Shown: positions 1-64,000 of the stretch, piece by piece
How positions within the stretch are numbered: position 1 is the stretch's first letter
Layout: each line of letters begins with the position of its first letter
Origin: Alphaproteobacteria bacterium
GTDB taxonomy: Bacteria; Pseudomonadota; Alphaproteobacteria; Rickettsiales; SXRF01
Direction of reading: 5' to 3'
DNA length: 64,000 bases
Assembly (NCBI GenBank): GCA_025362975.1
Contig: JANYES010000022.1
Location: forward strand, 1-64,000
Position numbers and translations under genes: made by a program
The notes under the pieces: model-generated
What the model was told of the DNA's origin: nothing
The model's input: the letters and a program-made list of their open reading frames with translations, nothing else
Database searches by the model: none

Positions 1-100
1 CGCGCATGGTGTTCTCCGGCAGGTCTCCCAACCGCATCCTATGCCAGCGCAGCCTTCGCACAAAATTGATTTCCAGCCGCCGATGCCATAAGTTTTACCA

Positions 101-964
101 ATGATAAAACGCACCCACATCCGTCAGTTCCTTGCCGTGGTCGATGCCGGCACGTTCACCGCCGCCGCCGCGCGGCTGAATGTGACGCAGCCCACGCTGT
201 CGCTGGGCGTGGCCGAACTCGAACGGCTGGCGGGCGCGCTGCTGTTCGTGCGCGAAAAGCGGCGGGTGCGGCTGACCGAGGCGGGCGCGCGATTCCTGCC
301 GCTCGCGCGGCGCACCGAACGTGAGTTTCGCGGGCTCGACCAGTTCGAAGGCGCGTTCGCGGCACTTCCCGCGCCCTTGCTGCGGATGGGCACGATCCGA
401 TCGGTGGCGAGCGCCCGCTTGCGCACGCTGATCGCCACGCTGGCACCGCACTTTCGCATCGACCTGATCGAAAGCACCGACGCCGAATTGCGCGCCGCGC
501 TCGACGCCGGGCGGATCGATCTGGCGTTGACTTTGCACCGTGACGGCGATGTTCCGTTGCTGCCGCCCGAACCCTACCTGTTGTTGGTGGCACAGGACCA
601 CCGCCTGGCCGCAAGCGCCCGCATCGCCCCCGAAGACATTGCCGGCGAGACGATGATCGCGCGGCGCAGTTGCGAAATCCTGCGCGAAACCAGCCAGTTC
701 TTCACCGCGCGAGGCATCCGCCCGCCGTTTGCGCTGCGCAGCGACAACGACGAACGCTGCCTGGCGCTGGTCGCGGCGGGCGCCGGGGTGACCACCGCGC
801 CCGTATCGCTGATCGTGCCCGGGATCATCGGGCTGGCGCTTGAAGGTTACGACTTCGTGCGCACGCTCGGCCTGGTAGGAGAGCGGGGCTGGCTCGCCCG
901 GCATGCGTCGATCGTCGAGGCGATCGTCGAATCATGCGCGGCACGGCTTGCGCCGCCGCTTTAG
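101..964 (+). CDS. LysR-family transcriptional regulator
   Basis: This is a 287-residue LysR-type regulator. The N-terminal winged helix-turn-helix spans about residues 4-62 and includes the family pattern FLAVVDAGTFTAAAARL followed by TQPTLS. The C-terminal part (about 90-285) looks like the periplasmic-binding-protein-like effector domain. The ligand cannot be told from sequence. The ATG follows a short AT-rich leader, and the region reads GC-richer than the rest of the window. A likely divergent gene starts on the minus strand at position 7 (ATG with GGAG upstream) or 37, but only a few codons are in the window; divergent LysR targets are common in this family. Confidence 0.93.
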   Translation: MIKRTHIRQFLAVVDAGTFTAAAARLNVTQPTLSLGVAELERLAGALLFVREKRRVRLTEAGARFLPLARRTEREFRGLDQFEGAFAALPAPLLRMGTIRSVASARLRTLIATLAPHFRIDLIESTDAELRAALDAGRIDLALTLHRDGDVPLLPPEPYLLLVAQDHRLAASARIAPEDIAGETMIARRSCEILRETSQFFTARGIRPPFALRSDNDERCLALVAAGAGVTTAPVSLIVPGIIGLALEGYDFVRTLGLVGERGWLARHASIVEAIVESCAARLAPPL

Positions 965-988
965 CTTGCCTAAGGCGCGCCCAAGTGT

Positions 989-1065
<77 letters not shown>

Positions 1066-1169
1066 TTTTAAGATTCGGCAACGTCCGATAATGTCCAATA
1101 AACACCAGTAAATATGCGTTTTACAGCGGGATTGCTATCCGCTATACTCCAGTCGCGTCCGGCAAAATC

Positions 1170-1230
1170 TACCGCCATATTACGGTAGTTTTGGCGGTAT
1201 CTGTAAAATGACAGATTGGAGTTACCGCCA
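1170..1230. repeat. TGGCGGTA octamers, left arm-type sites
   Basis: TACCGCCA occurs at 1170-1177 and 1223-1230, and TGGCGGTA at 1192-1199. The last copy overlaps the A of the integrase start codon, so an integrase or excisionase bound there could repress int. Two more TGGCGGTA copies lie near the right end. Confidence 0.5.
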
Positions 1231-2447
1231 TGCCCCTTACCGATATTGCAATCCGCACTGCCAAGCCAAGAGATAAAGCCTACAAGCTCTATGATGGCGG
1301 TGGCCTTTTCTTATCAATACAGGCCAATGGCGGTAAGTGGTGGCGGTATGAATACCGCTTTGCAGGTAAGCGGAAGCTTTTGGCATTAGGCGTATATCCA
1401 GATGTGAGCCTTGCTAACGCACGGGAACGTCATGCACAGGCACGGAAAATCTTGGCAGCTGGCAATGATCCCAGTGAAACAAAGAAAGAAGCCAAGCGGT
1501 TACTGATAATTAAAGCTGACAATAATGTGGAAGTCATCGCCCGCGAATGGCACGAACATCATTTGCATGAATGGGCACCCCATTATGCCCGTGATGTGAT
1601 TACCCGTCTTGAAACGCATATTTTCCCTAAATTGGGTAACCGCCCTATTGCCGATATTACCGCTACTGAAATGCTTTCTGTTCTTAAGGTTATTGAAAAA
1701 TCCGGTGCATTGGATATGGCGCAACGCATGATGCAAACGTGCGGACAGCTTTTCAGATATGCTATCACCACCGGACGCGCTCACCATAATCCGGTGACAG
1801 ACTTGCGAGGCGCACTCAAAACACCAGTTGTAAAGCACCACGCCAACCTTAAGGCCGATGAGTTGCCAGAGTTTTTACAGAAGCTAGAAGCCTATGACGG
1901 CGAAATAATAACCAAACTGGCACTTAAAATGTTGTTATTAACCTTTGTACGCACAACCGAGCTACGCGGGGCAGAATGGTCAGAGGTTAATTTTGACAAA
2001 GCCGAATGGCGCATTCCGGCATCCCGTATGAAAATGAAAGACCCGCACATTGTGCCGTTGTCAGAACAGGCCATAGCAACGCTAAAGGAATTACAAAATC
2101 ATTCCGGTAATCGGCAATTTGTATTCCCCCAACAATACAAGCCTTCAAAGTGTATGAGTGAAAATACAATGTTATTTGCTTTATACCGCATGGGCTATCA
2201 CAGTCGCACCACCGGCCACGGCTTCCGCGCCACCGCCAGCACCATCCTGAATGAAAACGGTTTTCCACCGGATCATATCGAACGCCAGCTTGCCCACTGC
2301 GAACGCAACAAAGTCCGCGCCGCTTATAATCACGCACAGTATCTGCCTGAACGCCGGAGGATGATGCAATGGTGGGGCGATTATATTGATGATGTAATAA
2401 ACTCCAGTAAAAATAAAATCATCCCGATCAATAAAAGCAAAACTTAG
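1230..2447 (+). CDS. int: P4-type tyrosine recombinase (integrase)
   Basis: This 405-residue integrase has an N-terminal DUF4102-like arm-binding domain (MPLTDIAIRTAKPRDKAYKL, with a GGGLFL motif), a central SAM-like core-binding domain from about residue 100, and a C-terminal catalytic domain. The expected catalytic residues are visible: Arg in RTTELRG, Lys in MKMKD, HGFR in GHGFRATAS, His in LAHCERN and Tyr in AAYNHAQYL. The length is normal and no lesion is seen. It sits directly after tRNA-Pro and is presumably responsible for insertion and excision of the island. Confidence 0.96.
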   Translation: MPLTDIAIRTAKPRDKAYKLYDGGGLFLSIQANGGKWWRYEYRFAGKRKLLALGVYPDVSLANARERHAQARKILAAGNDPSETKKEAKRLLIIKADNNVEVIAREWHEHHLHEWAPHYARDVITRLETHIFPKLGNRPIADITATEMLSVLKVIEKSGALDMAQRMMQTCGQLFRYAITTGRAHHNPVTDLRGALKTPVVKHHANLKADELPEFLQKLEAYDGEIITKLALKMLLLTFVRTTELRGAEWSEVNFDKAEWRIPASRMKMKDPHIVPLSEQAIATLKELQNHSGNRQFVFPQQYKPSKCMSENTMLFALYRMGYHSRTTGHGFRATASTILNENGFPPDHIERQLAHCERNKVRAAYNHAQYLPERRRMMQWWGDYIDDVINSSKNKIIPINKSKT

Positions 2448-2470
2448 CAATATTCGGTGCATGATAATGG

Positions 2471-2562
2471 GTGCACGTCCTACATTTCATGACGGCTTGA
2501 GGGGTGTACCTACTACACCAGAGGGGTGTACGTCGTTCCCATATGGGGTGTATGACGTACAC
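2471..2562. repeat. Dyad array A (GTGTA-N5-TACAC)
   Basis: Four 15-bp units start at 2471, 2504, 2526 and 2548, giving spacings of 33, 22 and 22 bp. Units 2 and 4 are perfect GTGTA-N5-TACAC dyads, unit 1 is GTGCA-N5-TACAT, and unit 3 keeps only the left half (GTGTA-N5-TTCCC). Units are preceded by GG or GGG. The array could be an iteron-type origin or a multi-operator control region. The apparent ORFs here are products of the repeats. Confidence 0.75.
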
Positions 2563-2647
2563 TCTAACTCTTCAGAGAACTCTTCACTTAACTCTAAGAG
2601 ATATATTTCCCCCCAAAATCAAAAATCGGATTATCCAACGCCGCTGC

Positions 2648-2739
2648 ATGAACCATATTCATCTCATACCGACGTCAGGGATGAATATGGTTCAGTCATG
2701 GGATGAACCACGTTCATGCAAGGGATGAATGACGTTCAT
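2648..2739. repeat. Dyad array B (ATGAA-N5-TTCAT)
   Basis: Four 15-bp units start at 2648, 2681, 2703 and 2725, with the same 33, 22, 22 bp phasing as array A. Units 1, 3 and 4 are perfect ATGAA-N5-TTCAT dyads and unit 2 ends TTCAG. The whole array lies 177 bp downstream of array A. The following sequence (AACTCT, GAACTCTTCACT, then A/T-rich) also matches what follows array A, so A and B are diverged duplicates. Units 1 and 2 also form a 14-bp inverted repeat (2650-2663 and 2680-2693). Confidence 0.8.
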
Positions 2740-3026
2740 ACTAACTCTCCATAGAACTCTTCACTGAACCCTAAAATAAATTTTCCCGAAAATTTGATTT
2801 TTTACCAACGCAAAATTGCTTGTTGGGAATCCGATGATGAAAAAAACATCCTTGGACTATCAAATAAAGGGGGGACGTTTTTGCTGATGTTCGGTAGGGA
2901 AAAATCCTAAACGCATTCAGGTTTAATAATTTGATGCCCTAGCGTTGATTTTAGAAACCGGATGGATGTTGTGATGTTCGTTTGCATCCATGATCAGCAT
3001 AAGTTCCTGGTGTTACAAGCATCGAT
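2740..3026. other. AT-rich noncoding island DNA
   Basis: No convincing gene is seen here. The stretch starts with the degraded tail of the array B duplicate and continues as AT-rich DNA without dyads or good start sites. Confidence 0.4.
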
Positions 3027-3098
3027 AATTACACATGGCATCTCCCTGAACACCGGAGGATGTCATTCAGATTACAGCATGGTTTATCTAATGTTTAG
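3027..3098 (+). pseudogene. Scrap of a second integrase C-terminus
   Basis: The reading frame ending at the TAG at 3096-3098 contains HLPEHRRM, matching YLPERRRM near the end of the island integrase. The DNA at 3041-3062 matches 2342-2363 at 20 of 22 positions. No catalytic core precedes it. It is best read as the remains of an older P4-type integrase, so the island may be layered. Confidence 0.4.
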
Positions 3099-3121
3099 GC
3101 GGCAGCCGCGCCAGTTAGAGT

Positions 3122-3202
3122 ACAACCGTTGAGTGCGAAGCGCGAATAAGGAAAACGTAATGTTGGCCAACATTACACATCCTGCCCTCCACTTTACTAC
3201 AA
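3122..3202 (+). repeat. 81-bp inverted repeat, left arm
   Basis: This segment matches the reverse complement of 7539-7619 at 73 of 81 positions with no gaps. Its core is the 20-bp perfect palindrome at 3157-3176 (GTAATGTT-GGCC-AACATTAC). It lies about 170 bp beyond the 3' end of the RM cassette. It could be a transposon-like end, a recombination site or an operator. Confidence 0.85.
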
Positions 3203-3375
3203 TTTATAGAACCGGCATCTTTTTGCACACACTCGTTCTAGGACAGCCCCGAGAATAAAAATGATGTATAGGAAAACGATTCCGGTTCGTAATGGTCGGT
3301 AGTGCAAATTCGTCAATTATTTGATGACGCTGGTGCCGACGATAAATAAACTGAAGGAATGGCGGCGAAGCTTAC

Positions 3376-4131
3376 TCAACCCCTAGAAGCATATTTACGC
3401 AGCGCATCTAAATCAGATTCGATATTCACAATGCCATCTAACACATCACCCAATAAAATCAGATCTTCGCCTTTCCAAGCCGCCTGATTTTCGATGATGC
3501 CCTCCTGTTTGTAATTATCGTTGGCATTTTCTTTGACATCATAGTTACGCACGAATGCCGCAGAGATGGAAGCGTGGTGATTGTTAATCGCATCCACTAA
3601 CATAAACTTATCATCTGCTATTTTTACACGATAATCGAATCTATAGGGCTTATTACTATGTCCTATCATCTCAAATTCTTTATCCACACTGTTGGTGAAT
3701 ATACGCTTTAAGCTGTCATATACACGCACTTTGAGAGCATTGTCTTTTGCAACTTCGTGATGATAAATCAGCTCAGCAGCCCACTGCTGGGTCAAATTCG
3801 CAAGCGTGATGATTGCGGCAGGAATGACATCAACAAACACACCCGATAACGTGAACCGACCATTCACGAAACTGGCATCATAGCATTTTGCCAGTTCCTG
3901 TGCCTTGCTCAACTGTTGATGTGAGATATCGACACATGCATCGTGTATTACTGAAATAGCCTGACCATCGTCAGATAACATGAATGCACCGTTATGACCT
4001 TGCCGGACACTAATAGCCACGAGTTGGCCACCGGGAAAGATGCAATGCGTAGGCACAACAATAGCATCACTACCTTGTCTGATAAGCAAGGCATCCATCA
4101 TTTTTTTCTGAATGATATCAATGTTATTCAT
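3376..4131 (-). CDS. DUF1828/DUF1829-like protein of the RM cassette
   Basis: This 251-residue protein is the last gene of the three-gene cassette and overlaps the preceding gene by four bases (ATGA). The N-terminal part (about 25-110) resembles DUF1828, with AFMLSDDGQAIS. The C-terminal part (about 130-235) resembles DUF1829 and has FDYRVKIADDKFMLVDAI, which could be a beta-strand pair with acidic and lysine residues. I assign the families from memory of such patterns, not from a search. No biochemical role is known to me. Co-translation with the MmeI-like enzyme suggests a linked role in the same defence or modification unit. Confidence 0.75.
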   Translation of the reverse strand: MNNIDIIQKKMMDALLIRQGSDAIVVPTHCIFPGGQLVAISVRQGHNGAFMLSDDGQAISVIHDACVDISHQQLSKAQELAKCYDASFVNGRFTLSGVFVDVIPAAIITLANLTQQWAAELIYHHEVAKDNALKVRVYDSLKRIFTNSVDKEFEMIGHSNKPYRFDYRVKIADDKFMLVDAINNHHASISAAFVRNYDVKENANDNYKQEGIIENQAAWKGEDLILLGDVLDGIVNIESDLDALRKYASRG

Positions 4132-4661
4132 ATCGCCAAAATCATCTGTTTGAATGGTGGTTCCGGTAGCTCTACCGATTCTATAATGGTTTGTCTGAAG
4201 AAATAGTTTACCGCATCCGAGAAATTTTTTACAGGCTCTTCTAGCAAGATTGATGCCGGAGTGTTTTTGTGATGCTTATGTGGTGGAAAACCAAAATTTC
4301 TGTTATTTTTCCATGAGTAATACCGGTTTTGACCAGCAGACATCACCATCCCCTTTAGCTTTTGCGGCATGGCAGCAAGCATCTGGTTGATGTGTTCACC
4401 TCGCGGATTTATCAACATGCGCTCAATCGGCACATCGTCATAGCTGAGAATGAAAGCCGTCTCAATTTCATTCCCAAATTGCCTAGCGTTGCAGATAAAA
4501 ATCAGTTTGCCTGGTATTTCGCCACCCATTTCAATAGGACTTTTGATAGTGGCCTGCTGATCTGATTCAGCTTGCATTTGCCATGTGAAAGCCGCGCTTA
4601 CCAATTTTTTAGGAGCGGCAATGAGTTTATCAATGAGTTCGGCGCGACCAAGGTCTATCAC
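4128..4661 (-). CDS. Hypothetical protein, middle gene of RM cassette
   Basis: I do not recognise this 177-residue soluble protein. It has no signal peptide or membrane segment. A basic, aromatic and histidine-rich stretch lies in the middle (RYYSWKNNRNFGFPPHKHH) and the C-terminus is acidic. ATGA overlaps on both sides (4658-4661 with the MmeI-like gene, 4128-4131 with the DUF1828-like gene) indicate translational coupling. It may be an accessory or regulatory factor of the RM enzyme; this is inference from position only. Confidence 0.75.
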   Translation of the reverse strand: MIDLGRAELIDKLIAAPKKLVSAAFTWQMQAESDQQATIKSPIEMGGEIPGKLIFICNARQFGNEIETAFILSYDDVPIERMLINPRGEHINQMLAAMPQKLKGMVMSAGQNRYYSWKNNRNFGFPPHKHHKNTPASILLEEPVKNFSDAVNYFFRQTIIESVELPEPPFKQMILAI

Positions 4662-7435
4662 ACTTTTCTCCTTTTACGCTTGGATTCTGAAATAGCCACC
4701 AGCGGCGCGGTGAGACGTTGGTATTCCGAAAAGAGGTATTCGATGCGTTCGCGCTCAGAGGCGAAAGCAGCTTTGCGGTAAGCGGCGTCCACTGCTTTAT
4801 CGAGAGCTTGGTGAGCTTTTAGCAGTGCAGGCGACATGGTGAGCGGGTCATACAAATCCGCGAGGGTACTGTGGGGGAAGCCAGCGCGTGCATCCAACAC
4901 TGCCTGCGCCTTTTCCTCAATCGCTTTCACTTGTTCAGACTTTGGCGCGGATGGCCACGGAAAGTTGTTGTAAACAATTGATGCAGAATATTGATAATCA
5001 CTCTTCATACGCCCAGCAGTTTGACGCATCCACCCATTGTGCATTGAAGATGCCATTATTCCAAAATCATATAAACTGGCATTCGGAATGGCCAATGCAC
5101 TGCCACTGATAATTACATCTTTTGAACAAAATCCTATTGGTAAATAATGGCGTCTTTCTGAAGAAACTTTTGGTATTAGCAAATAATCACTGTCAGGTTG
5201 TCGGTTCTCTGAAAAAAGTGATGGATAGTTAGCCCACTGTTTCGTTCTTGCCTTATCACTGCTTAGTCTGACCTCTTTGACTTTATGAATGCGCTCTATA
5301 ACTAATGGCATTGCCCTAAGTTCCTCTGGTTTGGCACCGACAAGCCATAGGCAATATCTATCAATCGAATTTATAAATTCCTCACCCCCCATATACTTCC
5401 TGATCCATTTTTTAGCGAGTGGCTCACGAGACAATAAATCTTTGCATTCCGAAGCTGATAAAATCAGAAAGCCAAAATCAGTAGCTTCACTGCCCTTATT
5501 TATTTTGGGCACATTTGCAATCGGCTGACTGCGCTTTTCTATCAAACATACTGGCGCATCTATCAAGTAAGGATTGATGTTCTTTGCATTTACACGATGT
5601 GGATCAGAAATAATTGTTTCATACTCATACAAATATTTTTGCCCCATATCAGCAGCAGAAAAACCAATAATCACACAATGGACATTGGCAATCTTCATGC
5701 CTTTGGCTTTTTTCTCGTCAATCGTCCATTTGAAGGTGCGGTGAGCAAAATTGATGCAGATGCCATAGCGTGAAAGCATTGGTTGCCACAGCACAGCCAC
5801 TTGCTCGCCCTGCGTGATGGAATTGGTGGAGACAAACGCCACTTTAATATGCGTACCCTGAATGTACTCGGCGGCTTTCCAGTACCACGCGGTGACGTAA
5901 TCAAGCAGACCATCACCTTTTATGTTATGGAAAACCCTCCGCATATCTTCCTTTTGCGCTGGTATTTGCTCTTTCTTACCCACAAACGGCGGGTTGCCAA
6001 GCATGTAGCTGAGTTTATTTGGTGCAATGACGGTTTTCCAATCGGTGGTCAGCGCGTTGCCGTGGGTGATGTTCGCGGATTTCTTCAGTGGTAGGCGCGT
6101 GAGTGCTTGGCCGAAGGATTCCGAGAGCTTCATGTTCATCTGGTGGTCGGTCAGCCACATGGCAGCTTCGGCGATGTGCGCGGGGAATTCTTCAATTTCA
6201 ATGCCGTAAAACTGGTCAACATCCACTTTGGAAAGTGTTTTGACATCCAGCTCAAGCTGGCGTTTTGGGTAGAGTGCTTCCAGCACTTCCAGCTCCAGCA
6301 AACGCAGCTCGCGATATGCCAAAATCAAGAAGTTGCCGCAGCCGCAGGCGGGGTCAAAAAACGTGAGCGTGCCCAACTTCGCATGGAATTTTTCGAGCTG
6401 TGATTTGCGCTGTGTGGATTTGCTATCACGGATTTTCTCAAATTCCTCGCGCAGTTCATCCAAAAATAGCGGATGGATGGTTTTCAGAATATTGCGCTCG
6501 CTGGTGTAATGCGCTCCGCCTTTGCGCTGTTCCTGTGGCAGCATGACCATTTGGAACAACGAGCCGAACAGCGCGGGAGATACCTTGTTCCACTTAAAAT
6601 TGCAGCATTGTAACAGCGCCTGACGCATGGGCGCATCGAAGCTAGGCGTGCGTATCAGGCCAGCAAACAGCTTGCCATTCACATGCGGGAAGCGCGCCAA
6701 ATCCTCATCAAGTGTTTTCTGGCGCTTTTCCGGTGGCGTATCCAAAATCTCAAACAGATGGACGAGGTTCTGGCCTAAATCGCGGCCATCCTCAGCGGTT
6801 TTGTTCTCGACATATTGTAAAAAACTATCGGGTTCAAAAATCCCCGTGTCATCGGCAAATAGACAAAACATCAGGCGCACAAGCAGACGCTCCAAATCCA
6901 CGCCTGTATAGCCACTTTCCTCCAACCGCTCATGTAGATTGCCCATGAGCGTTGCGGCCTCGATATTCACTTCGGGCTGGTCTTTATATTGCTCCAAGTG
7001 GTAGCCAGCGATAAACCCGAAAATGCGAACTTTTTCCGGCAACTCGGATAGCCGGAAATGGTGCTCCTCGCGTGTTTCAAGGTCGATGACTTCAAACGTC
7101 TGAAAATCCGAGAGCAAGATATAGCGTGGTTTTTCCTGTTCTTTCAGGCTCAAAAAATAATCCGTTGCCTGAGTGCGAGCGCTCTCCAGACTCCGGCCAG
7201 CCGACTTTTGCTCGATTAATAATTGCCCCGGCCAGAATAGATCAATGAATCCTTGCGCGTTATTAAGCTTCTTGACTTTTTCCTCATAGATTGCCACGTC
7301 ACGCCGCCTGCGGCCAAACACCTCGAAAAATTCATTATAAAAGGTCTGGGTCTGCCCCTTTTCATAGTGGGCATCCTTCCATTCTTCCGCAAACCGCGCA
7401 GCACGGGCGCGTATCTCATTCCAGCTTAAGGGCAT
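4658..7435 (-). CDS. MmeI-like type IIL restriction-modification enzyme
   Basis: This 925-residue single-chain enzyme matches the MmeI family, which joins an endonuclease, an N6-adenine methyltransferase and a target recognition domain. The nuclease signature D-X9-E-X-K is intact at D65, E75 and K77 (IDLFWPGQLLIEQK). A helical spacer follows, then methyltransferase motif I DPACGCGNFL (about 361-370) and motif IV NPPF (about 481-484); the region after about 620 should hold target recognition. I chose the ATG at 7435 (MPLSWNEI, the usual family start) over upstream in-frame starts to 7480. It overlaps the next gene by ATGA. Family members cut one side of the site about 20 bp away and methylate one strand. 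The target site cannot be read from sequence. Confidence 0.92.
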   Translation of the reverse strand: MPLSWNEIRARAARFAEEWKDAHYEKGQTQTFYNEFFEVFGRRRRDVAIYEEKVKKLNNAQGFIDLFWPGQLLIEQKSAGRSLESARTQATDYFLSLKEQEKPRYILLSDFQTFEVIDLETREEHHFRLSELPEKVRIFGFIAGYHLEQYKDQPEVNIEAATLMGNLHERLEESGYTGVDLERLLVRLMFCLFADDTGIFEPDSFLQYVENKTAEDGRDLGQNLVHLFEILDTPPEKRQKTLDEDLARFPHVNGKLFAGLIRTPSFDAPMRQALLQCCNFKWNKVSPALFGSLFQMVMLPQEQRKGGAHYTSERNILKTIHPLFLDELREEFEKIRDSKSTQRKSQLEKFHAKLGTLTFFDPACGCGNFLILAYRELRLLELEVLEALYPKRQLELDVKTLSKVDVDQFYGIEIEEFPAHIAEAAMWLTDHQMNMKLSESFGQALTRLPLKKSANITHGNALTTDWKTVIAPNKLSYMLGNPPFVGKKEQIPAQKEDMRRVFHNIKGDGLLDYVTAWYWKAAEYIQGTHIKVAFVSTNSITQGEQVAVLWQPMLSRYGICINFAHRTFKWTIDEKKAKGMKIANVHCVIIGFSAADMGQKYLYEYETIISDPHRVNAKNINPYLIDAPVCLIEKRSQPIANVPKINKGSEATDFGFLILSASECKDLLSREPLAKKWIRKYMGGEEFINSIDRYCLWLVGAKPEELRAMPLVIERIHKVKEVRLSSDKARTKQWANYPSLFSENRQPDSDYLLIPKVSSERRHYLPIGFCSKDVIISGSALAIPNASLYDFGIMASSMHNGWMRQTAGRMKSDYQYSASIVYNNFPWPSAPKSEQVKAIEEKAQAVLDARAGFPHSTLADLYDPLTMSPALLKAHQALDKAVDAAYRKAAFASERERIEYLFSEYQRLTAPLVAISESKRKRRKV

Positions 7436-7538
7436 GTAATCACTAACGGTATAAGTTTTATATGAACAGTAGACGACCAAATGTAAAAAGCAACGCCTGA
7501 GCCGCCGTAATTTCTGCTATGGCCTATCTGCCCCATAG

Positions 7539-7619
7539 TTGTAGTGAAGTAGCGGGCAGGATGTGTAATGTTGAGTAACATTACGTTTTTCTTATTCGCG
7601 CTTTGCACTCAACGGTTGT
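7539..7619 (-). repeat. 81-bp inverted repeat, right arm
   Basis: This is the inverted partner of 3122-3202, with 8 mismatches in 81. The palindromic core at 7565-7584 keeps both half-sites as GTAATGTT-GAGT-AACATTAC, while the four central bases differ. The arm lies between the divergent RM operon (starting at 7435) and the AlpA-like gene (7748), so it may also contain operator or promoter elements. Confidence 0.85.
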
Positions 7620-7747
7620 GCCCTGACGGGCGTAGGCTACCGCCTACACAATAAAAAATCTTCTCCCACTCCCCCCATAGCCTAAGGTGAGTTATCCTGA
7701 TCCTTAGATGCACGTTGGAGTCTAGCCCACGCGCTCATTAACTGCCA

Positions 7748-8050
7748 ATGGGAGAATTTATGACCGTCAGCAACACATCTACCCGCATCTTGCGATTGCC
7801 CGATGTTAAAAACCGCACTGGATTGAGCCGCTCGACCATCTACGCGCTGGTAAAGAATGGGAGCTTTCCAAAATATATTAGCTTGGGCGTGCGCAGCGTT
7901 GGCTGGCTGGAAAGCGAGATTGAAGCATGGATAGAAGCCCGTATAAACGCTAGCCGCAGTGGGCAACAGATACGAGGAAAATCTTACGATGTGCTACCAT
8001 CAACCGTATTCATCAACACCATACAGTCAGGTGCGCCACTGTCTGAATAG
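7748..8050 (+). CDS. AlpA-family regulator/excisionase
   Basis: A 100-residue protein with the AlpA (MerR-like HTH) pattern at about residues 14-68: ILRLPDVKNRTGLSRSTIY, then GSFPKYISLGVRSVGWLESEIEAWI. In P4-like elements AlpA activates int or acts in excision. Starts at 7748 or 7760 are both possible. The last 25 residues lie outside the conserved domain. It is divergent from the RM operon and placed at the opposite end of the island from int, a common layout. Confidence 0.9.
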   Translation: MGEFMTVSNTSTRILRLPDVKNRTGLSRSTIYALVKNGSFPKYISLGVRSVGWLESEIEAWIEARINASRSGQQIRGKSYDVLPSTVFINTIQSGAPLSE

Positions 8051-8165
8051 CAAGCGATGCCTTGATTAAGATTCACTGCCTCTATCTCCTGCATGAAATG
8101 ATTGCGCCTTACGTTCTAGGTGCTAAGAATTAATGGTACACTTTGATACAGGTAACAATCATTTC

Positions 8166-8185
8166 TGGCGGTAGATTTGGCGGTA
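8166..8185 (+). repeat. TGGCGGTA octamers, right arm-type sites
   Basis: Two direct copies of TGGCGGTA (8166-8173 and 8178-8185) lie 12 bp apart start to start, about 60 bp inside attR. Three copies lie just inside attL. This suits arm-type binding sites for the integrase. Confidence 0.5.
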
Positions 8186-8245
8186 GGTATAATAACCGCG
8201 CCTCCGTCAATTGTTATAAAACAAACCGTTGATAAGAAGATGTGT

Positions 8246-8264
8246 ATCCTATCTCCGCCATTTC
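8246..8264 (+). other. attR
   Basis: ATCCTATCTCCGCCATTTC repeats the tRNA-Pro 3' end ATCCTATCTCC...CCATTT with a small gap. The chromosomal TetR locus follows at once. The stretch 8051-8301 otherwise holds no gene. Confidence 0.6.
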
Positions 8265-8301
8265 TTTTAAAATGAGTCATTTCTCATAATTTGTTCTGCA
8301 A

Positions 8302-8910
8302 TCAGCCCCCTGATTCTTCGAATCCACTTAAATAATTGTGCAGCAGTTCATCGATCATCTTATGCGGATGGTCGGCGCCGAGGCGTTTGAGGCGGCCGTC
8401 GAGGGTGAGCACGGTAATACCGTGCAGGCACGCCCAGAGTAGGCGGGCGCTTGAGCGGGCGGTGCGCATGCTGATGGGGAGGCATTCCATAAGAGTGGTT
8501 TCGATGAGGGTGAACAGGGCGCCGAGGCGGGCTTCGTAGGCTTCGGGCAGGGGGTGATGTGTACCGCTAGCGGGGACGGCGAAGACGGTTTCCCAGGCGC
8601 GGGTGTATTGGTGGGCGAAGTCGACATAGGCGTAGGCGAGGGCTTTGACTTTGCCGGTATCGGCGGGAAGATTGGCGGTCTGGGTATCGCAATAGTCGAA
8701 GAGGCTGCCGATGGTCGCAAAGTTAATATCGAGGACCACGGCGTCCATGTTTTTATAGATATTATAGATGGTGCCGGGGGTGTAGCCGATGTCGTCTGCC
8801 AGCGCGCGGGCGGTTAAGCCGTCCAAACCATGCTCGGCGATCAGTTTTTCAGCTGATGATAGGATAAGTGTTTGAAGTTGTTGCGTTTAATGATCGCTGC
8901 GCCTAGCCAT
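8302..8910 (-). pseudogene. TetR/AcrR-family regulator with nonsense codon 8
   Basis: The protein from about codon 9 reads as a TetR regulator: helix 1, then the HTH LTARALADDIGYTPGTIYNIY, then a C-terminal ligand domain. The natural start appears to be the ATG at 8910, giving MARRSDH, a common TetR opening. A TAA at 8887-8889 follows in the same frame, and the frame then continues TQQLQTLILSSAEKLIAEHG into the HTH. The longest uninterrupted ORF must start at TTG 8826, which would lose helix 1. Either the gene is inactivated, restarts internally, or the base is wrong. A dyad upstream at 8944-8956 fits its operator. Confidence 0.75.
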
Positions 8911-8943
8911 GAATTTCCATTCTGAGCAATGTTTAATTAATAT

Positions 8944-8956
8944 TGAACATCGTTCA
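8944..8956. promoter_or_regulatory. Probable TetR operator
   Basis: TGAAC-ATC-GTTCA is a dyad with 5-bp arms in the divergent spacer between the TetR locus (start 8910) and the small lipoprotein ORF (9005). TetR-family operators usually sit in this position. Confidence 0.45.
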
Positions 8957-9004
8957 TTTGTATGCTGGAAAGAACGAATAGTCAATTTTTACCAAGGATA
9001 GAAA

Positions 9005-9115
9005 ATGTTGGTTGAGATGAAAACGACGCTTAAGAAAACGACCTTGCTGGTGACGGCCTTGTCGATGCTGAGCGGATGTAGCCGTACTTGCGGCAGTGCG
9101 ACGGGGTTGGACTGA
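9005..9115 (+). CDS. Short lipoprotein-like ORF, probably truncated
   Basis: This 36-residue ORF starts MLVEMKTTLKK, followed by a hydrophobic stretch and the lipobox-like LSGC, then stops 11 residues after the cysteine. In the +1 frame the sequence stays open for about 40 codons and is Gly/Ala-rich, so a frameshift in a small glycine-rich lipoprotein is possible. It is divergent from the TetR locus and may be the remains of its target. The stretch 9116-9297 has no other gene I can support. Confidence 0.4.
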   Translation: MLVEMKTTLKKTTLLVTALSMLSGCSRTCGSATGLD

Positions 9116-9297
9116 TGATCGCTATGATACCGCCGTTGGCGCTGGTGGCGCTGTGAGTGGATATTCTAAATACCGTTCAGGCGGTGCCGGGGCATGTGCT
9201 GGTGGCACCGGCGGCGATCGATACCAAGGCGCTGGAACGCGCGCTTGAGCATGCGCGCGAGCCGGACTGGAATATTGCACTTAAAATTTGGGGCAGT

Positions 9298-9843
9298 TTA
9301 AGGTTTGCCGTCGGTGCGGGCCAGGGTCAGCAAGCCTTGTATGCCGCCTTCGGTGGGGGCCTGGCGGACTTTGGCGACCAGCAGAAGGTGATTGCCGTTG
9401 ACGAGCGCCTCATAGGTGCGGTGGGTTTCGCCGTCGGGCGTGGTTTCGTTGGTTTTTAAGTGGAATGGCGAATGGGATTCCTCGAACCAGTAATCCATCT
9501 GGTGGACGAATTCGGGGCCATTGAGTTTCTGAACGAGGACCATGCACATGGGCTGGTCGAAGGCGTTGAGCACGACGCCGTGGCCGACGCTCGGCAGCGC
9601 GTAGACCTTGCCGGGCTTGCCTTGCAGGAAGGCGCTTTCGGCCTTGGTGTTCATTTCGGGAAGTTTTTGCAGCTCGGCGACGTGCTGGACGCTGTCACCG
9701 GCGCCTAAGGGAGTGAAGCACGAGAGCAGGAAGGCTTTGACGGATTTGGCTTCGTAGCTGTCGGGCGCGGGTTGGGCGGGCGCTTGCGCGTAGACGGGTT
9801 GCAGCATGGCGGCGAACAGGGCGGCGGCGAGGAGTGGTTTCAT
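9298..9843 (-). CDS. Secreted protein of unknown function
   Basis: I do not recognise this 181-residue protein. The start at 9843 gives a clear Sec signal peptide (MKPLLAAALFAAMLQPVYAQA), so the longer ORF start at 9909 is rejected. The mature part holds two cysteines, one in FLLSCFTPLG and one in QPMCMVLVQ, which could form a disulfide in the periplasm. A basic small protein lies upstream on the same strand (18-bp gap), so the two may be co-transcribed. Confidence 0.7.
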   Translation of the reverse strand: MKPLLAAALFAAMLQPVYAQAPAQPAPDSYEAKSVKAFLLSCFTPLGAGDSVQHVAELQKLPEMNTKAESAFLQGKPGKVYALPSVGHGVVLNAFDQPMCMVLVQKLNGPEFVHQMDYWFEESHSPFHLKTNETTPDGETHRTYEALVNGNHLLLVAKVRQAPTEGGIQGLLTLARTDGKP

Positions 9844-9860
9844 GGTGTGTGTCCCTTTCA

Positions 9861-10157
9861 TTACATGCCCCTGCCCCCGCCACCACTGGTGCCAGCAAAG
9901 CGGTTCCATCTTTCTTTCGACTCACGTTTCTTACCCGTCAGGCGGTTGCGGACTTTAGAGACTTTGGCGCTCCATTCCTTTTCCTTCTTGCGCTTGTCGC
10001 GCTTGCGGGGCTTGCTTTTGCTGTCCTCATCCTTGACGCGGGCGGCTTCGACGCGGCGCTGGCGGACCAGCTGGTACATCTGCTCGTGCGCCCGGTTCTT
10101 CTTGTATAGAAGCTTTTTCTTCTCTTTTTTGGATAGGTGGCGGAACTTTCTAGCCAT
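9861..10157 (-). CDS. Small, very basic protein
   Basis: A 98-residue protein with about 40% Lys/Arg (MARKFRHLSKKEKKKLLYKKNR...) and a Gly-rich tail. It has no recognisable domain. The composition suits nucleic-acid or ribosome binding, but this is a guess. No clear ribosome binding site is visible. It lies just upstream of the secreted protein at 9298-9843. The stretch 10158-10421 holds nothing I can support. Confidence 0.5.
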   Translation of the reverse strand: MARKFRHLSKKEKKKLLYKKNRAHEQMYQLVRQRRVEAARVKDEDSKSKPRKRDKRKKEKEWSAKVSKVRNRLTGKKRESKERWNRFAGTSGGGGRGM

Positions 10158-10421
10158 TGCCGCGCGTCATGTACCGTCGCCGGAAGTGGTGGCGGTGGCT
10201 TTCTTGCAGGAGCGAAAGAGCGGGCTGTGTGGTCGTCGGTTGGCTCATCGGTGGCGGTCGACTCAAACGTTAACGGAAAAGGGGGAGCCAGTATGCAAAG
10301 ATATTGCAGATATTGCAAATGTTTAATCCCAACCCGCCAAGATATATACGATTACTCCCGATTCAACACTTGCTATCGTCTCCGGGCTGTGGCATTTTCC
10401 GCCGTCTTAAGCGTTACATAC

Positions 10422-10496
10422 GCTGCTGTAGCTCAGTGGTAGAGCACGTCATTGGTAATGACGGGGTCGAGTGTTCGATTCACTTCAGCAGCACCA
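10422..10496 (+). tRNA. tRNA-Thr(GGT)
   Basis: A 75-nt cloverleaf. Acceptor strands are GCTGCTG (10422-10428) and CAGCAGC (10486-10492), followed by A and an encoded CCA. The anticodon stem CGTCA/TGACG encloses TTGGTAA with anticodon GGT. The T-loop contains GTTCGATTC. Confidence 0.97.
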
Positions 10497-10499
10497 TAA

Positions 10500-10524
10500 C
10501 TCTGCGAAATATGCGGAGAATTTT
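10500..10524 (+). terminator. Likely tRNA-Thr terminator
   Basis: CTCTGC and GCGGAG can pair (one G-U) across a 7-nt loop, followed by AATTTT directly after the tRNA. The following stretch 10525-10792 is AT-rich and has no supported gene. Confidence 0.4.
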
Positions 10525-10792
10525 GGGGCGCATGTCTTGGAGCCGGGTTTAGGCAGCAATTAATACTGCTATAAGACTGCAAAAGCAGACTTCAAAAATA
10601 TTTTCATCGTTTGAGCACAAGGCATCTGCAAGTGCCTCTATTAGCTAAATATACCCAAATTTACGAATTTTGGCAGGGTCTTCCATTTCACCCTTAGTAC
10701 TGCTATATTCAGATTAATCTTTTTTGTGCTTACTGGAGGGTATGAATAAAAAGGGGTTTTGTTATGATAACTCTTGGATAAAGGTCTCCAGT

Positions 10793-10981
10793 ATGATTTC
10801 ACCTACCCCCACCTACCTGACCGAAAAGCAGGTTTCAAAACTTTTCGAAATTTCCGTTTTCACCTTGCAGAAGCATCGCCAGAAACGGATTGGTTTTCCT
10901 TGGTATAAAATCGGTCGGTCTATTCGTTACCGACTCGACGAATGCTTGGCATTTCTTCAAAACGCTAAAGCCGGGGCCTAA
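10793..10981 (+). CDS. Excisionase-like HTH protein
   Basis: A 62-residue MerR/excisionase-type helix-turn-helix protein (YLTEKQVSKLFEISVFTLQKHR, then GFPWYKIGRSIRYRLDECLAFL). I chose ATG 10793, which has AAGG upstream, over the longer ORF start at 10724. The Rep-like gene follows immediately after its stop codon, so the two form one unit downstream of tRNA-Thr. This pairing is typical of small satellites or plasmid-derived elements. Confidence 0.75.
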   Translation: MISPTPTYLTEKQVSKLFEISVFTLQKHRQKRIGFPWYKIGRSIRYRLDECLAFLQNAKAGA

Positions 10982-11509
10982 ATGAATTACCCGGATCAAG
11001 ACGCCCCGTTATATCAACGGGCGGGAGAAGCTGTGCGTGAATGGTTGGGGGCTATGGCCTTCAACCACTTCACCACCTTTAATTTCAATCAGGATACGAC
11101 TCTTCGTGGCAGCAAAAAGGCGATAAAGGACTTTTTAGCTCGTTGGGATCGGTTAGTTTTGGGGAAACACTTCCAACGGCAACCTAAAGCCAAGAGGACG
11201 TTCTTAATCGGGTTCGTCGAGCATATCGATTCGAATCTGCATTATCACGCCTTGGTTCGACCTGCGATTGGCTGTCCACCGTACCAGCCGAATTTCGTGT
11301 TGGAAGCACCGAGTCTCTGGAAACAATTAATTCCATCGGGACAGCTTTACATCCCCAAAGATACGGTCGAAGCACTTTTTGAAAAAAAGGCGATATCTGC
11401 CGAACACCTTGACCGCATTGCGGCCTACATCACCAAAGACCTAAAAAAGGAAACTAATTATGAACACTTTGTCATCTCGGATGAGTTTTTGCCCTCGTCC
11501 ATTCGTTAA
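10982..11509 (+). CDS. HUH Rep-like initiator (putative)
   Basis: A 175-residue protein with two marks of HUH endonucleases that start rolling-circle replication. These are a His-hydrophobic-His motif (LHYHALVR, H87-Y88-H89) after a hydrophobic strand, and a downstream YITK (Y149 to K152) matching the Y-x-x-K catalytic tyrosine motif. The N-terminal TTFNFNQ stretch suits motif I. No helicase domain is present. It directly follows the excisionase-like gene and overlaps the small ORF at 11460. A long hairpin at 11641-11689 could be its origin. The assignment rests on motifs only. Confidence 0.6.
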   Translation: MNYPDQDAPLYQRAGEAVREWLGAMAFNHFTTFNFNQDTTLRGSKKAIKDFLARWDRLVLGKHFQRQPKAKRTFLIGFVEHIDSNLHYHALVRPAIGCPPYQPNFVLEAPSLWKQLIPSGQLYIPKDTVEALFEKKAISAEHLDRIAAYITKDLKKETNYEHFVISDEFLPSSIR

Positions 11510-11633
11510 GCTCGGCACCTACGATTTTAGCGAAAGCGAATTAGATTTCGAAAGCTGGCACGAAGAATTTCAGGCCAGCGTCGAATATTTGATTCAAAGT
11601 AACTTCGCCGATGCCGAGTACCTGCTTGCCTAA
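11460..11633 (+). CDS. Small acidic protein overlapping Rep
   Basis: A 57-residue ORF starts inside the Rep-like gene in another frame and runs 124 bp past it. It is acidic after residue 20 (YDFSESELDFESWHEEF) and reads as coding. I know no family. It could be a copy-control or accessory protein of the element. Confidence 0.5.
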   Translation: MNTLSSRMSFCPRPFVKLGTYDFSESELDFESWHEEFQASVEYLIQSNFADAEYLLA

Positions 11634-11640
11634 ATAAGTC

Positions 11641-11689
11641 GAATCCCGCACTGAAGGAGGGGGCCACCCTCTGCTTCAGTGCGGGATTC
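11641..11689. repeat. 16-bp perfect inverted repeat hairpin
   Basis: GAATCCCGCACTGAAG (11641-11656) and its exact complement (11674-11689) enclose 17 nt that hold a second 5-bp stem (GAGGG/CCCTC). No T-tract follows, so it is not a classic terminator. It starts eight bases after the stop of the small ORF behind the HUH-Rep gene, where a single-strand origin or nick site would be plausible. Confidence 0.75.
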
Positions 11690-11699
11690 ATCGGCCCTG

Positions 11700-11930
11700 A
11701 CCGTCATACAGGATTTGTCAGATCAGGTGCACCACTTGATTTTGCCGCCGGATAAACATTTTAAAAAATACTCGCGATCATCACCCCCAACTTTGCGTTG
11801 TTTTTAAGATCTGGCGCAAGCGTTGCAAGTGGCGTAAATTCTGCCAAAAATATGATTGAAGATTGGCGTAAGCAATTTCAGGAACGCGATCCTGAGTACG
11901 ATATATCTAAGTGCTTGGGGAGTCGTTGAC
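11700..11930 (+). pseudogene. Possible frameshifted gene remnant
   Basis: The sequence stays open in two successive frames. One runs through DLSDQVHHLILPPDKHF to a stop near 11816. The other runs through NMIEDWRKQFQERDPEYDI to a stop at 11930. Together they look like one protein end split by a frameshift. I do not recognise it. Confidence 0.25.
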
Positions 11931-11988
11931 TAGGCGGCTGGCTTTAGGCACGCAGCTGATGGCGGCGTTTTCGTAAAAAGGAGTTTCT

Positions 11989-12726
11989 ATGAGCAATCTC
12001 GTAAGCAAAGTGCCGCAGTTGACGCTTGCCTTCTGGGTGACCAAGATTCTGGCGACGACCCTGGGGGAGACAGGTGGCGATGCGCTATCGATGACGCTGG
12101 GGCTTGGCTACGCGTGGAGCACGGCTATTTTTTCGGTGTTTTTTTTGATTGCGGTGATTACGCAGGTACGCGCGAGCGCCTTTCATCCATTTTTGTACTG
12201 GGCGGTAATTGTGACGACTACAACGGTCGGGACCACGATGGCGGATTTTGCCGATAGGTCGCTGGGCATGGGGTATCCGGGTGGGACGATTCTGCTGTTT
12301 TCGTTGCTTGCGGCAACGCTTGTCCTGTGGCGTTGGCGCACGGGCTCTATTTCCGTGAGCCGGATCGCAACACCCGAAGCGGAAATTTTTTACTGGGTGG
12401 CAATTTTATATTCCAATACGCTGGGCACGGCGCTGGGGGATTTCCTGTCGGATTCGGGGCCTGGGTATGAGGGCGCGGCACTGGTGTTTTCGGCGGTGTT
12501 GGCGGTGATTGCACTGGGGTATTATTATACGAACATCTCGCGCACGGCGCTGTTCTGGTTGGCATTCATCCTGACCCGTCCGCTCGGGGCAACGCTGGGC
12601 GATTTGCTGACTAAAACATACGCACAGGGCGGGTTCGATTTGAGCCGTTTCAGCTCGACAGCAGTGATTGGGTTGGCGATGGTCGTGAGCATCCTGCTAA
12701 GTTCGCGCAAGGCTGGCAAACATTGA
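11989..12726 (+). CDS. DUF347 (COG4705) membrane protein
   Basis: A 245-residue integral membrane protein with four DUF347 repeats: KVPQLTLAFWVTKILATTLGET, then VIVTTTTVGTTMADFADRSLG, AILYSNTLGTALGDFLSD, and FILTRPLGATLGDLLTK. Each repeat pairs a helix with a conserved T-(L/V/M)-G-(D/E)-like turn that may line a channel. The family has been described only as a membrane-anchored protein; transport of a small ion or solute is possible. A strong ribosome binding site (AAGGAG) precedes the ATG. Confidence 0.9.
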   Translation: MSNLVSKVPQLTLAFWVTKILATTLGETGGDALSMTLGLGYAWSTAIFSVFFLIAVITQVRASAFHPFLYWAVIVTTTTVGTTMADFADRSLGMGYPGGTILLFSLLAATLVLWRWRTGSISVSRIATPEAEIFYWVAILYSNTLGTALGDFLSDSGPGYEGAALVFSAVLAVIALGYYYTNISRTALFWLAFILTRPLGATLGDLLTKTYAQGGFDLSRFSSTAVIGLAMVVSILLSSRKAGKH

Positions 12727-12785
12727 TGAGTGCAAAATCGCTCCATGTAGTGTAAGAACGCTACGAATCAACGATGGGGCTGGGC

Positions 12786-13283
12786 ATGCGTAAACTTCTG
12801 GTGATGCTTGTGACTTTTGGCATGTTTGCGCAAGCGGCGCAGGCACAGGGCCCGGTGAATTTACTGTCGGTGGCGCAAGGCGCGCGGATTGCGACGGCAC
12901 CGAATCCGATCTGGGAAATGATTGTCGCGGGCGGGGACCGCACGTTTATCTGGGCATGGGTGGGGCAGGAAGTGGTGTTCGCGTTCAAGGACGATAAGCC
13001 GGTGACGTTCCGCAAATTTGAAATCGAAATCCCTTACGAGCAGGTACAGAATATCCGTGAATTCGAACTGCTGGTGTCGGATTCGGAAGATGACGCGGCG
13101 TTTAAATCGCTGGGACGGTTTACGGCGCGCAACGTGGTGCAGGAGAATCTGTATCAGGGGTTTATGCTCGGCAAAATCACAGCAAAGTATTTTAAATTCC
13201 GCGTCATTTCCAATTACGGCGGGCCGACGCAGGTTCAGGGCAATACCCAGATTTTCCAGATCAGGCTACTGCCAGCACTTTAG
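12786..13283 (+). CDS. Secreted protein with discoidin-like fold (putative)
   Basis: The ATG at 12786 gives a clean signal peptide (MRKLLVMLVTFGMFAQAAQAQ); an in-frame ATG at 12774 is the alternative. The mature 145 residues carry beta-rich patterns typical of F5/8 type C (discoidin) domains: FRKFEIEIP, ELLVSDSEDDAAFKSLGRF, KYFKFRVISNYGG. Such domains bind carbohydrate or surfaces outside the membrane. The 3' end overlaps the convergent Crp/Fnr gene by 23 bp. Confidence 0.65.
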   Translation: MRKLLVMLVTFGMFAQAAQAQGPVNLLSVAQGARIATAPNPIWEMIVAGGDRTFIWAWVGQEVVFAFKDDKPVTFRKFEIEIPYEQVQNIREFELLVSDSEDDAAFKSLGRFTARNVVQENLYQGFMLGKITAKYFKFRVISNYGGPTQVQGNTQIFQIRLLPAL

Positions 13284-14031
13284 CGGCGAGCTTTTGATGC
13301 GCGGTGCAATCCTCGCGAGCCGAGCAGCATTCGCAGATGTAGCGCTGCACCCGCGCGCTGTCGTGGACGACGATTTTGGCATCCTGCACTTCTATACCGT
13401 GTTGTTTTAAGCTGCTGGCGCAGCGCGAGAAGGTTTCGCGCTCGATGCCAAGGCGCGAGGCGATGAGGGCTTTGCTGTAGGGCAGTTCAAAATGGTGCAC
13501 GTCGAGACCGTGGACTTCGCCGAGGCGCAATAAAAAACAGGCCATTTGCTGGGAGGCGGTCATGGTGCGTTTATGCACGGCTTCGATTTCAAGGGTCCGC
13601 GAATAATGCGACAGGGACATCAGTAAATTTAGGGCCACGGCCTGATTCCGGGCGGCGTTTTTGAGCCACTCAGCGGGGAACCAGACGATGATCGAATCTT
13701 CAAGGGCGATGGCGCTGGATTGCTGGCGGCTGCCGCCGGACTTGAAAATTTCCGTTTTTCCAAGGGTTTTGCCTTTAAGGATAATGTCGCTGGTATGACT
13801 GCGGCCATCGGGGGTTTCGCGCAATAGCTGGATGCTGCCGGAGCAAACGATGTAGAAGTAATCGACGGGGTCGCCCTGACGGAAAAGATGCTTGCGGCGG
13901 GGCAGGTACTGGATTTTACCGTGGTGTAATAATGATTCCAGTTCAAGGTGGTTGACGCCGCGAAACAACGGCATGTGGATGATGTCGGGGAAGGCCTGCT
14001 GAGGTGCTGGGAGATCCCGGCTAGTGGGCAT
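13261..14031 (-). CDS. Crp/Fnr-family transcriptional regulator
   Basis: This 256-residue protein has a cyclic-nucleotide-binding-like beta-roll (about 18-130: LFRQGDPVDYFYIVCSGSIQLL) and a C-terminal winged HTH (about 165-225: KALIASRLGIERETFSRCASSLKQHGI). It lacks the N-terminal cysteine cluster of FNR. A cysteine-rich tail (CECCSAREDC) might bind metal. A near-perfect palindrome at 14061-14078 lies 30 bp upstream and could be an autoregulatory site. The signal cannot be told. Confidence 0.93.
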   Translation of the reverse strand: MPTSRDLPAPQQAFPDIIHMPLFRGVNHLELESLLHHGKIQYLPRRKHLFRQGDPVDYFYIVCSGSIQLLRETPDGRSHTSDIILKGKTLGKTEIFKSGGSRQQSSAIALEDSIIVWFPAEWLKNAARNQAVALNLLMSLSHYSRTLEIEAVHKRTMTASQQMACFLLRLGEVHGLDVHHFELPYSKALIASRLGIERETFSRCASSLKQHGIEVQDAKIVVHDSARVQRYICECCSAREDCTAHQKLAAKVLAVA

Positions 14032-14060
14032 GGCGCATTGGGTTTGAAATTTTGACAGAA

Positions 14061-14078
14061 AAAATAACCAGTTATTTT
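14061..14078. promoter_or_regulatory. Palindrome upstream of Crp/Fnr gene
   Basis: AAAATAAC-CA-GTTATTTT has 8-bp perfect arms in the spacer between the divergent Crp/Fnr and XRE genes. It is not an FNR or CRP consensus, so the bound factor is unknown. Confidence 0.45.
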
Positions 14079-14110
14079 AAACTGCCTCCCCGTTCTATTG
14101 TCAAGCCTTA

Positions 14111-14124
14111 GTAACTCTTGTTAC
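14111..14124. promoter_or_regulatory. Possible XRE operator
   Basis: GTAAC-TCTT-GTTAC is a short dyad about 40 bp upstream of the first XRE gene, where an autoregulatory operator would be expected. Confidence 0.35.
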
Positions 14125-14162
14125 CTTTTTTTCTTGGATAATCTAGTTAGTGTGTGCGTAGT

Positions 14163-14444
14163 ATGTTGAAAAATCATTCTACTCGCGTTGTATCAGAAGT
14201 CGTCAAGCAGCTCAGGGATTTGCGCAAAAAGAAGGGCCTTTCCCACGAAGCGCTTGCTGAAAAAGCTGGTGTCAGCCGTCCGGCAGTAAGCCATATCGAA
14301 AGCGGCAAGCGCAAGCCGTCGCTCGTGGTGACGGTAAAGCTATGCGATGCGCTGGAGGTCGACCTTTCGGAGATACTGCGCGAAGTGGAAAAACACTATC
14401 CGCTGCCAGCCAAACCGCAGCTTGAAGCCGCAGTAGAAAAGTAA
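14163..14444 (+). CDS. XRE-family HTH regulator (copy 1)
   Basis: A 93-residue protein made almost entirely of a Cro/C1-type HTH (LRDLRKKKGLSHEALAEKAG, then SRPAVSHIESGKRKPSL). I chose ATG 14163 over an upstream in-frame GTG at 14154. It is followed 81 bp later by a close paralogue, and the two share the recognition helix RPAVSHIESGKRKPSL, so they should bind the same sites. Confidence 0.9.
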   Translation: MLKNHSTRVVSEVVKQLRDLRKKKGLSHEALAEKAGVSRPAVSHIESGKRKPSLVVTVKLCDALEVDLSEILREVEKHYPLPAKPQLEAAVEK

Positions 14445-14452
14445 ATTATATG

Positions 14453-14492
14453 TGACTTATGTCAATTCGTTCTACTTTGGGTGTGACAAAGT
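14453..14492. promoter_or_regulatory. Dyads between the two XRE genes
   Basis: TGAC-TTAT-GTCA (14453-14464) and ACTTTG-N7-CAAAGT (14474-14492) lie in the 81-bp gap ahead of XRE copy 2. They may be operators for one or both regulators. Confidence 0.3.
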
Positions 14493-14525
14493 GGAACATC
14501 AATAATAGGCAGGGGGGCCTAGGGG

Positions 14526-14792
14526 ATGAAAACAAAACATTGTTCAGAGCTGGTCGGCCACGCCGTCAGCCGCATGCGCCAGCTGCGCATGGAACTTGGA
14601 TTATCCCATGAAAAAATCGCCAATCGCGCCGGGATTACACGCCCCGCGGTCAGTCATATTGAAAGCGGCAAGCGCAAGCCGTCGCTGGCGATGGCGGTGA
14701 AGCTGGCCTATGCGCTGGATGTGGAGTTGTCGGAAATCCTGAAATATGCCGAGAGCGTGGGCGCAGCGCAGCCGAGCGAAACTACAGTCTAA
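14526..14792 (+). CDS. XRE-family HTH regulator (copy 2)
   Basis: An 88-residue paralogue of the XRE gene just upstream, with the same layout (MRQLRMELGLSHEKIANRAG, RPAVSHIESGKRKPSL, then ELSEILKYAE). The identical recognition region and divergent ends suggest a tandem duplication. It could form homo- or heterodimers with copy 1. Confidence 0.9.
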   Translation: MKTKHCSELVGHAVSRMRQLRMELGLSHEKIANRAGITRPAVSHIESGKRKPSLAMAVKLAYALDVELSEILKYAESVGAAQPSETTV

Positions 14793-14802
14793 GGCCAGCA
14801 AT

Positions 14803-15582
14803 TTAAGGGTTGTAACGGCCCGTGACGGTGGCGAGCAGCTCTTTTAAAATCCTTACATACGCTTTGTAGCCGATAATCTTGCTGTGCGGCAGCTTGTCGT
14901 TGCGGTAGACGCGCGACACGGGGATTTCACAGACGCGTAAACGCAGGCGCGGCGCGATGTAGTTGAAGAAATACTGGAGCCCATAGCGCACGAAGATGGC
15001 ACGAAATGGCTGTACGCCGGGATGTTCTAGCATGGCGCGGCTGCAGGCTTTGTAGCCGTTCATGGCGTCGGTGTAGCGGTAGCCGGTAGCGATGGCGACG
15101 ACGGGATTGAAGACCAGCTTGATCCCCAGGATGCGGATCAGCGGGGTATTGCGGTGCACACCCCCGGGCAGGAAGCGCGAGCCTTGAATGAAATCACAAC
15201 CCTGTTCGAGTTTGGCGATGAAGGCGGGGATAGCGTCGACGCCGTCCTTGCCGTTGCCATCCATCATGATGACGCCTTTGTAGCCCTGTTCGAGCGCGTA
15301 GCAAAGGGCGATGCGGTATTGCACGCTTAAGCCGCGCGCGGGGCCAGTGCTGATGAGCAGGGTGCGGATTTTGCCTTCGAGGGCGGCGACTGACGTAGCG
15401 CCGTCGTCGGAGCTGCCGTCGGCGATGACGATGTCGACATGCTGGCGGTAGGGCTGGAGGGCTTCCAACTGGCGGGTGAATTTTTCGCCTTCATTGTAGA
15501 CGCCGATGAGTAGGACGTAGGGTTTTTCACAGGCGTGGAACTCATGCGAGCTGGAGTGCGGGATATCTGTGGTTTTCATCAT
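14803..15582 (-). CDS. Family 2 glycosyltransferase
   Basis: A 259-residue GT2 enzyme of the dolichyl-phosphate-mannose/undecaprenyl-phosphate-sugar synthase type. It has the GT-A nucleotide-binding start (LLIGVYNEGEKF, IVIADGSSDDG) and the metal-binding MMDGNGKDG. There is no clear C-terminal membrane pair, so it is probably peripheral. It overlaps the upstream membrane GT39-like gene by ATGA. Such pairs often supply a lipid-linked sugar that the membrane enzyme transfers. Confidence 0.88.
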   Translation of the reverse strand: MMKTTDIPHSSSHEFHACEKPYVLLIGVYNEGEKFTRQLEALQPYRQHVDIVIADGSSDDGATSVAALEGKIRTLLISTGPARGLSVQYRIALCYALEQGYKGVIMMDGNGKDGVDAIPAFIAKLEQGCDFIQGSRFLPGGVHRNTPLIRILGIKLVFNPVVAIATGYRYTDAMNGYKACSRAMLEHPGVQPFRAIFVRYGLQYFFNYIAPRLRLRVCEIPVSRVYRNDKLPHSKIIGYKAYVRILKELLATVTGRYNP

Positions 15583-17537
15583 GGGGTGGGTTTCTGGGGT
15601 TCGGCAGGGGGTGGATTGGCGGGTATTTCTATCAGCTTGCCCTTGCCTTCGCGGTAAGCGCGACGGTTAGGGTAGAATTGCATGAGGGCGCGGTCTTTGG
15701 GTTCGCCGAGGTCGACGGCGAAGATCATCGGGGCGTCATCTTGCGGCGGATTGGTCCATACGGTCCAGCGGAATTTTGCCAGCACGTCGTGGGGCCTTAT
15801 GGAGGCGGGATGTGGGTCGGGCGGGGACAGGAAGATCAGCGCGGGTTTGGCGCTTACGTTCATCATCCGGGCGTAGAATTCAGGGTGGGAATCCATGTAG
15901 TGGGAATAGAGTTGGAATTTTTGCGGGAAATGGCCAAAACCGGCGAGGCACACCGTAATTAACGCTACGGCGACCATGCCGCGGCGGGCATCGCGCCGGG
16001 GCATTGCAAGGCCGATGCCAGCCATGAGGGCTGGCAGGCGGGTGACGCCGAGGGCGATGAGCATGGCCACGCATGCCGAGGTTTCAAACAGGTAGCGTGG
16101 GCCAAAGATGGTACTGGTGAACTGGTTGAACATGTTGAAGAAGGTCTGCGAGAGAATCACGGCGAGCGCAAATTTGCCGGTGCGATGGCGCAGCGGATGC
16201 AGGCAGGCGAAGACGACGAAGACGACGATGGGCAGTGACCATTCGTACATGGCGATGTTCAGCCCGGTCCATTCGCCGTGCATCTTGTCGAGGGTGAAGG
16301 GGATGGAGCTGTCTTTGAAATAGCCCATCGCGCGGCCTAAGCTGTTGGCGTGATAGCGGGTGTAGGCGTAGGTGAGGAATTCGCCGGTGGTTTCGTAGTT
16401 GTACCAGAGCTGGAAAAGGACGCCAGGGATGAAGCCGGCGAGCAGCATTAATATGGGCTTAATAAAGGCGGAGCGCTGTTTGTAGAGCGTATACAGCGCG
16501 TGCAGGGCAAAGGGCGCCCCTACCCCGATCGACGTTAGCGGGCGGGCGAGGAAACCACATCCGGCGCTGACTCCGGCGGCGAGCGCCCAGCGAAGCACGC
16601 TGCGCCTGTCCTTGGCAGCGAGCATTTCAGTGTAGCTGTAAAAAAGCAAGGTGGCGAACATCAGGGCGCTGGCGTGGTTCATGTATTCGCCGAAAAGGAA
16701 CAGCACGAAAGGGCTTAGCAGGAAGAGGATGGCGGTGAGGCGCGCGAGATTGTCGCCGTAGGCGCGGCGGGTGATGGCGTAGATTGCGGCGAGCGTAATG
16801 GTACCTTCGAGGGGGTTGAGCAGCCAGCTGGCATGCAGCAGTATGAACAGGCCCATCAGCGTCTGGTGCATCGGGGGGTATTGCGAATACCATTTGCCGT
16901 CGTTAACCATCAGCCAGACGGGGAAGAATTCTTTCAGCGGATGCGAGGGGTAGTAATAGAGATATCCAGCCGCTACGAATTTGGCATGGATGTACTGGGC
17001 CATCGTATCGGTGTAGACGGGCAGCAAGTGGTAGCAGCAGTAGGAAATGGTGAGTGTGGAGGCTAGGAAGACGGCGCAGGCGATGAGGATGAAGTGTTTG
17101 GAGGGAATGCGCTCGCTGCGTTTGAGCAGGCGGCCGATGCGCCCCAGCAACGGATGGACGGCGCGCCAGCGATTCAGGCCGAGTAATAAAAGCAGCAGTC
17201 CGATGAAGGCAACGGTCTGGGCGGTGAAGGCGAGGAAATGGCCGTTGCGGAAGTTGGGGATGATGGTGGCGATGCCGAGCGCGAGCACGGTGCCGTAGCG
17301 GTCGGTGAGCTTGTCGGGGGCGCGCTTGTGGACGTAGAGCACCAGTGTGAGCGCGGCACCGACCCACACGGCTATGTCGCTCAGATATAATCCTAAACTT
17401 TCTTTGTAGCTGAACGATAAGGACACCGCCCATGCCATCAGACTCAGCGCCACGCCGGATAAAGACGCTGCGATAGGCAGTTGCCGCTTGATTACTGCGA
17501 GTTTGGGCATATCTTTCGTTTTAGTGCGTTCGCGCAT
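15579..17537 (-). CDS. GT39-like membrane glycosyltransferase
   Basis: A 652-residue polytopic membrane protein with about a dozen hydrophobic helices and a C-terminal soluble tail. The pattern of a first periplasmic loop (PVYTDTMAQYIHAKFVAAGYLYY, QYPPMHQ) is like ArnT/PMT-type GT-C enzymes that use lipid-linked sugars. The start at 17537 leaves only 30 bp to divergent ygfZ; an internal ATG at 17510 is also possible. It is translationally coupled to the GT2 gene downstream. Acceptor and sugar are unknown. Confidence 0.75.
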   Translation of the reverse strand: MRERTKTKDMPKLAVIKRQLPIAASLSGVALSLMAWAVSLSFSYKESLGLYLSDIAVWVGAALTLVLYVHKRAPDKLTDRYGTVLALGIATIIPNFRNGHFLAFTAQTVAFIGLLLLLLGLNRWRAVHPLLGRIGRLLKRSERIPSKHFILIACAVFLASTLTISYCCYHLLPVYTDTMAQYIHAKFVAAGYLYYYPSHPLKEFFPVWLMVNDGKWYSQYPPMHQTLMGLFILLHASWLLNPLEGTITLAAIYAITRRAYGDNLARLTAILFLLSPFVLFLFGEYMNHASALMFATLLFYSYTEMLAAKDRRSVLRWALAAGVSAGCGFLARPLTSIGVGAPFALHALYTLYKQRSAFIKPILMLLAGFIPGVLFQLWYNYETTGEFLTYAYTRYHANSLGRAMGYFKDSSIPFTLDKMHGEWTGLNIAMYEWSLPIVVFVVFACLHPLRHRTGKFALAVILSQTFFNMFNQFTSTIFGPRYLFETSACVAMLIALGVTRLPALMAGIGLAMPRRDARRGMVAVALITVCLAGFGHFPQKFQLYSHYMDSHPEFYARMMNVSAKPALIFLSPPDPHPASIRPHDVLAKFRWTVWTNPPQDDAPMIFAVDLGEPKDRALMQFYPNRRAYREGKGKLIEIPANPPPAEPQKPTP

Positions 17538-17567
17538 GATTGGTCTAACTTTAGTACAATAAAAACC

Positions 17568-18380
17568 ATGCCCTACGCAACCCTCCTAGAGCGCAGCCTT
17601 CTTATTTTGCAAGGGGATGATACGTTGAGCTTCCTGCAAGGGCTTCTAAGCAACGATGTGCTGAAGCTGGCCGAGAAGAAAATCGTCTACACGGCGATGC
17701 TGACGCCGCAGGGGAAATTCCTGCATGATTTCTTTGTGATGGATGATGGCGATCGTGTGCTGATCGATGTGGCACGCGCCCGGCGAGATGAGCTGAAATC
17801 GCGGCTGATTCGCTACCGGTTGCGTACGAAAGTGAGCATTGAGGCGGATGATTCGCGCGGGATTGTTGCGGTGTGGGGGCAAGTGCCATCGCAGCCGGGT
17901 TTAAAAGTGTGTCGCGACCCGCGCGCCGAGGCTCTGGGCTGGCGGGCATTGGGCGATGTGTCGGGGTTTGACGGCGTGGCGGGCGATTATACGGCCCACC
18001 GCATTGCGGTGGGCGTGCCGCAAGGGGATGACGACCTGGTGGCGGGAAAATCGTTTATCCTGCCGTTCGGGTTTGAGGATTTGCACGGGGTGGATTTTGC
18101 CAAAGGCTGTTATGTCGGGCAGGAAGTGACCGCGCGCAGCAAGCATTTAGCGACGCTTCGTAAATTTATCTACAAGGTGCACAGCGAGGCACCCCTGCCC
18201 CCCGCCGGAACGCCGGTGATGCGCGGTGAGGCCAATGTCGGGGAGTTGCGCTCGTCGAGCGGGACTGCGGGGTTGGCGTTGCTCAGCGTTGAGGAGGTGT
18301 TGAAGCAGGTGCCCCTGGTATGCGCAGGGCAGGTTTTGCAGGTGAGTGTGCCGGAATGGGTTAAAGCCAAACTAGCCTGA
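17568..18380 (+). CDS. ygfZ: Folate-binding protein YgfZ
   Basis: A 270-residue member of the YgfZ/GcvT-like family that helps build or repair certain Fe-S enzymes using tetrahydrofolate. The diagnostic motif KGCYVGQEVTAR is present at about residue 183, with its conserved cysteine. I start at ATG 17568 because the 29 codons upstream overlap the divergent gene and match no family sequence. Confidence 0.95.
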   Translation: MPYATLLERSLLILQGDDTLSFLQGLLSNDVLKLAEKKIVYTAMLTPQGKFLHDFFVMDDGDRVLIDVARARRDELKSRLIRYRLRTKVSIEADDSRGIVAVWGQVPSQPGLKVCRDPRAEALGWRALGDVSGFDGVAGDYTAHRIAVGVPQGDDDLVAGKSFILPFGFEDLHGVDFAKGCYVGQEVTARSKHLATLRKFIYKVHSEAPLPPAGTPVMRGEANVGELRSSSGTAGLALLSVEEVLKQVPLVCAGQVLQVSVPEWVKAKLA

Positions 18381-18462
18381 AAAAAAGCTCCCCTCCAATT
18401 GGTTGCGCATTTTAATGGGTTATTGACTAGGCTTTCCTCGAAAAAATATGTATACTGCTTAA

Positions 18463-19050
18463 ATGATTTCAAACATGAATTTCACTTCGCATAGCGCTGA
18501 TTCACTGGCTGGTCATTTGCTGATTGCCACTGCTGTCGTGCAGGATTCATGTTTCGCCCGGTCTGTGATCTATATGTGTGCGCACAATACCGAAGGCGCG
18601 ATGGGCATCATCATCAATTATCCGGTCGATAATATCGGCCTCAACGACATTTTCGAGCAACTCGAAATCAAAACCGAGCTGACGGCGCGGGATATCCCTA
18701 TTCATTTCGGCGGACCCGTGGAAGCCAATCGCGGCTTTGTGGTCCATAGCGCTGAATATGCGACGGAAGACAGCCTGATTCGCAAGGACGGCATCGCTGT
18801 GACCGCGAGCGTGGCGGTGTTGCAGCAAATTGCCGAAGGCAAAGGCCCGAGCGAAGGCATGCTGGTGCTGGGCTATGCCGGGTGGTCGCCGGGGCAGCTG
18901 GAAGCGGAAATTGAAGGTGGCAGCTGGATTGTGGTGCCTGCGAGCACGCAGCTGGTTTTCGACCGCAATAACGAAGCGAAATGGAATTCCGCCGTGTCGA
19001 CGCTTGGGTTCGACATGGGGCATTTCTCGACCGTGGTCGGCCACGCTTAA
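18463..19050 (+). CDS. yqgE: YqgE/AlgH family protein (DUF179)
   Basis: A 195-residue DUF179 protein with LAGHLLIATAVVQDSCFARSV, GAMGIIINYP, FGGPVE and GYAGWSPGQLEAE. The function is not firmly known; it is a conserved cytosolic protein. Starts at 18463 or 18475 are possible. A likely promoter (TTGACT at 18422, AT-rich -10 near 18445) lies just upstream. Confidence 0.93.
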   Translation: MISNMNFTSHSADSLAGHLLIATAVVQDSCFARSVIYMCAHNTEGAMGIIINYPVDNIGLNDIFEQLEIKTELTARDIPIHFGGPVEANRGFVVHSAEYATEDSLIRKDGIAVTASVAVLQQIAEGKGPSEGMLVLGYAGWSPGQLEAEIEGGSWIVVPASTQLVFDRNNEAKWNSAVSTLGFDMGHFSTVVGHA

Positions 19051-19173
19051 CTATCCATAAAAGCCTCACTTTTTCCTAAAATTGCGCTTTAACGCGCACA
19101 TTTCAACATTTTATTAATGTAAATTAACCTTTAACCTGATATACTCTGCCAGAATTTAACAGGGGAGAGTCCA

Positions 19174-19707
19174 ATGAATCAACATGAAGCACGCGAAAAA
19201 CTAGGCGAAATGCTGGGCAAAAACGATAAGGGCGAGCTTGCGCTGAACAAGGCCACGCTCGGCATGGTGTGTGGCAAGCCGAGGATTACGTCCGCCGTCA
19301 TTACGGTCACATCGGCCGAGGAGCTGCTAGATCTTCAAGAAGCCATGCTTGCACTTGGGATGAAACCCGATCAGCAAGATGTATACGTAGGGGATTATGT
19401 GTCCGTGCGCGGCGATTATGGTATGAAAGGACATCGTACTTCGAATGATATTCCTAGGTTTGGTGTGGTAATTCCAGGCGATGCCAATCCGCTTTCGTTC
19501 GGCTCCCTGATTGCCGGTGCTGCCACTGCCGTTGAGGCGGGCAATGCGCCTAAGGATACGATCCCGGTTTATAACCGTGGCGGAGACAAAACTCAATCTA
19601 TCCCGCTGCCGCTTGAAGTGGAAGTGAGCGGTTATGTCGTGGAAATGGCGCTGTTGCCTAAAGAAATGAAACCTGAACGTGTCAGCGCGGCGCAAATTCA
19701 GCGTTGA
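19174..19707 (+). CDS. Hypothetical protein
   Basis: I do not recognise this 177-residue soluble protein. It begins MNQHEAREKLGEMLGKNDK and has a strong ribosome binding site (GGGGAGAG). There is no signal peptide or membrane segment. Its 3' end overlaps the convergent aat gene by 26 bp. An AT-rich -10-like TATACT lies about 35 bp upstream of the start. Confidence 0.75.
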   Translation: MNQHEAREKLGEMLGKNDKGELALNKATLGMVCGKPRITSAVITVTSAEELLDLQEAMLALGMKPDQQDVYVGDYVSVRGDYGMKGHRTSNDIPRFGVVIPGDANPLSFGSLIAGAATAVEAGNAPKDTIPVYNRGGDKTQSIPLPLEVEVSGYVVEMALLPKEMKPERVSAAQIQR

Positions 19708-20275
19708 TGCTGAGCGCTTCATTGAGCAATACCAGGTAGTCTTCATGCGGGATTTCGACCACGCCGAATTGCTGGAGGTGGTCGTTGACGAACTGCGTGT
19801 CGAGTAGTGTGTAGCCGCCGTCGTTTAAGAGTTTTACCAGATGCATTAATGCTAAGCGGCTGGCGTTGCTTTTGCGGGTGAACATGCTTTCGCCGAAGAA
19901 GGCGCCGCCGATGGCAACGCCGTAGAGGCCTCCGACCAATTGCCCCTCTTCCCAGCATTCGACGCTATGGGCGTAGCCTTTTTCCCAGAGTTCACAGTAC
20001 AGCTCGACGATGCGGGCGTTGATCCATGTGTCTGCGTGTTCGGTGGAGCAGGCTTTGATGATTTCCGGGAAGGCGGTGTCGGTAGTAATGATGAACGGTT
20101 GTTTGCGGGCGAGTTTGGCGAGGCTTTTGGGGATGTGGAAGGCGTCGAGCGGGATGATGCCGCGTTTTTCGGGGTAGAACCAGTGCAGCTCGTCGTCGTC
20201 GCGGTTCATGGCCATTGGGAAATAGCCCTTGGCGTAAGCGTTGAGCAGGAAATCCCAGGTCAGCTCGGGCTGCAT
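19682..20275 (-). CDS. aat: Leucyl/phenylalanyl-tRNA-protein transferase
   Basis: This 197-residue Aat adds Leu or Phe from aminoacyl-tRNA to the N-terminus of proteins with basic N-terminal residues, marking them for ClpAP (N-end rule). Family features are clear: LLNAYAKGYFPM, WFYPEKRGIIPL, TWIN, VECWEEGQLVGGLYGVAIGGAFFGESMF and LDTQF. It abuts gdpD at 20275, sharing one base. Confidence 0.96.
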   Translation of the reverse strand: MQPELTWDFLLNAYAKGYFPMAMNRDDDELHWFYPEKRGIIPLDAFHIPKSLAKLARKQPFIITTDTAFPEIIKACSTEHADTWINARIVELYCELWEKGYAHSVECWEEGQLVGGLYGVAIGGAFFGESMFTRKSNASRLALMHLVKLLNDGGYTLLDTQFVNDHLQQFGVVEIPHEDYLVLLNEALSINAEFAPR

Positions 20276-20949
20276 TACAGCCTGTCGGGGTAATCGCTGA
20301 TGACGCCGTCGACACCGTAGCTGCGGGCGAGTTCGATGTCACTTAAGGCGTTGCATGTCCATGCGAAGACTTTCAGCCCGCGCCAGTGGGCGTCGTCGAC
20401 GAGGGCGCGGTTCATGTGGTGGATGCAAGGATTGAAGGCCATCGCACCGGCTTGTGAGGCGCTTTCGGCGAGGTTGATGGGGATGGCGGCCATCAGGGCG
20501 CAGGTGTTGATATGCGGGTCGAGGCGCTTGATGCCGAGCAGCTGGAAATGATCGAAGGCGCAGACGAAGATCTGGTCGTAGCGCCAGTTTTTGCCGATGT
20601 AATGACCGATGAGTTTGGCGACGGCGGCATTGCAGTCATGGGCTTTGAGTTCGATGAACAGGCGGCAGCGGCCGTCTACCAGTTTGAACACGTCGGCGAG
20701 CGAGGGGATTTTCTCCCCCTGCCCTGCGTTAAAGGTTTGAAGTTCGGCGAGGGTGTAGTCGGCTACTTTGCCGGTGGCGTTGGTGGTGCGCTCTAGGGTC
20801 GGGTCGTGGATGACGACGGGGTGGCCGTCGCGGCTCATCTGGATGTCGAATTCGAAGCCGTCTACGCCGAAGTCCAGGGCTTTGCGGATGGAGAGCAATG
20901 TGTTTTCCGGCGCGTGGCCGCACGCGCCGCGATGTCCTATTTTAAGCAT
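20275..20949 (-). CDS. ugpQ: Glycerophosphodiester phosphodiesterase
   Basis: A 224-residue GDPD enzyme that splits glycerophosphodiesters to glycerol-3-phosphate. It carries [31 protein letters not shown] and IELKAH, with the expected catalytic His and metal-binding acids. I start at ATG 20949 (MLKIGHRG); the longer ORF upstream is only the shadow of aroQ. It overlaps aroQ by 13 bp and ends against aat, so the three are probably one transcript. Confidence 0.93.
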
Positions 20950-21377
20950 AGTTCGGCGAGCGCTTCGAGGGCGTAGACATAGCCGTTGGTGCCGAGGCCG
21001 CAGATGACGCCTCTGGCGGCAAGCGACACATAGGAATGGTGGCGGAATTCTTCGCGGCGGAAGATGTTGGACAGGTGAACTTCGATGATCGGAATCTTTA
21101 AAAGCAGCAAGGCGTCCATGATTGCGATCGACGTATGGGTGTAGGCACCAGCGTTTAAGATGAGGCCGTGGTATTTTTTGGCCGCGCCCTGAATGAGGGT
21201 GACGATCTCGCCTTCGTGGTTGGTCTGGGTGCAATCCAGTTGTAATTTCAGGCGTTTGGCGGCGGTTTGGGCCTTTTTCTCGACGTCGGCGAGGGTTTCG
21301 GTGCCGTAGATTTCGGGCTCGCGAGTGCCGAGCTGATTGAGGTTGGGGCCATTGACGAGCAATATCTTAGCGGGCAT
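20937..21377 (-). CDS. aroQ: 3-dehydroquinate dehydratase, type II
   Basis: A 146-residue type II dehydroquinase of the shikimate pathway. It has the opening [20 protein letters not shown] with the catalytic loop Tyr and Arg, the [11 protein letters not shown] core and [14 protein letters not shown]. The length is normal. It is divergent from thiS by 44 bp. Confidence 0.96.
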
Positions 21378-21421
21378 AATCCGGTTTCCTTAGAGTTTTT
21401 AACGTTATATCGCAAATTCTC

Positions 21422-21622
21422 ATGCTAATCAAAGTGAATGGTGAGGCGCGCGAGTTCGCTGGCCCGCTGAACGTCAAAGCGTTGACCGAAACATTGCAGC
21501 TCAACCCGACGCAGATCGCGGTGGAGCGCAACTGCGAGATCGTGCCGCGTTCGACCTATGCGCAGGTGGAGTTGAATGAAGGCGACGCGATTGAGATCGT
21601 ACATTTTATTGGAGGCGGCTGA
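21422..21622 (+). CDS. thiS: Sulfur carrier protein ThiS
   Basis: A 66-residue ubiquitin-like ThiS with the C-terminal IGGG needed for thiocarboxylate formation. It donates sulfur to ThiG in thiazole synthesis. Its TGA overlaps the ATG of thiG. No TPP riboswitch fits in the 44-bp space upstream. Confidence 0.95.
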
Positions 21623-22398
21623 TGGATGCGTTTGAACTGGCTGGGAAAGCCTATATGTCGCGTCTGCTCGTGGGTACGGGGCGGTATAGGGATACGCAGC
21701 AGACGAAGGATGTGGTGGAGGCCAGTGGGGCGGAAATTATCACGGTTGCGATTCGCCGGATGGATTTGTCCAAGAAGGGGCAGGACTCGTTGTACGAGAC
21801 GCTGAGCCCTCAGGTTTATACGTATTTGCCGAATAGCGCGGGGTGTTATACGGCCGAAGAAGCGGTGCGCACGCTGCGCCTGGCCCGCGAGATGGGCGGG
21901 TGGAAGCTGGTGAAGCTGGAGGTTATCGGGGATAAGGAATCGTTGTTTCCCGATGTCGCCGAGACGATCAAGGCGGCCGATACGCTAGTGCGCGAGGGAT
22001 TTGCCGTGATGGCCTATACGAACGATGACCCTGTGGCGGCGAAGAAGCTGGAGCAGATCGGCTGTGCGGCGGTGATGCCGCTGGCGGCTCCGATTGGGTC
22101 GGGGCTGGGGATTTTGAATCCGCTGAACATCCGCATGATTGTGGAGCAGGCGCGCATTCCGGTGCTGGTGGATGCGGGGATCGGCACGGCGTCGGACGCA
22201 TGTATCGCGATGGAGCTGGGCTGTGCGGGGGTGCTGTTGAATACGGCATTGGCCGAGGCGGGCGACCCGGTGCTGATGGCGCATGCGATGAAAGCGGCGG
22301 TGATTGCGGGGCGGCAATCGTTCCTTGCCGGGCGGATGGAAAAGCGCACGCGCGCGGTGGCAAGTTCGCCGCAGATTGCATTGATCGCCACCTCTTGA
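21622..22398 (+). CDS. thiG: Thiazole synthase ThiG
   Basis: A 258-residue TIM-barrel ThiG making the thiazole phosphate of thiamine from DXP, ThiS thiocarboxylate and an imine. It carries the lysine of [21 protein letters not shown] and [14 protein letters not shown]. It is translationally coupled to thiS. The other thi genes are not nearby. Confidence 0.96.
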
Positions 22399-22405
22399 AA
22401 ACACC

Positions 22406-22450
22406 AAGGGCCGTGTCAGCTTCGTTTTTGACGAAGCCAACACAGCCCTT
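22406..22450 (+). terminator. Hairpin after thiG
   Basis: AAGGGC...GCCCTT and GCTTCGT...ACGAAGC pair around a T-rich loop, giving a long stem between thiG and the minus-strand small gene at 22469. It probably terminates both, although no long T-tract follows. Confidence 0.5.
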
Positions 22451-22468
22451 GATGCTAACCTGTGACGG

Positions 22469-22698
22469 TTACTTGATGTAGAAGAACCAGATGTTGAACG
22501 CGACGTTGCCGAGCAACGTGACGAGGATCAGCACCCGGTAGACCACGCGGCGCTTGCTGCGACGCTGGAGGATGGCGGCCTTGTGGTCGCCTTCCGGCTT
22601 GCCCTCGCCTTTGCGGAACCGCTGTTCGATAACAGGGTGATCAGCCAGGTGAAGAGCGGCAGCCACACCCACACGAGCACGGCGTTCACGTAATCCAT
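22469..22698 (-). pseudogene. Small two-TM protein, frameshifted
   Basis: A strong ribosome binding site (GGAGGG) precedes ATG 22698 and the frame reads MDYVNAVLVWVWLPLFTWLIT. The natural continuation (EQRFRKGEGKPEGDHKAAIL, then a second membrane helix ending NIWFFYIK) lies in another frame. Restoring one base near 22635 joins them. Codons end almost always in C or G, unlike the neighbours, and hairpins stand on both sides. Family unknown. It looks like a transferred gene with a recent indel, or a sequencing error. Confidence 0.6.
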
Positions 22699-22726
22699 GA
22701 GACCCTCCGTTGAAGATCACTCATGC

Positions 22727-22745
22727 ACTGGCAGAAACTGCCAGT
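22727..22745. repeat. Perfect 8-bp hairpin
   Basis: ACTGGCAG-AAA-CTGCCAGT sits just upstream of the small frameshifted gene. The stretch 22746-22918 holds no gene. Confidence 0.45.
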
Positions 22746-22918
22746 CTGGACTCTCATTCAGCGTAGCACGCTAGGGAAATGAGGACCCAGCTGTGAAACA
22801 GACAAGAGTAAAGGAACCTTATCATTGTCGGTTAAAAACCTTAAATATTCAAATGACTCTCTAGTGACATTGATTGTGACAAGGCTAATATCTTAAAAAT
22901 TAACGACTATTTTCCATA

Positions 22919-23299
22919 ATGGAATTCTCACAAATGGAGGATGCCATCAGTAAACTAATGCTGAAAGAGCTCAAAGAAGCCGACATGCCCTTCATCAAAG
23001 CCGATGAGCATTTACTTAATGAGTTGACCAGCGATAGCACGCCGGAGGAAATCCAGCACGTGTTGCAAATGAAAGACCGCGGGATACCGCACGAGTTTGG
23101 GAAGTTTGGCGGGTCGACGCAGGTGGTGCTTGAATTTCCGGGCACTACGGTTTTGCTTGTTTACAAGCCCTCATGGGAAGAGCTTGAGATAATGGCAATG
23201 GATAAGAACGGCGAGTCTATCTCGCGGCAGGCGGTGGCGGGTGGGCGTGGAGGATTTGAAGGAGATACAGGTGGATGTCGCACGGCTGAAGATCAATAA
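22919..23299 (+). CDS. Hypothetical protein
   Basis: A 126-residue protein of unknown family, acidic and helical at the start (MEFSQMEDAISKLMLKELKEADMPF). Starts at 22919 or 22934 are possible. The last 30 residues are Gly-rich and less protein-like. In another frame the same DNA reads VEDLKEIQVDVARLKINKPR and runs to a stop at 23328, so a frameshift near 23240 is possible. Confidence 0.5.
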   Translation: MEFSQMEDAISKLMLKELKEADMPFIKADEHLLNELTSDSTPEEIQHVLQMKDRGIPHEFGKFGGSTQVVLEFPGTTVLLVYKPSWEELEIMAMDKNGESISRQAVAGGRGGFEGDTGGCRTAEDQ

Positions 23300-23351
23300 G
23301 CCAAGGCAGGATTTCGGCGTCGCGTAATCACGATTCCCGGAGATACAAATA

Positions 23352-23385
23352 AAGCCATGCCGGTATTGCCGGGATGGCCTTTTTC
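23352..23385 (+). terminator. Rho-independent terminator
   Basis: AAAGCCATGCCGG and CCGGGATGGCCTTTTT form a stem of about 10 bp (one mismatch) with a short loop and a T-run on the plus strand, just after the 22919 gene. Confidence 0.6.
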
Positions 23386-23426
23386 TTGGACGTTACGACT
23401 ATTGGCTGAATAGCAGCTGTGATTTG

Positions 23427-23615
23427 TTATTCCTTGCTGACGCGACGCCAGATTTCCCACATGCGCATGAGCGCCGTGGACAGGTAGACGAGTGCGGCGA
23501 GCACCGAGAGGACGAGCTGGTCGGTTTCGGGAAGGCTTGGGAAGAAATGCAGGCCGTAGCGCGCCAGCCCGTAGCAGATCCATGTACCGGGCAGGAAAAT
23601 GATCAGCAATAACAC
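23427..23615 (-). CDS. Small two-TM membrane protein downstream of mreB
   Basis: A 62-residue protein from GTG 23615: hydrophobic helix 1 (LLLIIFLPGTWICYGL), a short loop, helix 2 (QLVLSVLAALVYLSTAL) and a basic end. The ribosome binding site AGGAG overlaps the end of mreB, so it is probably co-translated with mreB. The longer ORF start is mreB shadow. Family unknown to me. Confidence 0.6.
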   Translation of the reverse strand: MLLLIIFLPGTWICYGLARYGLHFFPSLPETDQLVLSVLAALVYLSTALMRMWEIWRRVSKE

Positions 23616-23622
23616 GGCACGG

Positions 23623-24693
<1,071 letters not shown>

Positions 24694-24796
24694 TTATGGT
24701 TGTAACGCTCTTCTTAGATAAGGCAAGAAAAAATGATGATAAATTTGTATTCACCGCAGGATATTTGCAGCCGTGTAACGGCGTTAACAAATCCGC

Positions 24797-24847
24797 TTTT
24801 GCCGTCAGCGCCATGCGCTTGAGAACGCGATGGAGCTGACGGCAAAA
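24797..24847 (-). terminator. Inverted repeat after leuA
   Basis: TTTTGCCGTCAGC and its perfect complement GCTGACGGCAAAA flank 25 nt just after the leuA stop codon on the minus strand. It probably ends leuA transcription. Confidence 0.55.
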
Positions 24848-24851
24848 CTGA

Positions 24852-26396
24852 TTATTTCGGCGGCTGCGGCAGCACGCTGACGCGCGTTTGCAGGCGCTGC
24901 ATTTTGCACAGGGCGGTGATGTAGGCCTGCGCCGATGCGACGACGGTGTCGATGCTGGAGCCGACGCCGTTAATGATCTGGCCTTCGGGGGTTTCGAGGC
25001 GTACGGTGACTTCGGCTTGCGCGTCGGTGCCCTGGGTGATGGCGCTTACCTGATAGAGCAGCAGTTTGGCGTTGTGCGGCACGAGGGCGTGCAGGCCATT
25101 GAACGTGGCGTCCACGGGGCCGTTGCCTTCGATGGTGACGCGGCGCACTTCGCCGTCGACGCGAAGCGCGAGCATGGCGGTTTGCGGACCGACGGTGCCG
25201 CAGGTGATGTGCAGCGATTCAAGCTGGATGAGGTCTTCGCGGCGCGATTCGGTGTCGAGGAGGGTGAGGATGTCCTCGTCATAGATTTCCTTCTTTTTGT
25301 CGGCGAGGTCTTTGAAGCGGCTGAAGGCATCTTCAAGCGCGTTGTCGCCGATGTCGATGCCTAAATCCTTGAGGCGGTCGCGGAAGGCATGACGGCCGGA
25401 ATGCTTGCCCAGAACGAGGCTGGATTTGGTGAGGCCGACCGACTCGGGAGTCATGATTTCGTAGGTGCTGGCATTTTTGAGCATGCCGTCCTGATGGATG
25501 CCGGATTCATGGGCAAACGCATTTGCGCCGACGATGGCTTTGTTGACCTGTACCATCGCGCCCGTGATGCTCTGGACGAGGCGTGAGATGCGGGTGATGT
25601 GGGTGGTGTCGATGTTGCAGTCGAATTTGAAGAGGTCCTGACGGGTTTTGATGGCCATGACGACTTCTTCGAGGGCGGTGTTACCTGCGCGTTCGCCGAT
25701 GCCGTTGATGGTGCATTCGATCTGGCGGGCGCCGTTCTGGATGGCCATCAGGGAGTTGGCGGTGGCAAGGCCAAGATCGTTCTGGCAATGGGTGGAGATG
25801 ACGGCTTTGTCGATGTTGGGTACGTTGTCGACGAGGTGCTTGATGAGCTGGCCGTAATCCTGCGGCGTGGCGTAGCCGACGGTGTCGGGGATGTTGACGG
25901 TCGTGGCACCGGCTTTGATGGCGGTTTCGACCGCGCGGCAGAGGTATTCCTTATCGGAGCGGGTGGCGTCCATCGCGGACCATTCGACGTTGTCGGTGTA
26001 TTTACGGGCGAGTTTGACCGTGTCGGCGATGATGACGAGGACTTCTTCCTTGCTCAGCTTGAACTGGTATTTCAGGTGGATGTCGGAGGTGGAAATGAAG
26101 GTGTGGATGCGCGATTGTCTGGCGGGCTTCAAGGCCTCGGCAGCGCGTTCGATGTCAACGGTTTTAGCGCGGGCCAGCGAGCAGACGACGGAGTTTTTGA
26201 TGCGTTTGGCGATTTCGTGCACGGATTCGAAGTCGCCATTACTGGCTTGTGCGAAGCCCGCTTCGATGACGTCGACGCCCATCGCGTCGAGCGCTTCAGC
26301 CACGAGCAGCTTTTCTTCGAGGTTCATGGACATGCCGGGCGATTGTTCGCCGTCGCGTAAGGTGGTGTCGAAAATGATGATCTTATTGTTGGCCAT
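24852..26396 (-). CDS. leuA: 2-isopropylmalate synthase
   Basis: A 514-residue LeuA, the first step of leucine synthesis (2-oxoisovalerate plus acetyl-CoA). The TIM barrel has the motifs FDTTLRDGEQSPG and NAFAHESGIHQDGML. The C-terminal region from about 390 is the LeuA dimer/regulatory domain for leucine feedback. It stands apart from the ilv genes, about 5 kb from ilvC. Confidence 0.97.
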   Translation of the reverse strand: MANNKIIIFDTTLRDGEQSPGMSMNLEEKLLVAEALDAMGVDVIEAGFAQASNGDFESVHEIAKRIKNSVVCSLARAKTVDIERAAEALKPARQSRIHTFISTSDIHLKYQFKLSKEEVLVIIADTVKLARKYTDNVEWSAMDATRSDKEYLCRAVETAIKAGATTVNIPDTVGYATPQDYGQLIKHLVDNVPNIDKAVISTHCQNDLGLATANSLMAIQNGARQIECTINGIGERAGNTALEEVVMAIKTRQDLFKFDCNIDTTHITRISRLVQSITGAMVQVNKAIVGANAFAHESGIHQDGMLKNASTYEIMTPESVGLTKSSLVLGKHSGRHAFRDRLKDLGIDIGDNALEDAFSRFKDLADKKKEIYDEDILTLLDTESRREDLIQLESLHITCGTVGPQTAMLALRVDGEVRRVTIEGNGPVDATFNGLHALVPHNAKLLLYQVSAITQGTDAQAEVTVRLETPEGQIINGVGSSIDTVVASAQAYITALCKMQRLQTRVSVLPQPPK

Positions 26397-26459
26397 AGGA
26401 TGTTCCGTCGGTGAGAATGTTCGTTACCATCCTGCAAAATACGAGAATAATCAAGAAGC

Positions 26460-26792
26460 TTAATGCGCTAAAGCAGGATTCGTGGCGTTTGCGCCCTGGA
26501 GGGCGCGCAGCATATCCGCCTGACGGGTGAGTTCATCCATGTTGGAGACGTCCGATTTTACGGGCTGTGGCTGGGCTTCCACCACGGGTTCGGGGTGGTT
26601 GTGGCGGTCGTAATAGGCGAATCCGGCAATCGTGCCGGCGACGAGACAGAGGCAGAATAAAAAGGCCACAAAATCCTGCCGGAAATCGCCTTCGAGGGGA
26701 TAGAAGATGGAAGCGAATTGAATGGCTAGCCACCACAGCGGAGCGATGACAACGTATTGCAACAGCTTGGAAAAAGCCCAGATTAGTTCCAT
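26460..26792 (-). CDS. Hypothetical membrane protein
   Basis: A 110-residue protein with two hydrophobic segments (VVIAPLWWLAIQFASIFY and FVAFLFCLCLVAGTIAGFAYY) and a soluble Gln/Pro-containing tail. It starts one base after the stop of the purine permease gene, so it is co-transcribed with it. Function unknown. Confidence 0.65.
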   Translation of the reverse strand: MELIWAFSKLLQYVVIAPLWWLAIQFASIFYPLEGDFRQDFVAFLFCLCLVAGTIAGFAYYDRHNHPEPVVEAQPQPVKSDVSNMDELTRQADMLRALQGANATNPALAH

Positions 26793-26793
26793 C

Positions 26794-28167
26794 TCAACCG
26801 CTGAAGGCGATGGCGGCGGTAAGCGCAGACGCGATGGCGGCTAACCACCATGCGGGCTTGGCGGCGCGGATGGGCAGGAAGCTGATGGCGAAATACGACC
26901 AGAGGCCGAAGGCCAGCGACTTGTCGAGGCTGAAGGTGAGCAGCGCGATGGCGCTCATGATGAACGCGACGATCAGGTCGAACGACATCAGGCGCAGGGG
27001 CTTGGGGTGCAGGGCGGCGCTGGAGAAGATGAGGTAACCAACATAGACGAGCACGCCTGAGGCGGCTTGGGCGGGGATCATGGTGAGAACGGGGGCGAAG
27101 TAGAGGCCAGCCCAGACACCTAAGATCATGAGAAGCGCACAGACGACGGCGGTGAGGCCGGTGCGGCCGCCCGCTTTAATGCCAACGGCGGATTCTACGA
27201 AGACGATGAGGCTCGATGTGCCGAAGAAGGAGCCACCGATGGTTCCTAGGCCGTCCACCCAGAGGGCCTGTTTCATGTGGGCGACATTGCCGTCCTTGTC
27301 CTGGATGGTGGTGTTGGAGGTCATGCCGATGAACTCGCCGATGCCTTCAAAGAAATCGAGCACGAAGAAGACGATCACCGGCAGCCAGAACTGGCTGTGG
27401 GTGAAGACGGAGAAGTCGAGCTGGGCGAAAGACGACAGCATTTTGCCTGCGCTAGCAGGTGCGGTTTCGGTGGCGGGGATGAGGGTGTGGTAGAGCAATG
27501 CGGCGGCGATGATGGCGACCATCATGCCTGCTGGGAAGTTAAGGCGGCGCAGGCCCAGCAGCGCTGAAACGGCGAGACCGAAGAGCATCACCTGGGCGAG
27601 CGGGCCGGTGAGTGTGGCGGCGTTGAGGGCGGCAAAATCCATCATGCCTGCCGGAGTGAAGCCCACCATGTGGGAGATGAACAAGCCGATGGTGGCAACG
27701 AACGTGCCGATAGTGACGGTGATGGCGCGTTTTAATCCTGAGGGGATGGAGTCGATGATGGCCTGGCGTAGCGGCAGCGCGGTCAGGATGACGCAGACGA
27801 TACCGGAGACGCAGACGGTGGCAAGGCCCTGCTGCCATGTGAAATGCATTTTGTTGACGACGACGAAGACGAAATAGCTGCTCATGGTGAGGCCCGGGGC
27901 GACGGCGAAAGGTAGGTTTGCCCAGAGGCCCATCGCAAGGGTGGCAAGTGAAGCGCTGATGGCGGTGGCGAAGAGTGCGGATTTGGGGTCGATGCCGGCT
28001 TGGCTTAAGATGGCGGGGCTGACGATGAAGATGTAGGCGAGGCTCAGATAGGTGGTGATGCCCGCGATGATCTCGGTTTTGATCGAGGTCTGGAATTTCT
28101 CGAGTTGGAAATACCGCGAAATCGAATCGCAAAAGGCTTCAGTCATACTCAGTGTTTTCTTGGACAT
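26794..28167 (-). CDS. AzgA-type adenine/guanine/hypoxanthine permease
   Basis: A 457-residue NCS2-superfamily permease of the AzgA branch, with about 13 membrane helices. Typical sequences are TEIIAGITTYLSLAYIFIVSP, MGLWANLPFAVAPGLTMSSYF and the second half with FFEGIGEFIGMTS. The divergent adenine deaminase gene across a 133-bp gap supports purine base uptake. Confidence 0.93.
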   Translation of the reverse strand: MSKKTLSMTEAFCDSISRYFQLEKFQTSIKTEIIAGITTYLSLAYIFIVSPAILSQAGIDPKSALFATAISASLATLAMGLWANLPFAVAPGLTMSSYFVFVVVNKMHFTWQQGLATVCVSGIVCVILTALPLRQAIIDSIPSGLKRAITVTIGTFVATIGLFISHMVGFTPAGMMDFAALNAATLTGPLAQVMLFGLAVSALLGLRRLNFPAGMMVAIIAAALLYHTLIPATETAPASAGKMLSSFAQLDFSVFTHSQFWLPVIVFFVLDFFEGIGEFIGMTSNTTIQDKDGNVAHMKQALWVDGLGTIGGSFFGTSSLIVFVESAVGIKAGGRTGLTAVVCALLMILGVWAGLYFAPVLTMIPAQAASGVLVYVGYLIFSSAALHPKPLRLMSFDLIVAFIMSAIALLTFSLDKSLAFGLWSYFAISFLPIRAAKPAWWLAAIASALTAAIAFSG

Positions 28168-28300
28168 GGCTCCCCCCGGCTATTAGTGCGTTAAGGTAGC
28201 GCTTGGTGCGGGCTAGATCAATCAGGTAAAGCGCTTGCGCGGGGCGAACTTCTATAATAGGAGTTAACCATTGCGATTAACGAACATTAACGAGGAATTT

Positions 28301-29467
28301 ATGGATAACGCACTTAGAAAATTCATTGAAGACATGCCGAAAGTCGAGCTGCATTTGCATATTGAAGGCAGCCTTGAGCCGGAACTGGCGTTTAAACTTG
28401 CACAGAAAAATGGCGTAACGCTTTATAAAGATAAGGAAAAAACTATTCCATTCGAAAGCGCTGAGGAATTGAAGGCGGCGTATAAATTCGACAACCTTCA
28501 GGAATTCCTTGATCTTTACTATCGCGGCATGAGCTCGCTGAAGACGGAGCAGGATTTTTACGACATGACGATGGCGTATCTGACCAAGGCGAAGTCGCAG
28601 AATGTGACGCATACGGAAATCTTTTTCGACCCCCAGCAGCATATGGAAAACGGGATTGCGTTTGAAACGGCGCTTAACGGTATTCACCGCGCTTTGAAGG
28701 ACGGCGAAGAGATGGGCGTCACTTCCAAGCTTATTATGTCGTTCTTGCGTCATTTGCCGGAAACGGCGCCTGAGGGCGTTGAGCGCGCTTACAAGGACGC
28801 GTTCGAAACGCTTGAGCTGGCTAAGCAGCATCTCGATAAGATCGATGGGTTCGGGCTGGATAGCTCGGAAGCCCCCTTCCCGCCTGCGATTTTCGAACGC
28901 GTGTACGAAGAAGCGCGCAAGACCGGCAAGCCGGTGATGGCGCATGCGGGGGAAGAAGGCCCGTGGGAATATGTGCGCGATGCGCTGGATATTTTGAAAG
29001 TGGACCGTATCGATCATGGGAATCATTGTCTTGATAACGAGGCGCTGGTGCAGCGTCTGGTGGATGAGAAGATGGGGCTGACGGTGTGCCCGTATAGCAA
29101 TCTGCGCCTCAATCACACGACGGATTTTGCGACCGACACGAAGCTTACGGATATGAAGCAGCATCCGATCAAGAAGATGCTCGATCTGGGTCTGAAAGCC
29201 AGTATCCACAGCGATGATCCGGCGTATTTCCGCACCGACGAAGGTAAGGGCGGGTATATGACGGAGAATTATCTGGCGGTGGCCGAAGCGCTGAATTTGA
29301 GCCGCGATGACATCGTGACGCTGGCGCGCAACGCGATTGAAACCAGCTTCATGTCGCCGGAGCAGAAGACGGCGAAGACGCAGGAGCTGGACGCCTATAC
29401 CCAGCGGGCGGATGTGTTCCAGAAATATGTGAATCAAGTGGGTGGTGAACAGGCCCGCACTGCTTAA
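28301..29467 (+). CDS. Adenine deaminase (adenosine deaminase family)
   Basis: A 388-residue metal-dependent deaminase. Metal and catalytic motifs are HLHIEG near the start, MAHAGEEG, DRIDHGNHCLDN and SIHSDDPAYF. RIDHG with a long downstream loop, rather than RIGHG of adenosine deaminases, favours adenine as substrate (adenine to hypoxanthine). The adjacent base permease supports this. I start at ATG 28301, which has an AGGA site; the upstream in-frame start is weak. Confidence 0.88.
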   Translation: MDNALRKFIEDMPKVELHLHIEGSLEPELAFKLAQKNGVTLYKDKEKTIPFESAEELKAAYKFDNLQEFLDLYYRGMSSLKTEQDFYDMTMAYLTKAKSQNVTHTEIFFDPQQHMENGIAFETALNGIHRALKDGEEMGVTSKLIMSFLRHLPETAPEGVERAYKDAFETLELAKQHLDKIDGFGLDSSEAPFPPAIFERVYEEARKTGKPVMAHAGEEGPWEYVRDALDILKVDRIDHGNHCLDNEALVQRLVDEKMGLTVCPYSNLRLNHTTDFATDTKLTDMKQHPIKKMLDLGLKASIHSDDPAYFRTDEGKGGYMTENYLAVAEALNLSRDDIVTLARNAIETSFMSPEQKTAKTQELDAYTQRADVFQKYVNQVGGEQARTA

Positions 29468-29470
29468 TGG

Positions 29471-30502
29471 CTAGCGCGCCTGTCCTGCGGAAGCGGGATG
29501 GGCACGTGCCACTTCTTCGACTTTTTTGCGTAGCATAGCGCTGATTTCTTCGGCGTTTAAGTGCACGTAAGGCTGGGTCGCTAAAAATCCTGAGATGCGT
29601 TCGAGTACGGCGTCCTGCACTTCTTTGGGCTGGGCGGCGATGACGCGCGCGGCGGTTTCGGCGAGCTTGTCGCGGGTTTCATCGTCCATCTGCTCGCCGC
29701 CGCCGTGCCCGGAGGATGACATGCCCAGCATGCAGTTACAGAGCAGGAACCCAGCCACCGCGACGGCTTTGAGCATGTAGGCCTTTTGCGACGGGTTGGC
29801 TTTGTATTCCGAGTAGGTGTTGTAGGCGAGTGAGACCTGGTTCAGATTGGCGAGGATGCCGCTGAGCATCAGCGGCTTTTCCTGCACCCAGCTCCATGCT
29901 TTGGCGAGCGTGCCTTGCGGGGGATGGTCTGGGTCAGGCTTTTGTTCTTTGATGAGCAGCCCGGCGAGCGCCGAGGCCATCATGAAAGCACCCGAGGCCA
30001 TCATGGATTTCTGGTTTTCACGCATGCCGCCGCGCATGAACTGCACGCCCATCAGGCCGAAGCAGGTGTTGATGAGTTGGGTAGGATGGGCGTAAATGAA
30101 TTCTTCGACGTGGTCGATGATGCCGCCGCGCTTCATCAGGCCTTGGGTGGTCGGTTCCTTGGGGATTTCGACGCCCTGGCGCTGGAGGTATTCGCCTAAG
30201 TGGCGCTCAACGAGCTCGAGCTGCTTTTCGTCCTTGGGATTGCCGTAGCGCATGCCGATAATGCCTGCGGTGTAACCGAGCGCGCCAATGGAGCCGATTT
30301 CGGGGTTGCCTTTGATGAAGCCGTAGGCCAGCAGCGCGGTATCGGCAGTAACTTGCCCGATGCCTGCGACTTTAAGCTTATTTTCTTTGACGAACTTGGC
30401 GGCTTTGTTTTTGTGCGAATTTTCCTCGCCATCTTTCGGGGCGGGCTGGGCGGCTGGGATGCTGTTTCCGGCAGATTCAATCATGCTCTTATGGCAACCC
30501 AT
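29471..30502 (-). CDS. Hypothetical membrane protein
   Basis: A 343-residue protein of unknown family. It opens with a hydrophilic stretch (start at 30502 or 30484), has several hydrophobic segments from about residue 50 to 265 (GALGYTAGIIGMRYG, LINTCFGLMGVQFMRGG, AVAGFLLCNCMLGM) and ends in a soluble, helical tail. It converges on the deaminase gene with a 3-bp gap. Confidence 0.7.
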   Translation of the reverse strand: MGCHKSMIESAGNSIPAAQPAPKDGEENSHKNKAAKFVKENKLKVAGIGQVTADTALLAYGFIKGNPEIGSIGALGYTAGIIGMRYGNPKDEKQLELVERHLGEYLQRQGVEIPKEPTTQGLMKRGGIIDHVEEFIYAHPTQLINTCFGLMGVQFMRGGMRENQKSMMASGAFMMASALAGLLIKEQKPDPDHPPQGTLAKAWSWVQEKPLMLSGILANLNQVSLAYNTYSEYKANPSQKAYMLKAVAVAGFLLCNCMLGMSSSGHGGGEQMDDETRDKLAETAARVIAAQPKEVQDAVLERISGFLATQPYVHLNAEEISAMLRKKVEEVARAHPASAGQAR

Positions 30503-30571
30503 TTCTCTGGTTTTGTCGTATTTACAATACCGCGTTAACGCTTTCGCATCAACGCAGCCGCCCAGCGGCTA

Positions 30572-31824
<1,253 letters not shown>

Positions 31825-32958
31825 TCATGGGTGGCCCCCGAACAGGTAGCGGGCGATTTCGGAATGCTCTTTGCGCCAGATGACATTGTCGATGAAGTAG
31901 TGGTGGATGTTGATGAAGATGATGACGCAGGCGGTGATGGGCAGCACCAGTGAGTGCGCGGGATTGAGCGCGGCTTCAAGCGCTTCGGGGGCGAATTTGA
32001 AGGCGGCAGCTCCTAGGGCAACGGCGACGGCGGTGAAGGTCAGTAGCTGTTTGGCGCTTGCGTGGCCTGAGCGTTTTTCGCCGCGTTTGTAGGCGTAGAC
32101 GAACAGCAAATATTGCATGGAATGGAAGAACGGATAGACGACGATCCATAGCGGGTGGAGGGCGGCTGCGAAGAGGAAGGGGTACATGGACAGATAGCCG
32201 AGCGTGGCCGTGTAGGAGATGCGCTTTTTCTCCCACGTAACTGTGATGAGGGCGATGAAGAAAGACGTGATGAAGATTGTTTCGGAGGCCAGCTTGAGCG
32301 TGTGCGGGGCGTGGTAATGCATTGGCGCGTAGTCGATGTCCCAGAGGTTTTTAGCGATGGCTTTGGTGCCACTTAGATTGGCGAGGCAGTAGGTGAGCCA
32401 GACGGCATAGGCGTTGAGCAGCAGGAGGCGGCGCTGGAGCGGCGTGTAGAAGATGCGTTTGAGAGAGGACAGCATCATGAATACGCCGAAGGATTGCTTG
32501 GCGTAATGCCAGCCGACGAGAACGAGCATAGCGTTGATGGAGTAGCCGATCAGCGGGGCGTTCTGGGTGGCAAGCGCATAGATGAAATAGCCTAGCATGA
32601 AGAGCGGGGCGAGGATGCCGGCGATGAGGTAGCGGGCGTAGAGTCCGGGGTTTGTTTTGAAGCGGGCGAGCTTGGCCGGGTAGTGGCGGTAGAGAAGCTG
32701 GTAGGAGACGATGAAGTGTGGGTCGTTGACGAGAAAGGCGAGGAAGGTGGCGATGGCGAGTATCTGGGCGTGGCGTGCGTCATACTGCGGAGAATTCGGC
32801 AGGGCGATGAAAAACAGGGCAATGAACATCAAGACCGCGAGGCCGCCCACCATGAGGAAATCAGCGAGTGGGGAGATCAGGTAGGGATAGCCGCGCCAGT
32901 GGCGGCTGGTGAGAAAAGCTTTGAGGGGATGTGAACCGGCTTGCGGCTCAGATTCCAT
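31825..32958 (-). CDS. Polytopic membrane protein with His motifs
   Basis: A 377-residue protein with about ten hydrophobic helices. Conserved-looking polar motifs lie at helix ends: NDPHFIVSYQ, GWHYAKQSFG, HPLWIVVYPFFHSMQY and NIHHYFIDNVIWR. The histidines recall membrane metalloenzymes, but I cannot name a family. It overlaps the end of ilvH by 11 bp, so it is probably the last gene of the ilvB-ilvH transcript. Confidence 0.7.
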   Translation of the reverse strand: MESEPQAGSHPLKAFLTSRHWRGYPYLISPLADFLMVGGLAVLMFIALFFIALPNSPQYDARHAQILAIATFLAFLVNDPHFIVSYQLLYRHYPAKLARFKTNPGLYARYLIAGILAPLFMLGYFIYALATQNAPLIGYSINAMLVLVGWHYAKQSFGVFMMLSSLKRIFYTPLQRRLLLLNAYAVWLTYCLANLSGTKAIAKNLWDIDYAPMHYHAPHTLKLASETIFITSFFIALITVTWEKKRISYTATLGYLSMYPFLFAAALHPLWIVVYPFFHSMQYLLFVYAYKRGEKRSGHASAKQLLTFTAVAVALGAAAFKFAPEALEAALNPAHSLVLPITACVIIFINIHHYFIDNVIWRKEHSEIARYLFGGHP

Positions 32959-33502
32959 CTTTGCCCCGGCTCATGGCGGCAACACCGGTGCGGCAGATTT
33001 CGATCAGGCCGAACGGTTGCATGAGGCCGACGAAGGCGTCGATTTTGGCGGACGCGCCGGTAATTTCGAACACGAATGAGGAGCTGGTGGAGTCTACCAC
33101 GCGGGCGCGGAAAATATCGGCGATGCGTAAGGATTCGATGCGGTTGATCCCCTCGCCCGATACTTTGACCAAGCCAAGCTCGCGCTCGACATGCGGGCCT
33201 TCGACGGTTAAGTCGTGCACTTTGTAGACGGGGACCATTTTATCGAGGAGCTTTTTGATCTGCTCGATGACCATTTCGGTGCCGGAGGTGACGATAGTGA
33301 TGCGGGATTTCCCCATTTTATCATTCCCGTGGGGGTCATGCTCGACTTCGGCCACGGTGAGCGATTCGATGTTGTAACCACGCCCTGAGAACAGGCCGAT
33401 GACGCGCGCAAGCACGCCGAATTCGTTATCCACCAGCACGGCCAGCGTATGGCGGCGGATGGAGGAAGTGACGGTGGGGATGTCGTAGACGATGTCTTTC
33501 AT
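32948..33502 (-). CDS. ilvH: Acetolactate synthase small (regulatory) subunit
   Basis: A 184-residue IlvH/IlvN with the N-terminal ACT domain (HTLAVLVDNEFGVLARVIGLFSGRGYNIESL) for valine feedback and the C-terminal ALS_ss domain. It follows ilvB with two small ORFs in between, all joined by ATGA-type overlaps. Confidence 0.97.
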   Translation of the reverse strand: MKDIVYDIPTVTSSIRRHTLAVLVDNEFGVLARVIGLFSGRGYNIESLTVAEVEHDPHGNDKMGKSRITIVTSGTEMVIEQIKKLLDKMVPVYKVHDLTVEGPHVERELGLVKVSGEGINRIESLRIADIFRARVVDSTSSSFVFEITGASAKIDAFVGLMQPFGLIEICRTGVAAMSRGKDGI

Positions 33503-33576
33503 GCGTGGCCTGCGGAAGGTAGGGTGATGTGGGCTTGCCCCTTTGCCAACTCAATGAGCAGGGTCTGCGCGCTCAT
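33499..33576 (-). CDS. Tiny ORF between ilvB accessory gene and ilvH
   Basis: A 25-codon ORF (MSAQTLLIELAKGQAHITLP...) starts inside the end of the 33573 gene and stops inside the ilvH start codon region, both by 4-base overlap. It may be a real small protein or just a bridge that couples translation to ilvH. Confidence 0.4.
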   Translation of the reverse strand: MSAQTLLIELAKGQAHITLPSAGHA

Positions 33577-34019
33577 GAGCCGCTCCGTGTGCGGTTGCCG
33601 TTGGCTTGTTTGGCGGCGGCGGCTAGGTGTTCGTTCTGGCCGAGCTGGATGGTTTTGAGCATGGTGTAGAGGATTTCGGCGACGTCGCGCACTTCTTCGG
33701 CGCGTTTCATTTCGCCTTGGGCTTCGTAGCCGTCGGCGCTGAATTGTAAATCGGAGAGATGGGCGATGATGGTGCGGATTTTGGCTTCCGGCAGATGGGC
33801 GGCGTCGACGCTAGCGTTGGCGAATTTCTGCACGGCAGTTTGCTGGCTGGCGGGCAGGCCGAAGTACTTTTTCGCGTGGTCGTAGTAAGGCATCAAATCT
33901 TCGACGAGGGCGGCGGTGCCGATGAATTTGCGGCGCTTTTTTAGGATGTCTTCCGGCGAGCCTTTGAGCATACCCATCTCATGTGAGATGACCAGTTCGG
34001 GTGCGTGCGGTTCTTCCAT
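33573..34019 (-). CDS. Hypothetical protein between ilvB and ilvH
   Basis: A 148-residue helical protein, acidic then basic, with no membrane segment (GSPEDILKKRRKFIGTAALVEDLMPYYDHAKKYFG). I know no family. It follows ilvB by 14 bp, so it belongs to the ilv transcript, where normally nothing lies between the two subunit genes. Confidence 0.75.
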   Translation of the reverse strand: MEEPHAPELVISHEMGMLKGSPEDILKKRRKFIGTAALVEDLMPYYDHAKKYFGLPASQQTAVQKFANASVDAAHLPEAKIRTIIAHLSDLQFSADGYEAQGEMKRAEEVRDVAEILYTMLKTIQLGQNEHLAAAAKQANGNRTRSGS

Positions 34020-34033
34020 GCTGTCCTCCAGAA

Positions 34034-35833
34034 TTAGAGTAAATCTTTGGTCTTGATGTCCGGTCTTTTTTCATCGGGCCCGAGGACGAGTTCGTAGTGC
34101 GCAGCACCAGCTGGAATCATCGGGTAGACGTTTTCGTTCTGGTCGACGAGCATGTCGAGAAGGACGGGGCCGGGGGTGTCGATCATCTGCTTGATCACCT
34201 TGTTAACGTCGGCGACTTTATCGCAGCGCAGGCCCGTGATGCCGTAAGCTTCAGCGAGTTTGACGAAGTCGGGCAGCGCGTCCATGTAGGACTCGGAATA
34301 GCGCGAGCCGTGGAACATTTCCTGCCACTGGCGGACCATGCCCATGTAACGGTTGTTGAGGATCATGATTTTGACCGGCAGGCGGTACTGCACGATGGTG
34401 GAGAGTTCCTGGATGTTCATCATGATGGACGCCTCGCCGGTGACGCACAGGACGAGGCCGTTGGGGTTGGCGACTTGCGTGCCGACCGCAGCGGGGACGC
34501 CGTAGCCCATCGTACCTAGGCCGCCGGAGGTCATCCAGCGGTTGGGGTGGTCGAATTTGAGGAACTGCGCGGCCCACATCTGGTGCTGGCCTACATCGGT
34601 GGTGGCGTAGGTTTCGTGGTGTTTGGACAGTTCGTAGAGGCATTCGAGGGCGTATTGCGGCTTGATGATCTTGTCGTCTTGCTTGTAGGAAAAGCTTTTG
34701 CGGGCGCGCCATGTTTCGATCTTGGACCACCATTCGGTGAGGTCGAGTTTTTGGCTAACCTGTTTTTTCCAAAGTGCGAGCATCTGGTTGATGACGTCGC
34801 CGGCGTCGCCGACGATGGGGATGTTGACGCGCACGTTTTTGTTGATCGACGACGCGTCGATATCGACATGGATTTTTTTGGAGTTGACCGAGAACGCGTC
34901 GAGGCGGCCGGTGACGCGGTCATCGAAGCGGGCGCCGATATTGATCATGACGTCGCATTCGGCCATGCACATGTTGGCTTCAAGCGAGCCGTGCATGCCG
35001 AGCATGCCGACGAACTGCTTGTCGGTGCCGGGGAAGGCGCCGAGGCCCATCAGCGTATTGGTGCAGGGGAAGCCGGTCAAGTGCACGAGTTCGGTGAGTG
35101 CGTCGCAGGCGCCAGGGCCAGCGTTGATGACGCCGCCGCCGACGTAGAAGACCGGGCGTTTGGCGGTCATCATCAGTTCGACGGCTTTTTCGACGAGCGC
35201 GCTATCGGCGGGTTTGACATCAGGGTAGGATGGGCGGTCGACCTGGTTTTTGCCGGTGTACTGCGTCAGTTGGTTCATCAGATTTTTGGGGATGTCGATG
35301 ACCACGGGGCCGGGGCGTCCCGAACGGGCGATGTGGAACGCTTCGTGGATGATGGCGCCGATCTGGTCGGCGTCTTTGACGAGGTAGTTGTATTTGGTGC
35401 ACGATCGGGTGATGCCGGTGGTGTCGGCTTCCTGAAAGGCGTCGGAGCCGATGAGGTGAGTCGGTACCTGCCCGGTGATGCAGACGAGCGGGATAGAGTC
35501 GAGCAGCGCGTCGGTGAGGCCCGTGACGGCGTTGGTGGCGCCGGGGCCAGAGGTGACGAGCACGACGCCGACTTTGCCTGTGGAACGCGCATAGCCTTCG
35601 GCGGCGTGGGTGGCAGCCTGTTCGTGGCGCACGAGGATGTGGCGCAGCTGGTTTTGCTTGAACAGCGCATCGTAAACGGGCAGCACGGCACCGCCGGGAT
35701 AACCGAAAATAACGTCGACGTCTTCGGCGATGAGGGCTTTGACAATAACTTCGGCGCCGGTTGCTTCGTGCACCGCCGTCGTGGCTTCGCCGGGGGAGTT
35801 TGGAGGTAATTTTTGTTTAAGCATTGTTTTCAT
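34034..35833 (-). CDS. ilvB: Acetolactate synthase large subunit
   Basis: A 599-residue TPP enzyme of branched-chain amino acid synthesis. Seen in order: the N-terminal PYR domain ([17 protein letters not shown]), the FAD-binding middle domain ([14 protein letters not shown]), and the C-terminal PP domain with the TPP signature [13 protein letters not shown]...NNRYMGM. It starts the ilvB-unknown-tiny ORF-ilvH transcript. No leader peptide is visible upstream (35834-35946). Confidence 0.97.
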
Positions 35834-35946
35834 ATCACTTTTCCTGAACCGGCCATAATAAAGTGGCGCTTAGCCTCGGTCAACCTCGAATACGGGATCG
35901 GTTGAGTTACTGTATCATCAGTTAAGACGATGAAAACAATGGTTTT

Positions 35947-38748
35947 CTAGTGCCCGAGGCTGTGGCCCGAGTGCCCGTTCGAGCTGAGATGCACCTTCGG
36001 ATGGGCGCGATTGGAATTGGCCGGAGCGGGCACCCAGCCTTCGCGGGTGCGCTTTTGCAGGCGCTGCTCGCGGATGGCGGCCAGCGCCTCATCCTCGTTG
36101 TTCACGAAATGGATGCCGAGTTTTTTGAGCGACTCGGGGTCGTTGTGCTCGATGATTTCCTTGAGCTTCTGGTAGAAGCCGCGCTTCTGCGTCTCCATCG
36201 GCGAGTTGACGATGTAGATTTCCTTGTGCTTCATTTTTTCGGTAGCGTAGGGGTCGTCCATTTCGAGGTGGCGCTTTTTCAGCAGCGCGAGCAAGGAAAG
36301 TTCCTGCAACGTGCCGGTGCCGCCGGGCATGATGATGAAGGCGTCGGATTTGTCGATCATGTATTCCATGCGCTCGTAGATGTCGCGGCTTTTCTGGAAC
36401 TGGGTGACGTATTGCGAAGCATCGCCTTCGCCGGGCATGATGTGCACGGCATTAGCGGCCATGTGCTCAGCGCCTTCCTGACGGCGTGCGTAGGCGGCTG
36501 AGGTGATTTCACCCATGCTGGCGAGCATGCCGCCGCCGGAGACGATGCCGAAATCTTCGTCGATCAGCTTGTTGGTGGTGTCGCGGGCATGGGCCATGTT
36601 GGTGTCGTTTTTATTGGTGGCCGAGCAGAAAATAGCGACGTTGAAGTCTTTCTTGCCGTCGCGCCCGGTGCGGCGAAATGGTTTTTCCTGCGTGGCGTGC
36701 GGAGGAAGGACGAAGCTGCGGTATTCGAGGCGGTCGTGTTTCAGCTTTTCGACGGCCTCTTCGATGGTCTTGGTAACTTTGTAGAGGCTGTTGGGGTTTT
36801 CCTGCACGGTGCCGCTGTAATGGAAGTCCGACACCATGCTGATGAGGTAGTCGAAGGCGCCTTCGGGATTGACGAGGTAGAAGGGTTTTTTAAGCTTGTA
36901 TTTATCGTGCGTCTGCTCGGCGACGATAACCGAGGTGAACAGGTAGACGTTGCGCCAGAAATCGTCCTGCGCCGTGGCGGGGTCGAAGGCGAAGACGATG
37001 CCGTCGGAATGGGCGAGGGCGTTTTTCTGGATATCGTCGGGGCTTTCAAATTTCGATGGCAAAAGCCCGACTTCGAACCCTTGTGCGTCGGCTTTCTGCA
37101 CCAGTTTTTCGGCGGCGAGCTTGCCGGAATAGCTGTGGTCGTCGACAACGAGACCTGCGCGGAAATTGGCGGAATATTTGAATTCGAACGGCTTGCTTTT
37201 GTCGATGGGGATGCCAGCTTCTCGGGCGAGGCCGCGCATGGCGATGGCGCGCGGGCTATGCTCCAGATAAAACTCGTCGCCGAGCTGGGCTTCAGTTCGC
37301 TTCAAGCGTCCGGGAAGGTTTGGAATCAGGTAGTTATCGATTTCGACCGCGCCACTCACATTCGGAGAGGGCTGGGGCTTGAAGGTGACGGTGCCGTGCA
37401 CTTCGGAGCTGACGATCTGCATGTCGGTGGCGCCGTAGTCGTGCTGGACCAACGGGGCGATGCCGATCAAGGATTTTTTGACCACGCCGTAATCAGGCGA
37501 GCGGGTGTCGGCGAAGACCTGTTCGATTTTTTTCATGAAGCCCATGATGCCGTCAGAGCCGATGGTGGAGGGGCCGGTTTCCACGCCCGGGAACGGGGCG
37601 TCGGGGTCGAGCATGGAGTAGATTTTGCGGAAGACGGGATGGTTGACGATGCCGGGCTGCTTGAAGTGGAAGCCGGAATCCTCGGCGATGATGAACGCCT
37701 GAGCCTTGGTGATGCCGTTATGGGCGAGCGCTTCGGTGCGCTTGTCCTCGTCCATCGAGTGCCATGCCTTGAATGCGGCTTCGACTTTGACTTTGACGTT
37801 GCCTTCGTAGGTGCGCTTGTCTTCGACGGGGCCGACATAGGTGCCGACCAGCTCGTAGATCGGGCGGACGTCGACCTGAATGCCCTGGGCTTTGCAGATG
37901 GCGGCGATTTCGTCGTATTTCTTCTGGGTGCCGGTGGCGACGAAGAGGACGGAGCCGTCGGGGATGAACGGCTCGTTAGAAAGCTTGGTGACCGGGGTTT
38001 TGGTGGAGGCGAATTTCTTGGCCATCGTAAGCGTGGTGGCGCGATCTTCGGAGATGTGGATGCCATACTTGCCGCCGAGGACTTCGAGGTCGACATATTT
38101 GCGCTTTTCGTGCGGCTCGGCATCCTGATCGAAATCCATCAGTTTGATACCGCGCAGCATCTGGTCCCAGAAACCTTTGCCGTCGCCGTCGACGGGGTTT
38201 TCGATGATGAGCGGATGGTCGAGCATGTGGCCTTGAAGCTTTTGCTGGATCAGGTGCAGGATCTCGCGCATGGCGTTGATTTCGCCGGGGATGGCGATAG
38301 TTGTGTTTGCGGATTCGACCTGCGATTCGAGGTCGTTGCCGTGGAAATGCTTGAACAGCGTAGCGCGGTCGCCGGCGACGCGGGTGTTGGGGACTTCGTG
38401 GGCGGCGAGTTTGTCTTTGAGCTCTTCACGGTCGTCAATGTAGAGCGATGCCACGGGATTCTGGCCCAGCACGTAGTTCATGGCTGGCTGGCGGACATAG
38501 GCGCCGATATGCTCGGGCAGCATGCCCGAATCGATCATCGTCTGGATCTGTTGCTTGAGCCATTTATCGCCGTCGCCGTTACCGCCCATGATGGGGCGTT
38601 CGCCGTTTAATATCTGGCCGGTGCGCTCGAGGAAGTGGTGAGTGCGGTAGGTGGCTTTTTCGCCGAACGGGTCGATGGCAGTGTCAGAGACTTCGCCGAA
38701 GGCGGCGAGGCTGGGCTTTTGATTGGCATAAAATGGAATCTCTACCAT
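35947..38748 (-). CDS. Multidomain LOG-like / HAM1-like nucleotide enzyme
   Basis: I know no protein of this 933-residue layout. Residues about 265-510 look like a HAM1/RdgB nucleoside-triphosphate pyrophosphatase: FVATGTQKKYDEI, TYEGNVKVKVEAAF, AEDSGFHF and an end motif EHSPRAIAMR resembling SHRxxA. Residues 702-895 look like a LOG (lysine-decarboxylase-like) nucleotide phosphoribohydrolase, with VSGGGMLASMGEI and MPGGTGTLQE; the usual Arg-Lys before it is ERM. Residues about 100-200 (IAIPGEINAMREIL) and 530-670 (SDGIVFAFDPA) may be degenerate LOG-like domains. The C-terminal 35 residues are His/Ser-rich. It follows a deaminase gene by 11 bp. All domain calls are by eye. Confidence 0.75.
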   Translation of the reverse strand: MVEIPFYANQKPSLAAFGEVSDTAIDPFGEKATYRTHHFLERTGQILNGERPIMGGNGDGDKWLKQQIQTMIDSGMLPEHIGAYVRQPAMNYVLGQNPVASLYIDDREELKDKLAAHEVPNTRVAGDRATLFKHFHGNDLESQVESANTTIAIPGEINAMREILHLIQQKLQGHMLDHPLIIENPVDGDGKGFWDQMLRGIKLMDFDQDAEPHEKRKYVDLEVLGGKYGIHISEDRATTLTMAKKFASTKTPVTKLSNEPFIPDGSVLFVATGTQKKYDEIAAICKAQGIQVDVRPIYELVGTYVGPVEDKRTYEGNVKVKVEAAFKAWHSMDEDKRTEALAHNGITKAQAFIIAEDSGFHFKQPGIVNHPVFRKIYSMLDPDAPFPGVETGPSTIGSDGIMGFMKKIEQVFADTRSPDYGVVKKSLIGIAPLVQHDYGATDMQIVSSEVHGTVTFKPQPSPNVSGAVEIDNYLIPNLPGRLKRTEAQLGDEFYLEHSPRAIAMRGLAREAGIPIDKSKPFEFKYSANFRAGLVVDDHSYSGKLAAEKLVQKADAQGFEVGLLPSKFESPDDIQKNALAHSDGIVFAFDPATAQDDFWRNVYLFTSVIVAEQTHDKYKLKKPFYLVNPEGAFDYLISMVSDFHYSGTVQENPNSLYKVTKTIEEAVEKLKHDRLEYRSFVLPPHATQEKPFRRTGRDGKKDFNVAIFCSATNKNDTNMAHARDTTNKLIDEDFGIVSGGGMLASMGEITSAAYARRQEGAEHMAANAVHIMPGEGDASQYVTQFQKSRDIYERMEYMIDKSDAFIIMPGGTGTLQELSLLALLKKRHLEMDDPYATEKMKHKEIYIVNSPMETQKRGFYQKLKEIIEHNDPESLKKLGIHFVNNEDEALAAIREQRLQKRTREGWVPAPANSNRAHPKVHLSSNGHSGHSLGH

Positions 38749-38759
38749 AGCTTTATCTC

Positions 38760-40169
38760 CTACCGGGCCGTTCCCAGCTGTTGTTCACGTATGCGTTTTG
38801 GATTCGTATAGTTCGGGCCGAAGGCGGTGCGCACATTCAGGTGCGTGGCGATGGCTTCGATCTGTTGTTCGTTCAGGCTGCCGTCGTTGAGCGGGATGAC
38901 GGTGAGGACCGGGTTATCAGTGACGCCTAAATTTTTGATCAGGCGGTTCAGACCTGCGGGGTCGGGCATTTTGATTTCGTGGTCGAGGGAAGCGCCCATT
39001 TCGGCGAGCATTTTCTGGTCGTTGAAGTTCATCATGAAGACTTCCTCGATGCCGGTCTGGTTGTAGGCGTTGGTAAGCGCCACCGGGATTTCCGGAGGCT
39101 TGCTCGGCAGCCACAGATCGCCGTTGACCAGTACGCCGGGGAAGAATTCGCCGCGGCGGGTTTTGAGGATGATGGCGGTAATTTCGATGTTCTTTTTTTC
39201 GTCGAGCTTGTCGTGATGGCTGGCGTAGGCTTTTTTAATGAGTTGCAGTAGCGCCCGGTTGACGTTTTCTTCGGTGGGGTGGTCGTGCAGCGCGGGGATG
39301 GCGGTGCCGACACTTTCGTAAACCTGCTTGAGCTTCATGAATTCGGCGAGGGGGACAACGATGTTGTCGTCGATGCGCGAGGCGGTGGCGACGAGCTTGT
39401 CGAGATGGGTGACCAGCGGCTTTTCAGGGGTGGCGGGGGTGGTGGCGTAGTCATAGCCGACCTGCATGATTTTGCTGATGGCGGGGATGGCAGTTTCATA
39501 CTCCGGCATGGGGTACATGATAGCTGGGCTGATTTCCCAGGCAGTGTGGCCGCCGTTGCGCGGGGGCTGCTCGCCTTTGTGGGTGATGAGTTCGATCGAG
39601 CCGTCATTGGTGGGGAGCATGAAGAAAGTGGCGTTTTGCGTGTGGTGGCGCAAATTCTGGCGGCACTCGCCGCAGGGACAGCCGATATGGCCTTTTTCCT
39701 GCTCGGTGATGCCACCCTGCCCGTCTTTGTGGGCGATGCCGGACATGAGGTAGACAGCGCTGAACTGCACGTGTGCGTCCTGCGTCCAATGCTCCGCTTT
39801 GCGCAGCATGCCGGTTTCGGCGCAGCCGCGCCCGGCGAACTGCTCGACGATGTGCTGCATGTTGGGTACGTCGATGTAAAGATGGCCTTGCGCCGTGATA
39901 CCGGCGGAGGCGGCGTGGTAGCTGTTGCCGTCGGGGATGGTGAAGGGGCGGACATGGGCGAGGAGCTGGTTGACCACCTGAAGCTGTTCGTTGGCAGTGA
40001 GGTGGAGCTCGCCGATACTCATGCTTTGGTCGCTATTGCGCGTGGAAAACTGGATTTCGCCGTTGATCTCGGCCCAGCTTATCAAATTGCCGGACACGAA
40101 GACGCTGCCGCTTCCCTTGCGATTTTGAAATGCGCTATCAACCAGGCCATTGAGCATAGTATCAACCAT
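38760..40169 (-). CDS. Two-domain cytidine-deaminase-like protein
   Basis: This 469-residue protein has the zinc deaminase signature: CAE (C116, E118) and CPCGECRQ (C166, C169), the pattern of cytidine deaminases. Residues about 290-469 look like a second copy without zinc ligands (FFPGVLVNGDLWLP), as in two-domain Cdd proteins. It is far longer than the usual 130 or 290 residues. It is the first gene of an operon with the LOG/HAM1-like protein, so the two should act on the same nucleotide pool. The actual substrate (cytidine, dCMP, dCTP or a modified base) is not known. Confidence 0.8.
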   Translation of the reverse strand: MVDTMLNGLVDSAFQNRKGSGSVFVSGNLISWAEINGEIQFSTRNSDQSMSIGELHLTANEQLQVVNQLLAHVRPFTIPDGNSYHAASAGITAQGHLYIDVPNMQHIVEQFAGRGCAETGMLRKAEHWTQDAHVQFSAVYLMSGIAHKDGQGGITEQEKGHIGCPCGECRQNLRHHTQNATFFMLPTNDGSIELITHKGEQPPRNGGHTAWEISPAIMYPMPEYETAIPAISKIMQVGYDYATTPATPEKPLVTHLDKLVATASRIDDNIVVPLAEFMKLKQVYESVGTAIPALHDHPTEENVNRALLQLIKKAYASHHDKLDEKKNIEITAIILKTRRGEFFPGVLVNGDLWLPSKPPEIPVALTNAYNQTGIEEVFMMNFNDQKMLAEMGASLDHEIKMPDPAGLNRLIKNLGVTDNPVLTVIPLNDGSLNEQQIEAIATHLNVRTAFGPNYTNPKRIREQQLGTAR

Positions 40170-40366
40170 GTTCCCCGTTAATCAGTAACTTAAAATTACG
40201 TCTTGGACTGGACACCCCGCGCCACTGGTCATTTGACGGGCACATTAATTTTTTATTAATAGTCTCGTCATTTTGGGCGATTTGTCAATCTAAATACGTA
40301 CCAAAGCGTATCAGTATGCCGGGAGAAATTAGCACTGGTTTTTAAATAAGATTTTGGTGCGGGCGA
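40170..40366. promoter_or_regulatory. Spacer with possible promoter of the deaminase operon
   Basis: On the minus strand a perfect -35 box TTGACA lies at 40288-40283, with a poor -10 candidate (GACTAT or TATTAA) about 18-21 bp further on, ahead of the deaminase gene. No gene is seen in this AT-rich 197-bp stretch. Confidence 0.3.
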
Positions 40367-41299
40367 CTAGAGCGGCAGAGTTTTGCTGTCGTAATGGACG
40401 GGCGTGGCGCGCGGCAACTGGTGCTTGAACCAGGTGAGCTGGCGCTTGGCGTAGTTGCGGGTGGCTTGGCAAGCGTTGGCCGTAGCTTCTTCGAGGGTCA
40501 GTTCGTGCTTCAGATAGGCGCTGATTTCCTTGATGCCGACGGATTTCATGGAAGGGGCGTCTTGGGGGATACCTAGGGTCTGCAGTAGCTGGACTTCTTC
40601 GATAGCCCCCTGCCCCAGCATCAGTTCAAAGCGCATGTCGCAACGTTTGTAAAGCGCATCGCGGGGGATATCAATTTGAAACAGCTTGAATTTTTCCGGT
40701 GCGTAGGGCGGCGTGGTGCCTTGCTCCTGCCACCAGCTGAGCGTGCGCCCGCTGCCGAGCCAGACTTCATAGGCGCGGATAAGGCGCTGGCGGTCATAGA
40801 CAGCGAGGCGGGCGAAGAAGCCGGGGTCGATTTCGCGCAGGCGGTCGGCGAAGGCGGCCTTGCCCATGACCGCGAAATCGTTGACGGCTTGGACGCGCAC
40901 TTCCGGGGCAATGTCGGGGATGTCGGCAATGCCTTGAAGCAGGGCTTTGAGGTAGAGGCCCGTGCCGCCGACGACGATGGGCTGGACGGCGTTGGAGAGC
41001 GCCCAGTCGATTTCCATCTTGGCCATGCGCAGCCATTTGCCGGCGGAAAAGCTTTCAAGGGCCGAGAGAAAACCATAAAGCTTGTGTGGGGCGAGCGCCT
41101 CTTCGGCCTCGGTTGGGCGGGCGGTCAGGATGCGTAGTTCTTTGTAGACCTGCTGGCTGTCGGCATTGATGATGACACAATTTATGTTTTTTTTGGCAGT
41201 CTTTTGCGCTAAGGAAAGCGCCAAGCCCGATTTGCCGCTGGCCGTCGGGCCGCCGATAACAATGATGTCAGGAACTTGAATGGATATTAAGGTGGGCAT
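40367..41299 (-). CDS. miaA: tRNA dimethylallyltransferase MiaA
   Basis: A 310-residue MiaA that adds a dimethylallyl group to A37 of tRNAs reading UNN codons. It has the P-loop GGPTASGKS, INADSQQVYKEL, and GGTGLYLKALLQG. The ATG at 41299 overlaps the ATG of divergent serB in the same CATG, so each gene's promoter must lie within the other gene. Confidence 0.96.
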   Translation of the reverse strand: MPTLISIQVPDIIVIGGPTASGKSGLALSLAQKTAKKNINCVIINADSQQVYKELRILTARPTEAEEALAPHKLYGFLSALESFSAGKWLRMAKMEIDWALSNAVQPIVVGGTGLYLKALLQGIADIPDIAPEVRVQAVNDFAVMGKAAFADRLREIDPGFFARLAVYDRQRLIRAYEVWLGSGRTLSWWQEQGTTPPYAPEKFKLFQIDIPRDALYKRCDMRFELMLGQGAIEEVQLLQTLGIPQDAPSMKSVGIKEISAYLKHELTLEEATANACQATRNYAKRQLTWFKHQLPRATPVHYDSKTLPL

Positions 41300-42191
41300 G
41301 GATAATAAGACGGGATATGTCCTAACGCTGGTTGCGGATCAGTCGCAGCCGTTAACGCCGCATTTTTGCGAATCTATGCCTGCGTCGCTCAGTTTGCAAG
41401 GCATCACTGTGACGCGTACCGACTGGCTCAAGGAAGGTGTGGCGTGCGATCTCTATCTCGAAGGAGGCGACCCGGCTTCTTATGACGGGTTGATTGCCCA
41501 GATCATGGCCGACCAGCCTTATGACGCGGTGGTCCAAGCTGTTGAGTTGAGGCGCAAAAAACTTTTAATCAGCGATATGGACTCGACCATGATAACCGTC
41601 GAATGCATCGACGAGCTGGCCGATTTTGTCGGTAAAAAAGCCGAGGTGTCGATCATTACCGAGCGCGCCATGAACGGTGAGCTGGACTTCCCTTCGGCAC
41701 TGCGCGAACGGGTAGCGCTGCTTAAAGGCCTGCCAGAAGAAGTGCTGGAGGAATGCTATAACGAGCGGGTAAAGATGATGTCGGGCGCCAAGAAGCTGGT
41801 GCAGGCGATGGTCAAGGCAGGCGCGCATTGTGTACTCGTGTCGGGCGGGTTTACGTTCTTTACTTCGCGGGTGGCGAGCGAATTGGGATTCCATGAGGAT
41901 TATGCCAATACGCTAACCATTAAACACGGGGTGCTGACCGGCACGGTCGGTGAGCCGATTCTGGGCAAGGAAGCCAAGCTTGCCACCTTGCAGGCATGCT
42001 GTGCGAAACTGGCAATTTCTGTCGGTGAAGTGCTGGCGGTGGGCGACGGGGCCAATGATTTGCCGATGCTGATGGCGGCGGGATTGGGCGTTGCCTATCA
42101 TGCCAAGCCCGTGGTGCGAGCGCAGGCTAATGCGCGTATTAATGTGTGCGATTTAAGTGCGTTGCTTTACGTTCAGGGGTATCGCGGTTAA
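41298..42191 (+). CDS. serB: Phosphoserine phosphatase SerB
   Basis: A 297-residue HAD phosphatase completing serine synthesis. The N-terminal ACT-like part (about 1-90) precedes the HAD core: motif I ISDMDSTMITVECIDELAD, motif II VLVSGGFTFF, and motif IV VGDGANDLPML. An in-frame ATG at 41280 is the alternative start; I prefer 41298, which lies less deeply inside miaA. Confidence 0.95.
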   Translation: MDNKTGYVLTLVADQSQPLTPHFCESMPASLSLQGITVTRTDWLKEGVACDLYLEGGDPASYDGLIAQIMADQPYDAVVQAVELRRKKLLISDMDSTMITVECIDELADFVGKKAEVSIITERAMNGELDFPSALRERVALLKGLPEEVLEECYNERVKMMSGAKKLVQAMVKAGAHCVLVSGGFTFFTSRVASELGFHEDYANTLTIKHGVLTGTVGEPILGKEAKLATLQACCAKLAISVGEVLAVGDGANDLPMLMAAGLGVAYHAKPVVRAQANARINVCDLSALLYVQGYRG

Positions 42192-42204
42192 CATTAGGGA
42201 TTCT

Positions 42205-42425
42205 ATGCACAAAGGCATCGCTGATCGGCATTCGGTGCGGGGATTTACGTGCTTATGGGTGTTTCTGACGCATGCGAGCTAGATGGGGTATGTGGCGCAT
42301 CTGCGCGGACGCGCTGGGTATTACGCAATGGGGCGCTCGTATTTTTCGGGACGATAAGCTTTCCATTTTACCTGATTCACCCGCTGGCGTTGCAGATGGC
42401 GATAAGCTGCCGTATGACGCGGTGA
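42205..42425 (+). pseudogene. Decayed acyltransferase-3 remnant
   Basis: From ATG 42205 the frame reads MHKGIADRHSVRGFTCLWVFLTHAS and then TAG. This resembles the N-terminal RGxACLWVFxxHA motif of acyltransferase family 3. Downstream, in another frame, GALVFFGTISFPFYLIHPLALQM ends at TGA 42423-42425, matching the final helix (ISYxxYLxHP) of the same family. The roughly 300 residues between are gone. So this is a deleted and frameshifted gene between serB and degP; the stretch 42426-42491 holds nothing else. Confidence 0.6.
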
Positions 42426-42491
42426 ACCTTTATCGTACCGGAGCATGCGCATTCGGGCTGCATATGCGGTGCGCCGGTTGCTCGCTTAGCG

Positions 42492-44027
42492 CTATTTCGC
42501 TTTTTCTTGTTTCTTTTCTTCCTTCTTTTCCTCGGCGGTCGGCAAGGTGACGAAGGCGGTGTCCTTATCGCGGGCCACGCGCACGAGGGCGTATTTGCGG
42601 CCTGCCTTGCGGGCGGCTTCGAACGCTTTTTTGAGGTCGTCAGCTGTTTTGAGCGGTACGTTGTTGACGTCCACCAGCACGTCGCCCGGGCGCACGCCGC
42701 GCTTGGCGGCTTCCGAGCTGTTATTGACGTCGACGACCGCCACACCGGCTTGCGTGTCGGGAAGGTTGAGCTCGGTGCGCAGCTTGGCGGTTAACGGCGA
42801 GACCTGCATGCCCATCACGGTTTCGGATTCGGAGCTTTTATTTTTGGATTTTTTGTTCTTGTCCTTGTCGTTGGTGTCGACGTCGTCTTCGTGCTCGTCC
42901 AGCTCGCCTATCGCGATCTGCACGGTTTTGGAGGCGCTATTGCGCCAGTAGGTCACGCTGGAGGTTTTGCCGATTTTAGTTTCGGCCACCATGCGCGGCA
43001 GGAAGCGCATTTCGGCGATGTCCTTACCGTCGAAATTGGTGATAATGTCGCCGGCTTTAATGCCAGCCTTATCGGCAGGGCTGTCTTTGCCGACTTCGAG
43101 CACGAGAGCGCCCATCGTCTTGGTGAGGCCTACTGATTCGGCGGCTTCTTCGGATACCTGCTGGATTTTGATGCCCAGCCAGCCGCGATGGGTTTTGCCG
43201 AATTGTTTCAACTGGTCGATGACCGGTTTGGCGAGGGCCGTCGGGATGGCGAAGCCAATGCCGATGGAACCGCCGGACGGCGAGAAGATGGCGGTGTTGA
43301 TGCCAATGACTTCGCCTTTTAAGTTAAATAGCGGGCCGCCCGAATTGCCGCGGTTGATGGGGGCATCGGTCTGTAAGAAATCGTCGAAGGGGCCAGCGTT
43401 GATGGAGCGCTGACGGGCGGAGATGATGCCTTGGGTGACGGAGCCACCGAGGCCGTACGGGTTGCCGATGGCCACCACCCAGTCGCCGACGCGCATGGCG
43501 TCGGAGTCGCCCAGCGGGACGAAGGGCAGTTCTTTTTTCGGTTCGATCTTGAGCAGGGCCAGGTCGGTTTTTTTGTCGCGGCCGATGATCTTGGCGGTGT
43601 ATTTGGTGTTGTCAACGAGGGTGACGGTGACTTCGTCGGAGTCGTCGATCACGTGGTTATTGGTGATGATAAAGCCGGTGGCATCGATGATGAAGCCGGA
43701 GCCGAGGGAATACATTTCCTGATCTGGGGCGTTATTGTCGGGGTTGGTGTTTTTACCGCCGCGCTGCTGCTTGCCGAACTGGTCGAAGAACTGGCGGAAG
43801 GGCTCGAATTCCGGCGTGTCGGGCAAATCCTGGAACGGGTTGCCCAGTTGGCCTGCGCCACCGCCTTTGACTTTCTGGGTGGTCGAAACGTTGACGACCG
43901 CCGGGGAAAGTTTTTCCACGAGGTCGGCGAAGCTTGCCGGGCGCTCCTGTTGCGCGAGTGCGGGCGTCGCGTAAGGCAGCGCGGCGGTGGTGATGGTCAG
44001 TAACAGGGCTAATGGAATGTATTTCAT
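42492..44027 (-). CDS. degP: Do-family serine protease DegP/HtrA
   Basis: A 511-residue periplasmic protease/chaperone. It has a signal peptide (LALLLTITTAALPYATPALAQQ), the catalytic triad His in ITNNHVIDD, Asp in TDLALLKI and Ser in NRGNSGGPLF, then two PDZ domains (about 285-375 and 415-500). A Lys/Asp-rich linker separates the PDZ domains. Its start overlaps the GNAT gene by ATGA, in an hflK-hflC-GNAT-degP operon for membrane and envelope quality control. Confidence 0.96.
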   Translation of the reverse strand: MKYIPLALLLTITTAALPYATPALAQQERPASFADLVEKLSPAVVNVSTTQKVKGGGAGQLGNPFQDLPDTPEFEPFRQFFDQFGKQQRGGKNTNPDNNAPDQEMYSLGSGFIIDATGFIITNNHVIDDSDEVTVTLVDNTKYTAKIIGRDKKTDLALLKIEPKKELPFVPLGDSDAMRVGDWVVAIGNPYGLGGSVTQGIISARQRSINAGPFDDFLQTDAPINRGNSGGPLFNLKGEVIGINTAIFSPSGGSIGIGFAIPTALAKPVIDQLKQFGKTHRGWLGIKIQQVSEEAAESVGLTKTMGALVLEVGKDSPADKAGIKAGDIITNFDGKDIAEMRFLPRMVAETKIGKTSSVTYWRNSASKTVQIAIGELDEHEDDVDTNDKDKNKKSKNKSSESETVMGMQVSPLTAKLRTELNLPDTQAGVAVVDVNNSSEAAKRGVRPGDVLVDVNNVPLKTADDLKKAFEAARKAGRKYALVRVARDKDTAFVTLPTAEEKKEEKKQEKAK

Positions 44028-44515
44028 GCTGTCCTCTTAAACTGCGCTTCGGTTAAACGGTAGACCGTCCATTCATTCATGGGTTTGGCGCCCATAGTTT
44101 CATAAAAATCAATCGCGGGTTGGTTCCAGTCCAGTACCCACCATTCGATGCGGCCGCAATCGCGCGCGGCGGCTATGCGCTCGATTTCGGCGAAGAGGGT
44201 TTTGCCGATGCCCTGCCCGCGCGCGCGTTCGCGCACGTAGATGTCTTCAATGTAGAGGCCGGGTTTGGCGAGGAAGGTGGAGTAATTGTGGAAGAACAGG
44301 CAAAAACCGGCAATGCCTTCTGCGTTCTCGGCCAATAGCACCTCTGCGTAGGATTTGGCGCCGAAGAGGGTTTTTTTAAGGCCTTCTTTGGTGGCCACGA
44401 CATCCTGCGCGAGCTGCTCAAATTCGGCGAGTTCTTTAATCATTGCCAGAATAACCGGGACGTCTTCGCGTGTAGCGAAACGCGCGGCAAGGTCTAGTTG
44501 CGTGTCAACGGGCAT
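44024..44515 (-). CDS. GNAT N-acetyltransferase
   Basis: A 163-residue acetyltransferase with the acetyl-CoA motif YVRERARGQGIGKTLFAEIERIA and an ending like diamine/spermidine N1-acetyltransferases (WWVLDWNQPAIDFYETMGA). I start at ATG 44515; the longer ORF upstream is an hflC shadow. It overlaps hflC by 11 bp and degP by 4 bp. Confidence 0.9.
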   Translation of the reverse strand: MPVDTQLDLAARFATREDVPVILAMIKELAEFEQLAQDVVATKEGLKKTLFGAKSYAEVLLAENAEGIAGFCLFFHNYSTFLAKPGLYIEDIYVRERARGQGIGKTLFAEIERIAAARDCGRIEWWVLDWNQPAIDFYETMGAKPMNEWTVYRLTEAQFKRTA

Positions 44516-45407
44516 TGGTGGCCGCGCCCTTTTCCATGTAGCGCAGGAAATCGTTGTCCGGGGACATGACGAGCGTGGTGTCTTTAGAGGAGAGCGATTT
44601 GCGGTAGGCCTGCATGGTGCGGTAGAACTGGAAGAAATCCGGGTCCTGACCGAAAGATTCGGCGAAAATGTGGGTAGCCTCGCCGTCGCCTTCGCCGCGG
44701 AGGATTTCGGCTTTTTTATGCGCTTCGGCGAGCAGGATGGTGCGTTCCTTGTCGGCTTGCGAACGGATTTTCTGGGCATCTTCGGCGCCTTGGGCGCGGT
44801 ACTGGTTGGCGGCGCGGTTGCGCTCGGTCTGCATTCGCTTGTAGATGCCTTCGGAGTTGGCGGGCGGCAGATCGGCGCGCTTGATGCGCACGTCGACGAT
44901 GTCGATGCCGAAGCCGCCTTCGTTGCCTTTGTGGCCTTTGATGCCTTGGGCCTGGGCGTTCACCAGATCGCGGATTTGCTGCATCAGCTCGGCGCGTTTT
45001 TCGGAGATGATAGTGGCGAGCGTTACGTTGCCGAGCGCCTGTCGCAGGGATGATTCGACGATGGAGTTCAGGCGCGAGCGCATGGTGCGTTCATCGGCGA
45101 CCGATTGCTTGAAGCGCAACGGATCGGCGATGCGGTAGCGCACGAAGGTGCTGACGCGCAGGCGCTTCTGGTCGGAGGCGATGACTTCCTTGGTTTCGGC
45201 TTCGAAGTCCAACAGGCGTTTATCATAGTATTCGACGTTCTGGATGAAGGGCAACTTGAATTTCAGCCCCGGCTCCTGTTCGACGCGTTCGGGCTTGCCG
45301 AACTGGAGCACGAGCGCTTGCTCAGTCTGGTCGACGGTGAAGATGGAATTGGTGAGGACGAATAAGCCCACGGCGCCAATGATAAGAGCGGTACCTAGCG
45401 TTTTCAT
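44505..45407 (-). CDS. hflC: HflC, FtsH-modulating SPFH protein
   Basis: A 300-residue SPFH/band-7 protein with one N-terminal membrane helix (LIIGAVGLFVLTNSIFTV) and the domain FDQ/VQ-type sequences VDQTEQALVLQFGKPERV. With HflK it forms the cage around FtsH and modulates its proteolysis. It is coupled to hflK by an ATGA overlap. Confidence 0.96.
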   Translation of the reverse strand: MKTLGTALIIGAVGLFVLTNSIFTVDQTEQALVLQFGKPERVEQEPGLKFKLPFIQNVEYYDKRLLDFEAETKEVIASDQKRLRVSTFVRYRIADPLRFKQSVADERTMRSRLNSIVESSLRQALGNVTLATIISEKRAELMQQIRDLVNAQAQGIKGHKGNEGGFGIDIVDVRIKRADLPPANSEGIYKRMQTERNRAANQYRAQGAEDAQKIRSQADKERTILLAEAHKKAEILRGEGDGEATHIFAESFGQDPDFFQFYRTMQAYRKSLSSKDTTLVMSPDNDFLRYMEKGAATNAR

Positions 45408-46510
45408 TTCGCGTCCTCCGCTTTTTTAAGCTCCGGCAGCGGCAGGTACGGCACGACGCCGCCTTTGCTGTCGACGACCACTTTGGTCATGCCCTGTAAG
45501 ATCTCTTCCATCGTTTCTAAGTACATGCGCTTGCGGGTGACGTCCTTGGCTTGCTTGTACTGGCCGTACACGGCCAGGAAGCGGGAGGCCTCGCCTTGCG
45601 AACGGGCGATGACTTCTTGCTTATAAGCTTCAGCGTCGAGCACGATTTTCTGCGCTTCGCCGCGCGCCCTCGGTACGATGTCGTTATGGTAAGCGCCAGC
45701 TTGGTTGCGGGCGGTTTCCATGTCGGCGATGGCGGTCTGCACGTCACGCTGGGCGTCGAGCACTTCGGCTGGCGGGTCGGCTTTGAGCAGGTTAACGCTG
45801 ACGACTTCGATACCGGCTTTATAGGAGTTCAGCACGTCCTGGATGAGCTTTTTGGTATCCTGGGCTACCTGCAGCTTGCCTTCGGCTAAGACTGTTGCGA
45901 TTTCGGATTTGCCGATGACTTCGCGCATGGCGCTTTCGGACACGGTTTTGACGGTTTCTTCGGGGTTGCGCACGTTGAAGATGAAGTCGGGCGCGGAAGA
46001 AATTTTCCACTGCACTTCGAAATCGATGTCGAGGATGTTTTCGTCGCCGGTCAGCATCAGGCTTTCTTCGTTGACGGCGGCTTCGTTAGTTTTGGCGCGT
46101 GAGCCTGAGTGGAAGCCGATTTCAACATGGTTGATGGAGGTGACGCGCGGAGTTTCGACTTCTTCGATGGGGTACGGCAAATGGTAGTTCAGGCCCGCGC
46201 CGGAGGTGGTGTGATAGGCGCCGAAGCGGGTGACGACGCCCTGCTCGTCGGCTTTGACGAAGTAGATGCCGGAGGACAGCCACAGCAGCACGACGACCGC
46301 GCCGATCAGCATGGCGCCTTTGCCGCCTTCGGAGCCGTTGCCGGGCATGAAATTGCGCAGATGGTCGGTGGCGCGGCGGATCATGTCGTCGAAATCGGGG
46401 CCGCCGGACGGGGGCTTGCCGTCGTTGCCGCCTTTGTTGCCGCCGTTATTGTTGTTACCGGGGGGAGCGCCCCAAGGGCCATGATTATGGTCTTTATCAC
46501 CCCAGGCCAT
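45404..46510 (-). CDS. hflK: HflK, FtsH-modulating SPFH protein
   Basis: A 368-residue SPFH protein. The first 60 residues are rich in Gly, Asn and His (HNHGPWGAPPGNNNNGGNKG), then a membrane helix (MLIGAVVVLLWLSSGIYFV) and the SPFH domain. It is first in the operon hflK-hflC-GNAT-degP. Confidence 0.96.
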   Translation of the reverse strand: MAWGDKDHNHGPWGAPPGNNNNGGNKGGNDGKPPSGGPDFDDMIRRATDHLRNFMPGNGSEGGKGAMLIGAVVVLLWLSSGIYFVKADEQGVVTRFGAYHTTSGAGLNYHLPYPIEEVETPRVTSINHVEIGFHSGSRAKTNEAAVNEESLMLTGDENILDIDFEVQWKISSAPDFIFNVRNPEETVKTVSESAMREVIGKSEIATVLAEGKLQVAQDTKKLIQDVLNSYKAGIEVVSVNLLKADPPAEVLDAQRDVQTAIADMETARNQAGAYHNDIVPRARGEAQKIVLDAEAYKQEVIARSQGEASRFLAVYGQYKQAKDVTRKRMYLETMEEILQGMTKVVVDSKGGVVPYLPLPELKKAEDAK

Positions 46511-46592
46511 CGAACTTCCTCAAATTAGTGTATGGACAAACAATTGCTATTTCGCCTATCACTATCACGATTCCACATAAATTTTCAAGCAA

Positions 46593-47663
46593 ATGTCATC
46601 GATAACACCAGAAATTATAAAAAATAATCTAGCCGGGGTCTACGATCCGGATACGGGCGTCGACGTGGTGTCTTCGGGCATGATTTCGGGCGTGGTGGTG
46701 CGCGAGGGTGCCAGCGGTGCCAAGGTTGGGTTTGTGATTACCATTGAGGCGCGCGACCGCGACCGCAAGGCGTATTTACGTGAGGCGTGCGAAACGCAGG
46801 TGAAGAAACTCGCCGGGGTTGAGTCGGTGACGGCGGTGCTGACGGCGCAGAATTCTGAGGCCATTCCTCCTAAGCCGGAGGCGGGGTATAGCCAACCGCG
46901 CGAGCGCGCCGTGTGGAACGTGACGCCGGTGGAAGGGGTGCGCCGGGTCATTGCGGTGGCGTCGGGCAAGGGCGGTGTCGGGAAGTCGACCACGGCGGTG
47001 AATTTAGCGCTGGCGATGCAGCGCACGGGGTTGCGCGTAGGGCTTCTGGATGCGGATATTTACGGGCCGTCGCTGCCGCGCATGCTGGGGCTGGCAAACG
47101 ATAAGCCGGAGATTGTTGATAATAAAATGGTGGCGCCCGTAGCGCACGGGATTCAATGCATGTCGATGGGGTTTATTACCGGCGATGAGGCGGCGGTGCT
47201 GCGTGGTCCGATGATCAGCAAGACGCTGCACCAGCTCTTGCGGTTTACGCATTGGGGCACGGCCGATGCGCCGCTGGACGTGCTGCTGGTGGACATGCCG
47301 CCGGGGACGGGGGATATCCATTTAAGCCTCGTGCAGCAAACACCGCTGGCGGGAGCGGTGATCGTGACCACGCCGCAGGAAGTAGCGGTGATGGATGCGC
47401 GCAAATGCCTGAAGATGTTCTTGAAGGTCGAGGTGCCGATTCTTGGCATTATTGAGAATATGAGTTACTTTATTGATGCGCGCGGGGAGCGTTTGGCGCT
47501 GTTCGGACAGGGCGGCGGCAAGCGGCTGGCGGACGAGGCGGGCGTGCCCCTGCTCGGCGAAATCCCGATGGATGCGGGGATCGGCGCGGCGGTTGAGCGT
47601 GGCGATATGTATGCGGGCGATGCCGCAGGGGCTTACGCGCAGGCGGCGCAAAAGCTTACTTAA
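46593..47663 (+). CDS. mrp: Mrp/ApbC-type iron-sulfur carrier ATPase
   Basis: A 356-residue protein with an N-terminal DUF59/MIP18-like domain (about 1-85) and a ParA/Mrp ATPase domain with the deviant Walker A GKGGVGKSTTAVNLA. After ENMSYF the usual CxxC cluster ligand is missing (FIDARGERLALFG). Some alphaproteobacterial Mrp proteins also lack it, as far as I recall. It probably still binds or hands over Fe-S clusters. It overlaps the convergent acyltransferase by 8 bp. Confidence 0.92.
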   Translation: MSSITPEIIKNNLAGVYDPDTGVDVVSSGMISGVVVREGASGAKVGFVITIEARDRDRKAYLREACETQVKKLAGVESVTAVLTAQNSEAIPPKPEAGYSQPRERAVWNVTPVEGVRRVIAVASGKGGVGKSTTAVNLALAMQRTGLRVGLLDADIYGPSLPRMLGLANDKPEIVDNKMVAPVAHGIQCMSMGFITGDEAAVLRGPMISKTLHQLLRFTHWGTADAPLDVLLVDMPPGTGDIHLSLVQQTPLAGAVIVTTPQEVAVMDARKCLKMFLKVEVPILGIIENMSYFIDARGERLALFGQGGGKRLADEAGVPLLGEIPMDAGIGAAVERGDMYAGDAAGAYAQAAQKLT

Positions 47664-49536
47664 TAAAATAGCCGAAGATCTGTTGTACGAAGTATTCGGA
47701 CGCCCTTGGCGATAGATGGTCGTTGTCGAAGTAGGCGAGGTCTTCGGGCTCGTCGCCGAGGCGGGTCAGGCAGCCTTCGGCGTTGCACAGCGTGTCATAA
47801 GCGGAGATGTAATCGATGTCTAAATCATGGGCGAGTTGGCGCATTTGCTGGTCGCCGATGGCAGGGTCTACGTCTAACCCGTAGCGCATGTGATCGGGCA
47901 CGCGGTGGAGTGGGTCGGATTCCCAGAAATGCAGTAACGCGATGGATAAAGCCTCACGCCAGATCGGGCCTTTGCCGATAAGCACGATATGGGGGACGGA
48001 GATTTTTTTGAGCGCCGTGACGGTGTTGATAAGCTTGTCAGCGTGGTAGCCGTACAGCCCGTCCCACCGGGCGGCGAGGACGACGCAGTCGGGATGGGTG
48101 AGGGTAATCTTTTGCAGTGTTTTAGAGTTGCTGGCGCGGCAGCCGCGATTGGCGGGGGCTTGGAAATCCATGATCGGCGGACAGCTTGGGGAGGTGTATT
48201 GGGACAGGGCGAAACCATGCTCGGTGGCCATTTTCTTAAAGCCGGGATAGAGCGAAGCGGCATGCGAATCGCCCCATAGCACGATGGAAGGATGCGTTGA
48301 GCTGTCGGTGCATTCGTCAGAAAAATCGCGTTTTTGCAGCAGATGTCCGTTGAGGTAACACCGGTCTGTGCGCCAGTGCTCGCCGGGGTCTATGTGAAGG
48401 CTCACGAGTTGGCGCAGCATGACCGGATAGCGCTGCGGCACGCCGTTTTCATGGTAGATAAGCAAACCGCTGCATCCGGCGATGGCCATCAGCGCGCATA
48501 GGATAAGCGCGGTGCGGGCGGAGGGGCGGCTTCGGATCGGGGTTTCGATGTAGCGGTAGGTGAGCCATGCGAGGGCGAGGCTGAGCATCAGCGCTGCGGA
48601 ATTCCAGAGTGGGTTTTGCGGTTCAAAGCGGTAGATGCGCAGGAACGATAGCAGCGGCCAGTGCCACAGATAGAGCGGATAGCTGATGAGGCCGATGGCG
48701 ACCATGAGCGGGTGCGACAGCAGGGTACGGTTGATGCAGGCGTTGGGACCGGCCGCGATCAGCGCGAGTGTACCCCAGACGGGGATGACGGCCATCCAAC
48801 CGGGGTAAAAACCGTTTTGCGGCAGGGTGAAACTGCCGATGATAATGCAGGCAAGGCCTGCGACGGACAGGGCATGATCGGCGCGTGAGGCGGTGGCACC
48901 TTCGCTCATCAGGCGCGACAGCAGCGCGCCCAGCAGCAATTCCCAGAAGCGCGTGTAGGGCAGGAAGAAGGCGGTGGCGGTAGTCGGGCTATCGAGGTTG
49001 GCGAAATAAGAGGCGATGATGACGGCAAGCAGGCATGAATTCAGCCAGCGCCACCAGCGTTTTGCGAGCATGATGGCGACGGGGAACAGCAGGTAGAACT
49101 GCTCTTCGATGCCGAGGCTCCACAGATGCAGCAGGGGTTTACTGTCGGCGCCGTAGTCGAAATAGCCGTTTTCATGCAAGGAGACGAAGTTGGAGGAAAA
49201 CCCGGCACCGGCGGCGATGTAGATGCCCAGCCGCATGTAGTCTTCGGGCACCAGCAGCAGCCAGCCGAGCGCGAAACAGGACGGCAGCACGACCAGCAAG
49301 GCGGGGAAAATGCGGCGTATGCGGCGGGCGTAGAACTCGCGCAAGGACAACGTGCCAGCGGCGCAGCTATCCATGACGATGGTGCCGATGAGGTAGCCGG
49401 AGATGACGAAGAAGACATCGACGCCGATGAAGCCGCTGCCGACCCATTGGGGGAAGGCGTGGTAGAATAATACGCCGAGCACGGCGAGTGCTCGCAGCCC
49501 GTCGATATCGGCGCGATAGGCAGGGCGGGTGAGCAT
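47656..49536 (-). CDS. OafA-type acyltransferase with SGNH domain
   Basis: A 626-residue membrane O-acyltransferase. The N-terminal acyltransferase-3 domain (about 1-350, ten helices) shows DIDGLRALAVLGVLFYH, ISGYLIG and LWSLGIEEQFYLLFP. The C-terminal periplasmic SGNH domain shows VLWGDSHAASLYPG and the DxxH end in DNDHLSPRA. Such proteins O-acetylate LPS, exopolysaccharide or peptidoglycan; the acceptor is unknown. Confidence 0.93.
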   Translation of the reverse strand: MLTRPAYRADIDGLRALAVLGVLFYHAFPQWVGSGFIGVDVFFVISGYLIGTIVMDSCAAGTLSLREFYARRIRRIFPALLVVLPSCFALGWLLLVPEDYMRLGIYIAAGAGFSSNFVSLHENGYFDYGADSKPLLHLWSLGIEEQFYLLFPVAIMLAKRWWRWLNSCLLAVIIASYFANLDSPTTATAFFLPYTRFWELLLGALLSRLMSEGATASRADHALSVAGLACIIIGSFTLPQNGFYPGWMAVIPVWGTLALIAAGPNACINRTLLSHPLMVAIGLISYPLYLWHWPLLSFLRIYRFEPQNPLWNSAALMLSLALAWLTYRYIETPIRSRPSARTALILCALMAIAGCSGLLIYHENGVPQRYPVMLRQLVSLHIDPGEHWRTDRCYLNGHLLQKRDFSDECTDSSTHPSIVLWGDSHAASLYPGFKKMATEHGFALSQYTSPSCPPIMDFQAPANRGCRASNSKTLQKITLTHPDCVVLAARWDGLYGYHADKLINTVTALKKISVPHIVLIGKGPIWREALSIALLHFWESDPLHRVPDHMRYGLDVDPAIGDQQMRQLAHDLDIDYISAYDTLCNAEGCLTRLGDEPEDLAYFDNDHLSPRASEYFVQQIFGYFIK

Positions 49537-49603
49537 CAGCGGGTCATGGCAGGAATTTTCATACGTTCATTATCAGAAAAAACGTTGTTTCCCAATGGTT
49601 TCG

Positions 49604-50686
49604 TTAGTTTTTCAGCACGCCCCGGCGGACTTGGTCTTCTTCGATGGAAACGAAGAGCGCGCGGAAATTGCCCTCGCCGAAACCCTCGTCGCCTTTGCGC
49701 TGGATGATCTCGTAAAAGATCGGGCCGATGACGGTGGCGGTGAAAATTTGCAGGAGGATACCGCCATCGTGCTTGCCGGGAGCGGATTCGGGGGCGCCGT
49801 CGATCAGGATACCGTTTTTCTTGAGGCGGTCGATGTTTTCGCCGTGGCCGGTGAGACGTCCTTCGATCTGCTCGTAATAGGTGTTCAGCGGTGGTTCCAT
49901 GAAGCGGATGGATTTGGTTTTGAGGGTTTCGACGGTGTGGTAAATGTCGTCGGTCGACATGGCGATGTGCTGTATGCCTTCGCCTTTGTACTCGCGCAGA
50001 TATTCCTCGATCTGGGATTTATCGTCGCTGGATTCGTTGATGGGGATGCGGATTTTGCCGCAGGGACTGGTCATGGCCTTGGATTTTAGGCCGGTGAGCT
50101 TGCCTTCGATATCGAAATAGCGGATTTCGCGGAAGTTGAAGAGCTTTTCGTAGAACCCTGCCCATTCGTCCATTTTGCCGCGGTAGACGTTGTGGGTCAA
50201 ATGGTCGATGGTGGTGAGGCCGACGCCTCTGGGGTGCTGGTCGACGCCGGGAAGCGGGATGAAATCCACGTCGTAAATCGATTGCTTGCCGTAGCGGTCG
50301 ACGAGGTAGAGCAGGCTGCCGCCGATGCCTTTGATGGCGGGGATGTGCAGCTCCATCGGGCCGACTTGCGATTCGATGATTTCAGCGCCGAGCGAACGGG
50401 CGCGCTCGATGGCGGCGTGAGCGTCGCGCACGCGGAAGGCCATTGCGTTCGCCGAGGGGCCGTGGGAGTTGAAAAAGCCTTCGGCTTGGCTGGATTTTTC
50501 GGCGTTGAGGATGAAGTTGACCTCGCCCTGACGCCACAGGTGGACGTTTTTGGAGCGGTGTTTGGCGATTTTGCTGAAGCCGAGCTGGGTGAAAAGCTGT
50601 TCGAGGGGGGCTGGGTCGGCGCTCACGTATTCGACGAATTCGAAGCCGTCCGTGCCCATCGGGTTGATATCTGATTCCTGAGTCAT
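49604..50686 (-). CDS. hppD: 4-hydroxyphenylpyruvate dioxygenase
   Basis: A 360-residue Fe(II) dioxygenase with two vicinal-oxygen-chelate halves, making homogentisate from 4-hydroxyphenylpyruvate. Clear marks are [26 protein letters not shown] (Fe-binding His), [23 protein letters not shown] and a Fe-binding Glu region near [10 protein letters not shown]. It links phhA (next on the plus strand) to hmgA (12 kb downstream). Confidence 0.97.
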
Positions 50687-50976
50687 GGGGTGATGGCCTT
50701 TGGTTGGTTTTGGGTCATGTACCAGCTATCTGCCGACGTGAGCAGCTTGTCAACTGCTGCGGGATGCGAGGTTGCGGGTTTGGTCAAGTCGGGGGCGGTT
50801 GGGAACCGTTTGTTTTTAGTATAAAGGTAGGTATTTCATTTGGATAGTAGATATGGTTGGCGAATGGGCGCGTTTTCTTGGCTTCTCTTGACATTTCTTG
50901 ACATTTTACTATCCGATCATTTGTATTGATTGAATTATATGTGGCATGCGGATGGGCCGGAAGATTGATTTTTTGA
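50687..50976. other. Intergenic region between hppD and GNAT genes
   Basis: No gene is seen in these 290 bp. The stretch includes the hppD promoter region and AT-rich DNA at 50815-50975 with TTCTTGACATTTCTTGACATTTTACTATC, a near-direct repeat containing TTGACAT twice (50887 and 50899), which could be a promoter -35 pair. Confidence 0.35.
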
Positions 50977-51426
50977 CTAGAGATCTTTGGTGAAATGATA
51001 GCCGAGGATTTTGTAGCCTTCGCGGTGATAAAACCGGTGTGCCTTGTGGGCGGTGGTGTAGCTGTCGAGCACGGCGAGTTCGCAGCCTTCTTTTTTGCCG
51101 ATTGCTTCCACCCATGCCACCAATTGGCTGCCGATGCCCTTGCTGCGCTGGCTGCCCAGCACTACGGCGTTATCGAGGTCGATGTTGCGCCCGCACCAGA
51201 AGCGCATGCCGATCCAGAAACCTAAAGCTCCGAGCATCTTTTTGCCCTCAAACACCCCGGCGCAGCGATAGCCTCTGGCGCGCATTTCCTTGAGCCTTTT
51301 GGTGAACTGGGCTTTGGGCATGTCCTTGTTGAGCTGGGCGATGAGCGGGTAGAGCGCGGCCCAGTCGGCGGCGCTCTTAAGCTCCCGTATCGTAACGGGG
51401 GAAGTGGATTTTTTTGTGCCTTTCAT
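50977..51426 (-). CDS. GNAT N-acetyltransferase
   Basis: A 149-residue GNAT protein with the acetyl-CoA loop LGSQRSKGIGSQLVAWVEAIGKKEG and the end TTAHKAHRFYHREGYKILGYHF. The substrate is unknown. Its start region overlaps the likely promoter of divergent phhA. Confidence 0.88.
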   Translation of the reverse strand: MKGTKKSTSPVTIRELKSAADWAALYPLIAQLNKDMPKAQFTKRLKEMRARGYRCAGVFEGKKMLGALGFWIGMRFWCGRNIDLDNAVVLGSQRSKGIGSQLVAWVEAIGKKEGCELAVLDSYTTAHKAHRFYHREGYKILGYHFTKDL

Positions 51427-51443
51427 GGGCGATATGCTATACT
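51414..51443 (+). promoter_or_regulatory. Likely phhA promoter
   Basis: TTGTGC (51414-51419) and TATACT (51438-51443) are 18 bp apart and lie 28 bp upstream of the phhA start codon. Confidence 0.45.
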
Positions 51444-51471
51444 AATTAAGTGAACAAGTTTAGGAGTGGTT

Positions 51472-52314
51472 ATGACGTTACGCGCTGACACGCATCCGCC
51501 TGACATGCGCGCGGATTATACGTTCGATTTCGATCCGGCGCAATATACCGCGCAAGAGCATGCGACGTGGAAATTTCTCGCCGACCGCCAGAACCCGCTG
51601 CTGAGGAACCGGGCGTGCAAGGAATATTTGCAAGCGCTTGATAAACTTAACATCGTGACCGGTGCGGGCGGGATTCCAGACATACGCCGGGTGAGCGATA
51701 TGCTGGAAAAAACCACGAAGTGGAAGATCGTGGCCGTGCCGGGGCTGATTCCCGGCAGCGTGTTTTTAGAGCATTTGTCCAAACGCCAGTTTCCTGTGAC
51801 GTGGTGGATTCGTGGGGAAGACCAGATCGATTATTTGAAAGAACCCGATATTTTCCATGATCTGTTTGGGCATGTGCCGTTGCTGTCTAACCCCATTTTT
51901 GCCGATTATATGCAGCAATTCGGGCTGGGGGCGATGAAGGCGCGCGGGCTGAAATCGACCAAGCTGATTACGCGACTATACTGGTTTACGGTGGAGTTCG
52001 GGCTGATTAAAACCGAGGACGGGTTGCGGATTTTCGGCTCGGGTATCGTGTCGTCGGCCAAGGAATCGGTATATGCGCTGGATAGCACCGTGCCCAACCG
52101 TATCGAGTTCGATTTGATCCGCATGATGCGCACCAACTATCGCTATGACGATTTGCAGCGCAGCTATTTTGTCATCGACAGCTTCGAGCAATTGTTCGAA
52201 CAGACCAGGCCGGATTTTACCGATTATTATTCGCAGGTGAAGGCGCTGCCGGAGCTGGGAGAATCGGAATTGCTGCCGACGGACCGTATCATCACACGTG
52301 GGGATGGCAACTGA
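51472..52314 (+). CDS. phhA: Phenylalanine 4-hydroxylase
   Basis: A 280-residue pterin-dependent aromatic amino acid hydroxylase that turns phenylalanine into tyrosine. The Fe ligands are in DIFHDLFGHVPLL (two His) and WFTVEFGL (Glu). I start at ATG 51472 with AGGAG at 51462; an in-frame GTG at 51466 is rejected. With hppD and hmgA it makes up the aerobic phenylalanine/tyrosine breakdown route. Confidence 0.96.
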   Translation: MTLRADTHPPDMRADYTFDFDPAQYTAQEHATWKFLADRQNPLLRNRACKEYLQALDKLNIVTGAGGIPDIRRVSDMLEKTTKWKIVAVPGLIPGSVFLEHLSKRQFPVTWWIRGEDQIDYLKEPDIFHDLFGHVPLLSNPIFADYMQQFGLGAMKARGLKSTKLITRLYWFTVEFGLIKTEDGLRIFGSGIVSSAKESVYALDSTVPNRIEFDLIRMMRTNYRYDDLQRSYFVIDSFEQLFEQTRPDFTDYYSQVKALPELGESELLPTDRIITRGDGN

Positions 52315-52486
52315 ACCGTGTACCGCGCCATCGATAAGGAAACGCGGTCGGGAGAGCTCACCTCGCGGCCAAGCTGACCCGTAATACTCCACGATATTAA
52401 CGAACGAATGAATCCAGCGGCTTACCGCGTTGGCCTGTCTTTTGCATAAGCGCTCGGCACTCGTTTGTTAATCATCAGGAGTTTTT

Positions 52487-52795
52487 ATGAACCTTAACAC
52501 CCTGTCATCGCTTGCCGCTGGCAGTACAATCTACACCAGCCAGGCCAGTAACGCGCAGGCGCAGGCAACCAATGCACAGTCCAGCTTCGTCCAGTCCCTG
52601 ACCAGGGTCCAGACCGGCCTGCCGCAGACATTGCTTACGCAGGCGAAGCAACATGCCACCGCTAGCGTACAAGCCACGCAGGCCGCTACGTCTGCGCTTG
52701 GCGGCAACACCGCGCTGAGTGATGGCATTACCAACGCCGCCACCGGCAGTTCCGATGTGAACGGCCTTGGCGCATTACTCGATATCCAAATTTGA
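52487..52795 (+). CDS. Low-complexity Ala/Gln/Ser/Thr-rich protein
   Basis: A 102-residue protein with no signal peptide, rich in Ala, Gln, Ser and Thr (SQASNAQAQATNAQSSFVQSL). Composition resembles flagellar or surface-type small proteins, but no family is recognised. AGGAG precedes the ATG and a strong terminator follows. Probably real and separately expressed. Confidence 0.55.
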   Translation: MNLNTLSSLAAGSTIYTSQASNAQAQATNAQSSFVQSLTRVQTGLPQTLLTQAKQHATASVQATQAATSALGGNTALSDGITNAATGSSDVNGLGALLDIQI

Positions 52796-52800
52796 TTTTT

Positions 52801-52851
52801 GCCGCAGCAGGATGTTCATCCCTTCGGGGGTGCGTCCTGCCGGCGGTTTTT
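52801..52851 (+). terminator. Rho-independent terminator
   Basis: GCCGCAGCAGGA pairs with TCCTGC-CGGCGG around a loop and is followed by TTTTT on the plus strand, between the convergent 52487 and 52850 genes. Confidence 0.75.
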
Positions 52852-54073
52852 ATTTGCCGGGAACGACGGCTTTTTCTTTGAACGGCAATGAGGGCAATGA
52901 GCCCCCGGCGAGGGCGATGCCGGATTGGGCCAGCGCATCCCTTGCCTGCGCGCGGGCGATGTCCAGCGGCTCTTTTTTTTCTTCTTTTTGTGGCGATTGT
53001 TCTTTTGCGGGTTCGAGCGGCGGCAGCCATTCGCTGCCTTGGTAGCCGACCATCACGGCAGTGGCGATTTTATGCACGTAGGTTTTTCGGGCTTCCGGCA
53101 GCAGCAGCTTGAGCTGTTCCTCGGCGATGGCGGAGAGCGGGACTTCCTTGTCGTCGATGGTGACGGTTTTGTAACCAGCGGCGCTGAGGCCCGTGGTGAC
53201 GCTCGAGGGCACGGTCTGGATGGCGTAGAATTCTTTTTTCCGGACAGGGGTGGACATGGCCTGTTCGAATTCGGTTTTCAGAGATTTAGTGTAGGCGCTG
53301 TCGCCTTCCAGCGCGCCGGAATAGGCGTTGACGATAACGTGATGGCCTTTGTACTGCTGGAAGCTGTCCTCGGTGTCGCCTTTCATGAAGGGCACGTTGT
53401 CCTGCCCGCTTTGGGTAAAGCCTTTCAGGCCTTTGACGAGTTTGGATTCGATGGCTTTGGCGTCTTTATGAATGGGGCTTTCGGGCGGGTAGGATTTGGC
53501 GACGCTGGCAAGGGCCGCATGCATGTGGGCGTTGGTGGTGTAGTAGATGATAGAGGCTGGCATTTCTTTGGATTGCGGGGTGGTGAGGATAAGCCCGTCG
53601 GAGCCCTGGCTGGTGGCGAGGGCATTGACCGAGCGGGCGACCAGCGTGTGGAATGCTTTGGGGTTCTCTTCGGAAATGACCATCAGCTTGTCGCGGTCGG
53701 GGAGGTCGGCGACGGTGACGCGGTAGCGCGAGGCGACCCATGCCGCACCGGCGGAGGATTCAAGGATGACCTCGTCGGGGTTGGCCTGGCCAAAGGGCTT
53801 GATGGTGCCGTCTTCGTTCTGGTTCTGGTAGGTGTGGCTGAGCCATGACTGCACGGCTGTGAGGTAGCGCTGCTTATCCTCTTTAGACGTCCTGAGATCT
53901 TCGGCGGCGGCGAGAATGGCCAACGGGGCGGTGTAATCCCAGTAAAACGCGTTGGCGCGCTTGGGCTGGAAGCTGCCTTTGCGGTCGCCGTTTTTCACTT
54001 GCCGGTCAAGTAACGCGCCGACTAGCGTGGTGAGGTCTTTGCGTCCTTCGTCGCTGGTGACTAATCCCGGCAT
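52850..54073 (-). CDS. Hypothetical protein
   Basis: A 407-residue protein with no signal peptide or membrane helix. Patterns such as GSFQPKRANAFYWDYTAPLAILAAAEDL and SSAGAAWVASRY recall the helical toroid fold of six-hairpin glycosidases, but I see no catalytic signature. A Pro/Lys/Glu-rich linker lies near 340-360. I cannot name a function. Confidence 0.65.
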   Translation of the reverse strand: MPGLVTSDEGRKDLTTLVGALLDRQVKNGDRKGSFQPKRANAFYWDYTAPLAILAAAEDLRTSKEDKQRYLTAVQSWLSHTYQNQNEDGTIKPFGQANPDEVILESSAGAAWVASRYRVTVADLPDRDKLMVISEENPKAFHTLVARSVNALATSQGSDGLILTTPQSKEMPASIIYYTTNAHMHAALASVAKSYPPESPIHKDAKAIESKLVKGLKGFTQSGQDNVPFMKGDTEDSFQQYKGHHVIVNAYSGALEGDSAYTKSLKTEFEQAMSTPVRKKEFYAIQTVPSSVTTGLSAAGYKTVTIDDKEVPLSAIAEEQLKLLLPEARKTYVHKIATAVMVGYQGSEWLPPLEPAKEQSPQKEEKKEPLDIARAQARDALAQSGIALAGGSLPSLPFKEKAVVPGK

Positions 54074-54161
54074 GGTTTTCCCCGGATGAGGTTTCAGGAT
54101 ATCATCGGTTAATTAATAAGCAATTTAATTAACCAAGCGCCGCCTCTGGCCGATTTTGGCT

Positions 54162-54760
54162 TTAGTTCGTTTTGCCAGCGGGTTGAGGTTCGAGGTTCTG
54201 GGAAACGATGCGCGGGCGGTCGTCGCTGTAGATGATGTAGACACGGCTGCCGACATGGATGGACGCATCCGGCGACTGCACGGCCGAGACGATGTCGGTT
54301 CTGGTGGACATGTCGGTGTTGACCATGCTCTGCTCGACGGTTTGTGTACCGTTGTTCTGGATTTTCTTTGAAATGGTGTGGTATTCGGCGAGGTTTTTCT
54401 TGTCGATCTTGACGAGATATTCAGTGCCTTCCTGCGTGCCCAGCGCATCTATCGGCGATAGCACCCGCGACGGCACCGATCAGCGCCCCGCCGATAGCTG
54501 CCGCAGCGCTGCCGCCGCCATTGCCGATCTGCGCGCCTAGCACGCCGCCCGCGACGCCGCCAGCAAGGCCGCCGGTGGTGTTGTCTTGCAATTTGTCGTG
54601 TTCCTTAATGGTCACGCCGCGTGCTGAAATGACGGTGCCTTCCAGCACTTTGCCGGGGTGTGGAACCCGAGGTATAGACGTTGGAATCCATCTTTTTTGC
54701 GCAGCCTGCCGTCATGGAGATCAGCAGCAGGAAACTGGCGTGGCGCATGAATTGTTTCAT
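54162..54760 (-). pseudogene. Glycine-zipper outer-membrane lipoprotein, two frameshifts
   Basis: Three consecutive frames give one protein: a lipoprotein signal ending TAGC, then VLEGTVISARGVTIKEHDKL with the glycine zipper GGLAGGVAGGVLGAQIG, then LGTQEGTEYLVKIDKKN and an 80-residue end. This is the SlyB/Pcp/17-kDa-antigen layout. Removing one base from the CCCC run at about 54655-54658 (GGGG on the plus strand) and one near 54446 restores a single frame. Both are +1 changes. The gene is either inactivated or misread in the assembly. Confidence 0.75.
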
Positions 54761-55032
54761 ATAATAACCATCTATTCTGGATACAGTATTTCGTATCCTG
54801 TTGTCATCCATGTGAGCAATACGTGACCTGTAAGTGCAAGTCAATAGTTAATGACGATTAACACCTTGTTGCCCGATAGTCTGAATAATGCTATGGTTTG
54901 CGGGTTTTCGATTTGTGTTCTGCAGGACCTTACGTTCCTAATGGACGCGGCTGCAGGACAGGTGAAAACCCTGTTCTTTCCCTTACCCGCCCTTCCTTGA
55001 TGCACTGCACAGGATGGGCTCGGAGTTCTCCA
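54761..55032. other. Spacer before the 55033 ORF
   Basis: I see no gene here. CTGCAGGAC occurs twice as a direct repeat (54920 and 54951), just ahead of the ORF with unusual codon use, and may be part of its regulatory or junction sequence. Confidence 0.35.
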
Positions 55033-55563
55033 ATGATCCGCAACGTGATCGCCGAAATCAGCGTCGTCCAGTTCACCAAGACCCGCCGGAGCCACAACCA
55101 CGGCAACGGTCGGCCCTTCATGTCCGCGTTCCACGACGTGCTGGAGCAGATCGAGGAGCAGATCCAGGTCGAGCCGGTGTCCGTCTTCACCAAGCTGGTG
55201 AAGTTCGACTCCGTGGCCTGGTTCGCCAACCGCGTGACCGAGGGACTGCTCTTCCGCCGCCCCTACCCCGGTTTCCAAGGCCCGATCGCCTACGGTCGCT
55301 ACGCGCACCTGGGCCTCGAACGCTCCTGGGAGCTGGAAGAAGGCCAGAACGGCCAGCTGTTCACCCGTAACGACGGGCGCAGCTGGATGGCGTTCAGCAA
55401 CGAGGACGTCAAGTCCTTGCGCTGGGTGTCGTCGAAGTCGCACTGTGTCGTGACCGCGACGAAGGTCACGGACGACCTGTGGGAGATGGAGTTCATCCCC
55501 ACGAAGCACAACCCCGAGTACCGGGGCCGCTACTACACCTTGTGGGCCGACGCGCAAGCGTAG
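55033..55563 (+). CDS. Hypothetical protein with foreign codon use
   Basis: A 176-residue soluble protein of unknown family (MIRNVIAEISVVQFTKTRRS...YYTLWADAQA). Almost every codon ends in C or G (ATC, GTC, TTC, AAG, GAG, ACC), which differs from both neighbours. GGAG lies upstream of the ATG, and a perfect hairpin follows at 55581-55610. It sits directly ahead of a headless gene end (55642-55719). Together these suggest a transferred cassette. Confidence 0.65.
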   Translation: MIRNVIAEISVVQFTKTRRSHNHGNGRPFMSAFHDVLEQIEEQIQVEPVSVFTKLVKFDSVAWFANRVTEGLLFRRPYPGFQGPIAYGRYAHLGLERSWELEEGQNGQLFTRNDGRSWMAFSNEDVKSLRWVSSKSHCVVTATKVTDDLWEMEFIPTKHNPEYRGRYYTLWADAQA

Positions 55564-55580
55564 CCCACAGGCAATCAGGC

Positions 55581-55610
55581 GGTGACAAGGGGGGAAACCC
55601 TTTTGTCACC
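55581..55610 (+). terminator. Hairpin after the 55033 ORF
   Basis: GGTGACAA and TTGTCACC pair with further GGG/CCC pairs inside, just downstream of the ORF stop codon. No long T-tract follows. Confidence 0.5.
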
Positions 55611-55641
55611 GGCCGGGTTGTCACCCCCCCATTCAAGAAGC

Positions 55642-55719
55642 AACAACCCGCTGGATGATGCCCGCGCCTCGGCGCTGGCGCTGCTGATGGTCGAGCGTAA
55701 ACTCGGCCTGCGCGTGTAA
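55642..55719 (+). pseudogene. Headless gene end, exonuclease-like
   Basis: The frame NNPLDDARASALALLMVERK ends at TAA 55717-55719. HxPLDDARA-type sequence is typical of the last conserved motif of DnaQ-like 3'-5' exonucleases. No upstream part is present; the cassette before it seems to have replaced the 5' part. Low confidence, since only about 25 codons remain. Confidence 0.3.
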
Positions 55720-55786
55720 TGTTCATGTGATGTAAAGAAAGAGGAGCACAAGCTCCCCTTTCGCCGTTTTAGGGTAGTTTTCGATC

Positions 55787-57472
55787 TTACGATGCGCGCT
55801 GAAGCGGGCGGTATTTGACCTTGGTCGGCGTCAGTGTGTCGACACCGAGACGCTTTTTGAGGTCGGCTTCGTAAGCTTCGTAGTTGCCTTCGAACCATTC
55901 CACATGGGAGTCGCCTTCGAAGGCGAGGATGTGGGTGGCGATGCGGTCTAAGAACCAGCGATCATGCGAGATGATGACAGCACAGCCGGCGAAATCGCCG
56001 AGTGCGTCTTCAAGCGCGCGCAAGGTTTCGACGTCGAGATCGTTGGTCGGTTCGTCGAGGAGCAGCACGTTGGCTTCGGTTTTGAGCATTTTGGCGAGGT
56101 GGACGCGGTTGCGTTCACCGCCCGACAGCATGCCGATTTTTTTCTGCTGGTCGGAGCCTTTGAAGTTGAAGCTGGAGCAATAGGCGCGGGATTTGACGAG
56201 CTTTTTGCCGAGGTAGATTTCCTCGTCGCCGTTCGAGATTTCTTCCCAGACGGATTTTTTGTCGTCGAGCGAATCACGCGACTGGTCGACATAGCCGAGC
56301 TTTACGGAATCGCCGATTTTGAGGCTGCCGGAATCGGGTTTGTCGACGCCGGTGATCATTTTAAACAGGGTAGTTTTACCGGCGCCGTTCGGGCCGATCA
56401 CGCCCACAATGCCGCCCGGGGGCAGGCTGAAAGAGAGGTTTTCGATTAGCAGCTTGTCGCCAAAGCCTTTGTTGAGGTTTTCGGCTTCGATGACGAGATT
56501 GCCAAGGCGCGGACCGGGCGGGATGACGATCTGAGCCACGCCGACTTGCGCTTTTTGTTCCTGCGCCACCATTGCCTCGTACGAGGCAATACGGGCTTTG
56601 GATTTGGCCTGGCGGGCTTTGGCGCCCTGGCGAATCCATTCCAATTCGCTGGCCATCTGCTTCTGGCGGGAGCCTTCTTCGCTCTTTTCCTGTTCTAAGC
56701 GCTTGCGTTTGGCGTCGAGGTAGGCGGAGTAGTTACCTTCGTAAGGGATGCCTTTGCCGCGATCTAATTCCAGAATCCACCCCGTTACGTTGTCGAGGAA
56801 GTAACGATCGTGGGTGACCATGACGACGGTGCCGGGGTAGGTTTCTAAGAAGTGCTGCATCCAGGCGATCGATTCGGCGTCCAGATGGTTGGTCGGTTCG
56901 TCGAGCAGCAGCATGTCGGGTTTTTCGAGGAGAAGCTTGCACAGCGCCACGCGGCGGCGTTCACCGCCGGAGAGCTTGGCCACTTCCGAATTGCCCGGCG
57001 GGCAACGCAGCGCGTCCATCGCGATTTCGATTTCGCGTTCTAAATCCCAGCCGTTGATGGCGTCGATTTTTTCCTGCAGCTCGCCCTGCTCTTCGATGAG
57101 CTTCATCATCTCGTCGTTATCGGTGACTTCGCCGAGCTTGTTGGAGACTTCGTTGAAACGGTCGAGAATGGCTTTTTTCTCGCCGAGGGCCATCATGACG
57201 TTTTCCATGACGTTCTTGGTTTCGTCGAGCTTCGGCTCCTGTTCGAGGTAGCCGATTTTGACGCCTTCGGCGGCCCATGCTTCGCCGTTGAATTCCTTAT
57301 CGCGGCCCGCCATGATCTTCAAAAGCGTCGATTTACCCGAGCCGTTGGGGCCGAGCACGCCGATTTTGGCACCCGGGTAGAAGGACAGGTAAATGCCTTC
57401 GAGCACTTTTTTGCCGCCCGGGAAGGCTTTCGTTAAGTCTTTCATTACGTAGATATATTGGTGGGAAGCCAT
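55787..57472 (-). CDS. ettA: Energy-dependent translational throttle EttA (ABC-F)
   Basis: A 561-residue ABC-F ATPase without membrane domains. Both nucleotide-binding domains are complete: Walker A GPNGSGKST and GPNGAGKTT, signatures LSGGERRRVALC and LSGGERNRVHLA, and Walker B LLLDEPTNHLD and LLLDEPTNDLD, with the linker (P-site tRNA-interacting motif) near 245-310. It gates the ribosome according to ATP state. Confidence 0.97.
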   Translation of the reverse strand: MASHQYIYVMKDLTKAFPGGKKVLEGIYLSFYPGAKIGVLGPNGSGKSTLLKIMAGRDKEFNGEAWAAEGVKIGYLEQEPKLDETKNVMENVMMALGEKKAILDRFNEVSNKLGEVTDNDEMMKLIEEQGELQEKIDAINGWDLEREIEIAMDALRCPPGNSEVAKLSGGERRRVALCKLLLEKPDMLLLDEPTNHLDAESIAWMQHFLETYPGTVVMVTHDRYFLDNVTGWILELDRGKGIPYEGNYSAYLDAKRKRLEQEKSEEGSRQKQMASELEWIRQGAKARQAKSKARIASYEAMVAQEQKAQVGVAQIVIPPGPRLGNLVIEAENLNKGFGDKLLIENLSFSLPPGGIVGVIGPNGAGKTTLFKMITGVDKPDSGSLKIGDSVKLGYVDQSRDSLDDKKSVWEEISNGDEEIYLGKKLVKSRAYCSSFNFKGSDQQKKIGMLSGGERNRVHLAKMLKTEANVLLLDEPTNDLDVETLRALEDALGDFAGCAVIISHDRWFLDRIATHILAFEGDSHVEWFEGNYEAYEADLKKRLGVDTLTPTKVKYRPLQRAS

Positions 57473-57580
57473 ATGTTTCAGCCTGTTGATGTGGGTAAAC
57501 GTTACTATTATGTCGTTTTCATTTCGTGGGGAATGATTTAAGGTGTAAAAAGCCTTAAAAGCAATAAGGATTTAAAGCGT

Positions 57581-57979
57581 ATGAAGCAGATGGTAAAGGA
57601 TTCCCTCAAGGGGATGATCATGTTCGGGTTGATCGGGGCAGTCGTAGGGCTTGGCGCGCCACTGGTCATGGGCGCTTTGCTGGGTGCGGAAACCGCCGGG
57701 GCGCTGGGCGCGGTGAGCGTTGCGGGCATGCTGCATACGGGCGTGGTGTTCGGGCTGTTCGGGTTGCTGGAGCCGGTGGTGAAGACGGTGTTCGGTTTTA
57801 TCTTCGGCGAAAAGAAGGAAGAGGCTGCGAAAGATCAGGCGCCGGAACGCAAGAAGGTGCATCTGACGATCATTCAAGGGCCGGAAATGGCGCAGGACGT
57901 ATGCCAGAGCGGGTTCCGCCAGATTGTGGAAGCCCAGCGCCTCGTGGCGTCGGGCGATAAAGCGGTTAGCATCCAGTAA
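57581..57979 (+). CDS. Hypothetical membrane protein
   Basis: A 132-residue protein with two or three hydrophobic, Gly-rich helices (FGLIGAVVGLGAPLVMGALLG, GVVFGLFGLLEPVVKTVFGFIFG) and a soluble C-terminal half. Family unknown. Its stop codon overlaps the start of the next membrane gene (TAATG), so the two are coupled. Confidence 0.7.
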   Translation: MKQMVKDSLKGMIMFGLIGAVVGLGAPLVMGALLGAETAGALGAVSVAGMLHTGVVFGLFGLLEPVVKTVFGFIFGEKKEEAAKDQAPERKKVHLTIIQGPEMAQDVCQSGFRQIVEAQRLVASGDKAVSIQ

Positions 57980-58230
57980 TGCGGATGTATCTCAATGCTG
58001 GTCTGAAATTCCTGATCTTCGGCGTGTTGCTGGCGCTGACGGCACCGTATCTCGGCTCGGTCATGGGGCTGTCGCCGACGGTGGAGGGGGCGCGCGGTGA
58101 GCTTGGGAAAATGGGCGATCCGCTGCTGGTGGGGCTGTTTTTTGCCGCACTTGGCATGCTTAACGTGGCGGTCGATAGATTCATGAAAAAGACTTTCGTC
58201 ACCCCGCCTTCTAGCGGCGACGCGCCGTAA
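57979..58230 (+). CDS. Small membrane protein
   Basis: An 83-residue protein with two membrane helices (FLIFGVLLALTAPYLGSVMG, PLLVGLFFAALGMLNVAV). It is coupled to the preceding membrane gene and overlaps the convergent tadA gene by 20 bp. Function unknown. Confidence 0.7.
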   Translation: MRMYLNAGLKFLIFGVLLALTAPYLGSVMGLSPTVEGARGELGKMGDPLLVGLFFAALGMLNVAVDRFMKKTFVTPPSSGDAP

Positions 58231-58660
58231 AAAAATCCTTCAGTATCTGGGCGCATTCGGTTTCCATTAAACCGCCGATGACTTCGGGACGGTGATGGCA
58301 GGTGGGTTGCTGGAAAATCCGGGCGCCGCTTTCTACGCCGCCCCCCTTAGGGTCATAAGCGCCGAAATACAGGCGGCGGATGCGCGCAAAGCTGATCGCC
58401 TGCGCGCACATGGCGCAGGGTTCCAGTGTTACGTACATATCGCAGCCGTCGAGGCGTTCGTTGCCCAGCATTTTGCAGGCAAGGCGGATGGCGAGCAGCT
58501 CGGCGTGCGCCGTGGGATCGTACATTTCGGTGGTGCGGTTGCCGCAGGCGGCGATGACGCTGTTTTCATAGACGATGATGGCGCCGACGGGCACTTCGTT
58601 GCGCTCATCGGCGAGCTTGGCCTGTTGCAGGGACAGTTGCATGGGGGACGGAAGTTCCAT
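58211..58660 (-). CDS. tadA: tRNA-specific adenosine deaminase TadA
   Basis: A 149-residue zinc deaminase with HAE (PTAHAELLA) and PCAMC (LEPCAMCAQA), the TadA pattern that makes inosine 34 in tRNA-Arg(ACG). Length and motifs favour TadA over a guanine or cytosine deaminase. Confidence 0.92.
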   Translation of the reverse strand: MELPSPMQLSLQQAKLADERNEVPVGAIIVYENSVIAACGNRTTEMYDPTAHAELLAIRLACKMLGNERLDGCDMYVTLEPCAMCAQAISFARIRRLYFGAYDPKGGGVESGARIFQQPTCHHRPEVIGGLMETECAQILKDFFTARRR

Positions 58661-58817
58661 CGGATTCTCAAAAATGATTTGCCAGAAGCGTTGTTTACAC
58701 GTATTAACACGCTGTTTCCAGCTTATTTACTCGTTGTAGGTGAGCCATGGGCATTGTGCCTGGTTCGGATGACATGAAGCGCCAGAAACGGCGTTATTGT
58801 CCATTGAGGACAGACCT

Positions 58818-59024
58818 ATGCGGTCGATTCTCAGCAGCACTGCGTCACGCGTGCTGGCGTTCTCCACCCCGTTCTTCCTTGGCTACAGCTATGCCAAGGG
58901 GTACATCACGGATGGCGTCAGCTCAAGCAGCGACTCGGTATGGATGGCGTTGGTTTGCGTCGGCCTCGCGCTGTCGCTAATCAGCCTCGTCGCGACGGCG
59001 CGTAGCAAGACCGCTGTCGCCTAA
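58818..59024 (+). CDS. Small membrane protein with foreign codon use
   Basis: A 68-residue protein with two hydrophobic segments (VLAFSTPFFLGYSYAKG, VWMALVCVGLALSLISLV). GAGGA lies 8 bp upstream of ATG 58818. Codons end mostly in C or G, unlike tadA and sspB beside it, and a terminator follows. Function unknown. Confidence 0.6.
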   Translation: MRSILSSTASRVLAFSTPFFLGYSYAKGYITDGVSSSSDSVWMALVCVGLALSLISLVATARSKTAVA

Positions 59025-59056
59025 GTTAACCGCCGGGACTAAACGACCCGGCAAAG

Positions 59057-59093
59057 TGGGGGATGCGTCTGTAAAGACTGCCCCCATTTTTTT
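59057..59093 (+). terminator. Rho-independent terminator
   Basis: TGGGGG...CCCCCA with an inner GC/GTCT stem and GTAA loop, followed by seven Ts, ends the 58818 gene and separates it from convergent sspB. Confidence 0.85.
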
Positions 59094-59112
59094 GCTTATT
59101 TTTTGCGGCCAA

Positions 59113-59598
59113 TTATTTTTTGCGGAAGGAATCCAGCGAGATGATTTCGGCGGAATTGTCGTCGCCCTCGTTTTCTTCAAGACCGGGGATGATGGACACG
59201 GGGTCCTGCGGGATGGCGAGGCCGAGATTGGCGGCTTCGGGGAAATCCGGCTGCTGGAATTGCAGGCCGAATTTTACGCTCGGATCGGCAAACGCGGTCA
59301 GCGCCGCATAAGGGATGATGAGTTTTTCGGGGATGCCGTTGAAGCTGAGCGTGGCGGTGAAAAGCTGCTCTTCGACTTTAAAATCCCAGAACTGGTGTTG
59401 CAGCACGATGGTCATTTCCTTGGGGTATTTGCTTTTCAGCAACTCGGAAATGCGCACGCCTGGATGGTTGGTGGCAAACGACACGTAAAAATGATGCTCG
59501 CCCGGAAGCCCCGACGACTGCACCTGTTTGAGCACTTCGCGCACGACGCCGCGCATCGCCTGGTCGATCATCATGGTGTAGTGGATATCTTCGGTCAT
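59113..59598 (-). CDS. sspB: ClpXP adaptor SspB (alphaproteobacterial type)
   Basis: A 161-residue SspB that tethers ssrA-tagged proteins to ClpXP. The domain (about 10-125) has HFYVSFATNHPGVRIS, MTIVLQHQFWDFKV and FNGIPEKLIIPY, and the C-terminal acidic tail ends in ISLDSFRKK, the expected ClpX-docking tail. It lies immediately downstream of the ssrA gene whose tag it should bind. Confidence 0.93.
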   Translation of the reverse strand: MTEDIHYTMMIDQAMRGVVREVLKQVQSSGLPGEHHFYVSFATNHPGVRISELLKSKYPKEMTIVLQHQFWDFKVEEQLFTATLSFNGIPEKLIIPYAALTAFADPSVKFGLQFQQPDFPEAANLGLAIPQDPVSIIPGLEENEGDDNSAEIISLDSFRKK

Positions 59599-59675
59599 GA
59601 GCTTACTTTAAGGCTTATTTGGGTTTTTCAAACTAAACTATACATTGTTGCGCGTCCTGAGACACCTAGAAAAGA

Positions 59676-59695
59676 TGGGGGGATTGCTCCCCCCA
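59676..59695 (-). terminator. ssrA terminator
   Basis: TGGGGGGA-GCAA-TCCCCCCA on the minus strand is followed by TCTTTTC, ending the tmRNA coding piece before sspB. Confidence 0.8.
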
Positions 59696-59935
59696 CCCGA
59701 AACGGGTTTCTGTTACCCGGCACCCGTTCCAATGACCGTGTTACGTGCTAGTGCACGCGTGAGCCGTTAGGCAGCAACGCGAGCAGCTACGACGGTGTTG
59801 TCGTTAGCAGCAACAAATGCAACGTTGTCGTTAGCATTTAAAGTTTTGACCTGGTATCGCCAGTATCATCACGGGCAAAAATAAGACCTTTACTACGTTT
59901 GTCGAGCCTATTCGCCCCCAAAGTGACTCGAAGAA

Positions 59936-60104
59936 AATCTCGGGCTTCGCCCTGCGATTGTCTTCGGGTTTGAAATGGCCAGATTTAAACCCGAAGTAAA
60001 TTCGGGCTTAAATCAGAATATTTTCTATGAAAAACAAAAACGACGTTTTTTGTTTTTCATTGGCCGTATTTTCCAAAACTAATCGCAGGGCGAAGCCCGA
60101 GATT
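59936..60104. repeat. Hairpins of the tmRNA intervening segment
   Basis: A perfect 24-bp inverted repeat (59936-59959 and 60081-60104; core CTCGGGCTTCGCCCTGCG) closes most of the segment between the two tmRNA pieces. Inside are a 10-bp stem (59962-59971/59987-59996) and a 13-bp stem (60028-60040/60047-60059). The long stem would bring the two mature pieces together and mark the loop for removal by RNases. Confidence 0.85.
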
Positions 60105-60362
60105 CGTTTTGATTTCCTTTGGTGGAGGCGCCGGGTACTGCCCCCGGGTCCAATCCGCTTATTCTGACTTACGTTTATCGCCATAGTTACCGAAGTAACC
60201 CGTCTAATATAGGCCAGTAGTTTGCGGTTGTGAAGGGGGTTAAATGCATAAAAAGGTGAATAAAGGGCTTGGTGGGACGGATCGCTGGCTGCGGGAGAGG
60301 CTTTTTTCGTATTGAAATGCGGCTGGTGCTCTTCTAGTCTACCGGCAAACAGCGGAGGCATC

Positions 60363-61301
60363 ATGGCATTATCGACGACACAGGCAGCGGAAATTTCAGC
60401 ACAGCGGGATATCACCACGCCTACCCGCCGCGACGTCGCGCCTGCGCTTGAAGAAATGCTGTATAAGGCATTCCCCGTGCTCGACCACGGGTTTATCCGC
60501 GTGATCGATTACATGGGCACCGACTCGGCTATTGTACAGGCGGCACGCGTTTCTTACGGTAAAGGTACGCGTAAGGTGAATGAAGATGCGGGGCTGATCA
60601 ATTACCTGATGCGCCACCGCCATACGACGCCGTTTGAAATGTGCGAAATCAAGTTCCACATCAAGCTGCCGATCTTTATCGCCCGCCAGTGGATTCGTCA
60701 TCGTACAGCCAATGTGAATGAATATTCGGGCCGTTATTCCATTATGGATAAGGAATTCTACGTCCCGGCGCCGGAGCAACTGGCGGCGCAGTCACAGTCG
60801 AATAGGCAGGGGCGCGGGAATACGCTTGAAGGCGAGGAGGCCCAGCGCGTGTTGGAGCTGTTGCAGCAGGACGCGACGCAGGCATACGGGCATTACGAAG
60901 AAATGCTGAACGAGGACGTGGTCGGCAATGTGATCGACGAAAACAAAACCGGCCTTGCCCGCGAGCTGGCGCGCATGAATCTGACGCTGAATTACTACAC
61001 GCAGTGGTACTGGAAAATCGACCTCCAGAACCTGATGCATTTCCTGTCGCTTCGCGCCGATTCCCATGCGCAGTATGAAATCCGTGTCTATGCGGAGCTG
61101 ATGCTGGATATGTTGAAGGCGTGGGTGCCGCTGACGCATGCGGCGTTTATGGATTACCGTGTCGGCGGGGCGTCGATTTCGTCCAAGGGGCTTGGTATCG
61201 TCAAGCGCCTGATTGCGGGTGAAAACGTAAGCCAGGAGCAAAGCGGGCTTTCCAAAGGGGAATGGCGCGAGCTGATGATAACGCTAGGCCGCGAAGCATA
61301 G
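60363..61301 (+). CDS. thyX: FAD-dependent thymidylate synthase ThyX
   Basis: A 312-residue flavin-dependent thymidylate synthase carrying the ThyX motif [15 protein letters not shown] (family RHRxxSxNExSxRY) and the FAD/dUMP-binding helices. I start at ATG 60363; the 17 codons upstream in the same frame do not fit the family. It makes dTMP without ThyA. Confidence 0.96.
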
Positions 61302-61406
61302 TTTCATAAGTTGCTGAAATTCAATAAAAATTTCTGAGGACGCTCGGCGACTTTTAGCGATTCGTAAGTATTTAACTGCTATACTGGGTGAAAACTCAGG
61401 TGGGGT

Positions 61407-62015
61407 ATGGATAAGCAACTCGCGGATTTGCTCATGGAAGAGCGCAAGGACGGCAATGTCCGTTTCGTGGTTAACGGCACGAAAGTCGTGGCCGTCTTCG
61501 AATTGCAGCCGCATGAGGATGAGAATATTGCCGCGCTTGGGCGCGTGCATGCTTCCCACACTGTGGCGGGCGGTTATACGATCGCGTATTGCCCGAGTCC
61601 CGATGAAGCGCAGAAAGCGGCTTCGCAGATGGCCAACCGTGCCATTAATGTGGCAGATGTGATCGACCAGCAGGCTGAAAAAACCTTCTGCCGTGTTGCG
61701 ATTTGTGAACTCGGGATTTCGCTGGATACGCAGCAGCTCAAACAGATGATGGAACTGGAAGCGCAGCGCCAGCACATGCAAGCCCATCCTCCCAAAACGC
61801 CGCCGAGGCTTTCCAACGCCGAGCGCGAGCGCGTTGAAAAACATAAGGTGAACGGGACGGCTGAGCCGCTGGTGCGCATTCGCTATAACTCAACCAAGCT
61901 TTGGCTGGGCGATCTGGCGGCGGAGGTGGGGCTGGCGTCGAAATACCAGATCGCGATGAACTATATCGGCGAGGATAAATACAATGTGGCGTTGAACCCA
62001 GAGCAGCAGGCGTAA
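61407..62015 (+). CDS. Hypothetical protein
   Basis: A 202-residue soluble protein with no family I recognise. It has an N-terminal mixed alpha/beta part (MDKQLADLLMEERKDGNVRFVVNGTKVVAVFEL), a Gln/Pro-rich linker (about 120-145) and a C-terminal end (LVRIRYNSTKLWLGDLAAEVG). A small ORF follows after 12 bp. Confidence 0.7.
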   Translation: MDKQLADLLMEERKDGNVRFVVNGTKVVAVFELQPHEDENIAALGRVHASHTVAGGYTIAYCPSPDEAQKAASQMANRAINVADVIDQQAEKTFCRVAICELGISLDTQQLKQMMELEAQRQHMQAHPPKTPPRLSNAERERVEKHKVNGTAEPLVRIRYNSTKLWLGDLAAEVGLASKYQIAMNYIGEDKYNVALNPEQQA

Positions 62016-62027
62016 TATGCAGCCATT

Positions 62028-62192
62028 ATGATCAGTGGGGTAAAGGTGCAGGTGCTGGAGCGCGCTATCGCAGAACAGGAAGCCGGTGCGGCGATGGCGC
62101 GCGGCGAGCATCTGGAGCGGGAAGGTAAATTCGCTGCGTCGTACCGTGAGCGATTGCGCCAAACAGCGGTTGAAAACGAAAAGAAGCGTTAA
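62028..62192 (+). CDS. Small helical protein
   Basis: A 54-residue, highly charged helical ORF (QVLERAIAEQEAGAAMARGE...VENEKKR) directly follows the 61407 gene and ends just before a terminator. Probably co-transcribed and real, function unknown. Confidence 0.5.
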   Translation: MISGVKVQVLERAIAEQEAGAAMARGEHLEREGKFAASYRERLRQTAVENEKKR

Positions 62193-62197
62193 AACAA

Positions 62198-62231
62198 TTC
62201 GGCAGGATTTGCTTTTGCAAACCCTGCCGGA
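62198..62231. terminator. Bidirectional terminator
   Basis: TTCGGCAGG-A-TTTGC and GCAAA-C-CCTGCCGGAA form a long stem with a TTTT loop between the convergent 62028 and 62256 genes. Confidence 0.7.
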
Positions 62232-62255
62232 ATCATCAGAAAATATCAGGCTGGA

Positions 62256-62759
62256 TTATTCCGTGAACACGTAATGTTTTTTCACGAGGCCTTTGCCGAC
62301 GGTGATTTTTTCGCTTTTATTGCCGCCAGAGCCGCTGGTTTCGATGGTGTAGGTGCCGGGGGTCAGCTTGGCATAGACATAGGGGCCGGCATCGGCGATG
62401 GAGACCAACGGGGTGCCTTTGGCGTCGAGGATGCGAAGGCCGACATTGCTTACATATTCGCCGTTTTTAGCGGAGAGCAGGACCTGCACGTTGAATTCAT
62501 GCGCGCGTGCCTTGAGTTCGGCGACTTCTTCGTCGCTGATGCCGCCGTTGAGGAACTCAGTGCCGTTGGTGCTGCTCTGGTCGTTGATGGGGAGGGACGG
62601 AATGGCGCCGCTGCCGGTGGAATCGATGTTGACGCGGTTTACGGGTGCGTATTGCGGCGCAGTCTGCATCGGGGCCGTCTGCATGGGTGCGGGGGTCTGG
62701 GCGCTGGCGGTGCCGGCGATCAGGGTAATGGTTGCGGTTAATAGGGCTAAAATACGCAT
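62256..62759 (-). CDS. Secreted carboxypeptidase-regulatory-like protein
   Basis: A 167-residue protein with a signal peptide (MRILALLTATITLIAGTASAQ), two copies of MQTAP, and a C-terminal beta-sandwich-like part (GLRILDAKGTPLVSIADAG, AKLTPGTYTIETSG) typical of CarboxypepD-regulatory/transthyretin-like folds. It is periplasmic; the role is unknown. Confidence 0.75.
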   Translation of the reverse strand: MRILALLTATITLIAGTASAQTPAPMQTAPMQTAPQYAPVNRVNIDSTGSGAIPSLPINDQSSTNGTEFLNGGISDEEVAELKARAHEFNVQVLLSAKNGEYVSNVGLRILDAKGTPLVSIADAGPYVYAKLTPGTYTIETSGSGGNKSEKITVGKGLVKKHYVFTE

Positions 62760-62929
62760 GGATATTCTCTCCGTTGTTTAATCATGTTTAATTTGCGACA
62801 GGTGCCTTCATGGCAACTTATTCGATCAGCATTGATTTTTTCCTGTCCTCCTAATAGCATGGTTCCGCATAAATTTAAAATAAGGATTTGGGCCAAATCC
62901 TTATATTTTAATCACTTGATGTGGAAACC

Positions 62930-64000
62930 ATGAAAAACTGGATTGAATTCCCCCGAATCGAAGGCAAATCCTCGCGTCAGGCGCATTGCGACCTGCCGGA
63001 AGGTACGTATGAGCGCGAATTCGGCAAGGACGGGTTTTTCGGCCCGGCGAGCCATTTACACCATGCGAATCCTCCTACGGGCTGGACGTCATGGGAAGGC
63101 GATACCCGCCCGCGGGCTTACGATCTGGTGAAGCTGGAAGGGTTTGGGCCTTCGCCGTGGGATGCCAAGCCGATCTTCCATAATGCGCATGTGCGCACGC
63201 GCTTCTGGCGCGCCGAAGGGAAAATGGTAAATTTAGTAACCAACGCCGACGGCGACGAGCTGCTGTTCGTGCATGCGGGCAGCGGCGATCTGTTCTGCGA
63301 TTTCGGCCATATGGGGTTTTCGGAGGGCGATTACATCATGCTGCCGCGCTCCAGCAAATGGCGTATCGAGTGCGCTGAGCCTTGCGCGTTTTTGATGATT
63401 GAGGCGACCAATGACGGGTTTCGCCTGCCGGATAAGGGGCTGGTCGGGCCGCATGCGATTTTCGATCCGGCGGTGCTGGAAGTTCCTGCGATTAATGAGC
63501 AGTTTAAGGCCCAGCAGGGTCAGGTGGAAACTAAGGTCGTAATCAAGCGCCACGGGCGTTTTTCGATCGTCACGTTCCCGTTCAACCCACTCGACGCGGT
63601 GGGCTGGCATGGCAATAACCTGCCGGTGAAGGTCAACTGGCGCGATATCCGCCCGCTGATGAGCCCGCGATACCATCTGCCGCCTTCGGCGCATACGACG
63701 TTCCTTGCGGGGCGTTTCGTGGTGTGCACCTTCGTGCCGCGCCCGATTGAAACCGACCCGGGCGCGCTGAAAGTGCCGTTTTACCATTCCAATAACGATT
63801 ACGATGAAATCATCTTCTACCATAAAGGCAATTTCTTCAGCCGCGATAACATCCATCCCGGCATGGTGACGGTGCATCCGTGCGGGTTTGCGCATGGGCC
63901 GCACCCGAAGGCGTTCAAGGCCAGCCAAACGGCGCCGAAAAAGGAAACCGATGAGGTGGCGGTGATGGTGGATACGCGCGATGCGGTGGAGATGTCCAGC
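62930..64000 (+). CDS. hmgA: Homogentisate 1,2-dioxygenase (partial)
   Basis: The frame is open from ATG 62930 to the window edge, giving 357 residues without a stop. It has the HgmA cupin features FLAGRFVVCTFVPRP, YHSNNDYDEIIFYHKG and HPCGFAHGPHP, where the His and Glu metal ligands lie. It opens the ring of homogentisate to maleylacetoacetate, the step after HppD. The 3' end is outside the window. Confidence 0.92.
   Translation, partial: MKNWIEFPRIEGKSSRQAHCDLPEGTYEREFGKDGFFGPASHLHHANPPTGWTSWEGDTRPRAYDLVKLEGFGPSPWDAKPIFHNAHVRTRFWRAEGKMVNLVTNADGDELLFVHAGSGDLFCDFGHMGFSEGDYIMLPRSSKWRIECAEPCAFLMIEATNDGFRLPDKGLVGPHAIFDPAVLEVPAINEQFKAQQGQVETKVVIKRHGRFSIVTFPFNPLDAVGWHGNNLPVKVNWRDIRPLMSPRYHLPPSAHTTFLAGRFVVCTFVPRPIETDPGALKVPFYHSNNDYDEIIFYHKGNFFSRDNIHPGMVTVHPCGFAHGPHPKAFKASQTAPKKETDEVAVMVDTRDAVEMSS

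Follow-up and report, generated by a model that had tools for sequence, protein, structure and literature searches.

The window analysed here, a 64,000-nucleotide stretch of a contig from an alphaproteobacterium of the Rickettsiales, carries directly behind the integrase gene of a 7.2-kb island at tRNA-Pro two arrays of phased dyads, A and B, whose half-sites differ, and the question they raise is what these arrays are, where they come from and what they may do for the island. The preliminary description was right in starting the units at 2471, 2504, 2526 and 2548 (array A) and at 2648, 2681, 2703 and 2725 (array B), and in giving both arrays the same 33-22-22 spacing. Its half-site types and dyad positions also hold, but some dyads are imperfect: A 2471 reads GTGCA-N5-TACAT, A 2526 reads GTGTA-N5-TTCCC and B 2681 ends in TTCAG, leaving 36/40 matches to the half-site consensus in array A and 39/40 in array B. 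The phased-dyad pattern is not due to chance, since a blind search for runs of three or four phased dyads, covering 1.1 Mb of related loci, returned only the window arrays, their homologues in initiator genes and one match in L051, a tandem repeat unrelated to the arrays, and shuffled controls gave 0 matches. The features of the island are the following:

989–1065, + strand: tRNA-Pro(TGG), whose 3' end contains the left att core ATCCTATCTCC at 1048–1058
1170–1199: left arm-type repeats TACCGCCA (1170) and TGGCGGTA (1192), presumed arm sites of the integrase
1230–2447, + strand: tyrosine integrase (Arm-DNA-bind_3, Phage_int_M, Phage_integrase)
2471–2562, + strand: array A, four GTGTA-type iteron dyads, phasing 33-22-22
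2566–2601, + strand: three 12-bp direct repeats after array A, then an AT-rich tract to about 2640
2648–2739, + strand: array B, four ATGAA-type iteron dyads, phasing 33-22-22
2743–2778, + strand: three 12-bp direct repeats after array B, then an AT-rich tract to about 2815
3085–3205, + strand: putative oriT copy 1, palindrome TGTAATGTTGGCCAACATTACA followed by CATCCTGCCC
3376–4131, − strand: cargo ORF without family match
4128–4661, − strand: cargo ORF without family match
4658–7480, − strand: MmeI-type (type IIG) restriction enzyme-methyltransferase
7539–7653, − strand: putative oriT copy 2, inverted relative to copy 1 and 85% identical to it
7748–8050, + strand: AlpA-type regulator/excisionase-like gene
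8166–8185, + strand: right arm-type repeats TGGCGGTA (8166 and 8178), presumed arm sites
8246–8256, + strand: right att core ATCCTATCTCC, the right end of the island

Outside the island, the window also holds a 102-bp direct repeat whose copies (14277–14378 and 14640–14741) are 78% identical.

DNA searches of relatives matched the array region at G002:C37, G015:C74 and G000:C3, the last in the same genome as the window, and all three matches are mid-gene. The ORFs concerned, 334–362 aa long, encode a winged helix (HTH_36) at the N-terminus and a DnaA_N domain at the C-terminus, and they match the PHROG families 'replication initiation protein' and 'replication initiation O-like'. The half-site varies from one initiator gene to another (CTGCA in C3, ATGAA in G002, GTGAA in G015, GTGTA in G020), and initiator genes with matching arrays occur in Trb-type integrative and conjugative elements (ICEs) of the present and a sister genome. 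Viral contigs scanned for phased GGGRTGNA-N5-TNCAY units yielded 39 contigs with arrays, nearly all of them mid-gene in HTH-containing ORFs; together with two more viral-contig scans this gave 73 array-bearing ORFs, 52 of which matched HTH_36 and 52 phrog_270. These family counts are restricted to ORFs of at least 120 aa because the GTGTA pattern without its GGG context matches arrays outside long ORFs too. A protein search of the viral contigs for close relatives of the ICE initiator returned none, the arrays there having been found by the DNA-pattern scans. The occurrence of homologous arrays inside lambda-O-type initiator genes supports the earlier suggestion of a replication origin with iterons, and A and B, each with several phased dyads of a single half-site type, are very probably iteron origin modules of this in-gene kind.

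Directly 3' of the last dyad of array A stand the 12-bp repeats AACTCTTCAGAG, AACTCTTCACTT and AACTCTAAGAGA, with repeats of the same kind at the corresponding place after array B, and in both modules a tract that is AT-rich as judged by eye lies beside the last iteron (after 2601 and after 2778), as in in-gene origins. Periodic 12-bp repeats 3' of in-gene iterons were also seen in diverse phage initiator genes (viral contigs L162-L200), and over 36 such genes the 48 nt immediately past the iterons had a lag-12 self-match of 0.41 versus 0.26-0.28 in flanking and control stretches. Possibly, these repeats are a general unwinding element of O-type origins. By its sequence, each window array is thus a complete origin module of four iterons, three 12-mers and an AT-rich tract. 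Whereas the iterons lie within initiator coding sequence in all close relatives, they do not in the window, where readable remnants of the O protein are of linker length only (45 residues at 69% identity in B, weaker in A) and array B holds two in-frame stops. The stop in unit 3 of B exists because the half-site there is a perfect ATGAA; the three ICE or element initiator genes carry TGC at this position and so avoid it.

The ori of phage lambda lies in the middle of gene O and has four iterons and an adjoining AT-rich region (PMC7466680). This layout, with dyad iterons and an AT-rich tract placed mid-gene in a winged-helix initiator, is common to lambda, its Stx-phage counterparts and the relatives of A and B; the last differ from lambda O in their C-terminal DnaA_N domain and in that two of them belong to Trb-type ICE gene clusters. 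The window origin departs further from lambda ori, being separated from its gene and present in two copies of two specificities, with the 12-bp repeats coming after the iterons.

The preliminary description took A and B for one duplicated module, a view which the alignments contradict. Their likeness is confined to the last 67 bp (alignment score 66), whereas B aligns to the in-gene origin of G002:C37 with a score of 149 (83% identity over 127 bp) and A to the G015 origin with a score of 89; array A also has an odd unit, GTGTACGTCGTTCC, in common with the G020 gene. Tandem duplication of a single module is ruled out by the far greater closeness of B to the G002 origin than to A, and on these comparisons the two modules derive from different parents. 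Given that the parents differ, with B nearest G002 and A nearest other origins, the change in specificity would be older than the joining of A and B. Between B and G002, differences occupy 2/40 half-site positions and 20/88 other positions (p = 0.012), and both half-site differences raise the symmetry of the B dyads. This conservation and gain in symmetry are suggestive, though not proof, of selection on the dyads; the conservation could also come from recent capture.

A possible basis for the two half-site types was found in the initiators themselves. Among 47 non-redundant initiators, a set of diverse sequences filtered at 70% identity against relatedness, one recognition-helix position goes with the iteron type: where the iterons are GTG(A/C)A or ATGAA it is Arg (30/30), and where they are GTGTA it is Lys in 14 of the 16 initiators that could be read (permutation z = 18.5, in a set whose relatedness the filter only reduces). 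The same switch is seen inside one lineage, the G020 initiator (GTGTA) having Lys and its relatives G002, C3 and G015 having Arg. In the initiators of L162-L272 the position forms part of a motif, S-x-R/K-[ST], and may constitute a specificity code. Because the half-site class tracks the Arg/Lys position, A and B probably require different initiators. The earlier proposal of a dimeric protein with a new specificity therefore stands in so far as the half-site class follows the recognition-helix residue of the cognate initiators, but the change was not local to the arrays: specificity appears to have shifted in complete initiator genes, not in the window arrays following a local duplication. No initiator matching A or B was found in the present genome, whose sole O-type initiator, that of the C3 ICE, goes with CTGCA iterons, and the origins should therefore be silent before a helper arrives.

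In the window the att core ATCCTATCTCC has exactly two occurrences, one at each end of the island, which also encodes an integrase. Its Int and AlpA proteins are 53-64% identical to those of the C3 ICE (64% for AlpA), and DNA similarity between island and ICE is restricted to int, alpA, oriT and oriV. An initiator gene is absent from the island. The two ORFs beside the restriction gene have no Pfam match, and nothing was found to link the arrays with the binders proposed earlier (AlpA, an excisionase or a DUF1828 protein). A 38-bp stretch at 3025-3062 matches the 3'-terminal part of the integrase gene (2326-2363) at 82% identity and may be a remnant of a second integrase gene.

On either side of the restriction cassette lies one copy of an inverted 115-bp oriT-like repeat with a 22-bp palindrome followed by CATCCTGCCC, an arrangement that fits the nic consensus of MOBP oriTs. 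Over 66 bp, copy 1 is 94% identical to the oriT region that lies at the NikA-like gene of the G000:C3 ICE (90-94% for the oriT core of island and ICE), and both copies retain the first codons of a NikA-like gene. Relatives of the repeat, that of the C3 ICE included, mostly adjoin NikA-like accessory and/or relaxase genes, for which reason its reading as mere cassette borders was dropped. The oriT-like sequence has nine genome matches, some of them by integrase or helicase-like genes with no evident relaxase (L293, L294). When the relaxase, NikA-like, coupling and Trb proteins of the ICE were searched against the window with tblastn, matches inside the island were confined to short fragments that overlap with the oriT copies, and those outside it were insignificant; relaxase and mating-pair genes are thus lacking from the island. 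On these features the island has predicted sites for transfer (two oriT copies) and for replication (two oriV modules), but encodes neither a relaxase nor an initiator.

This combination sets the island apart from the elements that it most resembles. Its integrase, att sites and predicted oriT copies, together with the lack of a relaxase or mating-pair system, are those of the oriT-only integrative mobilizable elements (iOriT), as defined in the parts of PMC11389934 considered here; to these the island would add initiator-less replication origins, oriV being unmentioned in those parts. With P4-like and PICI satellites it shares an integrase and an AlpA-type regulator, and Pfam searches of its ORFs revealed neither packaging or capsid-remodelling genes nor a primase or initiator of its own. 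SGI1 is likewise a mobilizable island, with helper-dependent replication and an origin of four iteron-like repeats, but it encodes its own RepA for one cognate oriV (PMC7826253), whereas the present island has no initiator and its origins match the initiators of other elements. The C3 ICE of the same genome shares with the island the integrase and AlpA families, the oriT core and a homologous oriV module; unlike the island, it also has a relaxase, a NikA-like protein, a coupling protein, type IV secretion system genes and its own O-type initiator with CTGCA iterons. This ICE (G000:C3:59384-80069; L114, L297), in which a lambda-O-type initiator is found with an S24 repressor, AlpA, Trb-type secretion genes, a relaxase and oriT, has a phage-like replication module inside a conjugative element. 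Further islands with orphan origins were not found: a search of 132 related whole genomes with the general array pattern, allowing up to 2 mismatches, gave hits only in the window, in three initiator genes and at one weak place, and with 1 mismatch the pattern matched this genome alone in 385 genomes sampled from the class. Searched with blastn against plasmids, the array region gave integrase matches only.

The best-supported model is that of a helper-dependent mobilizable island that mimics both the oriT and the oriV of ICEs. That A and B serve as initiator-less oriVs activated in trans by a helper, on an oriT-only mobilizable island, we judge to be an even call. Upon entry of an ICE with a matching initiator, the island would be excised by Int and AlpA, and the initiator would bind the dyads as dimers, four per origin, and melt the adjoining AT-rich tract with its 12-bp repeats, thereby starting replication of the excised circle, which the relaxase and type IV secretion system of the ICE could then transfer, with the mimicked oriT as starting point. 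Having two origins that differ in specificity would let the island use a wider range of helpers. It is plausible, if somewhat less probable, that the tandem origins stem from the initiator genes of two helper lineages with incompatible Arg-type and Lys-type initiators, such that either helper could replicate and transfer the island. Against the helper-dependent reading stands a report for SGI1 that expression of the initiator can make an integrated oriV harmful (PMC7826253). We also count against it that neither a second island with orphan origins nor, in the present genome, a matching initiator came to light, and that recent capture could account for the conservation of B.

A and B could instead be inert relics that no longer have a function: ICEs inserting and being deleted one after another at the same tRNA-Pro would have left behind pieces of two O-type initiator genes. 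The readable in-frame O-linker remnants, the stops of array B, the integrase-like fragment at 3025-3062 and the NikA-like codons kept in the oriT copies would all be expected of such debris. Two independent fragments would then have to share nearly the same functional borders with their dyads near-intact, and the two half-site differences from G002 to have fallen towards symmetry by themselves, next to att sites, int and alpA that look intact; we regard this account as rather unlikely. Phased dyads next to an integrase gene are typical of operators or recombination arm sites, and AlpA, an excisionase or the integrase could be their reader. In the fetched loci, no such arrays were detected near related integrases, on which ground this candidate was rejected; their homologues sit within initiator genes, and the arm-type repeats at the island ends differ in sequence (TGGCGGTA). 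The proposed double operator has no support, and a role as operator or arm sites is highly improbable.

The arrays might also act as decoy origins: by titrating or handcuffing initiators that ICEs or phages bring in, they would protect island and cell beside the MmeI-type restriction enzyme encoded on the same island. Ectopic copies of ori-lambda arrest lambda (PMC4488673), and a replication-inhibition phenotype of lambda requires plasmid-borne iterons, titration or handcuffing having been discussed as its cause (PMC3349717); the latter phenotype, however, depends on oop transcription too. Eight sites on one chromosomal copy would titrate weakly, a decoy would require neither 12-mers nor an AT-rich tract, and the mobilizable context suits replication better, all of which make this explanation improbable.

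The helper-dependent model bears on how islands persist as circles and on whether they can borrow the replication of a helper; SGI1 supplies its own initiator. Mimicry of oriT is an accepted route for islands to ride conjugative elements; for initiator-less mimicry of oriV, we found no description in the open-access literature searched. The array family offers a testable code that relates Arg or Lys in the O-type winged helix to GTG(A/C)A or GTGTA iterons, and orphan in-gene origins could be sought by pattern. If the model is true, such origins would represent a minimal, gene-free means of borrowing helper replication.

Follow-up and report, generated by a model that had tools for sequence, protein, structure and literature searches.

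A gene pair for a cytidine-deaminase-like protein and a HAM1/LOG fusion protein in an uncultured alphaproteobacterium: a candidate nucleotide-dismantling module

Results

Architecture of the gene pair

An uncultured alphaproteobacterium carries, within the 64,000-nucleotide stretch of DNA analyzed here (the window), a pair of genes encoding a cytidine-deaminase-like protein and a protein in which HAM1 and LOG domains are fused. The two open reading frames lie on the minus strand and both start with ATG; as stated in a preliminary description of the sequence, they code for 469 and 933 residues with 11 bp between them. The features of the locus are listed below with the evidence for each.

38760..40169, minus strand: gene 1, first of the pair, two-domain cytidine-deaminase-like protein of 469 residues (open reading frame; 2d30 profile match; PF00383 in relatives)
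39465..40052, minus strand: deaminase N-terminal domain, about residues 40–235, predicted to be catalytic, zinc motifs intact (alignment A8, motif table)
39816..39824, minus strand: zinc/catalytic motif C116-A117-E118 (no variation at A117 and E118 among 15 relatives)
39663..39674, minus strand: zinc motif C166-G167-E168-C169, PCGxC (no variation at C166, G167 and C169 among 15 relatives)
38766..39302, minus strand: deaminase C-terminal domain, about residues 290–468, zinc-less copy of the N-terminal domain (hhalign between the halves)
35947..38748, minus strand: gene 2, LOG1-HAM1-LOG2-LOG3 fusion of 933 residues, 11 bp after gene 1 (open reading frame, Pfam, AlphaFold model)
37963..38631, minus strand: degenerate LOG domain 1, about residues 40–262 (hhalign to LOG3, alignments)
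37201..37953, minus strand: HAM1/ITPase-fold domain, residues 266–516 (fold matches, conservation, hhalign to ordinary RdgB)
36655..37176, minus strand: degenerate LOG domain 2, residues 525–698 (hhalign to LOG3; conservation in alignments A6 and A7)
36034..36651, minus strand: intact LOG domain 3, residues 700–905 (fold match to 3qua, Pfam Lysine_decarbox)
36301..36327, minus strand: LOG3 motif PGGTGTLQE, residues 808–816, with the predicted catalytic pair R793/E816 (conservation, equivalence to CgLOG)
40367..41299, minus strand: miaA, upstream neighbor, its place kept in relatives L020, L028 and L194 (open reading frames, neighborhoods)
34034..35833, minus strand: ilvB, downstream neighbor, its place kept in relatives L020, L024 and L028 (open reading frames, neighborhoods)

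The deaminase and fusion genes are presumably co-transcribed. A scan for promoters and terminators gave nothing clearly above chance; the best match precedes ilvB, and none precedes the deaminase gene.

The deaminase-like protein

The 469-residue protein contains the cytidine deaminase zinc motifs CAE and PCxxC that had been read from its sequence, as C116-A117-E118 and C166-G167-x-C169, and A117, E118, C166, G167 and C169 are invariant across 15 relatives (alignment A8). The protein itself falls below every curated Pfam and NCBIfam cut-off and has no Pfam match; its score against the NCBIfam model cyt_deam_tetra is 18.6 bits, where 113.65 are needed. It is assigned to the cytidine deaminases because PF00383 is detected in 8 of the 15 relatives and because its profile matches the solved cytidine deaminase 2d30 with an E-value of 7e-4. 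Family membership of this kind suggests that the protein would deaminate a pyrimidine.

The C-terminal half is recognizable as a second, zinc-less copy of the N-terminal half, with a profile-profile probability of 95.7% (hhalign). The cytidine deaminase of E. coli likewise consists of a catalytic domain and a zinc-less domain, and the CAE/PCGxC zinc site is common to the window protein, 2d30 and the E. coli-type two-domain enzyme. In contrast to the latter, which has about 294 residues, the window protein has 469 and is strongly diverged. An AlphaFold model made from the single sequence has a pLDDT of 37.

The HAM1 domain of the fusion protein

The AlphaFold model of the 933-residue fusion has a pLDDT of 84 and a pTM of 0.86. 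The HAM1/RdgB-like region proposed earlier is recognized by Pfam as Ham1p_like at residues 268–363 (25.8 bits, cut-off 22.5), and in the model residues 265–514 adopt the HAM1 fold, with Z scores of 18.4 to TM0159 (1vp2) and 17.0 to E. coli RdgB (2q16). Aligned with ordinary RdgB, the domain reaches an hhalign probability of 97.5%.

With the non-canonical purine NTP pyrophosphatases of the HAM1/RdgB family (PF01725) the domain shares the fold (Z 17–18) and the phosphate- and metal-binding Lys, Glu, Lys and Asp: among 28 fusions, E309, K321 and D357 are invariant and K277 is conserved in at least 90%. It differs from them by insertions, by the attached LOG domains and at two motifs. The SHR base-recognition motif of RdgB-type enzymes is SPR, so that the base-contacting His is replaced by Pro, and TGNxxK has lost its Asn (TGTQKK in the window protein). 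These changes weaken the claim to ordinary ITPase specificity and leave the claim to a HAM1 fold unaffected. Every fusion-carrying genome tested also has a separate, ordinary RdgB, which argues that the HAM1 domain of the fusion is specialized and is not the basic ITPase of the cell.

The three LOG domains

The C-terminal LOG domain, LOG3, is detected by Pfam (Lysine_decarbox/LOG) at residues 745–868 with an E-value of 2e-20, and in the AlphaFold model residues 699–897 match 3qua with a Z score of 24.8 and AMP-bound 3sbx with 24.1. The two stretches that had been described as worn-out LOG domains also proved related to the intact one, with profile-profile probabilities of 98.5% (residues 40–262, LOG1) and 97.7% (residues 525–698, LOG2). 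LOG1 lacks the catalytic Arg, its PGG loop has shrunk to PGE, and it is missing in shorter homologues. LOG2 has lost PGGxGT and the catalytic Arg and retains the helix residues S606, V609 and Q612 (alignments A6 and A7).

In LOG3, R793, G812, T813 and E816 are invariant in the 28 fusions, and R793 and E816 are the equivalents of Arg99 and Glu122 of CgLOG (PMC4979012). The domain thus has in common with the LOG phosphoribohydrolases (PF03641, TIGR00730; CgLOG and MtLOG) the fold, the PGGxGTxxE motif and the catalytic Arg/Glu pair. In contrast, the adenine/prenyl pocket of CgLOG (Met96, His97, Lys100, Glu121) is replaced by I790, Y791, M794 and Q815, the partner subunit is fused and degenerate, and the fusion scores 60.4 bits against the NCBIfam LOG equivalog, whose cut-off is 300. 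Cytokinin production was set aside on the basis of these pocket differences. Given the altered base-recognition positions in both HAM1 and LOG3, either domain could have turned into a binding domain.

A degenerate LOG followed by an intact one, as in LOG2-LOG3, also occurs in tandem-LOG proteins of Verrucomicrobiota, which have about 350 residues. These share RM..M and GGxGTxQE with the fusion and are 25–34% identical to it over about residues 586–866, but they have neither a HAM1 domain nor LOG1. We know of no function for them.

Distribution and genomic setting

The fusion forms a family of its own, found in 25 of the 263 genomes of the order and in a few other alphaproteobacterial families; the Pseudomonadota sample contained it in no further lineage. 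Homologues of the two genes do occur together in distant genomes, as the proposed partnership implies. The order deaminase, then fusion is seen in five genomes from three GTDB families (G000, G002 and G011 in f1, G059 in f5, G022 in f8). After the pair in G022 comes a gene of the adenosine deaminase family, and opposite lies an operon of a second deaminase and a tandem-LOG protein. The pairing is not obligatory, since 18 of the 25 fusion genomes have no such deaminase and 14 of the 21 deaminase genomes have no fusion; the two co-occur with P = 0.0014 when the kinship of the genomes is ignored. In the trees, different deaminase clades adjoin different fusion clades, which indicates that the partnership has been re-established repeatedly.

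The fusion loci lie on stable chromosome, between miaA and ilvB, at radA, or between argC and ftsH. The GC3 of the pair is 0.77–0.79 and that of the flanking genes 0.71–0.79; a horizontal origin was rejected on this composition. Among plasmids and phages, neither fusion nor deaminase has relatives, except for one weak match to the LOG domain, in Nocardia, and the window deaminase, used as a single query, has no relative among viral contigs. PADLOC has no match for the window proteins or the deaminase family. The only PHROGs matches are a DprA-like one to the Rossmann domain of LOG3 and a marginal one of unknown function, and they are taken as superfamily resemblance. The earlier leaning toward a housekeeping role agrees with the stable loci, the composition shared with the flanks and the lack of mobile relatives beyond that one LOG-domain match.

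Discussion

The domains, the folds and the conserved catalytic residues, together with the gene order and the stable chromosomal setting, support a reading of the operon as a dedicated nucleotide-dismantling module, in which HAM1 and LOG act in series and the deaminase conditions or finishes the substrate. We give this reading an even chance. The HAM1 domain would convert a particular NTP, probably a non-canonical or damaged one, to NMP and PPi. LOG3 would then cut the N-glycosidic bond of that NMP to leave a free base and ribose (or deoxyribose) 5-phosphate, and a nucleotide cleaved in this way could not be re-phosphorylated. LOG2 is most likely a built-in dimer partner that completes the base pocket of LOG3, because in solved LOGs the neighboring subunit supplies residues of that pocket. 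LOG1 probably represents another copy with a structural or ligand-binding role. The deaminase may act on the same substrate stream, turning a cytosine-type nucleoside or nucleotide into a uracil-type form that the fusion handles; alternatively, it may deaminate the base that the fusion releases. From the features named above we infer the order of the reactions, the part played by LOG2 and a purpose in cleaning the nucleotide pool, rather than in salvage, signaling or synthesis.

Yeast provides the closest functional parallel. There, HAM1 and LOG1 each protect against 6-N-hydroxylaminopurine and against 5-FU, each depending in part on the other, and Log1p was proposed to act downstream of Ham1p in the degradation of non-canonical nucleotides (PMC5940212). 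The fusion contains the same two enzyme types in the same proposed order, but the yeast proteins are encoded by separate genes and have no deaminase partner, whereas here both belong to a single polypeptide that carries two further LOG copies, both degenerate. In 8-azaguanine biosynthesis, the LOG-like 8-azaGMP nucleosidase PtnC, which has the same Arg/Glu pair, shares an operon with the pyrophosphatase-domain protein PtnD (PMC7109123); there, in a Streptomyces antibiotic pathway, the two are separate proteins and PtnD has an acetyltransferase domain. The pool sanitizer DNPH1 also works at the level of the monophosphate, releasing a non-canonical base from hmdUMP (PMC10603095), although it belongs to another N-glycosidase family and is neither accompanied by nor fused to HAM1. 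In agreement with the preliminary description, no protein joining HAM1 and LOG was found in the literature searched, which covers few of the subscription journals.

The same activities would degrade normal nucleotides as well, and the pair might serve general salvage or catabolism of ordinary pyrimidine and purine nucleotides, from RNA turnover or scavenged food, instead of removing non-canonical ones. The two kinds of deaminase in the G022 cluster fit such a role. However, a triphosphate pyrophosphatase step would be wasteful, HAM1 enzymes as a family, to our knowledge, reject canonical NTPs, and ordinary LOG genes are also present, so that we regard salvage as rather unlikely. Biosynthesis of a specialized free base, with a modified base as the product (a signal, hormone or antimetabolite), has precedents in LOG-type enzymes that close the 8-azaguanine (PtnC, PMC7109123) and cytokinin pathways. 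This has a slim probability, as no base-modifying enzyme or exporter lies beside the pair, whose neighbors are miaA, ilvB, radA, argC and ftsH, and the residues corresponding to the cytokinin pocket Lys100/Glu121 are replaced.

Kongming (KomABC) offers a model for immunity or stress signaling. In that system KomA converts dAMP to dITP, which by way of KomB activates the NADase KomC (PMC12774641, PMC12948488). By analogy, the two chromosomal genes here could comprise a deaminase that makes a deaminated nucleotide messenger, a HAM1 domain that senses it without destroying it, and a LOG effector that destroys nucleotides. As in KomABC, a deaminase and a HAM1 protein are encoded together, the KomBC structures 9xvc and 8zsg are among the fold matches of the HAM1 domain, and the G022 locus combines a deaminase, the HAM1 fusion and an adenosine-deaminase-family gene. 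Against this, Pfam detects neither SIR2 nor any other NADase domain in the two proteins, the flanking genes are miaA and ilvB, the deaminase is of the cytidine type and not KomA, and the phosphate- and metal-binding residues of HAM1 are intact. In the fold comparison the domain is 22% identical to KomB, no closer than to ordinary HAM1. The absence of PADLOC matches and, but for the one weak LOG-domain match, of plasmid or phage relatives, together with housekeeping loci that have been stable since ancient times across several families, makes signaling of this kind quite unlikely.

In some systems SLOG domains serve as sensors. The fusion could accordingly be a regulator, in which HAM1 and the degenerate LOGs sense ligands and control LOG3 allosterically and no pyrophosphatase step takes place; the degeneration of two of the three LOG copies and the replacement of the base-contacting His by Pro would fit. 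However, K277, E309, K321 and D357 are kept in nearly all relatives while the base-pocket positions vary, as expected of an enzyme whose specificity has changed, and we consider a purely regulatory fusion improbable.

LOG proteins are named for the production of plant cytokinins, yet most bacteria possess a LOG and do not produce cytokinins for plants. From yeast genetics came the suggestion that the original job of LOG is to finish the destruction of rogue nucleotides begun by HAM1, and a natural HAM1-LOG fusion is evidence of the "Rosetta-stone" type for that proposal. As a single polypeptide, it also allows direct tests of the two-step reaction, of channeling and of which substrate a conserved LOG subgroup uses. 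With a deaminase as recurring partner, the route of disposal may have three steps. Both proteins appear to have captured an oligomeric partner and worn it down, LOG2 next to LOG3 in the fusion and the zinc-less half in the deaminase.

Organization of the deaminase and fusion genes

The two genes lie head-to-tail in the window, flanked by miaA and ilvB:

38760-40169, minus strand: ORF of the deaminase, 469 residues
35947-38748, minus strand: ORF of the LOG/HAM1 fusion, 933 residues, 11 bp after the deaminase ORF

The GC3 of the pair is 0.77-0.79, and its composition is like that of the flanking genes. Pfam identifies a LOG domain (Lysine_decarbox, E 2e-20) and a Ham1p_like domain (25.8 bits, above the cut-off) in the fusion. 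The window's deaminase matches no Pfam domain and gives a weak cytidine-deaminase match in NCBIfam.

Structure of the fusion protein

The AlphaFold model of the fusion was built on 34 sequences, taken from the window and from loci of the genome-contig scan, and has a confident pTM of 0.86 and mean pLDDT of 84. When the model is compared with solved structures, residues 265-514 resemble HAM1/ITPase enzymes (Z 18.4 for TM0159 and 17.0 for E. coli RdgB), and residues 699-897 resemble LOG enzymes (Z 24.8 for 3qua and 24.1 for AMP-bound 3sbx). Together with Pfam, these matches bear out the HAM1 region and C-terminal LOG domain of the preliminary description. Its two worn-out LOG stretches are also recovered: by profile-profile comparison, residues 40-262 and 525-698 match the intact LOG domain with probabilities of 98.5% and 97.7%, and the HAM1 region matches ordinary RdgB with 97.5%. 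The architecture is LOG1-HAM1-LOG2-LOG3, where LOG1 and LOG2 are degenerate. Literature searches of incomplete coverage returned no report of a HAM1-LOG fusion.

Among 28 fusion proteins, E309, K321 and D357 of the HAM1 domain and R793, G812, T813 and E816 of LOG3 are invariant, and K277, G809 and G810 reach 90% conservation or more. In the alignment to ordinary RdgB, K277, E309, K321 and D357 fall at its phosphate- and metal-binding positions. R793 and E816 of LOG3 align with Arg99 and Glu122, the catalytic residues of CgLOG (PMC4979012). At base-contact positions, the HAM1 domain has SPR where RdgB has SHR, and LOG3 has Met794 and Gln815 at Lys100 and Glu121 of the CgLOG adenine pocket. Because the catalytic residues are kept and the base-contact positions are changed, both domains look active, with a specificity unlike that for ITP or cytokinin nucleotides.

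In CgLOG, Glu125 and Trp129 of the prenyl/base pocket are supplied by the neighbouring subunit (PMC4979012). These residues fall at S606 and A610 of LOG2 in the alignment, on a helix where V609 and Q612 are invariant and S606 is at least 90% conserved (34 sequences). From this correspondence we infer that LOG2 is probably a captured dimer partner of LOG3.

Properties of the deaminase

The zinc motifs and zinc-less second copy previously noted in the deaminase are upheld by its family. All 15 relatives compared share residues A117, E118, C166, G167 and C169. The two halves of the protein are homologous (95.7%), and the C-terminal one lacks the zinc site. E. coli cytidine deaminase likewise has a zinc-bearing and a zinc-less half. 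The family profile matches the solved cytidine deaminase 2d30 (E 7e-4), and PF00383 is matched by 8 of 15 family members. A single-sequence model of the deaminase gave no usable structure. In two other deaminases (L196:2096-3796 and L200:5017-6510), the first zinc cysteine is an aspartate (FDAE, not CAE), and the E and PCGxC are retained.

Distribution and chromosomal setting

By tallies from match tables, the fusion is present in 25 of the 263 genomes of the host's order, spread over seven GTDB families, and the two-domain deaminase in 21. Outside the order, a class sample of 385 genomes contains the long fusion only in G394, G397 and G567, and a split HAM1-LOG case in G294; a phylum sample of 398 genomes contains none. 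The C-terminal half of the fusion is related to a 350-residue tandem-LOG family common in Verrucomicrobiota. A separate ordinary RdgB is present in all 10 genomes tested, and ordinary 180-residue LOGs are widespread.

The fusion is flanked by miaA and ilvB in G002 and G009, precedes ilvB in G007 and lies behind miaA in G006 and G010. In a further set of genomes, whose neighbouring genes were named by sequence recognition, it adjoins radA in four genomes of three families (G081, G097, G080 and G056), is flanked by argC and ftsH in G059, and separates atpG from atpD in G036. The fusion loci are stable chromosomal loci, as was proposed for the setting between ilvB and miaA, and housekeeping neighbours recur across relatives. 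Searches for relatives of the pair found none in phages and a single distant LOG-domain hit in plasmids, and PADLOC returned no match for the pair.

Further observations concern nearby or related genes. A 148-residue ORF without a significant Pfam match (33573-34019) lies between ilvB and the gene for the small acetolactate synthase subunit, with ORFs of 136-168 residues at the equivalent place in L020, L024 and L028; the ilv cluster also encodes a 377-residue, apparently polytopic membrane protein without a Pfam match (31825-32958). Two near-adjacent ordinary LOG paralogues of 181-186 residues lie elsewhere in the host genome (L038:4885-5445 and 6215-6760, contig C20). A LOG-type relative in G005 (L031:259-1286) is split into two ORFs, apparently a decaying gene or a misassembly.

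Association of the two genes

The two-gene arrangement of the preliminary description recurs, with the deaminase followed on the same strand by an adjacent fusion in five genomes of three GTDB families: G000 (the window's genome), G002 and G011 (f1), G059 (f5) and G022 (f8). The spacing is a 7-8 bp gap in G059 and a 4 bp overlap in G022. Both genes are found in 7 genomes, versus 2.0 expected (hypergeometric P 0.0014, a value that ignores relatedness), and in 5 of the 7 they are adjacent.

In the trees, G000 and G002 have deaminases from one group but fusions from different clades. The window's fusion is sister to that of G059, from another family, with 53% identity versus 20% to that of same-genus G002. 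G059 and G011 likewise share a deaminase group but not a fusion group; some branches are long, which makes fine placement unsure. Different clades have been paired repeatedly, and this speaks for a functional link more strongly than simple inheritance would.

In G022, an adenosine-deaminase-family gene (PF00962, E 1e-17) comes after the pair, and a second operon, of a deaminase and a tandem LOG, runs divergently from it:

L167:1434-9063, divergent operons: deaminase (498 residues, PF00383)-tandem LOG; deaminase-HAM1-LOG-LOG-adenosine deaminase

Judged from its sequence, this locus is a cluster of predicted nucleotide-cleaving enzymes.

Proposed activity of the pair

The simplest reading is that the pair would act as a serial nucleotide destroyer. 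The HAM1 domain would convert an NTP to NMP and PPi, LOG3 would cleave the NMP to base and (deoxy)ribose 5-phosphate, and the deaminase would feed or finish the nucleotide stream of the fusion. From overexpression and knock-out in yeast, Carlsson et al. proposed that non-canonical nucleotides are handled first by Ham1p and then, downstream, by Log1p (PMC5940212). The LOG-like PtnC is the enzyme that cleaves 8-azaGMP in 8-azaguanine synthesis, and it shares its operon with a gene for a pyrophosphatase-domain protein (PMC7109123). DNPH1, a human pool sanitiser, works at the NMP level (PMC10603095).

In Kongming, which is built around dITP (PMC12774641, PMC12948488), a deaminase and a HAM1 protein are also found, together with a SIR2 NADase. 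The component parts are truly alike, but no SIR2 is present in the deaminase-fusion pair. The KomBC structures, KomB being the HAM1 protein and KomC the SIR2 NADase, are among the HAM1-fold matches of the fusion. The HAM1 domain of the fusion resembles KomB no more closely than it does ordinary HAM1, and both genes occupy stable housekeeping loci, which makes it improbable that the deaminase and fusion are an analogue of this dITP-type immune system. Salvage or base biosynthesis by the pair and a sensor role of the fusion are also less favoured than serial nucleotide destruction.

Deaminases adjacent to mutS

In five genomes of family f29 (G070, G090, G106, G113 and G152; loci L196, L199, L200, L202 and L203), the two-domain deaminase lies directly behind mutS on the same strand, with the neighbour confirmed by Pfam in 3 of 5. 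In G056, a 357-residue tandem-LOG gene follows mutS (L178:2389-6213), the position of the deaminase in f29, hinting that the two genes may stand in for each other behind mutS.
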